Below are positions 1-53,615 of a stretch of DNA of 53,615 nucleotides, one piece after another. The notes below the pieces were generated by a model. That model made no database searches, was not told the DNA's origin, and worked only from the letters and a program-made list of their open reading frames with translations. Within the stretch, counting starts at the first letter, position 1. Every line of letters begins with the position of its first letter. The stretch is from contig JAAUUW010000003.1 of the NCBI GenBank assembly GCA_012030735.1, positions 1 to 53,615 on the forward strand. Direction: 5' to 3'. A program made the position numbers and the translations under genes. The stretch comes from Acaryochloridaceae cyanobacterium SU_2_1 (GTDB taxonomy: Bacteria; Cyanobacteriota; Cyanobacteriia; Thermosynechococcales; Thermosynechococcaceae).

Positions 1-728
1 TCACCTGTTGCAAACTTTCCTCTAGAACGGTTTCAATATCTAGCCAAACAATCTCCGTGCGAGGTGTCATGATGGACTTGATGGGGCGGATCGCCCAGCT
101 CGGAACACCCGCTGCACAATTTTATGTTCGACTTCTTCGAGCACTCCTGACTCTGCCCCCTGCCGAAGCAGCACCTTGAGTTCTTCTTCAGTGAGGTTGG
201 GTTCATCCGAAGCGCTAATTCCGATGAGCTTGAGCAAGGCATCCGTTGACCCGCCTAACACATGAACCAAGGGTGCGGTTAAGCGAGATAGTAGCCGCAT
301 CGGCTGCGCCACCATACAGGCAATCTGTTCTGGAGCGTTCAGAGCAATCCGCTTGGGAAGCAGTTCACCTAGCACTAGCGACAGGTAGGTGATAAACGTC
401 ACCACAATAACAACGCTGATGCCTTCACTGTAGGGCTGTACCGAGGGAATCCCGTCAAAAACCGGCTTTAGGCGTTGGGCAAGGGTTGTGCCGCCCAACG
501 CACCACTCAGAATACCAATCAGCGTAATACCAATTTGCACCGTGGATAGAAAATTATTGGGTGCATTGACCAGCCGCAGTGCAATGTGCGCCTTCCGGTT
601 GCCCCGGTCTGCCAACTGTTCCAAACGGACTTTACGGGCAGACACAACGGCAATCTCTGAGCCTGAAAAATTCCATTAGCTAGAGTGAGCAGAATAATAA
701 ACAGCACTTCAGAGACGATCGAGGACAT
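1..728 (-). CDS. HlyC/CorC (CNNM, DUF21) membrane protein, 5' part, frameshifted, runs off the window
   Basis: Integral membrane protein of the CorC/CNNM family, whose members are linked to Mg2+/Co2+ efflux. The start at 728 gives a hydrophobic first helix (MSSIVSEVLFIILLTLANGIF). The frame then breaks at the A5 run 666-670; adding one base restores the family-typical SGSEIAVVSARK. Further hydrophobic segments of the DUF21 domain follow, including LSLVLGELLPKRIAL. A second break lies near 87-107, after which the other frame reads RPIKSIMTPRTEIVWLD, the start of the cytoplasmic CBS region. The rest of the CBS domains and the C-terminus lie outside the window. Two indels in one gene fit either sequencing error or a pseudogene. 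Family assignment is firm; the transported ion is unknown. Confidence 0.8.
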
Positions 729-894
729 ATGAGGTTATCCACCACGAGTAAATGTTTTTAGCATAGTCGGTAACGACTTCCTTCGATGTCTATCACAAAC
801 TCATTTCGGGTTATATTTCATTGACCTTTACCCGAAAAAGTGGTCATTCCTTCAAGGCCTTGCTCAAGATGTCATCACACCTGATGTAGATCAC

Positions 895-1086
895 GATTAT
901 CATTGCCAAGATACTGAAGGTTGCCAACACCCTCACTGTTGCATGGGCAGTGAAAGCTGTTCCACGACTTGGAGGATATCTGGAGCATCGTCGCAACACA
1001 CCGATGGGGTTCAAGGGCTGTGGCAAAGATGGGCCAAGTTAAATTCCCTGATGAAAAGATGGCAGTTAGCGACACAGGCGTCTTAG
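895..1086 (+). pseudogene. Remnant of an IS4-like transposase (C-terminal end)
   Basis: Only the C-terminal end of a DDE transposase survives. One frame reads VAWAVKAVPRLGGYLEHRR and then shifts into a frame reading GLWQRWAKLNSLMKRWQLA, ending at the stop at 1084-1086. The LGGYLxHRR...LWxxWxxL pattern is typical of IS4-type transposase C-termini. There is no N-terminal or catalytic part upstream, because the CorC-like gene starts at 728. A closely similar end occurs in inverted orientation at 53502-53615, and similarity continues for some tens of bases past both stop codons, so the IS terminus is probably near 1130. Seen directly: the two frames and the match. Inferred: the family name. Confidence 0.7.
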
Positions 1087-1151
1087 CGTGAACAGTCAGG
1101 TTAAAATCACGGTTAAGAACAAGTTCCTATGGATGGTTGGAATACTGGACA

Positions 1152-3137
1152 ATGACCGACAAGATTCTTGATGTGCACAATCTCAGTGTGCAGTTCCAGA
1201 CCGATAGCCGCGTAATCCAAGCCGTAGATGATATTTCTTTTACCCTTAAACCTGGGCAGACCTTAGGAATTGTGGGAGAGTCAGGGTCGGGCAAGTCAGT
1301 GACATCTTTGGCGATTATGCAGTTGGTGCCTAGCCCCCCTGGGCGGATTAGCCAAGGGCAGATTTGGTTTCATGGTCAATCCGGGTCTTCTCCAGCCATT
1401 GATCTTCTGAAGTTGCCGATGGCTCAGATGCAAGCCTACCGAGGCAGCCGGATCTCGATGATTTTTCAAGAGCCAATGAGCTCTTTAAATCCGGTTTTTA
1501 CCTGTGGGTTTCAGCTGATCGAGGCTTTGAGGCTTCATCAAAATATTTCTGAGGGCGAAGCTCGTCGACAAGCCCTTGCTCTATTACAAGAAGTCAAGCT
1601 CATCCCACCGGATGAAGAGCTAACTCAAATCGTCAGAGGAGAGGCTAATCGCGATAGATCGGCAGCCTTATCCCTAAATAAGGAGGAAGTACAGCGCCAA
1701 GTTAATCGCCAAAAACGGTCATATCTTAATCGATATCCGCATCAGTTGTCGGGGGGGCAAATTCAGCGGGTGATGATTGCCATGGCTATTTCTTGCAATC
1801 CCGAAATTCTGATTGCAGATGAACCAACAACAGCCCTGGATGTGACGGTGCAAGCCACTATTTTAGATCTGCTACGGGAGTTGCGCGATCGCCGTCGGAT
1901 GTCGATCATTTTTGTGACCCATGATTTGGGTATTGTTGCTGAGTTGGCTGACACAATAGCTGTCATGCATCAGGGCAAAATTGTCGAAACAGGCTCTGTG
2001 AGCCAGATATTCGGCAATCCTCAACATCCTTACACACAAGGGCTTTTAGCCTGTCGTCCTCGGATTGATCAATGCTTGAAACGGCTGCCCACAGTGGCCG
2101 ATTTTATGGCCAAGCATTCTTCCTCAACGGTTGATGCGAACATTGAGGCTTTAGAGTCGGCAGGGACTGCTATGCCCTTAACAGATGCGGGTTTGCCATT
2201 GCCGGTCCCCCCCAGTCATGAGTCTGATCGGCCTAGCCCGCGGCCCGATGCTGTCCTGGAATATACCAGAGAAGAAATTGAAGGGCGGTTTGCTCAGTTA
2301 ACTCAGCAGTCTCCCTTGCTGACGGTACAAAATTTGCAGGTCTTTTTTCCAGTCAAGGGCATGTTTGGTAAAACGGCCCGTTATGTGGCAGCGGTGAATG
2401 ATGTTTCTTTTCAAGTCTATCCGGGGGAGACCTTGGGGTTGGTAGGGGAGTCTGGTTGTGGCAAAACAACCTTGGGTCGTACTTTGGTGCGACTGGTGCA
2501 ACCCACGGGTGGCTCAATTCAGTTTGCTGGCCGAGATATTACGAAACTTAAGGGCAAGCATCTACGCAAGTTGCGGCAGAATTTGCAAATTATTTTTCAA
2601 GATCCCTTTAGCTCTTTGGATCCACGCATGAATGTGGGGGCGGCGGTGATGGAACCCATGCGGGTTGCTGGTGGAGTGCCTCAAAGGGGCGGGGAAGGCG
2701 TTCATCAATCCCATAGTATTCGCGATCGCGCCGCTTACCTACTGGAGCGAGTGGGTCTTGATCCTAAGGATATGAGGCGCTATCCTCACGAATTCTCGGG
2801 CGGACAACGGCAGCGCATTTGTATTGCCCGCGCCCTCGCTCTCAACCCTCAATTTGTGATTTGTGATGAGTCAGTTTCGGCCTTGGATGTCTCGGTCCAA
2901 GCCCAAGTTCTCAACTTGTTAAAGGAACTCCAGAGCGAGTTTAAGCTGACTTATATTTTTATTTCCCATGATTTGAATATAGTTAAATTTATGAGCGATC
3001 GCATCATGGTCATGAATCGGGGCAAACTAGAAGAAATTGGACCTGCAGAAGAAATTTATCACAGCCCTCAAGCCACTTACACCAAGCAATTAATTGCTGC
3101 CATCCCGGCTGGATTTTCGTCGCCCCAGGCAACTTAG
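1152..3137 (+). CDS. Fused double-ATPase of a peptide/glutathione-type ABC transporter (DppD-DppF like)
   Basis: A single polypeptide with two ABC ATPase domains, as in GsiA or YejF, that would energise uptake of oligopeptides, glutathione or nickel-type substrates. Domain 1 has Walker A GESGSGKS, signature LSGGQIQR and Walker [13 protein letters not shown]. Domain 2 has [16 protein letters not shown] and [11 protein letters not shown], with the catalytic Glu present and Ser in place of the usual Pro. Each domain is followed by the family's C-terminal extension ([11 protein letters not shown] and the equivalent after domain 2). An in-frame TTG at 1137 is possible, but ATG 1152 gives the better N-terminus ([15 protein letters not shown]). 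No permease or binding-protein gene is adjacent, so the partners are encoded elsewhere, as is common in cyanobacteria. Confidence 0.9.
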
Positions 3138-3262
3138 ACTCCAGCCACCGGCTCAAACGACCCAAGTATCGTCCGATCAGTAGACTGGCGAGGCCCTTCT
3201 GCCCCGACTATCATGGAGCTACATCCCTCCGCCCTCCCTCTATCTTTACGCTTGTCTGGTGT

Positions 3263-4327
3263 ATGGAAGACCGCGATCTGATCCAACGATATATTGTCAG
3301 CTATCTAGCGGGCCAATCTTTGCTGCTGTCTAATACAGACTTAAAAGTTGAGCCGATCAGCGATACGCTGCAGTTGTTAGCTAAGCATGAGGGATTGGTG
3401 GCAACGGCCAAATTAACAGGAGAACATCGCCATACCGCTGTCCGGTATAAATCCAGTTTTTGGCCCCAACTGCATGAAGCTATGGTAGACCAGCAATGTT
3501 TGCCGACTCGTCCCGCCACAATTTCTGGGTTCTATGATTATGAGCCCATTGAAATTCCTGCAAATTATCAGGTGCAATTTACAGATTCCTTAGATCTCTT
3601 GCAAACTTGGTGGAGCTTCAAAACCCCTGAAAAACAGCAGTCCTTAATGAAGCTACTAGTCCTACATCGTGGCACCTGGTACCCAATTCGCGACTTAGAT
3701 TCTAGCCAAGGTACCCTCACCATTCAAACGCTGGGTCATCAGATTAAGCTGTATCCCTTAGATATGCTAGTTTGGCTGAAAAAAGAAGAACTCCCTACGG
3801 CTCATAACGGTATCGATCAAGAGAACAGACAGGGCTATAGTCGACGACGGAGCGATCGCATCAAGCAGCACCTCTCTATTCATCGACGGGCCATGGCTGC
3901 CCATTATCCAGACGCCAAAAAGATTGGTAGCTATTTAATCGAAGCAGGTCTGCTATCGAGCGCCCAACTTGAATTAGTCTTAGCAGATCAAAAACTAACA
4001 GGGATGCGCTTTGGCGAAATCTTGGTCTCCCGAGGTTGGCTAAAGGCCCAAACCATCGAATTCTTGATGGCAAACATCATCTTGCCGCAGCGAACCTTAG
4101 CAAAACGGCAGGCGGAATCAACCCAAAAGCAGCTCGTTGACCAGCTCAAGGAAGTCAATGCAGTTCAACAAGCCCGCCAGGGCCTGACAGAGGCATCCCC
4201 ATCAATGCCCCCAGAATCCATGCCAGCCACTCCCCAAAACGTCTCCATTCACGACCGCGAGACCTTACTCACCTACGATAAATCTGGCTTGGACGAATTG
4301 CCGGACTGGAAAGACTGCAAAGAGTAG
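3263..4327 (+). CDS. Conserved cyanobacterial protein with a C-terminal MshEN-like module
   Basis: I do not recognise a named family for the whole 354-residue protein. The N-terminal two thirds are soluble with no clear motif. Residues about 220-275 (IGSYLIEAGLLSSAQLELVL, then a segment with MRFGEILVSRGW) resemble the helical N-terminal module of type II secretion/type IV pilus ATPases (GspE-N/MshEN). In some proteins that module binds c-di-GMP; in cyanobacteria it recurs in many proteins of unknown role. The C-terminal 70 residues are Gln/Pro/Ser-rich. No signal peptide or membrane segment is visible. It is a stand-alone gene between the ABC ATPase and the convergent comM. Function unknown. 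Confidence 0.7.
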   Translation: MEDRDLIQRYIVSYLAGQSLLLSNTDLKVEPISDTLQLLAKHEGLVATAKLTGEHRHTAVRYKSSFWPQLHEAMVDQQCLPTRPATISGFYDYEPIEIPANYQVQFTDSLDLLQTWWSFKTPEKQQSLMKLLVLHRGTWYPIRDLDSSQGTLTIQTLGHQIKLYPLDMLVWLKKEELPTAHNGIDQENRQGYSRRRSDRIKQHLSIHRRAMAAHYPDAKKIGSYLIEAGLLSSAQLELVLADQKLTGMRFGEILVSRGWLKAQTIEFLMANIILPQRTLAKRQAESTQKQLVDQLKEVNAVQQARQGLTEASPSMPPESMPATPQNVSIHDRETLLTYDKSGLDELPDWKDCKE

Positions 4328-4351
4328 TCCGTAATATCTCACCCCTTAGCC

Positions 4352-5877
4352 CTATTGTAGGCGATCGATGGTTCGGTATTGGATAGCCTCCGCCACATGG
4401 GCGGTTTCTAATTGGGGGGCAGCCGCTAAATCTGCGATAGTACGGGCAACCTTAAGAATCCGGTCCGTTCCCCGTGCCGACAAACCCAAGCGATTAATGG
4501 CTGTTTCCAGAAGTTGGCGAGTTGCGTCGTCTAATTGACACCAACGGCGAAGCTGCTGGCTATTCATTTGAGCATTACAGTGCAACTGCGCCTCTGCCTG
4601 AAAGCGATCGATTGCCAACTGTCGAGCCGCCTGCACCCTGTCTCGAATAGGAGCTGAGGCTTCACCCAATAACTGCTGGGTCATTTCCTCGGGCTTCAAC
4701 CGATTCACCGCCACTTGCAAGTCAATCCGATCCATTAAAGGGCCCGATAATTTTGCCCAGTAATTTTCCCGCTGGCGCGGAGAACAAGTACAGGACTGAA
4801 TCGGATCAGCATAATAGCCACAGGGACAGGGATTTGTACTAGCCACCAAGGTAAACTGCGCCGGAAAAGTGACAGATTGTCTGGCCCGCGAAATACTCAC
4901 AAAACCGTCTTCTAAGGGTTGGCGTAAAAACTCTAACACCTCCCGCTTAAACTCAGTTAGCTCATCGAGAAACAACACCCCCCGATGGGCCAGGGAAATT
5001 TCTCCTGGCCGGGGAAAACTACCGCCCCCCACAAGGGCTGGCCCCGAGGCTGAATGATGGGGAGAGCGAAAGGGTCGCTGGCTCAACAGAGCCCCTTGCT
5101 CCCTCAACAACCCCGCCACAGAATGAATTTTCGTCACCTCTAAGGATTCCTCAAAGGCTAAGGGCGGCAAAATTCCTGGTAAACGCCTTGCTAGCATTGT
5201 TTTCCCACTTCCTGGCGGCCCGACAAAAACCAAATTATGCCCCCCCGCCGCTGCAATTTCTAAGGCACGTCGAGCATGGGCCTGACCCTTGACATCCTTG
5301 AGATCTAAGTGATGCTGGGCGACTTTAGCTGAGCTGGGTTGATGCTCTGACAGCGGTTGAACCGAGTCTGGATCGTTTAAAAAATCCCTCACCTCTGATA
5401 GATGGGCAAACCCATAGACAGATAACCCCTTAACCACAGAGGCTTCCTGAGCATTGGCCCTTGGCACCACAAGTCCCGACAATCCCATCTGCTGGGCTGC
5501 TGCAGCTATGGGTAATACCCCCGTTACCGAACGTAAGGCCCCATCTAAGGAAACTTCTCCTAAAAACAGAAAATCTCCCAGCAATTGGGCACTAATCTGA
5601 TCTGAGGCCGCAAGAATACCAATACTGATGGGCAAATCAAAGCTGGGACCTCTTTGCGCAAATCGGCTGGGGTGAGATTAATGACGATGCGACGCATGGG
5701 AAACGTCATGCCTGCATTCCGTAAGGCTGCCTTGACCCGTTCTCTAGATTCTTGTACTGCTGTATCAGGCAAGCCAACAATCACAATCCCCGGCAGTCCG
5801 CCAGAGACATCTACCTCCACTCCCACCTTGACTGCTTCAATGCCAATCAGGGCAGCACTCCAAACCCGCGCCAACAT
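4352..5877 (-). CDS. comM: ComM/YifB family Mg-chelatase-like AAA+ ATPase, frameshifted
   Basis: ComM is a hexameric AAA+ helicase that promotes branch migration during natural transformation. The N-terminal LonP-like domain is read from 5877 ([20 protein letters not shown]). At 5649-5650 the frame breaks in a GG run: one extra G restores [19 protein letters not shown]. The second part has Walker A GPPGSGKT, Walker B LFLDEL, the family zinc-like cluster CPCGYY...CTCSP and the C-terminal Mg-chelatase domain ending TIDRLQ. Full-length product would be about 508 residues, as in the family. A one-base homopolymer defect in an otherwise perfect gene is most likely a sequencing error. The gene is divergent from dnaK across a 205-bp gap. 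Confidence 0.92.
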
Positions 5878-6082
5878 CGTTGAGATCTCTCCCTTGTGCG
5901 AGTGATATTTCTATCTGCTCTAACACTTTAAATATCCCTCATACTGCACACTAATAAAGTTAAAGGTCCAAATTGAGGGTCGGCAACCTACCCATTGGTG
6001 AATTCATTGGGCAGGATAGAATGATATATCCGATCCTTTATTTGCACATCGCCCTAGGCCGGTGATAGGAGAAAGAGAGTTC

Positions 6083-8091
6083 ATGGGCAGAATTGTTGGC
6101 ATTGACTTGGGTACTACGAATTCAGTGGTGGCCATTATGGAAGGCGGCCAACCCATTGTCATTGCGAATGTAGAGGGGAGCCGAACAACGCCTTCTGTGG
6201 TGGCCTTTGGTAAGGAAGGTGAACGACTGATTGGCCAATTGGCAAGACGGCAATCGGTATTGAACCCCCACAATACCTTCTATGCCATTAAGCGGTTCAT
6301 GGGCCGTAAATATAATGAGCTGTCCCCTGATGCCAAGCGGGTGCCCTATACGATCCACCCTGATCAAAATGGCAATGTTCGCGTCAAATGCCCAGGTTTG
6401 GAGCGGGATTTTGCCCCAGAAGAAATTTCGGCCATGATTTTGCGTAAGCTGGCCGATGAGGCCAGCCGGTATTTAGGTGAGCCGATTACGGGGGCAGTGA
6501 TTACCGTGCCTGCTTATTTTAATGATGCCCAACGACAAGCGACGCGGGATGCAGGTCGGATTGCAGGGTTAGAGGTGAAGCGGATTATTAATGAACCGAC
6601 GGCTGCCTGTTTGGCCTATGGACTCGATAATCAATATAACCATCGGGTGATGGTGGCGGATTTAGGAGGAGGCACCTTTGATGTCTCGATCCTAGATATT
6701 GGGGATGGGGTGTTTGAGGTGCGGTCAACGAGCGGTGATACCCAATTAGGGGGGAATGACTTTGACCGGGTGATTGTGGATTGGTTGGCAGAGCAGTTTC
6801 TGCAGCAAGAGCAGATTGATCTGCGTCGTGAGCCTCAATCTTTGCAGCGGCTGACAGAGGCGGCTGAAAAGGCCAAGATCGAGCTGTCGGGGTTGCCGGA
6901 AACAAATATCAGTTTGCCCTTTATTACAGCAACGGAGGATGGCCCCAAGCATTTGGATGTGACCTTGAGTCGAGGACATTTTGAGAACCTTTGTGTCGAC
7001 TTAATTGAGCGGTTGCAAGCCCCTGTGGAGAGGGCGTTGCGCGACGCTAATCTGCGCTCTATTGATATTGATGAAGTTGTGTTGGTGGGCGGTTCAACCC
7101 GAATTCCGATGGTCCAGGGGGTCATTGCCCAGATGGTGAATAAACGCCCGAGTCAAAATGTCAATCCTGATGAATCGGTGGCGGTGGGTGCTGCGATTCA
7201 AGCTGGTATTGCGGCTGGGGATTTGCAGGACATTTTTCTGTTGGATGTAACGCCCCTGTCCTTTGGCTTGGAAACCATTGGTGGGGTGATGAAAAAGCTG
7301 ATTCCTCGCAATACAACAATTCCAGTGCGGCGCTCGGATCTGTTTTCCACGGCTCAAGATAACCAAAATCAAGTGGAAGTGCATGTTTTGCAAGGAGAAC
7401 GGCAGTTGGCCGAACATAATAAGTCCTTGGGACGGTTCCAGTTGCGAGGTATTCCACCGGCTCCGCGGGGGGTGCCTCAGGTGCAGGTTTCCTTTGATAT
7501 TGATGCCAATGGTATTTTGCAAGTGACGGCGATGGATAAGTATACTGGCCGTGAACAGAGTATTACGGTGCAGGGGGCGGCTAATCTTTCGGAGAATGAA
7601 GTTAATCGCATGCTTGAGGATGCTGAGCAATATGCGGATCAAGATCGCCTGCGCCGAGAGCGGGTTGATAAGCGCAATCGCGCTCAGGATCTGATTAGCC
7701 AATGCGATCGCAAGCTGCGAGAAATCACCCTCGATTACGGCCCTCAATTTGCAGGCCTTTGCGGCGGCGGGTAGAAACGCTGTCACGGGATCTTCAAGAC
7801 AGCATTAACCAAGATCAAGATCGACAAATTGATCTCGATTACGTCAGCTTGCAAGATGCTCTCTATGAGTTAAACCAAGAAATCTATCGCCTCAACCAGG
7901 AATATTACGAAGACGACGAAGAACTGTTTCCTCTGCCTTCAATATCATCGATAGGAAATGCTGTTTCGAAGGGGGTGACGAAGGGGGTCGAAATAGTTAA
8001 GGGTCGAACTTCTGGCTCAAATTCTAACCGGCGGCCGTCGAGTCGGATGGGCGCTGATAACTGGGAAGACTGGGATGATGATGTTTGGTGA
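6083..8091 (+). CDS. dnaK: Hsp70 chaperone DnaK, frameshifted near its C-terminus
   Basis: ATP-dependent chaperone that binds unfolded polypeptides. ATG 6083 is chosen over the upstream start at 6062 because it has an AGGAG-type ribosome site at 6067-6071 and gives [17 protein letters not shown]. The nucleotide-binding domain has the phosphate loops ([31 protein letters not shown]), followed by the [14 protein letters not shown] linker and the substrate domain. The frame is lost around 7754 (LCGGG then stop); with one extra base it continues [14 protein letters not shown] to a serine/glycine-rich tail ending WEDWDDDVW, about 669 residues in all. The acidic-aromatic tail is not the usual EEVD-like end. 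Cyanobacteria have several DnaKs; linkage to a zinc-finger-less DnaJ suggests a specialised pair, but I cannot assign DnaK1, 2 or 3. Confidence 0.92.
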
Positions 8092-8152
8092 ATTAAAGCG
8101 GTTGGACCTTGCCTGTGGATGTTACCCAGATAGCTAGACCTCAGTTGAATTA

Positions 8153-9115
8153 ATGCAAAATTTCCGCAACTACTACGAAATTCTGGGGGTGCCTAAAACG
8201 GCATCGAATGACGAGATTAAGCGTACTTATCGTAAGCTAGCCCGCCAGTACCATCCAGATTTAAATCCTGGCGATAAAACCGCAGAGGAGAAGTTTAAGG
8301 ATATTGGTGAAGCCTATGATGTTCTCTCTGATCTAGATAAGCGATCACAATACGATCAATTTGGCCAATATTGGCAGCAGCGGGGCTTCCACAGCCCTAA
8401 AACCTCGCCTTCCCCACAGACCTGGAGCAACAAAGCAAAACCCTTCTCCCCTGAGGATTTGGATTTTAGCGAATTTGCTGATTTCCAGGAATTTATTGAC
8501 CAATTGCTAGGCCGTCCCTTTGCCAAAAAGACGAGCCGAGCCACTAGTAATACGGGCCAAAGCAGCGCTAACTCTCCTAAATCTGCCTCCAGCTCGGCCC
8601 AGCGTCGCGATGCTGAAGCCCGCCTGACCTTACCCCTAGAGAAGGCCTATCTGGGTGGGCGGGAGCGCATCCGTCTAGAGGATGGCCGTTCACTAGAGGT
8701 CAATATGCCCATGGGCATGGTCTCTGGCCAGCGCATTCGCCTCAAGGGTCAAGGAACAGCAGGGGGTGATCTTTATCTCAAAATTGAAGTCGCACCCCAT
8801 GATTTTTTCCGGCTAGAGGGGAACGATATTATTTGTGAACTGCCGATCACCTGCATAGAAGCCGTTTTGGGTGGCCAGATCGAAACGCCAACCTTGGATG
8901 GCTGGGTGAAGGTCAAGATTCCGAATGGTGTCCGATCGGGGCAGCGCTTGCGATTAGGCGGCAAGGGCTACCCTACCCCTGAAGGATCTAGGGGAGATCA
9001 GTTGGTGGAGGTTCGCATCGAAGGGCCCAAAACCATAAGTAATCGCGAACGAGAACTCTACGAACAATTGCGCCAGCTAGAAACTTATAAACCGCGCACC
9101 CATCTATCTATATAG
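8153..9115 (+). CDS. DnaJ-family co-chaperone without zinc finger (CbpA/DnaJ type II)
   Basis: J-domain protein that would stimulate the ATPase of the DnaK encoded 61 bp upstream; the two probably share a transcript. The J domain spans residues 1-70 with the HPD motif at 34-36. A low-complexity Ser/Thr/Gln-rich linker (about 80-155) replaces the Gly/Phe region and contains SEFADFQEFIDQLLG. The C-terminal substrate-binding domains follow (LPLEKAYLGGRERIRL, then GQRLRLGGKGYP). The CxxCxGxG zinc repeats of classical DnaJ are absent. The 320-residue length suits the CbpA-like class. The gene is intact. Confidence 0.9.
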   Translation: MQNFRNYYEILGVPKTASNDEIKRTYRKLARQYHPDLNPGDKTAEEKFKDIGEAYDVLSDLDKRSQYDQFGQYWQQRGFHSPKTSPSPQTWSNKAKPFSPEDLDFSEFADFQEFIDQLLGRPFAKKTSRATSNTGQSSANSPKSASSSAQRRDAEARLTLPLEKAYLGGRERIRLEDGRSLEVNMPMGMVSGQRIRLKGQGTAGGDLYLKIEVAPHDFFRLEGNDIICELPITCIEAVLGGQIETPTLDGWVKVKIPNGVRSGQRLRLGGKGYPTPEGSRGDQLVEVRIEGPKTISNRERELYEQLRQLETYKPRTHLSI

Positions 9116-9163
9116 CTGATCTAGCGGCCCATGATCTAGACTCCTGGGATCTCTAGTTCACAG

Positions 9164-9691
9164 TTATGGATCTTGAAGTTGTTTGAGTAATTCTTGGGCG
9201 AGGGTAAACTTTGGCGCCAGTTCGAGGACTGCCTGGGTTTCTTGGAGGGCTCGTTCTCGGTTACCCAAGCGGGTGAACAGAATGGCCAAATTGTAATGGG
9301 CGAGGGTATGGGTATCGGCCAAATCCGCGGTTTGATTGGGAGCCGCGATCGCACCCGCAAAGGCCAATTGAGCTTGGTCATAATCACCAATCTGCATCCA
9401 TGCCAACCCTAAATTGATATAGGCCGCCCCATATTGATCATTCAGCTGAGTCGCTTTTTGGTAGGCAATAACAGCCTGATCGAGCTTAAGTTGATGGTGC
9501 AGACTAAGCCCCAGATTGTAATAGGCATCAGCAGACATCGGTTGTTCCTTAACAACCCGTTGCCAGAGCGTTACGGCTTGAGGATATTGCTGTTGTTTTT
9601 GTGCCGCTTCAGCCTGCTGTTTTAGCTGCTCTAGCGGCTGGGCAAGGGCTACTCTAGGGGCTAGCAGCAAAACACAAAGGTAGCATCCCAT
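9164..9691 (-). CDS. Secreted tetratricopeptide-repeat protein
   Basis: The open frame extends up to 9784, but Met32 (9691) starts a good signal peptide (MGCYLCVLLLAPRVALAQP), so I place the start there. The mature part is built of TPR units: residues with the W..L...G....A...Y..A pattern recur about every 34 residues (for example AYYNLGLSLHHQLKLDQAVI and AYINLGLAWMQIGDYDQAQL). TPRs are protein-interaction scaffolds; no catalytic domain is visible. Likely periplasmic. It is convergent with the dnaJ gene and lies downstream of the ADO gene on the same strand with a 150-bp gap, so co-transcription is possible but not shown. Confidence 0.8.
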   Translation of the reverse strand: MGCYLCVLLLAPRVALAQPLEQLKQQAEAAQKQQQYPQAVTLWQRVVKEQPMSADAYYNLGLSLHHQLKLDQAVIAYQKATQLNDQYGAAYINLGLAWMQIGDYDQAQLAFAGAIAAPNQTADLADTHTLAHYNLAILFTRLGNRERALQETQAVLELAPKFTLAQELLKQLQDP

Positions 9692-9843
9692 CACCAGCCC
9701 CCTGCCAAGATTTCTACAGCAGGTTGGTAAAGCTGCGCTGTTTTGTCTGAGCATAGGAGTAGCAGTTGAAAGGGCTAAGAGCAATAAACCTGGCCTCGGA
9801 TAGATCGTCCGATAGATAGGGTCAACCGCTCTGCTATCGATGC

Positions 9844-10547
9844 TTAGGCTGGCATGAGGCCATAGGCAGACATCCGCATAATTTCGCCAGTAGAGAAGCC
9901 GATATTGCTGAGGGATTCACCATACTGAATCATGAAATCTTCGGATGAGCTGCTTCCTTTTCCATGCCTAAGACCGCAGCATCTTTATCAACCTTGTTCA
10001 GCATCCGCCACACAATGGGTAGATTTTGGCGATTAGCAGTTTGAATTTCGGACTTAACTTCCTCAAAATGGGCCTTAAGCCATTCTTCCCCATAGTTAAG
10101 ATGGGTATATTCGTCTTTGACGACAGATTCTGTAATCTTACGAGCAAAATCGTCGGCGACAGGAATATAAATGTTGTACGCGGCGATCGCAAAGCATTCG
10201 ATAATCAAGGATTGAATTACCAAGCAAGTAGCCACTTGATTGTTAGCGGCAGCCGCTTGAAAATTATGGTGCAAATCTGCAAAAAATTGGCGAGCAAAGT
10301 CCAAATCCCAGTTCACATTGAGGTTCCGGCCACAGGCTTCAAATCCCTTCTTGTGCCGGGCTTCCATCTTTGACAACCGTGAAAAGTCATCTTGGTGCTC
10401 CGGAAGCAACTCTCCCAGCCGGATATAGTTTTCGTAAGCTTCTTGCTCACCTTCAATGACAATCCCGTCAATGCGGCTGTAGGCGTCTTTATAGACCTCA
10501 CTACAGAAATCGATACCTGAAATAGCCTGAGTTTGGGGCATTTGCAT
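9844..10547 (-). CDS. ado: Aldehyde-deformylating oxygenase (cyanobacterial alkane synthesis), frameshifted
   Basis: Ferritin-like di-iron enzyme that converts fatty aldehydes to alkanes plus formate using O2 and reductant. The carboxylate/His ligand set is present: Glu34, Glu62, His65 (KMEARH), Glu117 (IIECF), Glu146 and His149 (KDEYTH). An AGGAG lies before ATG 10547. The frame breaks around 9947-9955; restoring one base gives the family C-terminus ([17 protein letters not shown], then MSAYGL) ending at 9844, about 234 residues, the normal size. The break is probably a sequencing error. The usual neighbour, acyl-ACP reductase (AAR), is not next to it: upstream is the YqgF-like gene, downstream the TPR gene. 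Confidence 0.93.
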
Positions 10548-10789
10548 AAATTCTCCTGGACTTTATGTGAAGGAACATTGCCCTAGCAACGAAGGGTTAA
10601 GTACCAAAGAATGATTCCTATCACTCTTCAGTCTACTCTATGACAATAATTAATTTATGAACGATCTACGATAGCCAACTTGAGCAATTATACTCAGTTT
10701 ATTCAAATCCTTAAGGGTATTGGGATCAGAGGAGTCTTGGGAAGTAAACTTATAGCAGATCGCCTCGAGGTAGATCTATCCCAGTAGGT

Positions 10790-11249
10790 TCAACCCTCTG
10801 AGCTCCTTTGCAAATATCGTTCAATCAAAAGGATCGCCACAATATCATCGATAGGGCGTTCAGGCGTTCTCATCCCCCGAGGAATCCATTGGGTCAAACC
10901 TTGGGGAGGATACATTTTCCAGTAGCGATCGCGAGCTTCTAAGCTGCTATAGCGCTCATCTACTTGAACAATCGGCAAAGATTGATCGAGGGAATCCCTA
11001 AGAGTTTGCTGCCATTCCGCAGCCGTTGTTTGATTCCCCATCACCACTAAGGAAATAGGATAAAGTTGTCAGCCATTGATTAATGGTACTAATGACCTGG
11101 TCTGACAACACCACTTGATGGCAATGGAGAAGATGCTCAACACTCATCACCGCTAAACCACATTTCTGACGGCCTGGATCAAAACCGAGCAACAGATTGG
11201 ATTGAGAGGCTAGATCCGCATCATAAGGGGTGGAAGTACCAGGACTCAT
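10790..11249 (-). CDS. YqgF/RuvX-like RNase H-fold nuclease, frameshifted
   Basis: Small RNase H-fold protein; relatives process 16S rRNA precursors or were proposed as Holliday-junction resolvases. The N-terminal strand LLGFDPGRQKCGLAVM carries the catalytic Asp. The central VDERYSS and C-terminal IDDIVAILLIERYL (second acidic cluster) follow in the other frame. The break is at the AAA run 11062-11064: removing one base joins WLTT to PISLVVMGNQTTAAEW. The joined product of about 152 residues matches the family. The glycine-arginine variant DPGRxKCG is a cyanobacterial subgroup, so equivalence to classical YqgF is not certain. Confidence 0.78.
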
Positions 11250-11393
11250 CTAACTTTGTTCACGCCCACATGGAGAATCTTGTCTCGATTGTAGCAAGCT
11301 CTTTTTCGATTCCTGGCAAAGACAGCCAGAATTTATAGCATAGGTTCATTACAGCTTGCGCTAAGATCTACTGTGAACTCATCACCCTAATCT

Positions 11394-11481
11394 GGAGAGG
11401 TGGCAGAGTTGGTCGATTGCGTCTGACTTGAAATCAGATGAGCCCTTGCGGGTTCCGGAGGTTCGAATCCTCTCCTCTCCG
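11394..11481 (+). tRNA. tRNA-Ser (anticodon UGA)
   Basis: An 88-nt class II tRNA. The acceptor stem pairs GGAGAGG (11394-11400) with CCTCTCC (11474-11480), plus discriminator G. The anticodon stem TCTGA/TCAGA frames the TGA anticodon at 11429-11431. There is a long variable arm (AGCCCTTGCGGGTT) and a T-arm with GGTTCGAATCC. CCA is not encoded. Its 3' flank abuts the truncated PIN-domain gene. Confidence 0.95.
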
Positions 11482-11552
11482 TTCTAAAATTGGCTTCTGG
11501 CCTTCCTTCTATCTTTAACCATTTTCAATCACAGGATCATGATTGAGGGTGG

Positions 11553-11797
11553 TTATCTCACTTTGTCAAGGGCTTCAAGCAACACAAGTCTGCTAACGGA
11601 TAGTCCCTGCAGAAATGCCCCAATGGTTTGGGTGCCCGCATCTCGCCCTAAAAGATGGGCGACTTCAACCAAAGCCATCTGGGGTAATAGAAGGCGCGGG
11701 CATTGGAGCATAGAGCGTTCTGACCTCTGTATGCCTGATATTGGAGCGATTGGTGAGGGCAACAACCAAGCCGGTATCAGCGATGACTGTTTCCATG
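11553..11797 (-). pseudogene. Remnant of a VapC-like PIN-domain toxin gene
   Basis: PIN-domain ribonucleases are the toxins of type II VapBC modules. From ATG 11797 the frame reads METVIADTGLVVALTNRS, with the first catalytic Asp, then RHTEVRTLYA. Near 11705 it shifts to a second frame reading CPRLLLPQMALVEVAHLLGRDAG and GLSVSRLVLLEALDK. The last 40-50 residues expected for the family, with the remaining acidic residues, are missing: the frame stops at 11553, only about 70 bp from the tRNA-Ser gene. No intact antitoxin is found upstream (11860-12068). The missing 3' end, unlike a simple one-base frameshift, argues for real decay. Confidence 0.65.
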
Positions 11798-11859
11798 TCA
11801 ATTGCGGCTTGGAGGGTGTCAATGCTGCCATTGTCCATGATCTAAGCGGGTCTTACTGA

Positions 11860-12068
11860 GCTGTGGTGGATAGCTGCTCTAAAATTGCTGGTCATGAGGG
11901 GCAATATTAACCTGCTCAAAACGTCTTGACCGATTTGAACGCTCTAGAGTATCGATCAGCAGCCCTTTTAGCTTCCTTCAGGCTGTTCTAAAACGGAGTG
12001 AGTATCAATCCATACAGTTTTGCCATAACCACTGCCGAGTAAGATAGCCTCAAGTTTCTCAAATCTCA
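11860..12068. other. Gap without an intact gene
   Basis: Between the PIN remnant and the ATP-grasp gene I see only short open stretches. One minus-strand piece reads EAILLGSGYGKTVWIDTHSV before a stop and might be a decayed antitoxin or another fragment, but I cannot identify it. Confidence 0.3.
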
Positions 12069-12083
12069 GTGTGGTGGATACTC

Positions 12084-13514
12084 GTGCAATTTGACACCTA
12101 TGATCCAGAACATTTTTATGACGAATTATTTGCAGGTCCACAGCAGCCTCGATCTCAAGGAAAATCTCTGATTGAACAAATTCAAAGTCTGCCGGAGGGA
12201 GAATTGCTCCAACGTCAACAGGCAGCTCAAGAGGCTTTGTTTAAGCTAGGAGCGACCTTTAATGTCTATGGGGACATCGAGGGCCAGGAGAGGGTATTAC
12301 CCTTTGATGTTATTCCTCGCATTATTTCGGCCCAGGAATGGCGATATTTAGAGGGCGGCTTAAAACAACGAATTCATGCCCTTAATCTGTTCATAGATGA
12401 TATCTACCATGATCAAAAAATTCTCAAGGATGGGGTGATCCCTGAAACTTTGATTGTTTCAGCCAAGGGATATTTACCCCCTTGTCAGGGATTAAACCCC
12501 GCTAAGGGGGTTTGGTGTCATATTACAGGCACAGATTTAGTTCGCGATCGCGATGGCCAATGGTATGTTCTTGAAGATAATCTGCGCTGTCCCTCGGGAA
12601 TTTCCTATGTTCTAGAAAATCGACGGGTGATGAAAAGCACCTTTCCTCAAATTTTCCGGACTATCCCGATTCAACCCGTGGATGAATATCCCAGCCATCT
12701 TCTACAAACCTTGCTCCATCTGGTTCCGCAGACGGTTGATAGCCCCACCGTGGTGGTTCTGACCCCTGGAACTTATAACTCAGCTTATTTTGAGCATTCC
12801 TTTCTAGCCCAGCAAATGGGCATTGAACTGGTGGAAAGCCGAGATCTGATTGTCTTGGATGGCTATTTGCAAATGCAGACGACCAAAGGGTTGCAACGGG
12901 TGGATGTGATTTACCGCCGCCTAGATGATGATTTTATGGACCCTCAAGTCTTCCGAGCTGATTCTGAGCTTGGCATACCGGGCCTGATGGAGGTGCATCG
13001 AGCGGGTAAGGTTGCAATCGCAAACGCTTTAGGCACCGGGGTTGCAGACGACAAAGTTATCTATGCCTATGTCCCAGAGATGATTCGGTATTACTTGGGT
13101 GAAGATCCGATCTTGGCTAATGTACCCACCTATCTCTGCTGGGAAGAGAAGCAATTAAAGCATGTCCTAGCCAACCTAGACAAACTGGTTGTCAAAGCCG
13201 CCAATGAATCTGGAGGCTACGGCATGTTAGTGGGCACCCAGGCCACAGAGGCCGAACGTCAAGACTTTGCAGAGCGAATCAAGGCCAATCCCCGCAACTA
13301 TATTGCTCAACCGACCCTCTGTCTATCGAGGGTTCCTACCATCGTAGGAGAAGAATTTTCCGGCTGTCATGTTGATTTACGACCTTATATCCTTTACGGT
13401 CAGGACATTTACGTACATCCAGGTGGGTTAACTCGCGTAGCCCTCAAAAAAGGATCTCTAGTCGTCAATTCTTCTCAGGGGGGCGGTAGTAAAGATACAT
13501 GGGTATTGTGTTAG
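12084..13514 (+). CDS. Circularly permuted ATP-grasp protein (DUF404/DUF407)
   Basis: Member of the circularly permuted ATP-grasp type 2 family, predicted to form peptide or amide bonds through acyl-phosphate intermediates; no substrate is established for this gene. GTG 12084 is preferred over GTG 12069 because it gives the family start VQFDTYDP...FYDELF. Recognisable blocks are IDDIYHDQKIL, LEDNLRCPSGISYVLENR, VVLTPGTYNSAYFEHSFLA, the VKAANESGGYGM glycine-rich ATP loop and the C-terminal CHVDLRPYIL. It starts a tight three-gene operon with the alpha-E gene (7-bp gap) and a transglutaminase-like gene (overlapping), a combination conserved in many bacteria. Confidence 0.9.
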   Translation: MQFDTYDPEHFYDELFAGPQQPRSQGKSLIEQIQSLPEGELLQRQQAAQEALFKLGATFNVYGDIEGQERVLPFDVIPRIISAQEWRYLEGGLKQRIHALNLFIDDIYHDQKILKDGVIPETLIVSAKGYLPPCQGLNPAKGVWCHITGTDLVRDRDGQWYVLEDNLRCPSGISYVLENRRVMKSTFPQIFRTIPIQPVDEYPSHLLQTLLHLVPQTVDSPTVVVLTPGTYNSAYFEHSFLAQQMGIELVESRDLIVLDGYLQMQTTKGLQRVDVIYRRLDDDFMDPQVFRADSELGIPGLMEVHRAGKVAIANALGTGVADDKVIYAYVPEMIRYYLGEDPILANVPTYLCWEEKQLKHVLANLDKLVVKAANESGGYGMLVGTQATEAERQDFAERIKANPRNYIAQPTLCLSRVPTIVGEEFSGCHVDLRPYILYGQDIYVHPGGLTRVALKKGSLVVNSSQGGGSKDTWVLC

Positions 13515-13521
13515 ATATAAA

Positions 13522-14547
13522 ATGCTAAGTCGTGTTGCCGAGTCTATCTATTGGCTCAATCGCTATATTGAGCGTGCCGAAAATGTTGCTCGTTTTTTAG
13601 AGGTCAACCTCAACCTCATTTTGGATCTTCCCAGGCGGGTCCAACAACAGTGGCAGCCCCTCGTTGCCACCACAGGTGATAGTGAGTATTTTGCCCAGCA
13701 TTATGGCGAAGCCAGCGCCGAAAAGGTGATTCAGTTTCTCGCCTTTGATCGAAACTATCCCAACTCTCTAATCTCTTGCCTGCAGAGGGCCAGGGAAAAC
13801 GCCCAATCTGTCCGCGAAGTAATTTCTACGGAAATGTGGCAGCAGGTCAATAGCTTTTATCTCCTCATTGCCAATACAGCAGCAGACCTGACCCTGGCTG
13901 ACCTCAATAAATTCTTAGAGGAAGTTAAGCAAGCCAGCCATTTATTTGCAGGGGTAATGGATGCCACCATCTCTCATAACGAAGGGTGGCATTTTGGCCA
14001 GGTCGGTCGCCTTTTAGAACGGGCGGACAAAACCTCCCGTATTTTAGACGTCAAATATTTTATGCTATTGCCCTCCCTAGAGGATGTCGGTACCCCCATT
14101 GATGAGTTGGGTTGGATTGCCCTGCTCAAATCTACCAGTGCCTACGAGATGTATCGCAAACGTAGTAATCGCCATTTGATTACGCCAGCAGAGGTGGCTG
14201 AGTTTTTGATTCTGGACCCCGATTTTCCCCGTTCCATTCGATTTTGCTTAAGTCAGGTGGAACGATCTCTCCATCTGATCACAGGTACTCCCCCAGGAGC
14301 TTGGCGAAACCCAGCGGAACGATCTATTGGCCGGCTTCGTTCAGAGTTAGAATACTTGACCGTTGAGGAAATTATTGAGCGGGGAATACACCAATTCTTA
14401 GATAGATTGCAACAAGAAATCAACCAATTAGATCAGGAAATTTTTACAACTTTTCTTGATCTGCGCTCTGTGGTTTATCAGTCCTCGCAAACGCAAACGC
14501 AAATACCCATACAAACGCAAACTCAGTCCCAATCAACCCTAACCTAG
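13522..14547 (+). CDS. Alpha-E domain protein (DUF403)
   Basis: All-helical alpha-E domain protein, nearly always encoded beside the circularly permuted ATP-grasp protein and predicted to act with it. It begins MLSRVAESIYWLNRYIERAENVARF, the family signature with its Arg/Glu-rich first helix, and includes LERADKTSRILDVKYF and FDRNYPNSLISCLQRARENA. The last 25 residues are a Gln/Thr low-complexity tail (QTQTQIPIQTQTQSQS), encoded by an imperfect acgcaa-type repeat at about 14490-14530 and probably dispensable. The stop TAG overlaps the next gene's GTG by one base, implying translational coupling. Confidence 0.9.
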   Translation: MLSRVAESIYWLNRYIERAENVARFLEVNLNLILDLPRRVQQQWQPLVATTGDSEYFAQHYGEASAEKVIQFLAFDRNYPNSLISCLQRARENAQSVREVISTEMWQQVNSFYLLIANTAADLTLADLNKFLEEVKQASHLFAGVMDATISHNEGWHFGQVGRLLERADKTSRILDVKYFMLLPSLEDVGTPIDELGWIALLKSTSAYEMYRKRSNRHLITPAEVAEFLILDPDFPRSIRFCLSQVERSLHLITGTPPGAWRNPAERSIGRLRSELEYLTVEEIIERGIHQFLDRLQQEINQLDQEIFTTFLDLRSVVYQSSQTQTQIPIQTQTQSQSTLT

Positions 14548-15429
14548 TGTATTTTGAAATCATCCATACCCTGACCTATAGCTATCCCCAACCCGTTGTT
14601 CTAGGTCCCCATCTACTGAGGTTACGGCCCCGTGTCACGGCAGAGCAGCAACTCCTCTCTTATCATCTAGAGCTTCAGCCTCCAGCCTTGGGGGTAACAG
14701 AAACCTTAGAGCCAGAGGGAAATAGCCTCTGCCGGTGTTGGTGGCCAGAGACTGAGGTGACTCAACTGCAGACGATCACCACCTCTCGTCTGGTGACCCA
14801 CTGCACTAATCCCTTTAACTATCTGCTCGAACCTTGGGCCACTCAGTTTCCCCTCGATTATCCCCATTCTCTACACCGAGCCTTAAGTCCCTATCTTGAT
14901 CAGACCCTTGATCCTGTGGCCAGCCAACTGGCGGCAGAAATTGCCCTTGAGGTAGACGGGAATGTCAGCAATTTTTTGACTCTCCTCAACAAACGCATTC
15001 ATACTGAATGTCAGTACCAGATTCGTGATACAGGCTCCCCATGGCCCCCTTGGATGACTTGGAATCAACGCCAAGGGTCTTGCCGCGACCTTGTGGTGCT
15101 TTGGATGGCAGCTTGTCGCAGCATGGGGTTAGCCGCCCGATTTGTGAGTGGCTATGAAGCGGGCGATCCTGAGCAGGATCAGACCCTCCATGCCTGGGCT
15201 GAGGTCTATTTGCCGGGAGCGGGATGGCGTGGCTATGTAGTCCGACGGATTGGGGTTAGTGGTTTGCGATCGCCATATTGCCCTTGTTGCCCATGCCCTA
15301 CCCCACCAAACTGCCCCCCTCACCGGAGCACTAAAAGGCTTGCAAACTAGTCCCATTAGTCACTTTCATGTGGCGCTCAAGGCAGACTCTTATGTCCCCG
15401 AGCCCTCCGAATTACCTAGTTGGCGCTAA
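14547..15429 (+). CDS. Transglutaminase-like cysteine protease family protein, frameshifted
   Basis: Third member of the ATP-grasp/alpha-E/transglutaminase operon. The N-terminal beta domain starts YFEIIHTLTYSYPQPV. The papain-like core has Cys in RQGSCRDL and His in TLHAWAEVYLPGAGW. The third catalytic position should be an Asp in GYDPT, but the frame reads GYVVRR because the sequence is damaged between about 15232 and 15262. More than one indel is needed to reconnect to the expected C-terminal frame (RHIALVAHALPHQTAPLTG, ending at 15429). Corrected length would be about 294 residues, as in relatives. The role could be cleavage or transfer on the product of the ATP-grasp partner; this is inferred from co-occurrence only. 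Confidence 0.82.
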
Positions 15430-15459
15430 GGGCCTTAATTTGCAGAGGCCTAAGGTCTA

Positions 15460-15720
15460 TCAGGCCTGACCATCATGATCCAGAATAGCCTCACCCTTCC
15501 CCTCTTCTACTAGCTCCAAATACTGGCTGCTCAGCAGATATGCACCATGATCCATCCGTACGCGCCAATAATCCCCTGGTTCTCGTCCCAGAATTACCCC
15601 TTCCTCACCCAGTTGAATCACATCGGGGGGACGAAGCATCGGCATGGGTTCTGCAGTTTTAATATAGGGGGGAGCTGTGACCAGGCGAACCCGTTTCCCC
15701 TCGGCAAAGGAAGCTGTCAT
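15460..15720 (-). CDS. sipA: SipA, NblS-interacting regulatory protein (DUF3148)
   Basis: Small all-beta protein that in Synechococcus binds the histidine kinase NblS (Hik33) and modulates responses to high light and nutrient stress. It is recognised by the family blocks GKRVRLVTAPPYIKTAEPMP, MLRPPDVIQLGEEGVIL and LLSSQYLELV. It is 86 residues, intact, with no signal peptide or membrane segment. It is convergent with the transglutaminase-like gene, 30 bp away, and divergent from folD. Recognition is from memory of the family pattern. Confidence 0.88.
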   Translation of the reverse strand: MTASFAEGKRVRLVTAPPYIKTAEPMPMLRPPDVIQLGEEGVILGREPGDYWRVRMDHGAYLLSSQYLELVEEGKGEAILDHDGQA

Positions 15721-15879
15721 GGGCAGGAAAACTAGCGTATAAAGAACATCGGCAACAGAAGCGATTAAAACCCTCCCGACTTAGCGCAGCTATTCTGAAT
15801 CCTGAGCGCAGCCGATACAATCAAAGAACTGCTGGCAAAAAGCTGCTGGCTTGCCATATATTTGAGGGCCTTAAGGTCG

Positions 15880-16779
15880 ATGCCTGTTGACACATCTATT
15901 CTTGATGGTAAAGGATTGGCAGAGCGAATCCAACTCGATCTAAGGGATCAAATTACCGCCTGGACAGCTCAAGGGGGTCGTCCTCCCGGTCTAGCGGTGC
16001 TGATGGTGGGCAATAACCCTGCCAGTGCGGCCTATGTTCGCCATAAGGAACGGGCCTGTGCCCAGGTTGGTATTGCTTCCTATAGTCAGCATTTTGCTGA
16101 GGATGTCACCTTTGCAGAGCTTCAAGAGGTGATTCAGCGATTAAATGCTGATGCTCGGGTGGATGGCATTTTAGTCCAATTACCCCTGCCAGACCCCTTA
16201 GACTCTACAGCCCTCCTCTATGAAATTCATCCCGACAAAGATGTGGATGGGCTCCATCCTCTAAATTTGGGTCGGCTAGTACGGGGAGAGAGAGGTTTAC
16301 GCAGTTGTACCCCCGCAGGGGTCATGCGCCTGTTAGCCGCCTATGACATTAACCTATCCGGCAAACAGGCGGTGGTGGTGGGTCGGAGCATTTTGGTGGG
16401 CAAGCCCATGGCCTTGATGTTGGCCAATGCCAATGCCACCGTCACCCTCGCTCATTCCCATACGCAAGATCTACCTGCCCTAACTCGAAGGGCAGATCTC
16501 TTAATTGCAGCAGTGGGTCGACCGCAGTTGATCACTGCTGATTGGGTGAAGCCCGGCGCGGTGGTCATTGATGTGGGGATCAGCCGTCAGGGTGATGCTG
16601 CCAACCCAGGCAGACTGGTTGGAGATGTCGATTTTGAAAGGGTTCAGCCCCTGACTTCTTGGATTACACCTGTACCGGGAGGAGTGGGTCCGATGACTGT
16701 GGCCATGCTGTTGCAAAATACAGTATGGAGTTACAGTCAAAGACACAAACCGTCCTACAATGGAGAAGCTGATTCATGA
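15880..16779 (+). CDS. folD: FolD methylenetetrahydrofolate dehydrogenase/cyclohydrolase
   Basis: Bifunctional cytosolic enzyme interconverting 5,10-methylene-, methenyl- and 10-formyl-tetrahydrofolate with NADP+. ATG 15880 is chosen over an upstream TTG at 15862. Signatures: [13 protein letters not shown] (catalytic Lys), [26 protein letters not shown], the nucleotide-binding [13 protein letters not shown] and [15 protein letters not shown]. The 299-residue length is standard and the gene is intact. It is followed by crtE after 102 bp, a pair often neighbouring in cyanobacteria. Confidence 0.95.
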
Positions 16780-16881
16780 GTTACTCCTTGAGCCGCTGTT
16801 ATTGTCGGAATTCAGGCATCTCCCTCGCTTTTGTTTAGTTGGGGAATCTGTTCATCATAAAGATCATGAAGGATCACAAGG

Positions 16882-17841
16882 ATGATTTCTGCTGAAAACC
16901 CTTATACCACTGTTTCCGTCCAAGATTTACTCACAGCCAATGTAGAGCATTCTTCAGCCTTTGATTTAATTGGCTATCTCTCCCAAAGACGGGACATGGT
17001 GGAGACTGCACTGGACAAGGCTATTCCAGTGGTCTATCCCGAAAAGATTTATGAGGCCATGCGGTACTCCTTAATGGCTGGGGGCAAACGCCTGCGACCG
17101 ATTTTATGTATTGCTGCCTGTGAGTTGGCTGGGGGCAGCATTGAAATGGCTTTGCCCACAGCTTGTGCCTTAGAGATGATCCACACCATGTCTCTGATTC
17201 ATGATGATTTACCCGCTATGGACAATGATGATCTGCGGCGGGGTAAGCCAACGAATCACAAGAAATACGGTGAGGATATTGCGATTTTGGCTGGGGATGG
17301 CCTGTTGGCCTATGCCTTTGAATATCTGGCGGTGCATACACCCCAGGTCCCTGCAGAACGGTTACTTCAAGTGGTGGCTCGTCTGGGCCATGCGGTGGCT
17401 GCCACCGGCTTAGTGGGTGGCCAGGTGGTGGATCTAGAGTCGGAAGGCGTTGGGGATGTGACCCTCTCAACCCTGAATTTTATTCATGCCCATAAGACAG
17501 GGGCTTTGTTGGAGGCTTCTGTGGTGACTGGGGCTCAGCTTGCGGGTGCGGACCAGGAGATGCTGGAGCGATGCTCTCAATATGCACGCAACATTGGTTT
17601 GGCCTTCCAGATTATTGATGATGTTTTGGATATTACGGCCACCGGTGAAGAATTAGGTAAAACAGCAGGGAAGGACTTGCAGGCACAGAAGGCCACTTAT
17701 CCAAGCCTTTGGGGAATTCCAGAGTCTCAGCGACAAGCCCATCATTTGGTTGAGCAAGCTCAGGCTGAACTGACAATCTATGGTACTCAGGCGATTCCTT
17801 TGATGGCCTTAGCCGATTTTATTACGGCACGCAAATCATAA
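16882..17841 (+). CDS. crtE: Geranylgeranyl diphosphate synthase
   Basis: Trans-isoprenyl diphosphate synthase that builds C20 GGPP for carotenoids, the phytyl tail of chlorophyll, and quinones. It has the first aspartate-rich motif [17 protein letters not shown] and the second [22 protein letters not shown], together with [16 protein letters not shown] roughly 30-residue N-terminal extension precedes the core, which is common in cyanobacterial CrtE. Intact, with an AAGGA-like ribosome site. The downstream DUF212 gene continues the conserved folD-crtE-DUF212 order. Confidence 0.95.
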
Positions 17842-17901
17842 AGTTAACGCCTGAACTGAAAATTTTTCTTGCCGTCTCGACGCTCTTATTGATCAATCAA
17901 T

Positions 17902-18372
17902 ATGCAGGATTTTGGCGATATTATCGATAACCGGGTCTTGCTGGTATCTTGTGCCGCGAGCTTAATTCGCTCAAGTATTGAAATTATTTATTGAATTTAT
18001 TCGCAATGGCAAAATTAATTTTCGAATTGTTGTCGGGGCGGGGGGGATGCCTAGCTCCCATTCTGCCTTGGTAACTGCCTTAGCTACGGGCGTGGGTCAA
18101 GTGCAAGGATGGGGCAGCACTGAGTTTGCGATCGCACTATCTTTGCCATTATCGTCATGTACGATGCCGCCGGGGTGCGGCAAGCCGCAGGTCAACAAGC
18201 CCGCATTCTCAACCAAATTGTCGATGAAATGTTTCAAGAACATCCTGAATTTAACCAGGATCGGCTCAAGGAACTGCTAGGGCACACCCCGTTTCAAGTC
18301 ATTGTGGGGTCTATACTTGGCATTCTTATGTGCTGCTTGATTGGACCAGAGGGGTTGCTCTTGCAGTCATAG
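17902..18372 (+). CDS. DUF212 (acid phosphatase/vanadium haloperoxidase-related) membrane protein, two frameshifts
   Basis: Small membrane protein of the DUF212 family, distantly related to PAP2 phosphatases; relatives often sit beside crtE, hinting at prenyl-diphosphate or lipid phosphate chemistry. Pieces in order: MQDFGDIIDNRVLLVSCAASL; a shift near 17970 into AQVLKLFIEFIRNGKINFRI and GAGGMPSSHSALVTALATGVG (the conserved PSSH motif); a shift near 18139 into FAIIVMYDAAGVRQAAGQQA; then HTPFQVIVGSILGI and the end. The second break is explained by one A lost from GCAACTATC. Corrected length is about 156 residues, as in the family. Confidence 0.82.
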
Positions 18373-18457
18373 CCCTAGACTCTAGATATCACCAGATCTA
18401 AGTAAAGATCATTAAGATCTAAGAAAGAGTGAACGCTAGGGGATGGGACTGCGAAGA

Positions 18458-21400
18458 ATGGCACGAATCGTTCTAATTGCCGGTTTTGAGTCGTTTAATA
18501 TTGACCTCTATAGACAAGCTGCCCAGCTTGCCCACGCGCGCTGTCCTGGCTTGGAGGTTTGTATTTTTAGCGATCGCGATATTGCCACCGATCCAATCGC
18601 TGTCACCACCGCCCTCCAAGAGGCCGATGTCTTCTTTGGCAGTTTGATCTTTGATTATGACCAAGTCCTCTGGCTGCGCGAGCGAGTGGAAACCATCCCT
18701 ATTCGGCTCGTCTTTGAATCGGCCTTGGAGTTGATGAGCCTCACCCAACTGGGTAAATTTGTGATTGGCGATCGTCCCAAGGGGATGCCCAAGCCCGTTA
18801 AATTTATCCTCGACAAATTTGGCAGTGGTCGAGAAGAAGACAAACTAGCAGGCTATATCAGTTTTCTCAAAGCTGGCCCCAAGCTCCTCAAATATGTACC
18901 CGTCCAAAAGGTGCAAGACCTGCGCAATTGGTTGATTATTTACGGCTACTGGAATGCAGGTGGCCCCGAGAATGTGGCCGCCCTCTGCTGGACCTTAGCA
19001 GAAAAATACCTCAACTTGCCCCTCAACATCGAGATCCCGCCCCCGATCGAGACCCCCAATATTGGCTTACTCCACCCCGACTATCCGGGCTTTTTTACCA
19101 GCCCTCGAGCCTATTTAGATTGGTATCGCCGGGAGCGTCTCCCCTTCCTTTGGCAAGCTCGCTCAATCACCAACAGATTACCCACAGATCACCATCTAAA
19201 ATTCGACCAGCCGCCGGTGGTGGGCATCTTGCTCTATCGCAAGCATGTGATCACTAAACAGCCCTATATTCCCCAATTGATTCGTAAGTTCGAAGCGGCT
19301 GGACTGATTCCCCTGCCTATTTTTATTAATGGGGTCGAAGGTCATGTTGCCGTGCGTGATTTAATGACAACCCGCTATGAGCAAGAGCAGCGCCAACAAG
19401 GGGTGATGGCGCTGCTTTCCCTATCGGATCAGGCTGGGGAGGTGGATGCGATTGTCTCTACGATTGGCTTTCCCTTGGTGGGTGGGCCTGCCGGCTCCAT
19501 GGAAGCGGGTCGACAAGTGGCGGTGGCCAAAAATATTCTCACAGCCAAAAATGTCCCCTACCTGGTGGCCGCACCTCTCTTGATTCAAGATATTCATTCT
19601 TGGACTCGTCAGGGAATTGGTGGTCTGCAAAGTGTCGTGCTCTATGCCTTGCCAGAGCTAGATGGTGCCATTGACACCATTCCCTTGGGAGGGTTAGTGG
19701 GCAATGATATCTATTTGGTGCCCGAACGGGTTGAGCGGCTCACAGGACGGCTGAAGCAATGGATCTCTTTGAGGCAAAAGCCCAAGGCAGACCGCAAGTT
19801 AGCGATTCTACTCTATGGTTTTCCACCAGGCTATGGCGCCACGGGAACAGCTGCCCTGTTAAATGTTCCGAAGTCCTTGCTAACCCTTTTGCAAGCATTG
19901 CAAGCCCAAGGCTATGATCTGGGTGAGTTGCCCGCTGATGGCCAAGAGATTATTGATTGGGTACGGGCAGCCGATAACGCGGTGAATCAACAGGTGACCT
20001 CTAACGGTCATACCCCTGAGGCGATCCAGGGAGGCCGGGCATTGGTGAATGTCCGCAAGTTAGAGAAATGGCTGGGCTACCTCCTCACCCAGCGAATCGA
20101 AAAGCAATGGGATTCCTTAACGGGCACGGGCATAAAAACTCAGGGAGAAGACTTTAGTGTTGGTGGGGTCCAGCTTGGCAATATCTGGATTGGGGTGCAG
20201 CCCCCTTTGGGCATTTCCGGCGATCCAATGCGATTGATGTTTGAGCGGGATATGACGCCCCATCCTCAATATGCGGCCTTTTATCAATGGCTCCAGCAGG
20301 AGTTTAAGGCCGATGGCGTGATTCACTTTGGCATGCATGGCACCGTAGAATGGTTGCCTGGCAGTCCCTTGGGGAACACTGGTTACTCTTGGCCCGATGT
20401 GTTGCTGGGGAATCTGCCTAATCTCTATATTTATGCGGCGAATAATCCCTCAGAATCGATTCTGGCTAAACGGCGCGGCTATGGCGTTCTCATTTCCCAT
20501 AATGTGCCACCCTATGGCCGAGCGGAACTCTACAAAGAATTGGCCGCTTTGCGCGATTTAATTCAAGAATATCGAGAAGACCCCGATAAAAATGCTCTCC
20601 TCCGTGAACCGATTTGCAAGAAAATTTTAGATGCGGGGATTGATGCGGATTGTCCTTTCCCTGAAGCGCAGCAATTAGGCATTGAATTTACGCCTGAAAA
20701 TATGCGGATGTTTAGTGTTGGAGCCTTTAATCAATATTTAGTGACCCTATATGATTATCTCCAGATTCTAGAAACGCGGCTGTTTTCCTCCGGATTGCAT
20801 GTCCTTGGTCAAGCGCCTAATCCAGAGCAGTTAGCAAGCTATCTGCAGGCTTACTTTGGTGATGAATTACCGGAGGCTGCGATCGCAGCCCTTGCCGCTG
20901 GCGAAGAGTCAAACCAAATCTTAGACCGGTTTCAGCTCAACGGCAGTACCCCCAAACTCGAAGAAGCTCTCGAAATTCGCAAACTACTTGCCCAAACAGG
21001 AGATGAGCTGACCAACCTGCTGCGCGGGTTAAACGGAGAATTTGTGCCCCCAGCCCCTGGCGGTGATCTACTCCGCGATGGCCCAGGTGTATTGCCCACT
21101 GGCCGCAATATCCATGCCCTCGATCCCTATCGGATGCCCTCCCCCGCAGCCTGCGAGCGGGGCCGAGAGATTGCCCGCAAAATTCTAGCTCAACATCGCG
21201 AAGAAAAGGACAACTACCCAGAAACTGTAGCGGTTATGCTCTGGGGATTAGATGCCATTAAAACTCGGGGAGAATCTTTAGGTATTCTGCTGGAATTAGT
21301 CGGAGCAGCACCAATACAAGAAGGCACAGGCCGGATTGTTCGCTATGGACTGACGCCCCTAGAGGAGCTAGACCATCCCCGCATCGATGTTCTCGCCAAT

Positions 21401-22273
21401 CTATCTGGGATCTTCCGAGATACTTTTCTTAATATCATTGAATTACTGGACGATCTGTTCTTGCGGGCGGCCGAAGCCGAGGAACCCCCAGAGCAAAACT
21501 TTATCCGCAAACATGCCCTAGCCTTAAAAGCCCAAGGGGTTGAAAATGTCTCAGCTCGTCTTTTTTCTAACCCAGCTGGGGATTTTGGCTCCTTGGTCAA
21601 TGACCGCATCACCGACTCCAACTGGAGTAATGCTGATGAACTGGGACAAACTTGGAGCGATCGCAACGCCTTCAGCTACGGCCGCCAAGACAAAGGCCAA
21701 GCTCGCCCAGAAGTCTTACAAACTCTTCTCCAGAGCACCGAACAGATCATCCAAGAGATCGACTCCGTTGAATATGGTCTCACAGATATTCAAGAATATT
21801 ATGCCAATACAGGCGGTCTAAAACTGGCGGCTGAACAACAGCGAGGCCAAAAAGTAAAAGCAAATTTTGTAGAAAGCTTTTCCAAAGATACCACCCCTCG
21901 GGATTTAGATTCCCTCTTGCGCATGGAATATCGCACCAAACTTCTCAACCCCAAATGGGCCGATGCCATGGCCGATCAAGGGTCCGGTGGCACCTATGAA
22001 ATTTCCCAGCGCATGACCGCCCTAATTGGTTGGGGAGGCACAGCAGATTTTCAAGAAGGTTGGGTCTATGACCAAGCTGCCGATACCTATGCCCTAGACG
22101 CAGCCATGGCAGAAAGGCTGCGCCAAGCCAACCCCGAAGCCTTCCGTAATATCGTCGGCAGAATGCTAGAGGCCCATGGCCGTGGCTTTTGGCATCCCGA
22201 TCAAGATAAGCTCGATCAATTACGGGCCTTATATGAACTGACAGATCAAGAATTGGAGGGCATTACCCTTTAG
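18458..22273 (+). CDS. Mg-chelatase H subunit family protein (ChlH/BchH paralogue)
   Basis: Large porphyrin-binding subunit family of Mg-chelatase (ChlH) and cobaltochelatase (CobN). It is supported by the block with HFGMHGTVEWLPGSPLGNTG, the following YIYAANNPSESILAKRRGYG and NVPPYGRAELYKELAALRDL, and the C-terminal TKLLNPKWADAM and GRGFWHPDQDKLDQLRALYE. Start is ATG 18443 or, more likely, ATG 18458 (MARIVLIAGFESFNIDLYRQ). At about 1271 residues it is shorter than the main cyanobacterial ChlH (about 1330), and its N-terminus does not resemble that protein, so it is probably the second H paralogue found in many cyanobacteria. A CobN-like role in metal insertion is the alternative. ChlI and ChlD are not in the window. 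Intact. Confidence 0.85.
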   Translation: MARIVLIAGFESFNIDLYRQAAQLAHARCPGLEVCIFSDRDIATDPIAVTTALQEADVFFGSLIFDYDQVLWLRERVETIPIRLVFESALELMSLTQLGKFVIGDRPKGMPKPVKFILDKFGSGREEDKLAGYISFLKAGPKLLKYVPVQKVQDLRNWLIIYGYWNAGGPENVAALCWTLAEKYLNLPLNIEIPPPIETPNIGLLHPDYPGFFTSPRAYLDWYRRERLPFLWQARSITNRLPTDHHLKFDQPPVVGILLYRKHVITKQPYIPQLIRKFEAAGLIPLPIFINGVEGHVAVRDLMTTRYEQEQRQQGVMALLSLSDQAGEVDAIVSTIGFPLVGGPAGSMEAGRQVAVAKNILTAKNVPYLVAAPLLIQDIHSWTRQGIGGLQSVVLYALPELDGAIDTIPLGGLVGNDIYLVPERVERLTGRLKQWISLRQKPKADRKLAILLYGFPPGYGATGTAALLNVPKSLLTLLQALQAQGYDLGELPADGQEIIDWVRAADNAVNQQVTSNGHTPEAIQGGRALVNVRKLEKWLGYLLTQRIEKQWDSLTGTGIKTQGEDFSVGGVQLGNIWIGVQPPLGISGDPMRLMFERDMTPHPQYAAFYQWLQQEFKADGVIHFGMHGTVEWLPGSPLGNTGYSWPDVLLGNLPNLYIYAANNPSESILAKRRGYGVLISHNVPPYGRAELYKELAALRDLIQEYREDPDKNALLREPICKKILDAGIDADCPFPEAQQLGIEFTPENMRMFSVGAFNQYLVTLYDYLQILETRLFSSGLHVLGQAPNPEQLASYLQAYFGDELPEAAIAALAAGEESNQILDRFQLNGSTPKLEEALEIRKLLAQTGDELTNLLRGLNGEFVPPAPGGDLLRDGPGVLPTGRNIHALDPYRMPSPAACERGREIARKILAQHREEKDNYPETVAVMLWGLDAIKTRGESLGILLELVGAAPIQEGTGRIVRYGLTPLEELDHPRIDVLANLSGIFRDTFLNIIELLDDLFLRAAEAEEPPEQNFIRKHALALKAQGVENVSARLFSNPAGDFGSLVNDRITDSNWSNADELGQTWSDRNAFSYGRQDKGQARPEVLQTLLQSTEQIIQEIDSVEYGLTDIQEYYANTGGLKLAAEQQRGQKVKANFVESFSKDTTPRDLDSLLRMEYRTKLLNPKWADAMADQGSGGTYEISQRMTALIGWGGTADFQEGWVYDQAADTYALDAAMAERLRQANPEAFRNIVGRMLEAHGRGFWHPDQDKLDQLRALYELTDQELEGITL

Positions 22274-22531
22274 CCCCAATCAGTTCACCCCAGCCAAATT
22301 AAGAACTCCCAAAATCCTCCAAGTTAAAAATAGTAAAGAAAATAAGTAAAGATTGGCAACCCACTTATTTTTTTGCTAAGAATTTTGCGTCTTAGTTTAT
22401 GATGAGGGCGAAGTAAGCTTCATTAAATTAGTTCTTCACGAGATAAAATTTCCTTATCATCTCATGATTTCATAAAAAAACAACTTTTCCTATGTTTTTA
22501 AACGGATCAGTGAATTCTTTGTGAACGCAGC

Positions 22532-22559
22532 TTGAACTGTTAAAGTTTCAGCATAATAT
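22532..22559 (+). promoter_or_regulatory. Candidate sigma-70-type promoter
   Basis: A -35 element TTGAAC (22532-22537), a 16-nt spacer and a -10 element TAATAT (22554-22559) in the AT-rich region before the first secreted-protein gene. It would start transcription near 22566. Pattern match only. Confidence 0.4.
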
Positions 22560-22694
22560 TCCTCCAGAGCAAGATTTTTATCAATAAAGCAAAGTTCATC
22601 CACTCCCAGAGCCTGATCTTTCTCAGAAAATTGGGACCTGTGGTGTGGAGTTCTTTATCTTTTTAGCTCTCAATAGAAGGTTCAGTTAACCCGC

Positions 22695-22711
22695 TGGAGG
22701 CCTAGCCTCTA
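22695..22711 (+). promoter_or_regulatory. Small leader hairpin
   Basis: TGGAGGC (22695-22701) can pair with GCCTCTA (22705-22711), with one G-T wobble and a 3-nt loop. It lies about 110 nt before the start codon in the predicted leader RNA. Role unknown. Confidence 0.3.
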
Positions 22712-22747
22712 GTTGCTCCTTCTCTCGTTTGTAATGGTTAAGCTCAG

Positions 22748-22769
22748 TTGATCTGAAGGTTTAGATCAA
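22748..22769 (+). promoter_or_regulatory. Perfect 7-8-7 inverted repeat (operator or leader stem)
   Basis: TTGATCT (22748-22754) and AGATCAA (22763-22769) are perfect inverted copies separated by GAAGGTTT, centred about 65 nt upstream of the ATG at 22823. The spacing suits a dimeric regulator site or an RNA stem. No regulator is identified. Confidence 0.35.
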
Positions 22770-22822
22770 TCGCAAACTTCACAAACCCTATTGCCCTAAA
22801 CGTTCTCAGTGGTAACTAAATC

Positions 22823-23218
22823 ATGAAACTACAACAAATCGCATCTGCTGCTATCTTCATTTCCCTAGGCTTAGCAGCTTTGCCTGCTGTCGCTGGCGAA
22901 ACCTATGTCGAGAATAGCTATCGACTCAAAAGCATTTACAACGGTAAATCCACCACTAATGTCAATGTTAAGGAAACTTACAACGCCACAACTTGGGCCG
23001 GTTCTAATGCAACCAAAAGAGAATGGGGTAGTACTACTGTAACCGAAGCCGCAAACGGCCGAACTTTTAATGAGCACGAAGCCTTCGATATCGTCACCAC
23101 CAGCAGTGCTACTGAAGATGGCAAGCTATCTCGAATCACCAATGTTGATTCTAAGGATTTCTACGAATTCTCCGGCTTCAACAAAGACCATAGAGTCACT
23201 AGTGGCTTCAGCTTCTAA
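22823..23218 (+). CDS. Small secreted protein A1 of the A-B-A'-B' cluster
   Basis: I do not recognise the family. The 131-residue product starts with a clear signal peptide (MKLQQIASAAIFISLGLAAL, cleavage probably after AVA). The mature part is rich in Thr, Asn and Ser, has no Cys, and looks beta-structured. The end KDFYEFSGFNKDHRVTSGFSF resembles the end of the third gene (EEYEFNESSINN, then VTTGYDF): both have YEF, a VTxG motif and a terminal Phe, suggesting paralogy. A terminal aromatic residue is typical of outer-membrane beta-barrels, but the protein is too short for a classical porin. First gene of the probable operon. Confidence 0.75.
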   Translation: MKLQQIASAAIFISLGLAALPAVAGETYVENSYRLKSIYNGKSTTNVNVKETYNATTWAGSNATKREWGSTTVTEAANGRTFNEHEAFDIVTTSSATEDGKLSRITNVDSKDFYEFSGFNKDHRVTSGFSF

Positions 23219-23241
23219 ATTAGTCATTTAGAAGTGATCTC

Positions 23242-23265
23242 AGGGGTAGCAGTCTTGTTACCCCT
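23242..23265 (+). promoter_or_regulatory. Intercistronic hairpin
   Basis: AGGGGTA (23242-23248) pairs perfectly with TACCCCT (23259-23265) across a 10-nt loop, between secreted-protein genes A1 and B1. There is no T-run after it, so it is better seen as an RNA-stability or partial-termination element than a full terminator. Confidence 0.4.
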
Positions 23266-23288
23266 TCAATATCCTGGAGAATCTAGCT

Positions 23289-24005
23289 ATGCAAACTCGT
23301 CTACTCCTGTCTTGTGCTTCTATTGCAGCTTTAATGCTTGTACCTGCTGGATCTGCCTTGGCTCAGACCACTACCAATAGTATTAATGCCCCCAATAATG
23401 CTCAATCGACGGCCAACCCTCAAGTAGACCTTAATCAACAAGGCTCCCTAGTCAATACTCAAGTCAATACCTATCCCCTAGGGCGGAGCATTGTTGGCAA
23501 TGGCGTCGCCGATTGCACCAGCGAAGGAATCGCTCTATCGGCCTATGGCAGTGGCATTGGACCCTTTGATTCAGGCTCCATTGGTGGCTCCTTTACCTAT
23601 ACTCATTCCTTTGGGATGAAGACCTGTAATGAATACGCCCAGACCCAGTTATCCAAATCTCGGTTAGAAAACTGTCTGCTGCTGATTAGCAACTATTCCA
23701 AAATGAAAAAGGCAGGCGTAGAAGTAAGCTACCAAGCCTTAAAACAGATTGCTGGCGTAGACTGTCCACCAGTGGCAATTCAAGGGTTGGGGGCCTCTGT
23801 TCCCTTCAATAATGGGTTTAATTCAGGTCCAAATTACCAACAACCACAACAAAATCAACATCAGCAATCCCAAGCTCAATCTGGGCTGAGTAACGATGAT
23901 TATGGGCAACCTATCCATCATCAGCAAAGATCGGCTCCCCAATCTCCCCCACCCGTTAGACAAACAACCCCCACTACCCAACGATCACTCAGTGCCTATA
24001 AGTAA
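23289..24005 (+). CDS. Secreted four-cysteine protein B1 with Gln/Pro-rich tail
   Basis: Unrecognised family. Signal peptide MQTRLLLSCASIAALMLVP, cleavage after ALAQ. The conserved core (residues about 50-160) has PLGRSIVGNGVADCT, GSGIGPFDSGSIGGSFTYT and ENCLLLISNYSKMKKAGVEV, and four Cys (in DCT, KTC, ENC, VDC) that are all kept in the fourth gene, so two disulfides are plausible. The last 65 residues are a Gln/Pro/His/Ser low-complexity tail absent from the paralogue. After the TAA the same frame stays open for 35 codons, still Gln/Tyr-rich, right into the next gene's GTG. Likely exported to the periplasm or cell surface; function unknown. Confidence 0.78.
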   Translation: MQTRLLLSCASIAALMLVPAGSALAQTTTNSINAPNNAQSTANPQVDLNQQGSLVNTQVNTYPLGRSIVGNGVADCTSEGIALSAYGSGIGPFDSGSIGGSFTYTHSFGMKTCNEYAQTQLSKSRLENCLLLISNYSKMKKAGVEVSYQALKQIAGVDCPPVAIQGLGASVPFNNGFNSGPNYQQPQQNQHQQSQAQSGLSNDDYGQPIHHQQRSAPQSPPPVRQTTPTTQRSLSAYK

Positions 24006-24110
24006 TGGATTCTTTTCTACCAACAACCTTACAATCAGCAGCAGGGTTATACAAAGGGTGGTGGACTGATACATTCCAGAAAGGTTAGGCAAGAAGGGTC
24101 AGGTGATTTT

Positions 24111-24503
24111 GTGAAACAGATTGTTTGGTTGCCATTATCAGTTGCATGGATAGGGCTCATGGCTTCTAATGTCCAGGCCCAGACTGCCTCTGCAACCACT
24201 GTTACTAGTTTTTCGACATCAAACTCTGGCCAATCTTCAACAAAACGAAACTTTAGTACCTCTAGTCAAGACTCACAAAACTCGGTTTCCTTAACGACCG
24301 ATAGTAACAATGGTTCGCAGCAAACATCTACCAGCAAAGATGGAGTTGTAACCACAGTTGATTACAACTATGGTGCAACAGCTACTAGCACTCTTATACA
24401 AAACACTAACTTAACCAAAACAGTTCAGGTTCAGATCACAGAAGAATACGAATTCAACGAATCCAGCATCAACAATAATGTCACCACTGGATACGATTTT
24501 TAG
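24111..24503 (+). CDS. Small secreted protein A2 of the A-B-A'-B' cluster
   Basis: 130 residues starting at GTG 24111, with signal peptide MKQIVWLPLSVAWIGLMASN (cleavage near VQAQ). The mature part is extremely rich in Ser, Thr, Asn and Gln, with no Cys and repeated short TSxS-type patterns, and ends with YEF followed 13 residues later by VTTGYDF, matching the end of A1. Probably a diverged paralogue of A1 arising from duplication of an A-B gene pair. The low-complexity composition suggests a surface or matrix protein. Only 25 bp separate it from the next gene. Confidence 0.7.
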   Translation: MKQIVWLPLSVAWIGLMASNVQAQTASATTVTSFSTSNSGQSSTKRNFSTSSQDSQNSVSLTTDSNNGSQQTSTSKDGVVTTVDYNYGATATSTLIQNTNLTKTVQVQITEEYEFNESSINNNVTTGYDF

Positions 24504-24528
24504 ACCGAAGCCTTCTTTTTAAGTCCTA

Positions 24529-25077
24529 GTGCTAAAAACTTCAAACTCCTTCACTACAAAAATCGGTCGGGTTGCCTTGATCTGCTCCTTAGTCGGGCAG
24601 TTGTCAATCATATCAACCCGAGGAGCGGCACAGGTCAACAATGCCATTGATAACTCCAATACAGCGGAATCAACGCTAAGCCCTCAACTCAATCTTGATC
24701 AACAAGGGGTTTTGTCCAATACCCAAGCCAATCAACAACCCCTGGGCCGAGCAATTATTCGAAATGGGGTAAGCGATTGCACTACCAGTGGATTAGCCAT
24801 ATCGGCCTTTGGTAGTACCATTGGTCCCTTTGACTCCGGTGCTGTGGGCGGTTCCTTCACCTATACCCAATCATCTGGCATGGAAGCCTGTCATCGGTAT
24901 GCCAGATCTCAAAAGGCACGCACTAAGCTAGAAACTTGCTTGCTTTTGATTAGTAGCTATTCTCAAATGAAGAAAGCGGGGATAATCGTCAGCTATCAAG
25001 CCCTTAAGAAGGCTTCAGGGATAGACTGCCCCAATCTTACCCTGGAGCAGATTGCTCCAGCTGCAATTAGCAACTAA
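24529..25077 (+). CDS. Secreted four-cysteine protein B2 (paralogue of B1)
   Basis: 182 residues from GTG 24529, with a positively charged start and hydrophobic segment (VALICSLVGQLSIISTR) as signal peptide. The core closely parallels B1: NTQANQQPLGRAIIRNGVSD against NTQVNTYPLGRSIVGNGVAD, GSTIGPFDSGAVGGSFTYT against GSGIGPFDSGSIGGSFTYT, and SYSQMKKAGIIVSYQALKK against NYSKMKKAGVEVSYQALKQ. All four Cys are conserved. The B1-type tail is absent, so the core is the functional unit. Function unknown. Last gene of the cluster; no convincing terminator follows. Confidence 0.78.
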   Translation: MLKTSNSFTTKIGRVALICSLVGQLSIISTRGAAQVNNAIDNSNTAESTLSPQLNLDQQGVLSNTQANQQPLGRAIIRNGVSDCTTSGLAISAFGSTIGPFDSGAVGGSFTYTQSSGMEACHRYARSQKARTKLETCLLLISSYSQMKKAGIIVSYQALKKASGIDCPNLTLEQIAPAAISN

Positions 25078-25164
25078 ACATCATCTTAGTCAGCACCCGC
25101 CACCCCACAAGACTCTTAGTTTCAGGCTGCGTTATTATTTTTCGCTAGTTGGACCAGCTGGGCG

Positions 25165-25584
25165 CTAATCTAAAATCTTAATCGACTTAATCTGATCGCC
25201 TTGGCGAATGGCATTGACGACATCCATATCCTCTGTCTGCCCAAAAGTGGTATGGACTCCATCTAAATGAGGCTGAGGGGAGTGACAAATAAAAAATTGA
25301 CTCCCACCTGTATTGCGACCTGCATGAGCCATGGATAATGTACCTGCTATATGCTTTTTGGCATTGATTTCACAGTTGATTTGATAGCCTGGACCCCCTG
25401 TACCCGTTCCCTGGGGGCATCCTCCTTGCACCATGAAATTGGGAATAACCCGATGGAAAGACAAGTTATCGTAAAATCCTTTGTTGGCTAGATCAACAAA
25501 GTTCTTCACGGTATTGGGGGCTTCTTGATCAAATAGATCAAAATGAATTGTACCTTTATCCGTTTCCATGATCGCTTGAGTCAT
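25165..25584 (-). CDS. Cyclophilin-type peptidyl-prolyl cis-trans isomerase
   Basis: Cytosolic single-domain cyclophilin that speeds Xaa-Pro isomerisation in folding. Active-site residues are visible: Arg and Phe in [14 protein letters not shown], Gln/Phe in [17 protein letters not shown], and the His region in HTTFGQ. There is no signal peptide. 139 residues, at the lower end for bacterial PpiB proteins, and intact. Convergent with B2 and divergent from the DUF2459 gene. Confidence 0.93.
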
Positions 25585-25674
25585 TGATGATCTCCGAAGG
25601 GCATTTATTCTGGCATCCTATCTTGGCACCCAGATCAATGCAATCTTTTCTGGGTGATCGCCCTCGCATAACCC

Positions 25675-26418
25675 ATGTCAAACGTTAGTTCACTAGTTTC
25701 ATCTGTTCAGGCCCTTTGGCTTCTCCTGAGGCGTCGAAGGCGCTGCCTTGCCTGGATTTTTGCCCTTAACGGTTCAATTTGGGGTTTACCAGCTCTATAT
25801 ATTGCTGTATTCACCCCTCAGCCAGCCTTCGTGGCCTTGAGTCAAACCTCTTTGGCCCAGGATAGAACCTATGCGATCTATGTTGCGAATTGGGGCTTTC
25901 ACAGTTCAATTATTGTGGAGCAGCCTCGCGGTTGGCAATTAGGTCCCCCCCATGCCCCCCGATCAGCCTTTGTTGAGTATGGCTGGGGAGATCGGCGAAT
26001 ATTCATGCAGGATGACTGGTCTATTCCGACGGTGTTAGCCGCTGCATTTTTACCGACAGACTCCATCGTGTATCTGCGCGATCGGCCTGCGCCACCGACA
26101 CGACAAGATCAGGTTCGACAGCTTTATCATCGGCAGGTGACAGCTCAACAACTGCAGGCACTAGTCATCAGCCTAGAGCAAAGTTTTCAGCGTACTGCCG
26201 AAGGTCACCGTTTGGCTCCCTATGTTTATGCCTCTAGATTCAAAGGACGATTTTATCCAGGTCGAGAATTTTATATTTTTTGGGCTAACTGTAATGGCTG
26301 GACTATCCATCATCTAGAAAGGCTTGGGATTGCAGAAAAAGGTGGGCCGATTCTGTTGGCTGAGCAAGTGGGTCCCAGCCTAGAAGGATTTCAACTACAG
26401 GTTAGCTCGTCACCCTAA
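25675..26418 (+). CDS. DUF2459 (TIGR02117) membrane-anchored protein
   Basis: Member of the DUF2459 family, seen near urease genes in some bacteria and of unknown biochemical role. A basic N-terminus (RRRRRCLAWIFALNG) leads into a membrane anchor. The soluble domain carries the family blocks WGFHSSIIVEQP, EYGWGDRRIFM and the conserved Cys/Asn motif FWANCNGWTIHHLERLGI. The His/Cys pair has suggested a papain-like fold, which is only an inference here. Intact; it overlaps the end of the convergent PatA-like gene by 9 bp. Confidence 0.82.
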   Translation: MSNVSSLVSSVQALWLLLRRRRRCLAWIFALNGSIWGLPALYIAVFTPQPAFVALSQTSLAQDRTYAIYVANWGFHSSIIVEQPRGWQLGPPHAPRSAFVEYGWGDRRIFMQDDWSIPTVLAAAFLPTDSIVYLRDRPAPPTRQDQVRQLYHRQVTAQQLQALVISLEQSFQRTAEGHRLAPYVYASRFKGRFYPGREFYIFWANCNGWTIHHLERLGIAEKGGPILLAEQVGPSLEGFQLQVSSSP

Positions 26419-27627
26419 GGCCCAGTAGCCTTGGCCAAGGCAAGGATGGACTCGGCGCTGGGGCAATTTCCTCAGACTTAGATTTTGGCTGAGAACCTCT
26501 GCACTTGAGGTGAGTTTTTGGACTAATTCGAGGAGTTCTTGGGGGTTAAAGGGCTTAGTTAAATAGGCTGTGCAGCCGGACATCCGGGCTCGCATTCGAT
26601 CAATGATGCCTTCGCGGCCAGTGAGCATGACAACCGGAATATTCTTGAGGAGGTCTACTTGCCGGACCATCCGGCACAACTCATAGCCATCCATTTTGGG
26701 CATTTCGATGTCCATCAAAATCAGTTTAGGTCGTTGCTCGATCAAAATACTCAGGGCCTGCATTGGATCCATAATTTGGAACACTTCAAACCCTTCGGCT
26801 TCGAGGGAGAATTTTACAAATTGCTGTATGGTTTGGCTATCATCAACACAGGCAATTGCCGGACGAAGAGATTTTTGAATCTCTTGGTAGGTAGACATCT
26901 CAACAGCCCCAGCCTGGACCAAGGGATATAAAGAATGGGCAAGGGCAAGAACATCTATTTTAAGTTGATCAGCTAGTTGATAAAGACTGGCTTCTCCCTG
27001 CAGCAGATGGGTCATTTCTTGTAGCTGTCGAGAATGGTTGGTTTCTTGCCAGATTACCTTTAGAAATTGGTCAGAATCATGAATGAGTGGCTTTTGGAAG
27101 GGAGACAGAATGGCGGGACGCATTTGACTCCATTGGGGAATCTGGTCTTTGATCGGCATGATCAGTTGGCGAAAGGGTGCCGAAAGCAGCAGGGGATCAA
27201 GGCCGATTTTGACTTCAAAATCTAAAAATCCCTGCGGAATGGCTAGAAATTGGACAAGGGCTTCTTGAGTCAGCAGAGCTAAGAGCTTACGGAAATAGTT
27301 GAGGGGTAAATTTTTGGTTTGCCAGTACTTGCAGAGCAGGGAATATGTAGAGGTTTGCCCCTGGGCTTGCTTTGGTAGCTGGAAATCGGGTAGATGTTTA
27401 CTCAAAAGGTAGGTGAGCCGCTCAACCTGCCCCATTGTGCTTTCTGCATAATGTATCTGACCGCCACCTAGGTAAACCCGCCAAGAGATGGACGAATCTT
27501 GGCAGTCAGTAATGGTAAGCCGACCGGATCGCTCCTTGGTAATGACTTTTTGTAAGACCTTAGCAGGCGCAACCTGTGGTTTTTCTGAGTGCGCAGGTGA
27601 GGTCGGCAGACTAGAGGTATAGGTCAT
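26410..27627 (-). CDS. PatA-type response regulator (N-terminal PATAN/DUF4388, C-terminal receiver)
   Basis: Cyanobacterial regulators of this layout include PatA, PixG and PilG-type proteins controlling motility or cell patterning. ATG 27627 is preferred to 27654. The N-terminal PATAN-like domain starts around LQKVITKERSGRLTI and includes WRVYLGGGQIHYAES. The receiver occupies the last 130 residues: CVDDSQTIQQFV (acidic pocket), LILMDIEMPKMDGYELC (phospho-acceptor Asp), VVMLTGREG and YLTKPFNPQELLELV (conserved Lys). There is no DNA-binding domain. The usual CheW/CheY/MCP neighbours are absent, so it is an orphan here. Confidence 0.88.
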   Translation of the reverse strand: MTYTSSLPTSPAHSEKPQVAPAKVLQKVITKERSGRLTITDCQDSSISWRVYLGGGQIHYAESTMGQVERLTYLLSKHLPDFQLPKQAQGQTSTYSLLCKYWQTKNLPLNYFRKLLALLTQEALVQFLAIPQGFLDFEVKIGLDPLLLSAPFRQLIMPIKDQIPQWSQMRPAILSPFQKPLIHDSDQFLKVIWQETNHSRQLQEMTHLLQGEASLYQLADQLKIDVLALAHSLYPLVQAGAVEMSTYQEIQKSLRPAIACVDDSQTIQQFVKFSLEAEGFEVFQIMDPMQALSILIEQRPKLILMDIEMPKMDGYELCRMVRQVDLLKNIPVVMLTGREGIIDRMRARMSGCTAYLTKPFNPQELLELVQKLTSSAEVLSQNLSLRKLPQRRVHPCLGQGYWALG

Positions 27628-27955
27628 GAACAGCAAACAATGTAAGGAAAACAAAGAGCCTAGGCGTGGACCCCTTTAGGAAAGGGCAAGGGTGAGTGGT
27701 GACTCAGGGAAGATGAGTTGGGCTACACCCTTGTAGGTGAAAAATAGTTCTTACAGCTTTAGGATGGACATTTTGGGAGTGGGAAGAGACCCGTAAAATT
27801 ACTTAGTTTTGGGTAGGGCTTGGCAAAGGGAGAGGGACTTGAGGCGTGAAGGGCCTAATGCTGGCCTCATTATGGCTCATCTTACCCAAGAAATTGGGTC
27901 AAGATGAGCCTGACATAGAATGGAGTCAGATCCTTTAACGCAGGCGGTATGTGAT
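27628..27955. other. Divergent intergenic region, no gene seen
   Basis: The region separates the PatA-like gene (minus) from the SPFH-domain gene (plus) and must hold both promoters. I see no coding frame and no strong hairpin followed by a T-run. Confidence 0.4.
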
Positions 27956-28857
27956 ATGGAACAACTGCTCATCCCTCTCTTTTTACTGCTCGGCCTGAGT
28001 TTCTCAGGTGTACGAGTTGACCGTGAATATGAGCGCGGTGTTATTTTCCGTCTAGGCCGCCTCAATGGCATTAAGGGGCCTGGTCTCTATTGGATTATTC
28101 CGGTGGTGGATCAAAAGGCCAAGGCTGATATTCGCACCAAGACTGTGGACATTCAACCGCAAGAGACTGTCACTGCAGATAGTGTAACAATTCGGGTGAA
28201 TGCGGTGCTTTACTATCGGATTTTGGATCCGGGTAAAGCGATTACCCGAGTTGAAAATTACCAGATGGCTGTTTACCAAACGGCGATGACCACGCTGCGC
28301 AATGTTGTGGGCCAAAATATCCTAGATGATATTTTGCAGAACCGTGACAAGATTAACTTAAAGGTTCAGGAGATTGTGGATGAGGTGACAGAACCCTGGG
28401 GGATTGTGGTGGAACGGTGGAAACGAAGGATGTTGAAATTCCGCCCACTATGCAGCGAGCGATGGCCAAAGAAGCGGAGGCGGTGCGGGAAAAACGGGCG
28501 CGGATCATTAAGGCGGCGGCTGAGCAAGAATCGTCTCTGAAGTTATCGGAAGCCTCTAAAAGTATTATGGCTAATCCAGCAGCTTTGGAGTTGCGGCGGT
28601 TGCAGATGCTCACTGAAATTGGAGCTGAGAATAATACAACCACAATTTTGATGATGCCTTCGGATTTTATCTCCTTGGCAAAGCAATGGTCAGAGTCTTT
28701 GCAGAGTCAACCTCAAACCGAAAACCTGATAATCCTCTTGCTGGGTAATAGGGTTCTTCAGGTTGGCTGGCTCAGGGTTTGGTTAAGGGGCTATCTTTTC
28801 GCTTCAGGATGCTTGAAGGCGATCGCAGCTCTCACGGCGGTGATCTTCGCTAGGTAG
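27956..28857 (+). CDS. SPFH/Band-7 (stomatin-like) membrane protein, frameshifted
   Basis: Stomatin/prohibitin-family scaffold that oligomerises on membranes and often partners with NfeD-type proteins. ATG 27956 gives MEQLLIPLFLLLGLSFSGVR, a membrane anchor, then REYERGVIFRLGRLNGIKGPG and the Band-7 domain. At about 28416 (CGGTGG) a base is missing: the second frame reads VETKDVEIPPTMQRAMAKEA and the coiled-coil region EAEAVREKRARIIKAAAEQE, then the conserved LRRLQMLTEIGAENNTTTI and MPSDFISLAKQW. The final 35 residues (GNRVLQVGWLRVW onward) are not family-like and may come from a further indel past the true stop. No nfeD gene is adjacent. Confidence 0.87.
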
Positions 28858-28864
28858 GCATACG

Positions 28865-29122
28865 TTAGGTGGGTATCAGTTCGCCTGGCCGCAGCCGTGA
28901 CCATTTACCCGCTTCCTCCACAAAGCTCTCACAACCGACAACATCCCATTCCATCTGAACCTCAGTGTGCTTATGGGTAGAGTTACGAATGTTGACATTA
29001 ATCGTGGGTTGACAGGGTTCAAATCCCGGAGCATCAGTGAGATGAGGCTGTTGATGCTGGGTTTCCACGGCATGATAGGTGATGCAATCATCTACATGGT
29101 GGCAATTAACGCAGATACACAT
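28865..29122 (-). CDS. ycf34: Ycf34 family iron-sulfur protein
   Basis: Small protein conserved in cyanobacteria and red-algal plastids; Synechocystis Ycf34 has been reported to bind an iron-sulfur cluster and to affect photosynthetic electron flow. Starting at ATG 29122, it begins MCICVNCHHVDDCITYHAVE with Cys2, Cys4, Cys7 and Cys13 as likely ligands. It continues with HLTDAPGFEPCQPTINVNIR and ends GKWSRLRPGELIPT, all family hallmarks. 85 residues, intact. Convergent with the SPFH gene, 7 bp apart. Confidence 0.92.
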   Translation of the reverse strand: MCICVNCHHVDDCITYHAVETQHQQPHLTDAPGFEPCQPTINVNIRNSTHKHTEVQMEWDVVGCESFVEEAGKWSRLRPGELIPT

Positions 29123-29188
29123 TCTGGTTGCCCTCATCTAGGTATGGCACAAGGCTAAGGCAATCGAGAAGCCCTTTGACCCCTATAG

Positions 29189-30472
29189 TCACTTTAGCGG
29201 ATCCATTGACGGAATGGGGCACCAGGTTTTGAGGACTCGCCCTCTAAGGGTTTGGCCCTGCCAGGGGGTATTGTAACTGAGGGAATGGAGAGACTGAGGG
29301 TCTATCTGCCAGGTCTGTTGGGGGTCAAATAAGACCAATTCCGCAGGGTGGCCGGCCTGAAGCACAGCCGGAACTTGGTGGAGGCATTGGCTGGGCTGGG
29401 TACTTAAAGCTCTCCAGAGGGTGAGGGCGGACCATCGCCCTGAGTTGACAAAGCTGTCCCAAAGTAAGGGTAGGGCTAACTCTAGCCCAATTGCCCCCGG
29501 AGGAGCTTCACTGAAGGCGACGGTTTTTTCTTCGTAGGTATAGGCATGATGATCAATGGAGATCGCATCAATGACCCCCGTTTCTATGCCACTAATTAAG
29601 GCTTCTTGATCTGCTACTGTGCCCACGGGCGGATCCAATCGCCAATTAACATCGTAGTTGCCTAGAGATTGACTATTGCCGAGTAAATGCATCCAAGTAG
29701 TACTGGCCGTAATTGGCAAGCCTTCCGCCTTGGCAGCCTTGAGCAAGGCAACACTCCGCGCCGTAGAGACACGCATAATATGAATTGGGGTTTTCACTAG
29801 AGCCACCATTTCTATCAAGGTTGCTAGGGCAGTGGTTTCGGCCAGAGTGGAGATTTCTGGCAACCCCAAGCGAAGTGCTTCTAACCCTTCTCGGATGACG
29901 CCTTGTTCGGCTAAAGAAACTTGGCAGGGCCAGAGAGCGATAGGAGGGGCCTGAGGTCCTAGATATTCTAGAAATCGCCGCAGCAAGAGCAGATTTTGCA
30001 AAGGTCGACCATCGCTAAACCCCACCACGCCAGCCTGTACTAAATCTGAGAATTCTACTAACTGCTGACCCTCTAGATTCTGGCTAATGGCTCCCCAAGC
30101 CTTGACTTGCAAAGGTAACCCTTGTGGTAGATGTGCTTGTAACCAAGCTATCCCATTCCCATGATCTAAAACAGGCTGGGTATCGGGCAAAAGCATCAAT
30201 CGGGTAAATCCACCGCCCACTGCAGCAGCGGCCAAAGAAGCCAAGGTTTCCCGAGTCTCAAAACCTGGCTCATCGGCATGGCTATAGAGATCCACTAAGC
30301 CAGGGGCCAAGACCAACCCCGTACAGTCTCGACTGTTTATATTCGGTGGCGATGGTCGAGTATGGGCCGATACCTCTAAAATTTGCCCCTCGCCAATGAG
30401 CAAATCCCCAACCCGATCAACTTGAGAAATCGGATCTAACAGCCGCACTTGCCTGAGAAGTTCTTGCGTCAT
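29189..30472 (-). CDS. Dihydroorotase-like amidohydrolase lacking the HxH metal motif
   Basis: Amidohydrolase of the dihydroorotase family (pyrimidine synthesis), 427 residues. The family start TGLVLAPGLVDLYSHADEPG is present, but the metal-binding DxHxH is replaced by DLYSHAD, so one of the two first-shell His is missing. Other blocks remain: PDTQPVLDHGNG, IHIMRVSTARSVALL and AISIDHHAYTYEEKTVAFSE. Such PyrC-prime proteins are common in cyanobacteria; in other bacteria the equivalent is a structural partner of aspartate transcarbamoylase. It is probably non-catalytic or has another activity. Intact; no pyr genes adjoin. Confidence 0.85.
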   Translation of the reverse strand: MTQELLRQVRLLDPISQVDRVGDLLIGEGQILEVSAHTRPSPPNINSRDCTGLVLAPGLVDLYSHADEPGFETRETLASLAAAAVGGGFTRLMLLPDTQPVLDHGNGIAWLQAHLPQGLPLQVKAWGAISQNLEGQQLVEFSDLVQAGVVGFSDGRPLQNLLLLRRFLEYLGPQAPPIALWPCQVSLAEQGVIREGLEALRLGLPEISTLAETTALATLIEMVALVKTPIHIMRVSTARSVALLKAAKAEGLPITASTTWMHLLGNSQSLGNYDVNWRLDPPVGTVADQEALISGIETGVIDAISIDHHAYTYEEKTVAFSEAPPGAIGLELALPLLWDSFVNSGRWSALTLWRALSTQPSQCLHQVPAVLQAGHPAELVLFDPQQTWQIDPQSLHSLSYNTPWQGQTLRGRVLKTWCPIPSMDPLK

Positions 30473-30673
30473 AAGCCACCCTCTTAGAATCTTACAGTGT
30501 TGACAGAAGTTGTTGGCACTTTCTCCCTCGGGGAATCGTCAAGGCAGCTCGTCCATGGGCAAAGAGGGAGGGTATACTGCTGCATACCTACCCTATGGTG
30601 CTGGACTTTAGTTCTTAGGCACAACCAACTTGTTGGTGGGGTGTTGGCCTGTCCTTCAGGAATGTGATTCTGT

Positions 30674-31620
30674 ATGTTTCCTGCTTTTCTTCCTTCTGCT
30701 GTTGGTCAACTGACTGAGGCAACCTCCCTAGCCTTGGCGCAGATTATTCAGCAGCAGGCTATTGCTACCCCTCTCCAAGTCAATCCGATTCTGACAACCT
30801 ATGCCTGCCAGGGACAGGCTGGCGTTCCTTTGCTGTTGTTACCTGGCTTTGATAGTTCTTTGCTTGAGTTTCGACGGCTTTTGCCCCTTCTAGCAGAGCA
30901 AACCGAAACTTGGACGGTCGATTTATTAGGATTTGGCTTTACAGAGCGGCCCCTGGTTTGGCCTATAGCCCGACCCAGATCAAAACCCATCTCCATTGTT
31001 TCTGGCAGCAAATGATCCAACGGCCTGTGACCTTGGTGGGGGCCTCTATGGGGGGTGCCGCTGCCTTGGACTTTGCGCTCACCTATCCAGAAGCCGTTGC
31101 CCAGTTGGTGCTCATCGATAGCTCTGGTTTTGCACCCTCGCCCATTGCCAGTAAATTTATTATGCCGCCGCTGGATCGATGGGCCACGGCTTTTTTGGCA
31201 AACCCCAAGGTGCGGCGCTGGATTAGTCAGCAGGCCTATTGCGATCGCAGCTTCGTTACTGCCGATGCAGAATGTTGTGCAGCCTTACATTTACAAGATC
31301 CAAACTGGTCCTCGGCCCTGATTGCCTTTACCAAAAGTGGTGGCTATAACTTCCTCTATGACAGCATTCAGACAATTTCTCAGCCCACCTTGATTCTATG
31401 GGGAGAGGCGGACAAAATTATGAACCGTCGCGATGCCTTAAAATTTGCAGCTGCGATCGCCCAAAACCAACTGATCTGGATCTCTGATTGCGGCCATGTA
31501 CCCCATTTAGAGCAAGCAGACATAACCGCCCAATCTATTCTTGAATTCCAGGCTAGACTCTCCCCTGCCACTCTTGAGCAAAGGGGTCTATCCCTAGGGT
31601 CAGCCCATACAGACCCTTAA
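30674..31620 (+). CDS. Alpha/beta hydrolase, frameshifted
   Basis: Serine hydrolase of the alpha/beta fold. The first frame has LLLLPGFDSSLLEFRRLLPLL (oxyanion region) and TVDLLGFGFTERP. One C is missing in the run at 30950-30953; with it the frame continues GLAYSPTQIKTHLHCFWQQM, then the nucleophile elbow TLVGASMGGAAALD, the acid region LILWGEADKIM and catalytic His in SDCGHVPHLEQAD. Corrected length is about 315 residues. Substrate unknown. Its TAA stop overlaps the stop of the convergent GGDEF/EAL gene in the palindrome TTAA. Confidence 0.85.
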
Positions 31621-33892
31621 GCTGGTTGATTAGCTAATACCTGATGCCCCAATAACAAAGAGGTTGCCGCAGTAACCGTCAAGGGTGGATCAAATAGAAA
31701 ACCCTGTCCATAATCACAATTGAGAGAACTCAGATATTTGAGTTGCGATGGACTCTCTACTCCCTCGGCCACCACCTTCAGGCCTAGGTTTTGGGCCAGT
31801 AAAATAATAGAACGAATGATGGCTTGCCCCTCTGCACCGATATCAATGCGTTTAATAAAATCACGATCAATTTTTAGGGCGCTAATGGGCAAGCTGTATA
31901 AATAACTCAGGGAGGAGTAGCCCGCCCCAAAATCGTCTAGATACATCTCTAGCCCTAGGTTTCTCAACTCTGACAGTAAGGTCAAGGTGGCATGATCATT
32001 GCGAATAATCGAGCTTTCTGTCAGCTCTAACTTCAAGGTGGCCGGATCAAGCTGAGTCTTGGCCAAAATATCGGCGATATCTGCCACCAAATTACTGAAA
32101 AAAAACTGCTTGGCGGATAAATTTACATTTACCTGCAGGAGCTGCCCTGGGGGAAGTAACCGCTGCCATTTTTTCAGTTGTTGACAGGCTTGCTCCAAGA
32201 CAGACAAACCTAAATTTTGAATCATGCCAGATTCTTCGGCAATGTCAATCAACTCTGTAGCAGCGATGGGCTGATTGTTGCTGTCATGCCAACGCACCAA
32301 GGCTTCAAAGGCTGAAACAATCCCAGTCTTTAAGCAGATAATGGGTTGGTAGTACACCTCAAAACTTTTCTCCTCAATGGCTCGCCGCATCTCTGTTTCT
32401 AGTTGTGATCGAGCAATCGTTTGAGTTTGCATACCGGTATTAAAGACTTTATGGCAGCCCTTACCCGCAGATTTAGCCTGGTACATGGCGATATCTGCAT
32501 CCTGTAAAATCTGCTCAGGATGATCATAGCCAAAACTGCTAAAGGTAATACCCACACTGACATCTACAAACACTTGCTGAGATCCCAGGTTAAAGGGCAA
32601 GGTCAACTGCTGTCGGATTCGATCAGCCGTTCCCAGGGCATCTTGAGTGCTTTGAATACCGTTAAGCAGTACCACAAACTCATCTCCCCCAAGACGAGAC
32701 GCGGTATCCCCAGGTCTTAAGGAGGCCAAGAGTCGTTCGGCAATGGCAATTAGAAGTTGATCGCCAACGCTATGTCCCATACTGTCATTGATGATCTTAA
32801 AGCGATCTAGATCCAGAAACAGAACAGCAAACAAAAATTCAGGATAGCGATGCAGTTGCTGGAGGGATTGTTCTAAGCGATTAAGAAACAGAGCACGATT
32901 GGGAAGATCCGTGAGGGGATCATGAAAAGCATGGTGCAAAAGCTGAGTTTCTTTCTGCTGATGTTTTAAAGCACCACTCAGGTTGGCAACCAAGATCATC
33001 AAAATAGCAATATCTGCTGCGGACCATTGACGAGCAAATTGACAGTTTTCTAAACTGATGAAACCCCAGAGCTGCTCCTCAATCACGATGGGGAGCAAGA
33101 GAACAGATTCTACTCCCGCTTGAATTAAATGCGATCGCTCAGGATTTGCAAATTCTTTCGTCACCCAGGCCAAGGGTTGCTGTTCTAATAAGGCCTGATA
33201 CCAAGTCCGCGTCGATAAAGGGAAGCCGACTTGAGGGTACCAAGGCAATTGCAATCTAGCAGACAGTTCCTTGCACTTCACCCAGCCATATCTCAGTGAG
33301 GGAGACAGCTCTCCTGGTTCCTCAGCATTCTCAAAGGCGCAGATATACATCCGGTCAACCCCTGTGGCATTTCCCACACGGCCAAGCCCTTGGTTGCCCA
33401 GGTATTAAAATCTGCCTGGGCCAGAAAATATTGACTGGCGGTCGAGATCGCAGCCAACAAGCTTTCTTGGCGTTGCAACGCAACCTGCTGCTGATGAGAC
33501 TCCGTGCCATCTAGCCAACATCCCAGAATCTGTGATCCGGAAGCAGGAGAAGGCTCGATCACATAAAAATCACTCTGAACCCAGCGATAGATTTGATTCT
33601 GATGGCGCAACCGATAATGGCAGCGTTGTACTTCACCTAAAGACATCTTTTGTAGAGTCTGGAGAACTTGTAGCCGCTCCTCAGGATGAAGAAGAGAGAG
33701 CCAAAAGCTGGGTTCTGCCATCAGCTCCGACGAGGTATATCCTAATAAACTAGAAATATTCTCAGAAACTGTTGTTAACTCACCATCCTCTAGCTGAGCA
33801 CTGAAAAAGACGACCGGACTAGCAGCTAGCAAAGAACCGAACTTAGCCTGTTGATTGGACTCAAAATCTCCAAACACCTGAGATGACAACAT
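31617..33892 (-). CDS. PAS-GAF-GGDEF-EAL cyclic-di-GMP enzyme, frameshifted
   Basis: Bifunctional c-di-GMP signalling protein of about 758 residues. The PAS domain has VSENISSLLGYTSSELM and WLSLLHPEERLQVLQ. After the break at the CCC run 33387-33389 the GAF domain follows (NATGVDRMYICAF, ESVLLLPIVIEEQLWGFISL). The GGDEF domain is intact (SRLGGDEFVVLL) with a canonical inhibitory RxxD five residues before it (RPGD). The EAL domain has FEALVRW, LELTESSI, DDFGAGYSSLSYL, KIDRDFI and VVAEGVE, so both cyclase and phosphodiesterase activity look possible. No transmembrane segment is visible. The GAF lacks an obvious bilin-binding Cys. The frameshift probably is an error, since both halves are otherwise intact. 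Confidence 0.9.
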
Positions 33893-34091
33893 GCTAGATC
33901 AACCCCTACTCGCCTCAGCCGCTACTGTGAATCGCAAGAAAACCTTCCTGATCAGCCATAAACAACTCGCCTCCCGCTACCCCAAAGAGTAGGGAGAGAC
34001 TAGCGATCAGTCTTCCGTAGATCTACGGATATCCCAGGGTGACCTGTTGGAAATTGTTGAGACCTAAGGATAGGACTGCCTGTCAGTAAGG
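33893..34091. other. 199-bp gap, no gene seen
   Basis: It lies between the promoter side of the GGDEF/EAL gene and the 3' end of the seven-gene operon. Only short imperfect inverted repeats are visible. Confidence 0.4.
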
Positions 34092-35564
34092 TTACCCAAA
34101 TTGCCCTCCAATATTTCTTAGGAGGGCTAGTAAGGGAGTTTGGCTATAGAGAAATCCGAGGGTATCCTGTAGACTACCTAGGTTGTTGGGCGGATCGACG
34201 AGCAACGTATCACTAGCAACAATATGCTGCCAATTGAGTGGATTAATATCCACCTGCTCACCCTTGAGGGCCCAAGCCTGCTGCATCACCTGGAGAAACT
34301 CATGGGCCACAATTCCATAGCCCAAGGTGCTGGGGTGAATGCCATCCAAACCAAACAGCCCACCCCTATATTTGAGCATTGGATCAGTCTGACCTGGATC
34401 AATCCAGGGGTATCGACTATCTACAAGGGGTTGACCCTCGACTACCCGGGCTTGGGTAGAGGGATTGGCCGCTAAAGCCTGCACCAGTCCCAAGGGAAAT
34501 TTGTAGCTCGGGCTCCCCTGACGCCGCCGATAGGCCAGCTGATCTAAGACTGTGCAAATATCAACCAAATGCCAACCCCTATCTTGCGCTGTTTGGTGGA
34601 GCATCTGATTGTATTCATCGATGGTGGCGTCGATTTGACGGATTTCATCTCTCTTTAAATGGGGATGGTGTTGGGGAGAAAAGTCCCGATCCCAAATCCA
34701 AAAATGGGTGTAAAACTCAAAGTATCCCGCTGCATCTTGGCCTTGGCCTGCCGCTGCGCCAGGGGTAATGCCTCGACTGACAGGCGGAATGGTCACATGG
34801 GGCACATTGCCAATAAATACATGTTTGGCCTCGATTTTTGCTAGTTCATCAATGGCCCGATCTAAGGCGATTTTAAAATGTTCTGGCCGCCAAAGGGTAG
34901 AGCTTCGGTGATGGGCCAAGTTGTCTAGCTCTGTGCCATCAGACCAGGTCAACTGCAAATTGACGACGGAGGCGAGACAGTGATTAGCTCCTAGCCAAAC
35001 AATCAAATTATCAATGCCATGGTCTCGCTTGGCAATCTGTTCAGCAACACCGATCTGGGTTAAATGCTGATATTGGGGGTTGAAACTAGGATTAAGCGTG
35101 CGACGGACACTTCGGTACTGGGCAAATTCTGGAACCTGGTTAAAACGATCCTCTCTGGGTAGCGGTATTTGGGTACGACAGATCTCTTCGGACAGGGTGT
35201 AACAGTCAACCCACTGAAATCCCCAGTTGGCAAGGTTGTGATGGAGTGGCCCCGTAGAGGAGGGATGAATACCCTCACCTCGCTCCCAATAATCTTCGGT
35301 ACGATTCATAAAACTCTTGACAGTTTGTACTGCGGGCAGAAATTCCAGCCAATTTATCCGGGAACCATATCGGTTAGACAAGGTCTTCAGGAGTGTTTCA
35401 AGGTTGAGAGGCAGACCGCTTTCCCCAGAAAAATCGGGACTTTTGAACTCAGCCTTGAGAGATTGAGCCAGCATTGCCGGAAAAGCAAGATGAGTTTTAG
35501 AAATGCTGCCACTCTGAAAACCTTGGGTTAAACTGTCGCCGATTGCCACAAGTTTTGCAGACAT
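34092..35564 (-). CDS. Large SGNH/GDSL-type hydrolase, last gene of the oxylipin-like operon
   Basis: Esterase/lipase of the SGNH superfamily, 490 residues, longer than typical GDSL enzymes (200-350). Block I is AIGDSLTQGF with the nucleophile Ser12. Block III is IVWLGANHCLASV (oxyanion Asn). FIGNVPHVTIPPVSRG follows, and block V is LFGLDGIHPSTLGYG with the catalytic Asp and His. There is no signal peptide, so it is probably cytosolic. A Trp/His-rich middle (YFEFYTHFWIWDRDF) is unusual. Lying 63 bp downstream of the di-haem cytochrome gene, it could release fatty acids from lipids to feed the oxygenases, or hydrolyse oxidised esters; that role is inferred only from position. Confidence 0.82.
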   Translation of the reverse strand: MSAKLVAIGDSLTQGFQSGSISKTHLAFPAMLAQSLKAEFKSPDFSGESGLPLNLETLLKTLSNRYGSRINWLEFLPAVQTVKSFMNRTEDYWERGEGIHPSSTGPLHHNLANWGFQWVDCYTLSEEICRTQIPLPREDRFNQVPEFAQYRSVRRTLNPSFNPQYQHLTQIGVAEQIAKRDHGIDNLIVWLGANHCLASVVNLQLTWSDGTELDNLAHHRSSTLWRPEHFKIALDRAIDELAKIEAKHVFIGNVPHVTIPPVSRGITPGAAAGQGQDAAGYFEFYTHFWIWDRDFSPQHHPHLKRDEIRQIDATIDEYNQMLHQTAQDRGWHLVDICTVLDQLAYRRRQGSPSYKFPLGLVQALAANPSTQARVVEGQPLVDSRYPWIDPGQTDPMLKYRGGLFGLDGIHPSTLGYGIVAHEFLQVMQQAWALKGEQVDINPLNWQHIVASDTLLVDPPNNLGSLQDTLGFLYSQTPLLALLRNIGGQFG

Positions 35565-35627
35565 TTAAGTCGCTCCTTGGAAAGATATGGGTGTTTATTT
35601 TGCTGCAGAAGGTTTACGCAACCTGGG

Positions 35628-37061
35628 CTACAGGGTTTTGAGATATTCAATTAATGCCTTTTTATCCTCAGCAGCCAAAGTTGTACCGTAGAGATGTCCT
35701 TGGCTGCTATTTCCAGGCAGTTGGGTTTCGTATCTAAACCCAGATTGTTGTGCGGGGGATCCTGTTGAGACAAAGCCCATGAGGTGGGGGTCGTAGACAT
35801 CGTATCCCCGGTAAAAGACCTGGGGGCGTTGGTCAGGTGAGTTGAGCAGATCCTGGAGATTGGGAACAGAGCCATTGTGAAGATAGGGGGCGCGTAGCCA
35901 TAATCCGTCGAGGGCGACGGCTAAATAGCCATCGGTTTTACGGAGCTGGTCAAAGTCGTAGTCGTAGCCCTCGGCAAAGTTGTTATATTTGTCGGCGGCC
36001 TCTTCGGTCCACATATCCAACCGATGGCGATCTGTGCCAATTTCGGCAAGAGGGATGACTGTGCCAGTCCGTTCTCCTCCCAAGGCATGACAAGCAGCGC
36101 AACTGTTTTCAAAAACTTGGCTTCCCTTAGCCGCCAGTACCTCATCAACGGGAAAAGGGAAGGTGGGCGGATCCAGTTCGGAAATATATTTCTCTACCCG
36201 CTCAAGTCCGGCAATATTGATTGACTTGCGAGTAGCACCATCGCCAAGGGCACCGGTGTTGACGGTTTCGGTGAGCGAGGTTTCTAGCCCATCCCAGTGC
36301 AGAGCAAACCCTTGATGCTGCTTTTGGTTCCAAAGGGACATCATGTCGGAGTTGCCGATAGTGTCATCCACTGGTATTTCTAACATGCCAAATTTCACTG
36401 GATTAAAGGGGTCAATACGCCCTGGCCCCCAGTCGGGTCGCGAGTCTGTCCAGTCAAAGGATGTTCCTTGCTCCAGCATCGCTTTTTGAGTGCTAGGGAT
36501 AATCAGAAACCGATAGAGTAATTTATCTAAGACTGATAGTTTATGGTTGTATTCAATTTCAGGCAAAATGTAATCGGCCGTGAACCTCGGATCTTGAGCA
36601 CAAGCCTTGAGGAAGCGCACATAGCCTAAGGAATTAAATTTCACTGATGGGCCAGCAGGCACAACCGTGGGAATATCCTCAGGAGCCTTGCGATAAGTGG
36701 CTGAATGGCAAACAGCACAGGTAATGCCCTGTCTGGGGAAACCGATCGTTTTTTTAGACACTCCTACAGGGGTTTCTTTACCTTCCTCCCAGGTGAATCC
36801 TAAAGAGGTATAGCCGTTTGGCCCTGGTAAGTGTTCAGGAAATAGGCGCGGTAGAACCTCCCAAATCCAGTAGGGAACGCCTTGATCATTCTCAGTGCCA
36901 ATGGATCCGTATTTGAAGTGTTCTGCAGGCGATTCGATGTAGGTGTCTACCTCCCGCAGCAGGTTATACCAGCCGATGTAGCCCACAGTTCCCACGAGGA
37001 GAACGAGAATGAGGAGGGTGGTTACAATTGCACTCCCAATTCTTGATTTTAGAACGCCCAT
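35628..37061 (-). CDS. Membrane-anchored di-haem cytochrome c (RoxA / oleate diol synthase-like), copy 2
   Basis: 477 residues with an N-terminal membrane anchor (IVTTLLILVLLVGTVGYIGW) and two CxxCH haem sites: C115-C118-H119 (TCAVCHSATYRK) and C321-C324-H325 (SCAACHALGGER). Family blocks include HFKYGSIG, GVPYWIWEVLP, WGPGRIDPF, LHWDG and LDGLWLRAPYLHNGSVP. Related di-haem c proteins include bacterial cytochrome c peroxidases, rubber oxygenase RoxA and the Pseudomonas oleate diol synthases, several of which oxygenate lipids in the periplasm. It is paralogous to the gene at 37570-39069. Activity cannot be decided from sequence: peroxidase, dioxygenase or electron carrier are all open. Confidence 0.83.
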   Translation of the reverse strand: MGVLKSRIGSAIVTTLLILVLLVGTVGYIGWYNLLREVDTYIESPAEHFKYGSIGTENDQGVPYWIWEVLPRLFPEHLPGPNGYTSLGFTWEEGKETPVGVSKKTIGFPRQGITCAVCHSATYRKAPEDIPTVVPAGPSVKFNSLGYVRFLKACAQDPRFTADYILPEIEYNHKLSVLDKLLYRFLIIPSTQKAMLEQGTSFDWTDSRPDWGPGRIDPFNPVKFGMLEIPVDDTIGNSDMMSLWNQKQHQGFALHWDGLETSLTETVNTGALGDGATRKSINIAGLERVEKYISELDPPTFPFPVDEVLAAKGSQVFENSCAACHALGGERTGTVIPLAEIGTDRHRLDMWTEEAADKYNNFAEGYDYDFDQLRKTDGYLAVALDGLWLRAPYLHNGSVPNLQDLLNSPDQRPQVFYRGYDVYDPHLMGFVSTGSPAQQSGFRYETQLPGNSSQGHLYGTTLAAEDKKALIEYLKTL

Positions 37062-37100
37062 AGTCTTAAGTCCTCGATAACTTCAGCCCTTGCGGGGATG

Positions 37101-37525
37101 TTACATGTTGAGTTTTGCGGCAGCAGCCAACGCCTCTTGGTCCTGCATTGCCAAATAGAGCAAGATGCCTTCTGTTACCCCAAAAATGAGATCAATAATG
37201 GCAATGGATAAAAGCCGAGTTCTTGACCGAAAAACAATACAGCAATGAAGAAAAAAGAGGCTCCGCCGCCACGGGTAACCAGGACTGACATCCAAGCCGT
37301 GGCACGGTAGCGATAGGGTGCGATCGCACCTGGAATATAGAGAATACTAATTTCCAGCAGCAATAGACCTGCTGCCCGCACCCAGATAATCGGCACTGGA
37401 ATCGTCATATGCAGCAGCGATAGCAACCACTCTGGGAAAAAGCAGGTGGGAATGATAAACAGGATATTGGCCGCAATTCCGACCCAGACCACGCGACCAA
37501 ACCATTTTGCATATTGATTATTCAT
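37101..37525 (-). CDS. Small four-helix membrane protein between the two cytochromes, frameshifted
   Basis: Unrecognised, about 141 residues with four hydrophobic segments: VVWVGIAANILFIIPTCFF; IIWVRAAGLLLLEISILYI; SVLVTRGGGASFFFIAVLFF; and IAIIDLIFGVTEGILLYLAM. The frame breaks at the A4 run 37210-37213; one more base restores LGFLSIAIIDLIFG and the end EALAAAAKLNM. It lies 40 bp after one cytochrome gene and 45 bp before the next, so it is co-transcribed. It could be a membrane partner or quinone/haem-handling subunit for the anchored cytochromes; this is inference from position. Confidence 0.7.
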
Positions 37526-37569
37526 ACAAGCAATTGCTCCAACTCCTATAGCGAGGATCCTCGGCAGTT

Positions 37570-39069
37570 TTAGAGTGTTTTGAGGTATTCCACCAAGGCC
37601 GTTTTATCTTGAGAAGACAAGGTCACGCCGTAGAGATGGCCGTCATGGCCATTCCCCGGCAACGACGTATCGTATTCGAAGAATTTGCTGCCGTTGGCTG
37701 CTGCAACATCTGCAACAAAGCCCACTTTCTCTGGGTCGTAAACATCATTGCCGCGATAAAACTTAGCAGGACGGTTTTCAGGAGCCTCTAACAGATCTCG
37801 CAGGGTGGGTACCGAGCCATTATGGAGATAGGGGGCGCGCAACCACAGTCCGTCAAGGGGATGATTAGCATAGCCATTAGTTTTACGGAAATGGGTAAAC
37901 CGCTGATCCTCCCCTTTATAAGTAATGTCAGAAAACAAAGTGTATTGATTGGAGGCGAACTCATAGGTATACGAGTTTAATCGCCCTGGATCCGTCCCAA
38001 TTTCTTCAATGGGTGTGATGTGACCGACCCCTTCACTGCCAAAGGCATGGCAACTGGCGCAGTTGTTTTCAAAGATGGGTTGACCTTGAGCTGCAAGATC
38101 TGCATCCACTGCGAAGGGATAGGTGGGGGCAGGCAGATTCCATAACCACTCTGCAATGCGGGTAATAGACGCAAAATTTATATTTGTGGGTGAAACCAAG
38201 GCCAAGGCTGCACTCTTATTGCGTTCCGCCACCGAGGTATTATTACCATCCCAATGGAGTTGCATCCCTTCCCGAGGTTCTTGCTGCCAAATACTAGGAA
38301 AGTCGCTAGCAGCTGCCTCAATTTCTGCTGAGGGTAGATCCTTCAAATTGATATTAAAGGTGCGAGTTTTATAAGGTGTAAAGGTATCGACCCGCCCAGG
38401 GCCATACAAGGGTTGATCAGCTAAAAAACTGAGTTTGTCAGCCTGCACACTGAGCAATGCCCTGGTCTGTGGAATTGCGATATAGCGATAGAGCAGAGCT
38501 TGAAGAGGATTGAAATTGGCACCTAAAGTTTTGAGGTAAGGCATCATCTCCCGTGCATTGAACCGAGGATCCTCAGCCACACTTGTAATAAATTGGAAAT
38601 AGGCTGCCAAATTGACGGTGTTAGACGGCATTGTTGATACGATCTGGGGCAAACTGTCCGGCTTATCGCGCAGGCTACCCATATGACAGAGCGCACAGTT
38701 ATTGGTGACAACCTCCAGGCCCAATTGTTTATCCTTAGCAAAACCAATGGGCAGATCTTGACCTAGTTCTTGGAGAAACCCCAACTGGGTATAACCAGTT
38801 TCAGAAATTTTATAGTCTTGAATGGGTAAATACTCTGGAAACATGACGGGTAGCACCTGCCAAATCCAGTAGGGAATGCCCATGGTGGATGCACCGCCAA
38901 TGGACCCGTATTTGAAGTGATCGTTGATGTTGCTATATTGGGGCGTGCGAGCCGTTAGCAGAGGCCATGCCAAAACCAAAATAATAACGAGGACTAAACT
39001 CACCAATCCGATCACGAGTTGATTGAAGCGGCGACCTATTTTTTGCACCAAGTTGGGTGAATGGCTCAT
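37570..39069 (-). CDS. Membrane-anchored di-haem cytochrome c, copy 1
   Basis: 499 residues. The N-terminal anchor is LVIGLVSLVLVIILVLAWPL. Haem sites are C125-C128-H129 (NNCALCHMGSLRD) and C337-C340-H341 (NNCASCHAFGSEG). It shares with copy 2 the blocks HFKYGSIGG, PYWIWQVLPVMFPEYLP, YGPGRVDTF, LHWDGNNTSVAE and LDGLWLRAPYLHNGSVPTL, and the same end (DKTALVEYLKTL). The haem domains face the periplasm or lumen. Tandem, diverged di-haem paralogues in one operon recall the two-enzyme oleate diol synthase pair of Pseudomonas, where one makes the hydroperoxide and the other converts it to a diol. The parallel is a hypothesis. Intact. Confidence 0.83.
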   Translation of the reverse strand: MSHSPNLVQKIGRRFNQLVIGLVSLVLVIILVLAWPLLTARTPQYSNINDHFKYGSIGGASTMGIPYWIWQVLPVMFPEYLPIQDYKISETGYTQLGFLQELGQDLPIGFAKDKQLGLEVVTNNCALCHMGSLRDKPDSLPQIVSTMPSNTVNLAAYFQFITSVAEDPRFNAREMMPYLKTLGANFNPLQALLYRYIAIPQTRALLSVQADKLSFLADQPLYGPGRVDTFTPYKTRTFNINLKDLPSAEIEAAASDFPSIWQQEPREGMQLHWDGNNTSVAERNKSAALALVSPTNINFASITRIAEWLWNLPAPTYPFAVDADLAAQGQPIFENNCASCHAFGSEGVGHITPIEEIGTDPGRLNSYTYEFASNQYTLFSDITYKGEDQRFTHFRKTNGYANHPLDGLWLRAPYLHNGSVPTLRDLLEAPENRPAKFYRGNDVYDPEKVGFVADVAAANGSKFFEYDTSLPGNGHDGHLYGVTLSSQDKTALVEYLKTL

Positions 39070-39131
39070 TGAAATATCACTCCCTCAGATATCAGTATCG
39101 GTTTCATACCCTGGGTAAGCTCAACCCTATG

Positions 39132-40642
<1,511 letters not shown>

Positions 40643-40717
40643 GTCTATGTCCTTAGGGTGCAGAGCCATGAACGACTGATGAGAAGACGACTGATGAGGA
40701 AAGGATTGGTTATGGAA

Positions 40718-41604
40718 CTACTGGTTACGAAACCGCTGATGTCTGAAAAAGAGTTGGCTATCACCGTAGAAGGAGGTCACAAAGGCTGAAGTTGTCTCTA
40801 GATGGCCGATCTGCTGGGCTTGCTGACGGGCATTAGTGGGCATCATCGTCCCGCTACCTTGCTCTCCAGGAAGGGCATAGACCGAGAACAACTGGCAACC
40901 CAGATCGATACTGGCCAGATCGGTTCTAAAGTCATGGGGGCCTTCGGCAAACTGGAGGTCAGGATTGGGAACCAAAAATACTTGGGTGGGCGTTTGGGGC
41001 TGTGCTTCTGCTTGGCCCTGCTGGGTGACTATTCCCAAGTTCTGGAGGTCAATGCGGGTGGGATATTTAGTCACCCGACGAAAAATCAAGTTAGTGATCC
41101 TTGGCCCTAACTCATTGACTACGGGCACAATATTAGAGAATTCATGGGCAAAGAAGTTGTGGTTCAGACCTTGGCCAGAGAGGGAGACCAAGGCCGAGAA
41201 ATTACCGGCAGGCTGATGGTCCGCCAATAACTTGATGGCCAAGCCGGGGGCAAAACCGCGATCGCTAGGATCTCCGGTCACAGAAGCCCTGATCAGTCCA
41301 TAGTCTGATCCTTAAACAATCCGGTATACGGAGTGTCAGTTGCTGGTACAAACTTAATTTTTGCCACACTGCCATGGGCATGGATCGCCTTGCGCCAACG
41401 ACTAGGGGCCTCATCTTCTTGTCGATCCATCTTGGTGGTGAGAGCGGTCAACAATAGCCCTAGAATATCGATGCGGCGGAGGGGTGGGTTGTTAGTATAG
41501 GCAGATTTGAGGATGCGCTCATTCCAAAGAAAGGTTTGCTTCTGTTGGGCAGACCAAGTGGGATAGTCGGAGGGTAAGGATCGAAGTCGTGGGCTGTGGG
41601 CCAA
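40718..41604 (-). CDS. Small catalase-related haem protein, frameshifted
   Basis: About 295 residues. I read it as a minimal catalase-fold protein: KAIHAHGSVAKIKF resembles the distal-His motif HAxGxxAxGxF; DPSDRGFAPGLAIKLL resembles RDxRGFAxKFY; HEFSNIVPVV follows; and RRVTKYPT offers the R-x3-Y proximal pair. The end reads GHLETTSAFVTSFYGDSQLF. The frame breaks at the CC 41310-41311: one extra base turns FKDQTMD-stop into FKGSDYGLIRASVTGDP. An ATG at 41633 (MHNRTEIQKYWP) may be the true start but is in another frame. Catalase-related proteins in cyanobacteria, including an Acaryochloris fusion, act as allene-oxide or epoxide synthases on fatty-acid hydroperoxides. Fold is moderately supported; activity is inferred. 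Confidence 0.62.
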
Positions 41605-41642
41605 TACTTTTGAATCTCTGTCCGGTTATGCATGGTGATCCC

Positions 41643-43395
41643 CTAGGAACTAAGATTGCGCCAAGGTGCGAAGCCGTTGGTGACGCCGACGAGGGCGGGG
41701 GCGAGTTTCGGGTAGTGACGCTTTAACAAAGTCAGCATGTTGTTGCGGTAGATCCATTCCAGGCCAAAGGGGGTATATATTTCGGCGCGGTAGTCTTTGC
41801 TGAAGAAGCGATCGCTTTTCAGTCGCCGTGAGGCCATCAAAATAAAGACTCGAAAGGCGGTATCACTAAAACCAAAGCCTTGGGGTAGATCTTCGGCAAA
41901 CATGCCCACCATTAAATCGACACTGTCGATGTCGTCGTTATAGGCTTCGCGTAGTTCCTTGACCCAGACAGGATTGCTGGTGATTTCTTCAAAGGTTTTG
42001 ACAGGCCCCCGACCGATTAGTTCTCGGAAGCGGTTATAGCGGGGAACGCCCCGTTCGCGATCGCGTAGGATATCCACCGCTGCAAGATCAAATACTTCGC
42101 CATTGTCGCGTCTATGCATCTGCAAAAAGCGAGGGAAGTTATGCAGGGTCACTGCCCCTGGATGGGCAATGCCTAAGGAGTAGAAAAGATTCTCCATGCC
42201 GATCTCTTCCACAATGGCTCTTGTGCGCTTACCAGAAGAGGCAAAGAAGTCTTGCTCTTGCAATAGCTGACCCTCTAGAGAGTAGTACTGGTAGTCATCG
42301 GGGGATGAGGGGATGCATCCGATAAACCGAGACAAATTCCTCCGTTAAGTAGTAGGGCGTACCATGATGGTCAGTGGAGGAGCCAGGAATGCCGCTCAGT
42401 AACTCCCCTTCACCAATATGTCCGAAAATATACCGGAAATCTTCTCCTAGGAAGCCAGACCAGTTGACATTGAGGGCAATGTCTGTGGCGGGTAACGGTA
42501 AAATGGCGGGCGTCCATTCGGCGGTATGGATTTTGGCGGTTAAGGCGGCAGTGATTAACCGGGCATGATCAAAGAGCTGGTCATCGGACCAATCGGGATA
42601 TTTCTGGTGGAGGCGATCGCAAATACAATTATGCTCTTTGACAAATAAGGTATGCAGCAAGGACAGCCCTACCCACCAGTTATCGTTAAAGCCAGTGGCA
42701 TCAACACCGCTCTCATCGAGGGGCAATAGGCCATCATCGCCAATGATCAGTTTGCCGCCTTGATGGGAGCGAAGCCGATCTACAGTTTCGAGATCGCTGC
42801 CATAGATCTGTGAACCATCCCACCAATGGGTGACATGGTTAATAAAGGTGGGGGGGGCTGAGCTACCGTTCCCCTTGCGAGTCTCGTCGATGGCGGTTTT
42901 ACCAATTTCTAAGGGGCGATGCTCGGCAGGCCAGTCATCCTCCTCTGCTAAGGGCAATTGAAACTTTTGCTGGGTTTGATTGGTGCCATGGGAAAACCAG
43001 TCGTGATTTTCAAACTGAATCCAGGCGGCAGCCAAGACATTCAAAATGGTGGCGGGTATAAATTCATCCCTGGTCATTAATTGACGACTGATCGCTCTTG
43101 GGTTCGGTGTCAAGATTGAGTCCTGATCAGGGAAAGTCTCTGACAACGGTACATTGCGACCAAAGCGTGTTCCCACCATGCCCATCTCTGGATGATCCAG
43201 ATCGTTAAAACTGCCGTCCACAGTACGGGCGGATAGATGACGACCATCGGGGCTGGGTTGAGGTTGGGGGAGTGTATCTGTGGGTGAGATCGCAGCAGTA
43301 TCGTGAAGATTATTTTTCCGTAATCTGTTTCTAAAACCAAGTAACCTCAATAAAGCTAAGGGAGTCAATAACTGATGCCATTGCTTGTTGGCCAT
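41643..43395 (-). CDS. Alpha-dioxygenase-type haem peroxidase (PIOX family), frameshifted; first gene of operon
   Basis: Member of the animal-type haem peroxidase superfamily closest to plant fatty-acid alpha-dioxygenases, which add O2 to C2 of fatty acids, giving 2-hydroperoxides that decay to shortened aldehydes. His131 in FENHDWFSHG is the distal haem His; THWWDGSQIYGSD and LFVKEHNCICDRL follow. YRMH gives Tyr358 and His361, with the spacing of the catalytic Tyr and proximal His of alpha-dioxygenases. MASRRLKSDRFF lies near the expected carboxylate-binding Arg region. The GGGGG run 42300-42304 has one extra base: the first frame stops just after HPLIP and the second continues PDDYQYYSLEGQLLQ to the end. 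Corrected length is about 583 residues, normal for the family. No signal peptide. Confidence 0.87.
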
Positions 43396-43401
43396 TTAAT
43401 T

Positions 43402-43407
43402 TCCTCC
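43402..43407 (-). promoter_or_regulatory. Strong ribosome binding site of the dioxygenase gene
   Basis: On the minus strand GGAGGA lies 6 nt before ATG 43395, an unusually complete Shine-Dalgarno for this window. It supports the chosen start. Confidence 0.7.
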
Positions 43408-43419
43408 AGTTAACGATCA

Positions 43420-43551
43420 TAGGAGTTACGCATTGACAAAGGCGCCTTAACAGGGTGAGTCAAAGGTAGATGCAGTTAGACTTTCCAAAATAAACTGGTG
43501 CATAACTGAGATAAATAACTATCTCGATATCTCGTAGGAGTTACGCATTGA
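43420..43551. repeat. Pair of direct repeats, possible IS end or MITE remnant
   Basis: TAGGAGTTACGCATTGA occurs at 43420-43436 and again at 43535-43551, 115 bp apart in the same orientation, with looser similarity continuing to GCCTTA/GCCTCA. Sequences of the GGAGTTACGCA type are common at ends of cyanobacterial insertion sequences. No transposase lies between them. They sit between the divergent dioxygenase operon and the glycine-rich gene, so they probably mark an old insertion that may have removed promoter or 5' coding sequence. Confidence 0.5.
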
Positions 43552-44712
43552 TAATTGTGCCTCAAGTCAAAGCCGATCTCGCCAATGCCGGCGGCCTGGG
43601 GGGACGGGCAGGGCGGGGCGCACGAGGGGGTAATGGTTGCGGTTGTCCAGAGACCGATTGGCAAGTCAATTATTGCGAGTGGCAACGCTATCGGAAACAA
43701 CGAAATGTACAGGATGCCCCATGGATTAAAGATGAACGTCAACAAGGTCCCTGTACCGGGTCAGCAGGGTTAGATCACAAGCACCATCATCCAACCTTAA
43801 ACACCAATGATTCACAATGGACTTATCGCTGGGAGTACGGGGGTGTCTACAAAACAGAGCGTTTTCACTGCCAAGGGGGAGCAGTGGGCCAACAAGGCAG
43901 CGATGGCAAAGCCGAGATCCCTGGGCAATACGGTAAAGCCACCTTAGTCCCCCGTGGGGATATTCCCTCAGAACAGGTGGAATACTATGCGCCTTTGGCA
44001 CAACTGATGGGCCAGCAGGTTAATCTGGTCAAAAATATTTGGACGCAAAAAACAGGGCTGCGATCGCAGCTCCACCCAAGCTCCGATGTTCCAGATACCT
44101 ACACTTATCTCAATTCGACAGCCCATCTGGACTACCGCATTGATTGGCAAGCCCCTGAATCTCCGACGGATTTGGAGGTTAGTGATACTAGAATAGGTGC
44201 CAGTATTCAGGTGCAAAATAACCAAGGCCAATTAGCCTTTGATCTACCTGGCACCTTAGAATACAAGCTGAATAAACAGGGTCAATTGACGGTGATGGCT
44301 ATTACCGGAGGGTTTTCACCGAATCGAGTGAAATCATTCCGCATCGACGAAGTTGCTAGCCAAAAACAGGTGGGGACAATTAGTGCTGGTGGCTGATGGC
44401 AATCTGCGATCGCTCCTGCAGGGCACTCAGTTGAAAGTTACTTGCCTCAGCAAACAATCCGCTAGTGGGCTCCAGTCAAAGGACTATCAAATTCGACACA
44501 GTGTTGAATTGCGCGTCCCTCCCCTTGGCCGTTCCAGTGATGGCGTTAATGTAGAGAAGAACGTCTATACCTTGGATGTGCAGCCCTTTTTCAGTGCCTG
44601 GTTAAAACCGGGCTATGACATTCAATATCAAGTCGATATCAAACAAACGACCAAAAGTAATGCGGTTTATAGCCAAACCCAAACAGCCAATTTATCCGTT
44701 CCTAGTCAATAA
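43548..44712 (+). CDS. Glycine-rich (collagen-like) N-terminus protein of unknown function, frameshifted, perhaps 5'-truncated
   Basis: Unrecognised. The open frame starts at TTG 43548, inside the second direct repeat. Residues 12-35 form a Gly-rich stretch of collagen-like GxxG triplets (GGLGGRAGRGARGGNGCGC); the middle is polar with Cys and Trp (ETDWQVNYCEW); the rest is beta-rich. The break in the A5 run 44362-44366 joins RIDEVASQKQ to a second frame reading GQLVLVADGNLRSLLQGTQL and ending LSVPSQ. Total is about 388 residues. The lack of a signal peptide, with a Gly-rich region right at the start, suggests that the true N-terminus was cut off by the IS-like repeat. It could be a surface protein. 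Confidence 0.6.
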
Positions 44713-44963
44713 GCCAAGCCAAGAGCCAGCCATTGTAAATTCAAGATATTGTCAAGCTAGGTTCCAGTCGTTGAGGATGTATTCATGCACTTTTGAACCC
44801 TACTACGATGAGGGAAGCTGTCCTGAATTTCTCCCTGTTGCTACGCTGGCTGCACCAACTACGTAGATAGAGGGGCCTTGTTGTCTCTAGGATGGGTTGT
44901 GTCTGAAGCTGGCCACAAAACTGGCATTTGAAGAGACTACAACGCCCGTCAAAAGAGCAAAGT
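44713..44963. other. 251-bp gap, no gene seen
   Basis: Convergent region between the glycine-rich gene and the receiver-domain gene. I see only short open frames with no family features and no clear terminator. Confidence 0.35.
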
Positions 44964-45314
44964 TTAGGCTAGCTGTGCCTTGATCGCAGTCAATAAATCT
45001 TGGAAACGAAAGGGCTTCGGAATATAGTCCTGGGCACCGGCTTCTAAGGCGACTTTCCTGGCATCCGTTTCTGCGGTCATGACAATCACAGGTTGGACAT
45101 TGCCCAATCGCTTCAGCTCTTGAAGAACGCCCCAGCCGTTCACTTTAGGCAGCCCGAGGTCTAGGATCATTAAATCGAAGGGTTGCGATCTCGCCTCCTT
45201 CAGTGCCTGTTCCCCATCCCCGATCACCCGAGTGTTAAATCCGTTCTGACGCAACCCCTTCTCAACGAAAGCGGCGAGTCGCGCTTCATCTTCAACGATT
45301 AAAATTAAGCACAC
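44964..45314 (-). CDS. Single-domain response regulator (CheY-like receiver)
   Basis: A 116-residue stand-alone receiver: acidic pocket LIVEDEARLAAFVEKGLRQ, phospho-acceptor Asp in DLMILDLGLPKVNGW, Thr in VIVMTAE and Lys in YIPKPFRFQDLL. There is no output domain. The beginning closely resembles that of the OmpR-type regulator at 45523-46194 (AEDEPRISSFVQKGLNSHGF), so it probably arose from a duplicated OmpR-type gene that lost its DNA-binding half. It may act as a phosphate sink or a protein-interaction regulator. No histidine kinase gene adjoins. Confidence 0.9.
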   Translation of the reverse strand: MCLILIVEDEARLAAFVEKGLRQNGFNTRVIGDGEQALKEARSQPFDLMILDLGLPKVNGWGVLQELKRLGNVQPVIVMTAETDARKVALEAGAQDYIPKPFRFQDLLTAIKAQLA

Positions 45315-45440
45315 TGCATTTACCGTATTCTCTAGCCCTCAAGCTTTATCTGCTCTCAGACTGAGCTATTGCCATACTTCTATACTACAGATCTGTATCA
45401 ATCTATACTGCCCTATCTGCATGAAACTTATGCCCCACTT

Positions 45441-45460
45441 TCATGAGAACTTTCTCATGA
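45441..45460. promoter_or_regulatory. Perfect 8-4-8 palindrome between two response-regulator genes
   Basis: TCATGAGA (45441-45448) and TCTCATGA (45453-45460) are exact inverted copies around ACTT, in the 208-bp gap. No T-run follows on the minus strand, so it is not a typical terminator for the upstream gene. It could be an operator for the single-domain regulator gene, whose start is 127 bp away. Confidence 0.4.
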
Positions 45461-45522
45461 TTTCCATTAAATTCGACTTGCCTAAGGGATCACTCATTGC
45501 TCTGCTGGTACGGACCGACTAC

Positions 45523-46194
45523 TTAGCTTGAAGCCCGAAGACGATACCCCATTCCGCGCACTGTTTCAACCACGTCGTTGCCCAGCTTCTTGCGCAAGTA
45601 GCCGACATAGACATCCACAATATTAGAGCCAGGGCTATAGTCATAACCCCAAACGCGGTCTAGAAGCTGCTCCCGACTCAAAACTTGCCCAGGATGGCGA
45701 AAAAAGGTTTCTGCCAACACAAATTCGCGGGCGGGGAGGTCGATGGTGCGATCGCCAATTTGGGCGCGCCGAGTTCGCAAATCTAGGCGAATCCCACCCA
45801 CCTGTAGTGCCTCATCGATTGATGAGCTGACCGATGAAGTATCCCGAAAACGGGCTCGAACCCTAGCCAGCAACTCCTCAAATCGAAAGGGCTTGGTTAT
45901 ATAGTCATCGGCTCCGCTTTCTAAGCCCGTCACCTTATCATAGATATCGTCTCGAGCCGTCAAAATAATAATGGGAAGCGTTGCACCTTGACCGCGCAGT
46001 TCCTCTAAAACCTTCAAACCATCTTGATCGGGTAGCCCTAAATCAAGAATCAAGAGATCGAACTCACTCCCTAAGACCAGATTTAAAGTCTCACCTGCAG
46101 TTTTAGTAATAGCGGTAGTGAACCCATGGGAGTTCAATCCTTTTTGGACAAAAGAGGAAATGCGGGGTTCATCCTCAGCCATTAATATACGATA
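45523..46194 (-). CDS. OmpR/PhoB-family response regulator
   Basis: Two-component transcription factor, 223 residues from ATG 46194 (MYRILMAEDEPRISSFVQKG; an in-frame start at 46215 is possible). The receiver has DLLILDLGLPDQDGLKVLEE with the phospho-acceptor Asp, IIILTARDD and DDYITKPFRFEELLARVRAR. The winged-helix domain has LPAREFVLAETFFRHPGQVL, SREQLLDRVWGYDYSPGSNI, VDVYVGYLRKKLG and ETVRGMGYRLR. Intact. The partner kinase is not in the window. Confidence 0.93.
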   Translation of the reverse strand, partial: YRILMAEDEPRISSFVQKGLNSHGFTTAITKTAGETLNLVLGSEFDLLILDLGLPDQDGLKVLEELRGQGATLPIIILTARDDIYDKVTGLESGADDYITKPFRFEELLARVRARFRDTSSVSSSIDEALQVGGIRLDLRTRRAQIGDRTIDLPAREFVLAETFFRHPGQVLSREQLLDRVWGYDYSPGSNIVDVYVGYLRKKLGNDVVETVRGMGYRLRASS

Positions 46195-46404
46195 CATGCT
46201 GATAAGGACCTTCATCTGGACTCATTACAGTATAAAGAATGATCCTTCGACGCTTTGTTCCCTTGATCACTGGCTGACTCCAGATCACGCTGTCACGCTC
46301 TGCTGAAAAATCCCACAGATTTTCTGATACGCGATCAGATGGCCCAATGAATCCCTCACCCTAGCCCAACCCACCCACGGCAGGGATTCTGCTACAATCG
46401 CCCA
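46195..46404. other. Gap between the response regulator and the nuclease remnant, no gene seen
   Basis: 210 bp that should contain the regulator's promoter; no specific element recognised. Confidence 0.35.
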
Positions 46405-46660
46405 ATGTTTGACCCCACCTGCAAATTCCTCGCAGAGAACTTCCCCGCTGACTTTGCCACCTAGCTGCTGGGTGAACCGATTGCCTTCACCACACTTAGC
46501 CCCACCGAACTTTATCCTCCGCCAGCTCACTCGTCGCATCGGTGACATTTCCCCAGAGTTACGATCGCAGATCCAATCCCTCACCCTCGACAAACTCGAA
46601 ACCCTTGGCGAGGCATTGCTCGACTTCTCGGAACCTGCTGACCTGATGAACTGGCTGTAG
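46405..46660 (+). pseudogene. Internally deleted Rpn/DUF4351-type nuclease remnant
   Basis: The start MFDPTCKFLAENFPADFAT matches the N-terminus of cyanobacterial Rpn-family (PD-(D/E)XK, DUF4351) proteins, then hits a TAG where the family has Trp, and continues LLGEPIAFTTLSPTELYPP. The last part, in another frame, is the DUF4351 tail: RQLTRRIGDISPELRSQIQS and ETLGEALLDFSEPADLMNWL. The roughly 180 residues between, with the nuclease core, are gone. A nonsense codon, a large internal deletion and a frame change together make this a true pseudogene. Confidence 0.75.
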
Positions 46661-46723
46661 AAGAATCGGGCTGAGTGATGGGTGTCTTAGAATTTTAGCC
46701 AACCAGAACGGTAAGCTAAGGCT

Positions 46724-47560
46724 ATGGAAATTGCAGCGCTCATTGATCAATTTGAAGCTTGGGCTAACCCCCATTGGCAGGAAAAATGGGATAACTGTGG
46801 CTGGCAAATTCAGCCAGGCGTGCTAGATCAACCGGCCCATGTTTTGGTCTGTTTGACCCCAACCTTGGCGGTGATGGCCGAGGCGATCGCAAGTCAACAA
46901 GCTGGTAGACCCGTTAATTTGATTTTTGCCCATCACCCCCTGATCTTTACCCCCCTCAAATCGGTACAGCAGGGAGAGCCAATTGCCGAGATGATCCGGC
47001 TAGCCCTTTGCCATCAGATTGGTCTCTACAGTGCCCATACCAATTTCGATCAAGTGAGGGATGGCACCGCTGATGTTTTATCCCAGTTGCTCAATTTACA
47101 AGGGGCAGAGCCAGTAGTTTCTACCCAAGAGGGTTTGGGATATGGTCGCGTTGGCGATCTAGCCCCCACCTTGACTCTCCAGCAACTGTTGAGCATGATC
47201 CAATCCATCTTAAACCCGCCCCAATTATTGATCTCTCCAGGGGTAGATCAAGGCCAATTGATTCAACGGATGGCAGTGCTGGGCGGCTCTGGAGCGGCTT
47301 ATATTGAGGCAGTGAGCCAAAGGGGTGCTCAGGCATACCTAACTTCAGATTGTAAGTTTCATCAGTTCCAAGAAAGTCGAGATCGTCACCTCATTCTCAT
47401 AGACGCCGGCCATTATGCAACGGAACGACCCGCTTGTAAGCGATTGGTGGAGCAGTTCCAGGCCTGGGGGGTAGCATCGGCATCCCTAAGTCAGCAGGAT
47501 GAAGATTTCCGCAACTTTTGGAAGCCAGAGGGAACAACCGCCTCGCCCATCAAAATGTGA
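46724..47560 (+). CDS. Nif3-like dinuclear metal-centre protein (YbgI family)
   Basis: Conserved protein forming hexameric rings with a two-metal site; in some bacteria described as GTP cyclohydrolase type 1-like, but the in vivo role is unsettled. The metal His pair is in LIFAHHPLIFTPLKSV; YSAHTNFDQVRDGTADVL follows; the C-terminal VLGGSGAAYIEAVSQRGAQAYLTSD and LILIDAGHYATERP complete the site. 278 residues, intact, no signal peptide. Confidence 0.92.
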   Translation: MEIAALIDQFEAWANPHWQEKWDNCGWQIQPGVLDQPAHVLVCLTPTLAVMAEAIASQQAGRPVNLIFAHHPLIFTPLKSVQQGEPIAEMIRLALCHQIGLYSAHTNFDQVRDGTADVLSQLLNLQGAEPVVSTQEGLGYGRVGDLAPTLTLQQLLSMIQSILNPPQLLISPGVDQGQLIQRMAVLGGSGAAYIEAVSQRGAQAYLTSDCKFHQFQESRDRHLILIDAGHYATERPACKRLVEQFQAWGVASASLSQQDEDFRNFWKPEGTTASPIKM

Positions 47561-47635
47561 CCCATATCACTGAGCTATGGTGCCAATCATCGATAATAAC
47601 TCACAGTGCTTTATTTACCCTTCTAGGTTTTTGTT

Positions 47636-48589
47636 TTGAACAATCCCTCTGCCGCCCTCACCACCACCCAATTAACCAAGCAATTTGGTGAGAGCATTGC
47701 GGTGAACGAGGTCGATCTACAGGTTCAGAGGGGTGAAATCTATGGCTTGATTGGTCCCAACGGAGCGGGTAAAACGACCTTGATTCGGATGTTAGCCGCT
47801 GCTGATCCCCCCACCCAAGGAACGATTACGATTGCCGGCCAGACCCTAAAATACGAGGAGGCGAATCCTGACATCAAGCGTCAGATTGGTTTTCTGCCGG
47901 ATGATTTTCCGCTTTATGATGACTTATTGGTCTGGGAATACTTAGATTATTTTGGTCGGCTCTACTATCTGGAAGAACCAGCCTTAAGTCATCGCCTTCA
48001 GGAAGTATTGGCCCTCGTCAGCCTAGAGAATAAACGCGACAGCCCCATTAGCAGCCTATCACGGGGGATGAAACAGCGACTGAGTTTAGCTCGCACCATC
48101 ATTCACAACCCGAGCTTATTGCTGCTGGATGAACCCGTCTCGGGCTTAGATCCCGTGGCACGGGTTCAGTTTCGACAAACCCTCAAAACATTACAAAAAC
48201 AGGGGTTTACTATCCTTATTTCTTCCCATATTCTCAGCGATTTAGAAGATTTCTGCACTTCCATTGGTATTATGCAACTGGGCCAGCTTGTGGAGAGCAC
48301 AGAGCTAAGAGCCTTATATAACCGTGATCAGCACCAGCAAATCTTGATCGCAACCCTAGGAGATCTAGCCCCCCTAGAGCAATTTTTGCACAATCATCCC
48401 CTGATTCCTGAATGGCAAGCGGTCCCCGATAAACAGCATCTGGCTGTGCGCTTCTCGGGCACAGAGGCAGAAATGGTGGAGTTTTTGCGATCGCTGATTA
48501 CTGCCGATCTGCCCATTCTCGATTTTCATCGCAGCCAAGAAAGCCTTGAGGACATCTTTATCAAAATGGGCTACCGACAAACCTCATAA
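47636..48589 (+). CDS. ABC exporter ATPase
   Basis: ATP-binding subunit of an ABC-2 type exporter whose permease is the next gene, 15 bp on. Walker A GPNGAGKTT, Q-loop region IGFLPDDFPLYDDL, signature LSRGMKQRLSLA, Walker B LLLLDEPVSGLDP and H-loop ILISSHIL. The only in-frame start before the family-conserved TTQLTKQFGES is TTG 47636, an unusual start codon that may limit expression. 317 residues, intact. Confidence 0.93.
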   Translation: MNNPSAALTTTQLTKQFGESIAVNEVDLQVQRGEIYGLIGPNGAGKTTLIRMLAAADPPTQGTITIAGQTLKYEEANPDIKRQIGFLPDDFPLYDDLLVWEYLDYFGRLYYLEEPALSHRLQEVLALVSLENKRDSPISSLSRGMKQRLSLARTIIHNPSLLLLDEPVSGLDPVARVQFRQTLKTLQKQGFTILISSHILSDLEDFCTSIGIMQLGQLVESTELRALYNRDQHQQILIATLGDLAPLEQFLHNHPLIPEWQAVPDKQHLAVRFSGTEAEMVEFLRSLITADLPILDFHRSQESLEDIFIKMGYRQTS

Positions 48590-48604
48590 CCGGCCAATCA
48601 CTCT

Positions 48605-50191
48605 ATGACATCAGCATTCATTAATTCTTTGGGCAATTGGAACCCCCAACTGCTGCGCGAAGGTCGAGGTCGTCTGCGTCCGCGCAGCATCGCTGCGACT
48701 ATCCTCTTATCCATGATTGGCCAAGGCTTATTAGGGCTATTGTTCTCCCAGCAAGAGGAAAAATCCGTCATCGCCCGCTGGGCCGATCTGGCCAATGCCA
48801 TCACCTGGATTTTGCCCTATGTCTTATTTAGCTTGGGGGCCTATTATCTGGTTAGTGATCTTAACCAAGAAGCCAAGCGTGGCACTCTCAACTTTATTCG
48901 CCTCAGTCCCCGGCCTAGTCATCAGATTCTGTTAGGCAAAATCTTAGGTGTGCCACTATTGCCTTATTTAGCAGTTGTTCTGGCGATGCCTCTACATGTT
49001 ATTGCGGGATTGAAGGGAGGGATGCCGCTGCCCTTCTTGGCGAGTTACTACCTGATGCTGATTGTTGGTGCCATCCTCCTCTTTAGTTTAGCGGTGTTGT
49101 ATGGCCTCATCAGCAGTGCCAAGGCTTTGATTATGGGTCAGCAATCGGTTGCAGCCATTGCCTTTTCAGCCTTGTCTCTCTTGCTGTTTGTGCCCCTCTA
49201 TATGACCTGGCAAACCCAAATCACTTGGATGCCCTTGGGGATTAATCAATGGTTTGACAAGCAATCAGACTATGGCTATAACTCCAGAGATATTACTTAT
49301 CCCATTCAATGGTTTGGTCAGACCATCAACCTCAATCCTTGGATTTCCCATGGCTTTAGCTTAGCTGTGATGGCTGTGGCGATCACCTTAATCTGGGCGA
49401 TGCTGATGCGTCTATTCCGCAGCCCTGATGGGGTATTGATGAGTAAGCGGCAAAGCTATGCGATTGTGGCTTGTTGCGAGGCGTTGGTTGTCGGCTTTTT
49501 GGTGGTGACTAAGGCCAATAGCTTTCAACCCAGCCCCGAAGAGGGAACCGCTTTGCTCTATGCCTTCAATTTTGCCCTGGTGCTAATGGTCCTTCTGGCT
49601 CTCTGCCCCCATCGATTACTATTGCTGGATTGGTTGCGATATCGTCGATATCCTCGTCGATTTGGGCCAGATTTGGTTTGGATGGATAAGAGCCCGGTGT
49701 TAGTTGCGATCGCCATTAACCTCGCGATTATCAATGCGCTCTTTCTACCCTGGCTGCTCTTATTTGGGATTGGCAAGGGCCGCACTCTAGCTGCCCTAGG
49801 TGTTGCCCTCTGTTTATGCGTGATCTTGCTGATTTATACAGCCGTTGTTCAGTGGATTTTTACCCTCAAAATTCGTAATCCCTACATGTGGGCCTTTGGT
49901 TTTCTCGCCATTTGGATGGTAGTGCCGGCAACCGTGTTAGGGATTTTGGCAGTCCCCTTCGAAACGGGACAGACTTTTTCTACGCTTTGGACTGTTTTGG
50001 GATATCCCCTGGGAGATTTTTCTAAGGCTGGCACGATCAACGGCGTTATTAACGGCGTGATCATCTTGAGTTGTCTATTACTGTTTTGGGTTTGGCAGGT
50101 CCAGCAACGGTTGCAGGTTTTGTCCCTCGCCCCACTGTTTACCCAGTCTAATGTCGCCCAGCTTGATCAGTCCAAGCAAGAGGAGAGCTAA
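48605..50191 (+). CDS. ABC exporter permease, multi-spanning
   Basis: Membrane subunit for the ATPase directly upstream. 528 residues with about 11-12 hydrophobic segments (for example ILPYVLFSLGAYYLV, PYLAVVLAMPLHVIAGL, GAILLFSLAVLYGLIS, IINALFLPWLLLFGIG, ALGVALCLCVILLIYTAVVQ, GVINGVIILSCLLLFWVW). The N-terminal cytoplasmic region is followed by YLVSDLNQEAKRGTLNFIRL, a motif seen in cyanobacterial ABC-2-like permeases. Substrate unknown. Its stop overlaps the convergent lipoprotein gene by 4 bp. Confidence 0.88.
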   Translation: MTSAFINSLGNWNPQLLREGRGRLRPRSIAATILLSMIGQGLLGLLFSQQEEKSVIARWADLANAITWILPYVLFSLGAYYLVSDLNQEAKRGTLNFIRLSPRPSHQILLGKILGVPLLPYLAVVLAMPLHVIAGLKGGMPLPFLASYYLMLIVGAILLFSLAVLYGLISSAKALIMGQQSVAAIAFSALSLLLFVPLYMTWQTQITWMPLGINQWFDKQSDYGYNSRDITYPIQWFGQTINLNPWISHGFSLAVMAVAITLIWAMLMRLFRSPDGVLMSKRQSYAIVACCEALVVGFLVVTKANSFQPSPEEGTALLYAFNFALVLMVLLALCPHRLLLLDWLRYRRYPRRFGPDLVWMDKSPVLVAIAINLAIINALFLPWLLLFGIGKGRTLAALGVALCLCVILLIYTAVVQWIFTLKIRNPYMWAFGFLAIWMVVPATVLGILAVPFETGQTFSTLWTVLGYPLGDFSKAGTINGVINGVIILSCLLLFWVWQVQQRLQVLSLAPLFTQSNVAQLDQSKQEES

Positions 50192-50845
50192 GATTTAGGC
50201 ACCACCACTTGAAATTGATAGCCTTCCAGGGCAGTGATGCTGTCTGTGAGTTGAGCGGTCACAAAGTCTGGGCCAACCCAAGTCACAATCTTTTTCTTGA
50301 TTTCCTCAGCATCGGCCTTGCCATACTTTTTAGCAAAGGCTTGGGCAAGGTCTTCATAGGAGTAAGCCTTTTTTAAGGCCGGATCAAAGATCAAGGTAAC
50401 GCTATAGAGGGTTTTTGCTTTTTTAGGATCCTTTTCCGCTTCTAAAAAAGCTGAATTTGAATTTCTCGATTCCTGGAATATCCTGGACGGCCACTTCGCT
50501 AATGCCAAATTCAGAAATTTTCTCAGCCCCCGGTACCAGCTTGCCGACAGCCTCTGGTTTCATGTCGCGCTTGAAAGGGTATTGAGCAATGGCTTTGGGC
50601 AGCCAGCCATCCTCTGCAGTGCCCACAATATCGGCTAGGTTCACATCCGCCGCTGGGCTGTTACTCGTCTCTGGCGGACTAGTCTGGGGGGCTTGGGTAT
50701 TGGCGGTCTGTGCTGTGGGAGTGGGGGATGAAGATGGCGAGGATTTGGAGTTATCACAGCTAGCCAAAAGCAGAGCGCCTAGCAACCCGAAGGCAAGAAA
50801 GGTGGGCTTGGGGCGGATGGAGATGGTTTGAGAAAATGGAATCAT
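50188..50845 (-). CDS. Predicted lipoprotein of unknown function, frameshifted
   Basis: The signal segment PTFLAFGLLGALLLASCDNS ends in a lipobox (LLASC), so the Cys would be lipidated. A Ser/Pro/Thr/Gln linker follows (about 35-70), then a globular domain (ADIVGTAEDGWLPKAIAQYP, FGISEVAVQDIPGIEKFKF). The A6 run 50444-50449 has one extra base: the first frame ends in FFRSGKGS, while the corrected one reads SFLEAEKDPKKAKTLYSVTL and ends GYQFQVVVPKS. Total is about 218 residues. No family recognised; likely periplasmic or thylakoid-lumen facing. Confidence 0.8.
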
Positions 50846-51065
50846 TAATTTGAAACTAATTGCCTTTTGTATACTGTCTTTATACAGAATATAATAAACC
50901 GTTCCGCTGCCCAGATTTTAGACCCAAAGCCGGATAATGAGGGCTTCTCTTGTGAGGGTTTGTCACTGTTTTCCTCAGCCTTCTTCCTGTCTGAGGAGAG
51001 GGCGGTAGACGCTAGCTGAGACTTTCTCTAGAATGAGAGCGATCGCATATTTGAGCTGAGACCTA

Positions 51066-51242
51066 ATGAAATTACTCGATATTTTTTTGGCGCTCTTGCT
51101 TCCTCCCTTTAGTATTTTCCTCGCTGAGGGGTTTAGCGTTACCCTGATTATCAACATTTTGCTGACCTTGATGGGCTGGCTACCAGGCTCAATTCATGCG
51201 GTTTGGGTGCTTTCTAAACGGGCAGAGCGGGCTAGTCTGTAA
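51066..51242 (+). CDS. YqaE/Pmp3-family small membrane protein (UPF0057)
   Basis: A 58-residue protein: MKLLDIFLALLLPPFSIFLA, then a second hydrophobic helix (VTLIINILLTLMGWLPGSIH) and the end AVWVLSKRAERASL. Two-helix peptides with LPP..V/I..., LLT..GW.PG.IHA are diagnostic of the Pmp3/YqaE family, linked in yeast and plants to cation homeostasis and salt or cold stress. It is intact and stand-alone, convergent with the glycosyltransferase gene 17 bp away. Confidence 0.88.
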   Translation: MKLLDIFLALLLPPFSIFLAEGFSVTLIINILLTLMGWLPGSIHAVWVLSKRAERASL

Positions 51243-51259
51243 GGATTGGCGCTGAGGGG

Positions 51260-52501
51260 TTAGGGGGTTTGGGTCTGATGATCTTCTCCAGACATTGGAT
51301 AGACTCGGCCTTTCCAGGCTCCTCCCTTGCCTTGCCAATGGCGGCGTGCAGAATCTAGGGTCATGAGATTGTAAAGCAGCGCTACCCCAGGCAGAGTAAT
51401 TGCCCAGAGGGGTGAAAGCTGATAGAGCCTCAAGGTGGGTAGATAGGCGAGGGTCATTGAGGCCCAAGGGATCAGACCTGAGATCGCTAAGCCTCCCTTG
51501 CCCACCAGCAGCCCCCAGCCACAGAGTAAGGGGGGAGCTAGATAGACCAAAATCATCCCCAGCACTGCCCCCACCAGCAGCCCCGGCGAATAATCTAGCT
51601 GGGTATAAGCAGTGCGGGCCACCATAGACCAGATACTGCCTAAGCCTTCATAAGGTCGCAGGCTTCTTGTGGCAGTAGTGAGGCCCAGCCAAATGCCTCG
51701 GTGAGGCTCGGAGGTGGCAGGATCGGGTGTAGACTGAATCGCCGCCGCTAAGGCACAGTCATCAATCAGCGCGGAGCGAATGACCTCAATACCGCCCGCT
51801 TGGGCGAGAACCTGGGCACGGACTAAGATGCAGCCTCCTGCTGCCGCTGCCATTGCTTTATCGCGTCGATTCACCCAGGCAAAGGGATAGAGCTTTTGGA
51901 AGAAAAAGACAAAGGCAGGAATCAATAACCGCTCCCACAGACTCTTGCAGCGCAGCAGCACCATTAAGGACACTAGGTCTAGCTGTTCTGCCTGGGCTTT
52001 GCTAACTAGGCTGCGAAGATTATCTGGATCATGGAAAATATCGGCATCCGTCAATAAGAAATAGTCGGGTTCTTGAGGAGCAGCGGCCTCTAGAGCAGTC
52101 TGGATTCCTGTATGCATTGCCCATAATTTGCCAGACCAACCCGGTGGTAGCGGCGGTGTGGTAATCACCCTCAGGGCATTGTCTTTGCCCAAGGAAGTCG
52201 CCACTTGCAGTGCGACGGCTTGGGTCTCGTCTGTGCTTTGATCATCCACGAGACAGATCTCGAAGCGCCCCGGATAGTCTTGCTGAAGCAGCGATCTGAG
52301 GGTTGCAGGCAATAAACTGGCTTCATTGCGTGCTGGAATTACCGCCCAAATCGTGGGCCAATCCCCAGCCGGCTGAGGTGTAGAGCTAACCTCTAGCCTG
52401 GGCCTTGCCCGCCAAAATCCACCCCGGAGAGTGAGTAACCCTAGCCAAATACAAGCCGACAATATGCCTAGACCCGTCCCCAAGCCTGTGAGATCTCCCA
52501 T
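51260..52501 (-). CDS. HpnB-like family 2 glycosyltransferase
   Basis: Membrane-bound GT2 enzyme resembling the hopene-associated HpnB group. An N-terminal anchor (GLGILSACIWLGLLTLRGGF) precedes the catalytic domain: PARNEASLLPATLRSLLQQD, ICLVDDQSTDET, the Asp-x-Asp site YFLLTDADIFHDP and IDDCALAAAIQS. Several hydrophobic helices follow (LLVGAVLGMILVYLAPPLL, ITLPGVALLYNLMTLD). 413 residues, intact. No other hopanoid genes lie in the window, so the acceptor (hopanoid, carotenoid or another lipid) is not established. Confidence 0.82.
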   Translation of the reverse strand: MGDLTGLGTGLGILSACIWLGLLTLRGGFWRARPRLEVSSTPQPAGDWPTIWAVIPARNEASLLPATLRSLLQQDYPGRFEICLVDDQSTDETQAVALQVATSLGKDNALRVITTPPLPPGWSGKLWAMHTGIQTALEAAAPQEPDYFLLTDADIFHDPDNLRSLVSKAQAEQLDLVSLMVLLRCKSLWERLLIPAFVFFFQKLYPFAWVNRRDKAMAAAAGGCILVRAQVLAQAGGIEVIRSALIDDCALAAAIQSTPDPATSEPHRGIWLGLTTATRSLRPYEGLGSIWSMVARTAYTQLDYSPGLLVGAVLGMILVYLAPPLLCGWGLLVGKGGLAISGLIPWASMTLAYLPTLRLYQLSPLWAITLPGVALLYNLMTLDSARRHWQGKGGAWKGRVYPMSGEDHQTQTP

Positions 52502-52656
52502 TTTGCCTCAACCTCAACGTTCCAAGATTTAAATATAATTGCCCAGGGGCCTATCCAGACCCGATCTTGGCAAGGCTAAAGAACGCCTCAGTCGGTCTGT
52601 TAAAACCCTCTGTTAAAGCTAAGGTCAATGGGTGCAACACTAAAAGCGCTTGGTAA

Positions 52657-52674
52657 CCTGTCAAGCCCGACAGG
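52657..52674 (-). terminator. Possible terminator hairpin after the phosphatase gene
   Basis: CCTGTC (52657-52662) and GACAGG (52669-52674) form a 6-bp stem with a 6-nt loop, directly beside the stop codon of the minus-strand phosphatase gene. The following T-run is weak, so function is uncertain. Confidence 0.35.
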
Positions 52675-53139
52675 CTAGCTGGCAACAGTGGAGGCGAGGA
52701 AGCGCTCCATGGTCGCGACTTGGTGAGGATCAGGCGAGGCGTAGTGATGTTGCTCTTGTACATAGGCAATGGCTTCTGGCAAAGGAATGCCCTGCTTTTG
52801 AGCCACAAATAGTGAACAAACCGAGGCCGACCGCCCTACCCCTGCTAAGCAATGTACATATACAACATGCCCCTTGCGATGCCAACGATTCAGGATTGTG
52901 AGAGCATCCTCAAACTGCTGCTCGGTAGGAATACCGCCAGTAAATCCATCGGGAATTGGCACTCGCTGCCAGAGAAACCCATGCTGTATATCTGTGGGAA
53001 TGGGTTGCTCTGCTTCTTCATTCAGGCACAGAATAGCCGTAATTCCCTCTCGCTGGAGCTGTGAAGCAGAGGTGGTTTGGTGGGGGAAGGACCCTACGGC
53101 AAGTTGGTTGGGTAAAATCCAGGAAAAGCGTTTGGGCAT
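52675..53139 (-). CDS. Dual-specificity/tyrosine protein phosphatase
   Basis: Small cysteine-dependent phosphatase, 154 residues. The P-loop is VHCLAGVGRSASVC (HCx5RS with nucleophile Cys). The N-terminal half has WILPNQLAVGSFPHQ and an Asp in VPIPDGFTGG that may be the general acid. Substrates could be phosphoproteins or phosphoinositide-like molecules. No signal peptide. Intact; no partner kinase nearby. Confidence 0.88.
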   Translation of the reverse strand: MPKRFSWILPNQLAVGSFPHQTTSASQLQREGITAILCLNEEAEQPIPTDIQHGFLWQRVPIPDGFTGGIPTEQQFEDALTILNRWHRKGHVVYVHCLAGVGRSASVCSLFVAQKQGIPLPEAIAYVQEQHHYASPDPHQVATMERFLASTVAS

Positions 53140-53144
53140 AGGAG

Positions 53145-53372
53145 ATGGTCTATATTCCAGGGCAAAGGATGGCAGGCAGAAGCGAGAAAGCCTTGTCTGT
53201 CCTGAGGGACGATCCTAGTTTAGCTAATGTTTCTGAACAGGCAAGAAATTGGATGGACGGTATGAAAAAAGTTGAATCCGATGTCTACCCCTGGCTCAAT
53301 GTTACTGGCATCTGTGATAGTGCGTTTGAACTCAGCTTGTTCTGCTTAAGCCGGATATTTCGTTTGGGGTAG
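53145..53372 (+). CDS. Doubtful 75-residue open frame
   Basis: A frame starting MVYIPGQRMAGRSEKALSVL, immediately divergent from the phosphatase gene. The first 50 residues look protein-like (DDPSLANVSEQARNWMDGMK), while the end (FELSLFCLSRIFRLG) does not. It may be the N-terminal part of a gene cut by the adjacent insertion sequence, or not a gene. No family recognised. Confidence 0.3.
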   Translation: MVYIPGQRMAGRSEKALSVLRDDPSLANVSEQARNWMDGMKKVESDVYPWLNVTGICDSAFELSLFCLSRIFRLG

Positions 53373-53501
53373 ATCGGGTTGTGGTTTCTGCGGTTTGCAT
53401 AGTCGCCTTGCTGAATGACCTCAATCATCGGAGAGATTTTAGGATTCCTTAGAGGCGGTTTGAAAAGATCAGGAAGCCTGTTCTAGTCCTGACTTTTCCC
53501 G
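53373..53501. other. Non-coding flank containing the end of the right-hand insertion sequence
   Basis: On the minus strand the bases just after the transposase stop (TTAGCGGGAAAAGTCAGG) match those after the left transposase remnant (TTAGCGTGAACAGTCAGG), and a second short match (AGAACA...TTCCT) follows. The IS terminus is therefore probably inside this stretch. Confidence 0.5.
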
Positions 53502-53615
53502 CTAAGTTTCCTGGGTGGCCAACAGCCAGCCCTCCATCAGGTCATTTAACTTAGCCCATCCTTCCAGAGCACTTGAATTCCAATCGGTGTGTTGCGACGA
53601 TGCTCAAGATATCCT
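53502..53615 (-). mobile_element. IS4-like transposase, C-terminal end, runs off the window
   Basis: The minus strand reads LEHRRNTPIGIQVLW, then, with one base added at the CC 53560-53561, GWAKLNDLMEGWLLATQET and stop at 53502. It matches the remnant at 895-1086 (LEHRRNTPMG, WAKLNSLMKRWQLATQAS) in inverted orientation. The catalytic part lies beyond the window end, so I cannot tell whether the element is complete. Confidence 0.7.

Follow-up and report, generated by a model that had tools for sequence, protein, structure and literature searches.

Gene row in the window

In the 53,615-nucleotide stretch of Acaryochloridaceae cyanobacterium SU_2_1 DNA that was analyzed here (the window), seven genes form a one-directional row on the minus strand at 34092-43395:

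41643..43395, minus strand: alpha-dioxygenase-type haem protein (alpha-DOX), split between two frames (42295-43395 and 41643-42335), PF03098 in both pieces
40718..41633, minus strand: CAT-family protein, in three frames, family not established, intact relative of 320 aa in locus L013
39132..40642, minus strand: OYE-type ene-reductase, in two frames, PF00724 in both pieces, CxxCxxC(x10)C motif
37570..39069, minus strand: cytA, RoxA-like di-haem cytochrome c, intact, 499 aa, PF21419, PF00034 and NF040606
37101..37525, minus strand: DOXX (used purely as a label), small membrane protein, in two frames, intact relatives of 144 aa
35628..37061, minus strand: cytB, RoxA-like di-haem cytochrome c, intact, 477 aa, PF21419 and NF040606
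34092..35564, minus strand: GDSL/SGNH hydrolase, intact, 490 aa, PF00657

From the alpha-DOX gene on, the intergenic gaps by coordinates are 9, 75, 62, 44, 39 and 63 bp. The initial annotation had described seven minus-strand genes with gaps of 40-75 bp, which is correct except for the 9 bp between the alpha-DOX and CAT-family genes. The ribosome site at the front, which it took as the one obvious strong site, is not alone: similar stretches also occur inside the row, for example AAGGAG upstream of the GDSL gene and GAGGGAG upstream of cytA. Since the gene order recurs in relatives and in other phyla, the row represents more than a chance arrangement.

Families of the encoded proteins

The first gene of the row is of the alpha-dioxygenase type, with the corresponding activity predicted from homology. 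The intact 583-aa relative from L013 aligned over residues 3-578 with rice alpha-dioxygenase (4kvj, E 5.8e-115), and the two window pieces are 84 and 88% identical to this relative. The motif YRMH is present in 18/18 unbroken alpha-DOXs of such clusters and is kept in the first window piece; together with PF03098 and the full-length homology to plant enzymes, this bears out the identity proposed initially. In the alpha-DOX tree, the window was represented by its first piece alone, and L101, L104, L106, L107, L109 and L111 were left out.

The assignment of two di-haem c proteins likewise held. Window cytA and cytB scored 195.7 and 164.4 bits, respectively, against NF040606 (cut-off 150), a profile named di-heme-cytochrome C peroxidase in NCBIfam that matched in 0/14 control genomes. 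Both have a hydrophobic N-terminus and the sequence PYLHNGSVP. CytA matched the rubber oxygenase RoxA (4b2n) with E 3.7e-07, and the profile of cytB relatives, whose only solved relative is RoxA, did so with E 4.1e-13. In two pooled locus sets, which include a few duplicates, two CXXCH haem sites were present in 63/63 cytA and 76/76 cytB sequences (at least 430 aa; median lengths 491 and 480 aa); APYLHNGS was found in 70/76 cytB as compared to 30/63 cytA, and YRxH in 1/63 cytA and 2/76 cytB.

The ene-reductase belongs to the OYE family by its PF00724 barrel, as had been proposed, but the suggested likeness to plant 12-oxophytodienoate reductase was not sustained. Its best matches were NADPH dehydrogenases (1.1e-40; YqjM 9.9e-37) and 2,4-dienoyl-CoA reductase (1.8e-35), all above OPR3 (1.9e-29), and the four-cysteine motif CxxCxxC...C was present in all 57 reductases examined, so the analogy to the jasmonate route is poor. 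H176 and Y181, which we take to be the catalytic His/Tyr, are conserved in at least 95% of the same 57 sequences, drawn from pooled locus sets with a few duplicates. For DOXX, neither a Pfam match nor a PDB match below E 0.98 was obtained, and its assignment to DoxX or another known fold was therefore rejected; four long helices were predicted by AlphaFold for a relative (pLDDT 92.6). The DOXX alignment comprised 45 of 56 sequences.

By contrast with these families, the second gene product had been called a catalase-related protein, with an allene-oxide or epoxide synthase step in mind, and no profile backs this name. Neither its sequence nor its profile matched Pfam, NCBIfam or PDB entries. 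Comparison with y4iL-type catalases by hhalign gave 0.8% probability (E 0.07), hardly better than the 0.4% (E 0.13) of an unrelated control; a home-made CAT motif matched 28/1217 other ORFs and 0/10 y4iL-type proteins, and the AlphaFold model from a three-row alignment reached a pLDDT of 32. The catalase identity thus found no support. Relatives were found in 5/386 genomes in both phylum searches, the second of which was made with an alignment; distant ones occur in genomes G047 and G217 (L053 and L054).

The GDSL hydrolase was correctly recognized (PF00657, 40.8 bits, cut-off 23.6), but as a conserved partner it had to be rejected: a GDSL match was present at 0/79 other cytB loci and in 3/29 genomes of the order, the source genome included. 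With the core it occurs only in the window, where it is perhaps a local lipase.

A conserved core and interchangeable first oxygenases

The ene-reductase, cytA, DOXX and cytB form a core that is conserved far beyond the genus. A gene set not kept in relatives had been named as refuting the initial reading, and this check did not refute it. Of the seven genes initially joined into one candidate pathway these four are kept together; the SGNH hydrolase is not, and the CAT-family gene accompanies the core at Acaryochloris-type loci only. In the locus set, built from the best 80 of 125 relatives, 64 loci had 5.5 kb upstream of cytB, and OYE, cytA and DOXX were found in 61, 61 and 60 of them, respectively. 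The order OYE-cytA-DOXX-cytB of the window occurs at 43/68 core loci; at six DOXX comes last, at three DOXX was not found, and at 16 (15 Halomonadaceae and one Thermoleophilaceae) the core is split and turned. The Halomonadaceae set is not one operon, and 13 of the loci from this family carry one DOXX gene beside cytA and another beside cytB. Loci were found in Cyanobacteriota, Pseudomonadota and Acidobacteriota, and in one assembly each of Actinomycetota and Planctomycetota. At six Crocosphaera/Cyanothece loci cytB was seen alone; the sequence upstream of it spans 5.5 kb or more at three of these (L091, L094 and L095). Five loci are represented twice (L014/L055, L015/L089, L016/L087, L017/L090 and L052/L138). 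The cytB tree comprised 55 rows, with 20 near-duplicate loci as well as L013, L015 and L016 left out, and a second tree 46 rows, with 18 names left out.

In other lineages, the place of the alpha-dioxygenase is taken by a third, larger di-haem protein, cyt700. Among 49 complete core loci, 15 have alpha-DOX, 33 have cyt700, one has neither and none has both; a lipoxygenase (LOX) gene is present at 14, every one with cyt700. Both cluster types, alpha-DOX and LOX, coexist in one Acaryochloris genome (L055 and L089). On the cytB tree, the association of alpha-DOX with the core arises more than once, with at least four changes forced by the starred branches. The exclusion of alpha-DOX and LOX gave a Fisher p of 0.002 when kinship was ignored; for alpha-DOX and cyt700, about four independent switches were counted on the tree and the sign test gave a median p of 0.5. 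Resting on four independent pairs, the exclusion is a pattern rather than proof. Cyt700 itself might act as an oxygenase; at 7/7 alphaproteobacterial and 4/5 acidobacterial loci it is present with neither alpha-DOX nor LOX.

Lipid hydrolases of several families are present at 35/68 core loci or more (29/68 if one family is left out for which two scanned members had no Pfam match), and many cores have patatin or alpha/beta-hydrolase genes as neighbors. The neighbor scan covered ORFs of at least 180 aa at 36/79 loci. Among 103 of the 105 near ORFs (within 1600 bases), GMC (9), patatin (8), SDR (8) and DUF900 (7) were encountered, and all four were absent from the 25 commonest families of 108 of the 112 far ORFs (beyond 3500 bases), where up to 2/108 each would still be possible. 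Lycopene cyclase, the sole isoprenoid name among the annotated near ORFs, was matched by three ORFs (best E 1.6e-05), probably through a cross-match of FAD domains. The order on Rhizobium pRL11 is OYE-cytA-DOXX-cytB-large di-haem protein-GMC-patatin and that on Calothrix pCAL6303.01 alpha-DOX-(hypothetical, transposase)-CAT-GMC-patatin, the two GMC proteins being 41% identical.

Proposed role and relation to known systems

The recurrence of the core in distant bacteria with interchangeable starter enzymes has the look of a real pathway, and it is with moderate confidence that we read the gene row as a modular, oxylipin-type lipid-oxidation pathway. What is observed are the protein families, the conservation of the gene set, the alternative first oxygenases and the lipid-hydrolase neighbors at about half of the loci; substrate, reaction order, product, compartments and electron donor are inferred. 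Following this, we propose that an acyl chain would be freed by a lipase and, in the organism studied here, converted by the alpha-dioxygenase to a 2-hydroperoxy acid, which can decay to an aldehyde one carbon shorter; elsewhere the larger RoxA-like di-haem protein cyt700, often together with a lipoxygenase, would serve as first oxygenase. Membrane-anchored cytA and cytB with their partner DOXX may then process the intermediate at the outer or lumenal face, and the cytosolic Fe-S-type ene-reductase may reduce an activated C=C bond, preceded in some lineages by an alcohol dehydrogenase (SDR or GMC). As alpha-DOX and LOX give different hydroperoxides, their products would have to meet in an intermediate, so far hypothetical, before one and the same core could act downstream of both. 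The loci with cytB alone, the split set of the Halomonadaceae and the core loci with none of the counted lipid-hydrolase families also speak against this reading. The oxylipin idea of the initial annotation thus gains from the occurrence of cyt700 and LOX in the place of alpha-DOX and from the lipid-hydrolase neighbors, and loses its catalase, plant-OPR and conserved SGNH elements.

More tentatively, the loci of all five phyla may represent a hitherto undescribed lipid-oxidation pathway, in which a fixed cassette of a four-cysteine ene-reductase, two membrane-anchored di-haem cytochromes and a four-helix membrane protein is combined with interchangeable first oxygenases (alpha-dioxygenase, or cyt700 with or without lipoxygenase) and lipases. 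If so, a single intermediate, perhaps a fatty aldehyde or enal, would be reached by two dissimilar kinds of oxygenase chemistry. No description of such a gene cluster was found in the open-access papers searched. To our knowledge, bacterial oxylipin routes have been worked out in few organisms, such as that of the Pseudomonas diol synthase and those of some lipoxygenases. A cassette conserved across Nostoc-type cyanobacteria, halophiles, soil bacteria and, on plasmids, rhizobia would provide researchers with a shared genetic entry point, and the role of bacterial alpha-dioxygenases in physiology would become testable via simple gene deletions.

Alternatively, the genes might serve the clean-up and catabolism of lipid peroxides and aldehydes, with the di-haem pair as peroxidase, the reductase removing toxic enals and the dioxygenase merely channeling surplus acyl chains into breakdown. 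The NCBIfam name of cytA and cytB, the fact that barrels of the OYE family reduce enals, and the nearby lipase, SDR and GMC genes would fit such a function. Yet a clean-up system is not expected to bring its own dioxygenase, and alpha-DOX or lipoxygenase is present at 15 and 14 of the 49 complete loci, respectively, which makes this explanation rather unlikely.

We consider it still less probable that the core has a substrate other than a fatty acid (an isoprenoid, a hopanoid or another polyene, comparable to the rubber attacked by RoxA), and that alpha-DOX or LOX supplies a hydroperoxide as oxidant or forms a side product. The match of both cytochromes to RoxA, the alphaproteobacterial and acidobacterial loci with cyt700 but neither fatty-acid oxygenase, the association of two different fatty-acid oxygenases with one core, and the 33/68 core loci with none of the counted lipid-hydrolase families would be in line with such a substrate; against it speak the recurrent companions LOX, alpha-DOX, patatin and alpha/beta-hydrolases, as well as the doubtful nature of the lycopene cyclase matches.

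A further question concerns the window copy itself, in which 4/7 genes are not open. Five frame changes were located: at about 42305 in alpha-DOX, at about 41570 and about 41311 in the CAT-family gene, at about 40164 in the ene-reductase gene and, between about 37256 and 37178, in the DOXX gene. All four genes are intact in the genus-mates L013 and L014, and cytA, cytB and the GDSL gene are open in the window. The PAS-GGDEF-EAL gene at 31617-33892 is also split. The ratios of nonsynonymous to synonymous codon changes were 0.39, 0.67, 0.46 and 0.42 for the broken genes and 0.48 and 0.45 for an intact pair; the broken genes are about as constrained as the intact ones, the CAT-family gene somewhat less, and the window copy was thus probably broken by sequencing error or, in the cell, only recently. 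That it is a decaying, non-functional pseudogene cluster, which would be compatible with any reading for the relatives, agrees with the number of breaks and with the fact that no second copy was found in the source genome assembly, but is quite improbable given that this assembly is 87% complete in 206 contigs, that a gene outside the row is split too, that constraint is maintained and that three genes are intact.

Returning to the lipid-oxidation pathway favored here, its components resemble several known systems. In Nostoc punctiforme, a linoleate 10S-dioxygenase and a catalase-related 10S-hydroperoxide lyase were reportedly described by Brash and co-workers in 2014. The likeness consists in the succession of two genes, one for a haem dioxygenase and the next for a protein named catalase-related; however, the window dioxygenase is alpha-DOX-like, its CAT-family neighbor could not be tied to catalases, and the distant CAT relative of L053 adjoins a lipoxygenase-like gene instead of a haem dioxygenase gene. 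The alpha-dioxygenases of cyanobacteria (CalDOX, LepDOX and CsDOX) and plants (rice, Arabidopsis) share full-length homology and YRMH with the window enzyme, but are described as single enzymes, whereas the window alpha-DOX sits in a gene row. CalDOX and LepDOX were assayed on C10-C14 acids in a study that points to a lack of information on alpha-oxidation systems in cyanobacteria, and a word search of it for 'operon', 'gene cluster' and 'catalase' gave no match (PMC8720084). RoxA shows sequence homology to cytA and cytB in its C-terminal part and differs from them in size and gene setting. RoxA-like di-haem pairs are described as making oxylipins in Pseudomonas (PMC4496055), and a close parallel is the adjacent paralogous pair PA2077/PA2078 of the P. 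aeruginosa oleate-diol synthase (FadCcp, ODS operon), which has two CXXCH sites each, PYxHNGSVP and a fatty-acid oxygenase setting in common with cytA/cytB (PMC4496055). Compared by description, the Pseudomonas proteins are about 624-634 aa long, with YRQH in the dioxygenase, whereas cytA and cytB are shorter, are devoid of YRQH, and are encoded with a membrane-protein gene between them and close to genes for an ene-reductase, a lipase and a first oxygenase of its own.

Gene row and frame integrity

The row occupies 43395-34092 of the minus strand in a 3.0-Mb assembly (206 contigs, 87% complete) from a genus that includes Acaryochloris: two genus-mates (G005, G002) have stretches whose sequence equals that of named Acaryochloris records.

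Genes of the row (43395-34092, minus strand), in order
1. alpha-DOX-type (alpha-dioxygenase) haem protein: An_peroxidase on both pieces (Pfam)
2. CAT-family protein
3. OYE-type ene-reductase: Oxidored_FMN on both pieces (Pfam)
4. cytA, di-haem cytochrome: RoxA-like_Cyt-c (Pfam); NF040606, 195.7 bits, cut-off 150 (NCBIfam)
5. DOXX, small membrane protein; the name is a label only
6. cytB, di-haem cytochrome: RoxA-like_Cyt-c (Pfam); NF040606, 164.4 bits, cut-off 150 (NCBIfam)
7. GDSL hydrolase: Lipase_GDSL (Pfam)

Only cytA, cytB and the GDSL gene have open frames; relative to intact Acaryochloris proteins, alpha-DOX, the reductase and DOXX each carry one frame change and the CAT-family gene two. 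In two genus-mate loci (L013, L014) alpha-DOX through cytB, six genes in all, are full-length and ordered as in the window, without the GDSL gene. Third codon positions hold most codon differences between the window and L013, in broken and intact genes alike, with non-synonymous to synonymous codon ratios of 0.39 (alpha-DOX), 0.67 (CAT), 0.46 (OYE) and 0.42 (DOXX) for broken genes and 0.48 (cytA) and 0.45 (cytB) for intact ones; the value of 0.67 marks the CAT gene as the least constrained. We take the frame breaks to be most probably either errors of sequencing or damage of very recent date. The neighbouring PAS-GGDEF-EAL gene (31617-33892) is also split into two frames (33293-33892 and 31617-33377; Pfam), and on visual inspection the overlapping ORFs 30674-31015 and 30910-31620 resemble fragments of a single alpha/beta hydrolase. 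Frame errors seem to be frequent in this contig. In one relative, a 780-aa HTH-NACHT protein of a type known from defence proteins adjoins the cluster (L013:12912-15254).

Spread of the core and its front ends

Scanning the species-genome collection with cytB gave 79 loci for the best 80 of 125 relatives, from Cyanobacteriota, Pseudomonadota (Halomonadaceae, Alphaproteobacteria), Acidobacteriota and, with one assembly each, Actinomycetota and Planctomycetota; the locus search used did not find DOXX in the single Planctomycetota assembly. Within these best 80, loci whose sequence extends 5.5 kb or more beyond cytB on the upstream side contained the reductase and cytA in 61/64 cases each and DOXX in 60/64. 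The order OYE-cytA-DOXX-cytB was found in 43 of the 68 loci with reductase and cytA (core loci; same best 80), DOXX being last in 6 and not found in 3, while 16 were rearranged: 15 from Halomonadaceae and one from Thermoleophilaceae. In the 15 Halomonadaceae loci OYE-cytA(-DOXX) and DOXX-cytB lie on opposite strands, and 13 of these loci have a separate DOXX for each cytochrome. DOXX follows rather than precedes cytB in L075, L077, L079, L081, L082 (two tandem copies) and L088. CytB stands alone in six Crocosphaera/Cyanothece loci, three of which have enough upstream sequence to tell. Within the order, cytA-like genes occur in 5/29 genomes, always as neighbouring pairs. Parts of the cluster are rare across cyanobacteria as a whole: among 386 genomes, NF040606 matches (E 1e-20) occur in 7, alpha-DOX in 7 (one a distant match) and the CAT family in 5.

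In the 49 loci complete on both sides (best 80 of 125 relatives), alpha-DOX was present in 15 and cyt700, a third, larger di-haem protein with two CXXCH motifs in 42/42 cases, in 33; none had both and one (L074) had neither. Lipoxygenase, assigned through PF00305 in the one example scanned, occurred in 14 of these 49, always with cyt700. For all 68 core loci the counts were 19 with alpha-DOX, 43 with cyt700, 0 with both and 6 with neither; five of these last six have a short upstream side, their sequence starting no more than about 2.2 kb from the reductase. Because the loci are kin, the effective number of alpha-DOX/cyt700 switches is about four, for which a sign test of exclusion was not significant. 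The alpha-DOX label changes at least four times on starred branches of the cytB tree, and in the alpha-DOX tree the cyanobacterial proteins that belong to a cluster fall together with those that do not; repeated joining of alpha-DOX to the core is therefore probable. In Moorena (L069) other genes separate alpha-DOX from the reductase, about 3.4 kb away, and one Acaryochloris genome holds both an alpha-DOX-type and a LOX-type (lipoxygenase) cluster (L055, L089). ABM (antibiotic-biosynthesis-monooxygenase) genes occur in 18 loci at places like L070:13188-13496; in many Nostoc-type loci they come after lipoxygenase, often as two genes. Eight loci (7 Halomonadaceae; e.g., L112:6615-7523) encode, close to reductase and alpha-DOX, a protein of 300 aa that matches no Pfam family.

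Lipid hydrolases and the CAT-family protein

The GDSL gene had no match in any of the 79 cytB loci (0/79; best 80 of 125 relatives). Other lipid hydrolases recur: at least 35 of 68 core loci have a recurrent lipid-hydrolase family, or 29 without the unproven alpha/beta-hydrolase-like family (best 80 of 125 relatives), a lower bound as only recurrent families were counted. This unproven family occurs in 13/85 loci compared, two scanned members having no Pfam match, and a DUF676-type lipase family in 18/85. Patatin lies near the core in one Acaryochloris LOX-type locus, one Halomonas locus and Rhizobium pRL11, and a DUF900 hydrolase in alpha-DOX-type relatives. Among 103 ORFs within 1600 bases, Pfam identified patatin (8), GMC (9), SDR (8) and DUF900 (7), all absent from the 25 commonest families listed for 108 ORFs beyond 3500 bases, a list reaching two-member families. 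A set that lacks the core occurs on Calothrix sp. PCC 6303 plasmid pCAL6303.01 (L138, typed mobilizable), in the row alpha-DOX (annotated peroxidase family), hypothetical, transposase, CAT-family, GMC oxidoreductase, patatin. The GMC protein beside this core-less alpha-DOX-CAT pair shares 41% identity with its counterpart in the Rhizobium core cluster, which links the modules.

Relatives of the CAT-family protein occur at 61% in G303 and in G118, which is the Calothrix plasmid described above; those in Pseudomonas veronii plasmids and in two genomes sharing a family code stand at about 30-33%. The initial annotation had called it catalase-related; no test run ties it to catalases. In L053 (7570-12428) and L054 (7357-10888) a gene of about 675 aa precedes a distant CAT-family gene; that in L053 matches lipoxygenase (E 2.8e-10). 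On pNGR234a (L136, 9040-15960) a RoxA-like fragment, an annotated catalase, which we take to be y4iL, a di-haem peroxidase and a patatin-like protein follow one another, close to insertion sequences; this is a related but different cluster.

Candidate pathway and known systems

What is observed are the enzyme families, the conserved set of genes and the either/or pattern of front ends; their most likely meaning, to which we give about an even chance, is an oxylipin-type pathway, whose substrate, order, product and compartments we infer. A lipase would act first, followed by the first oxygenase, a membrane di-haem step with DOXX and, through the ene-reductase, reduction of a C=C bond. Cleavage of C=C bonds by RoxA-like enzymes yields carbonyls; one may thus speculate that an aldehyde or enal is the intermediate common to the alpha-DOX and cyt700 routes, which would let alpha-DOX stand in for cyt700. 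DOXX gave a confident structure model of four long helices that matched no known fold.

Among titles and abstract starts in the open-access matches listed, the combination was not described, subscription papers lying mostly outside the search. Alpha-DOX shows full-length homology to the rice and Arabidopsis enzymes and keeps YRMH; C10-C14 acids served as assay substrates for cyanobacterial alpha-DOXs (PMC8720084). The best solved relatives of the reductase are NADPH dehydrogenases (E 1.1e-40; 9.9e-37 for YqjM) and 2,4-dienoyl-CoA reductase (1.8e-35), whereas plant 12-oxophytodienoate reductase OPR3 matches more weakly (1.9e-29). A C-x2-C-x2-C-x10-C-like motif in 57/57 reductases, similar to the Fe-S site known from FadH-type enzymes, is a putative Fe-S site. 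RoxA is the sole solved relative of the cytB profile at a threshold of E 0.001. Set against the description of the Pseudomonas oleate-diol synthases PA2077/PA2078 in PMC4496055, cytA and cytB differ from that pair in length and in YRQH, but resemble it in haem sites, PYxHNGSVP and adjacency.
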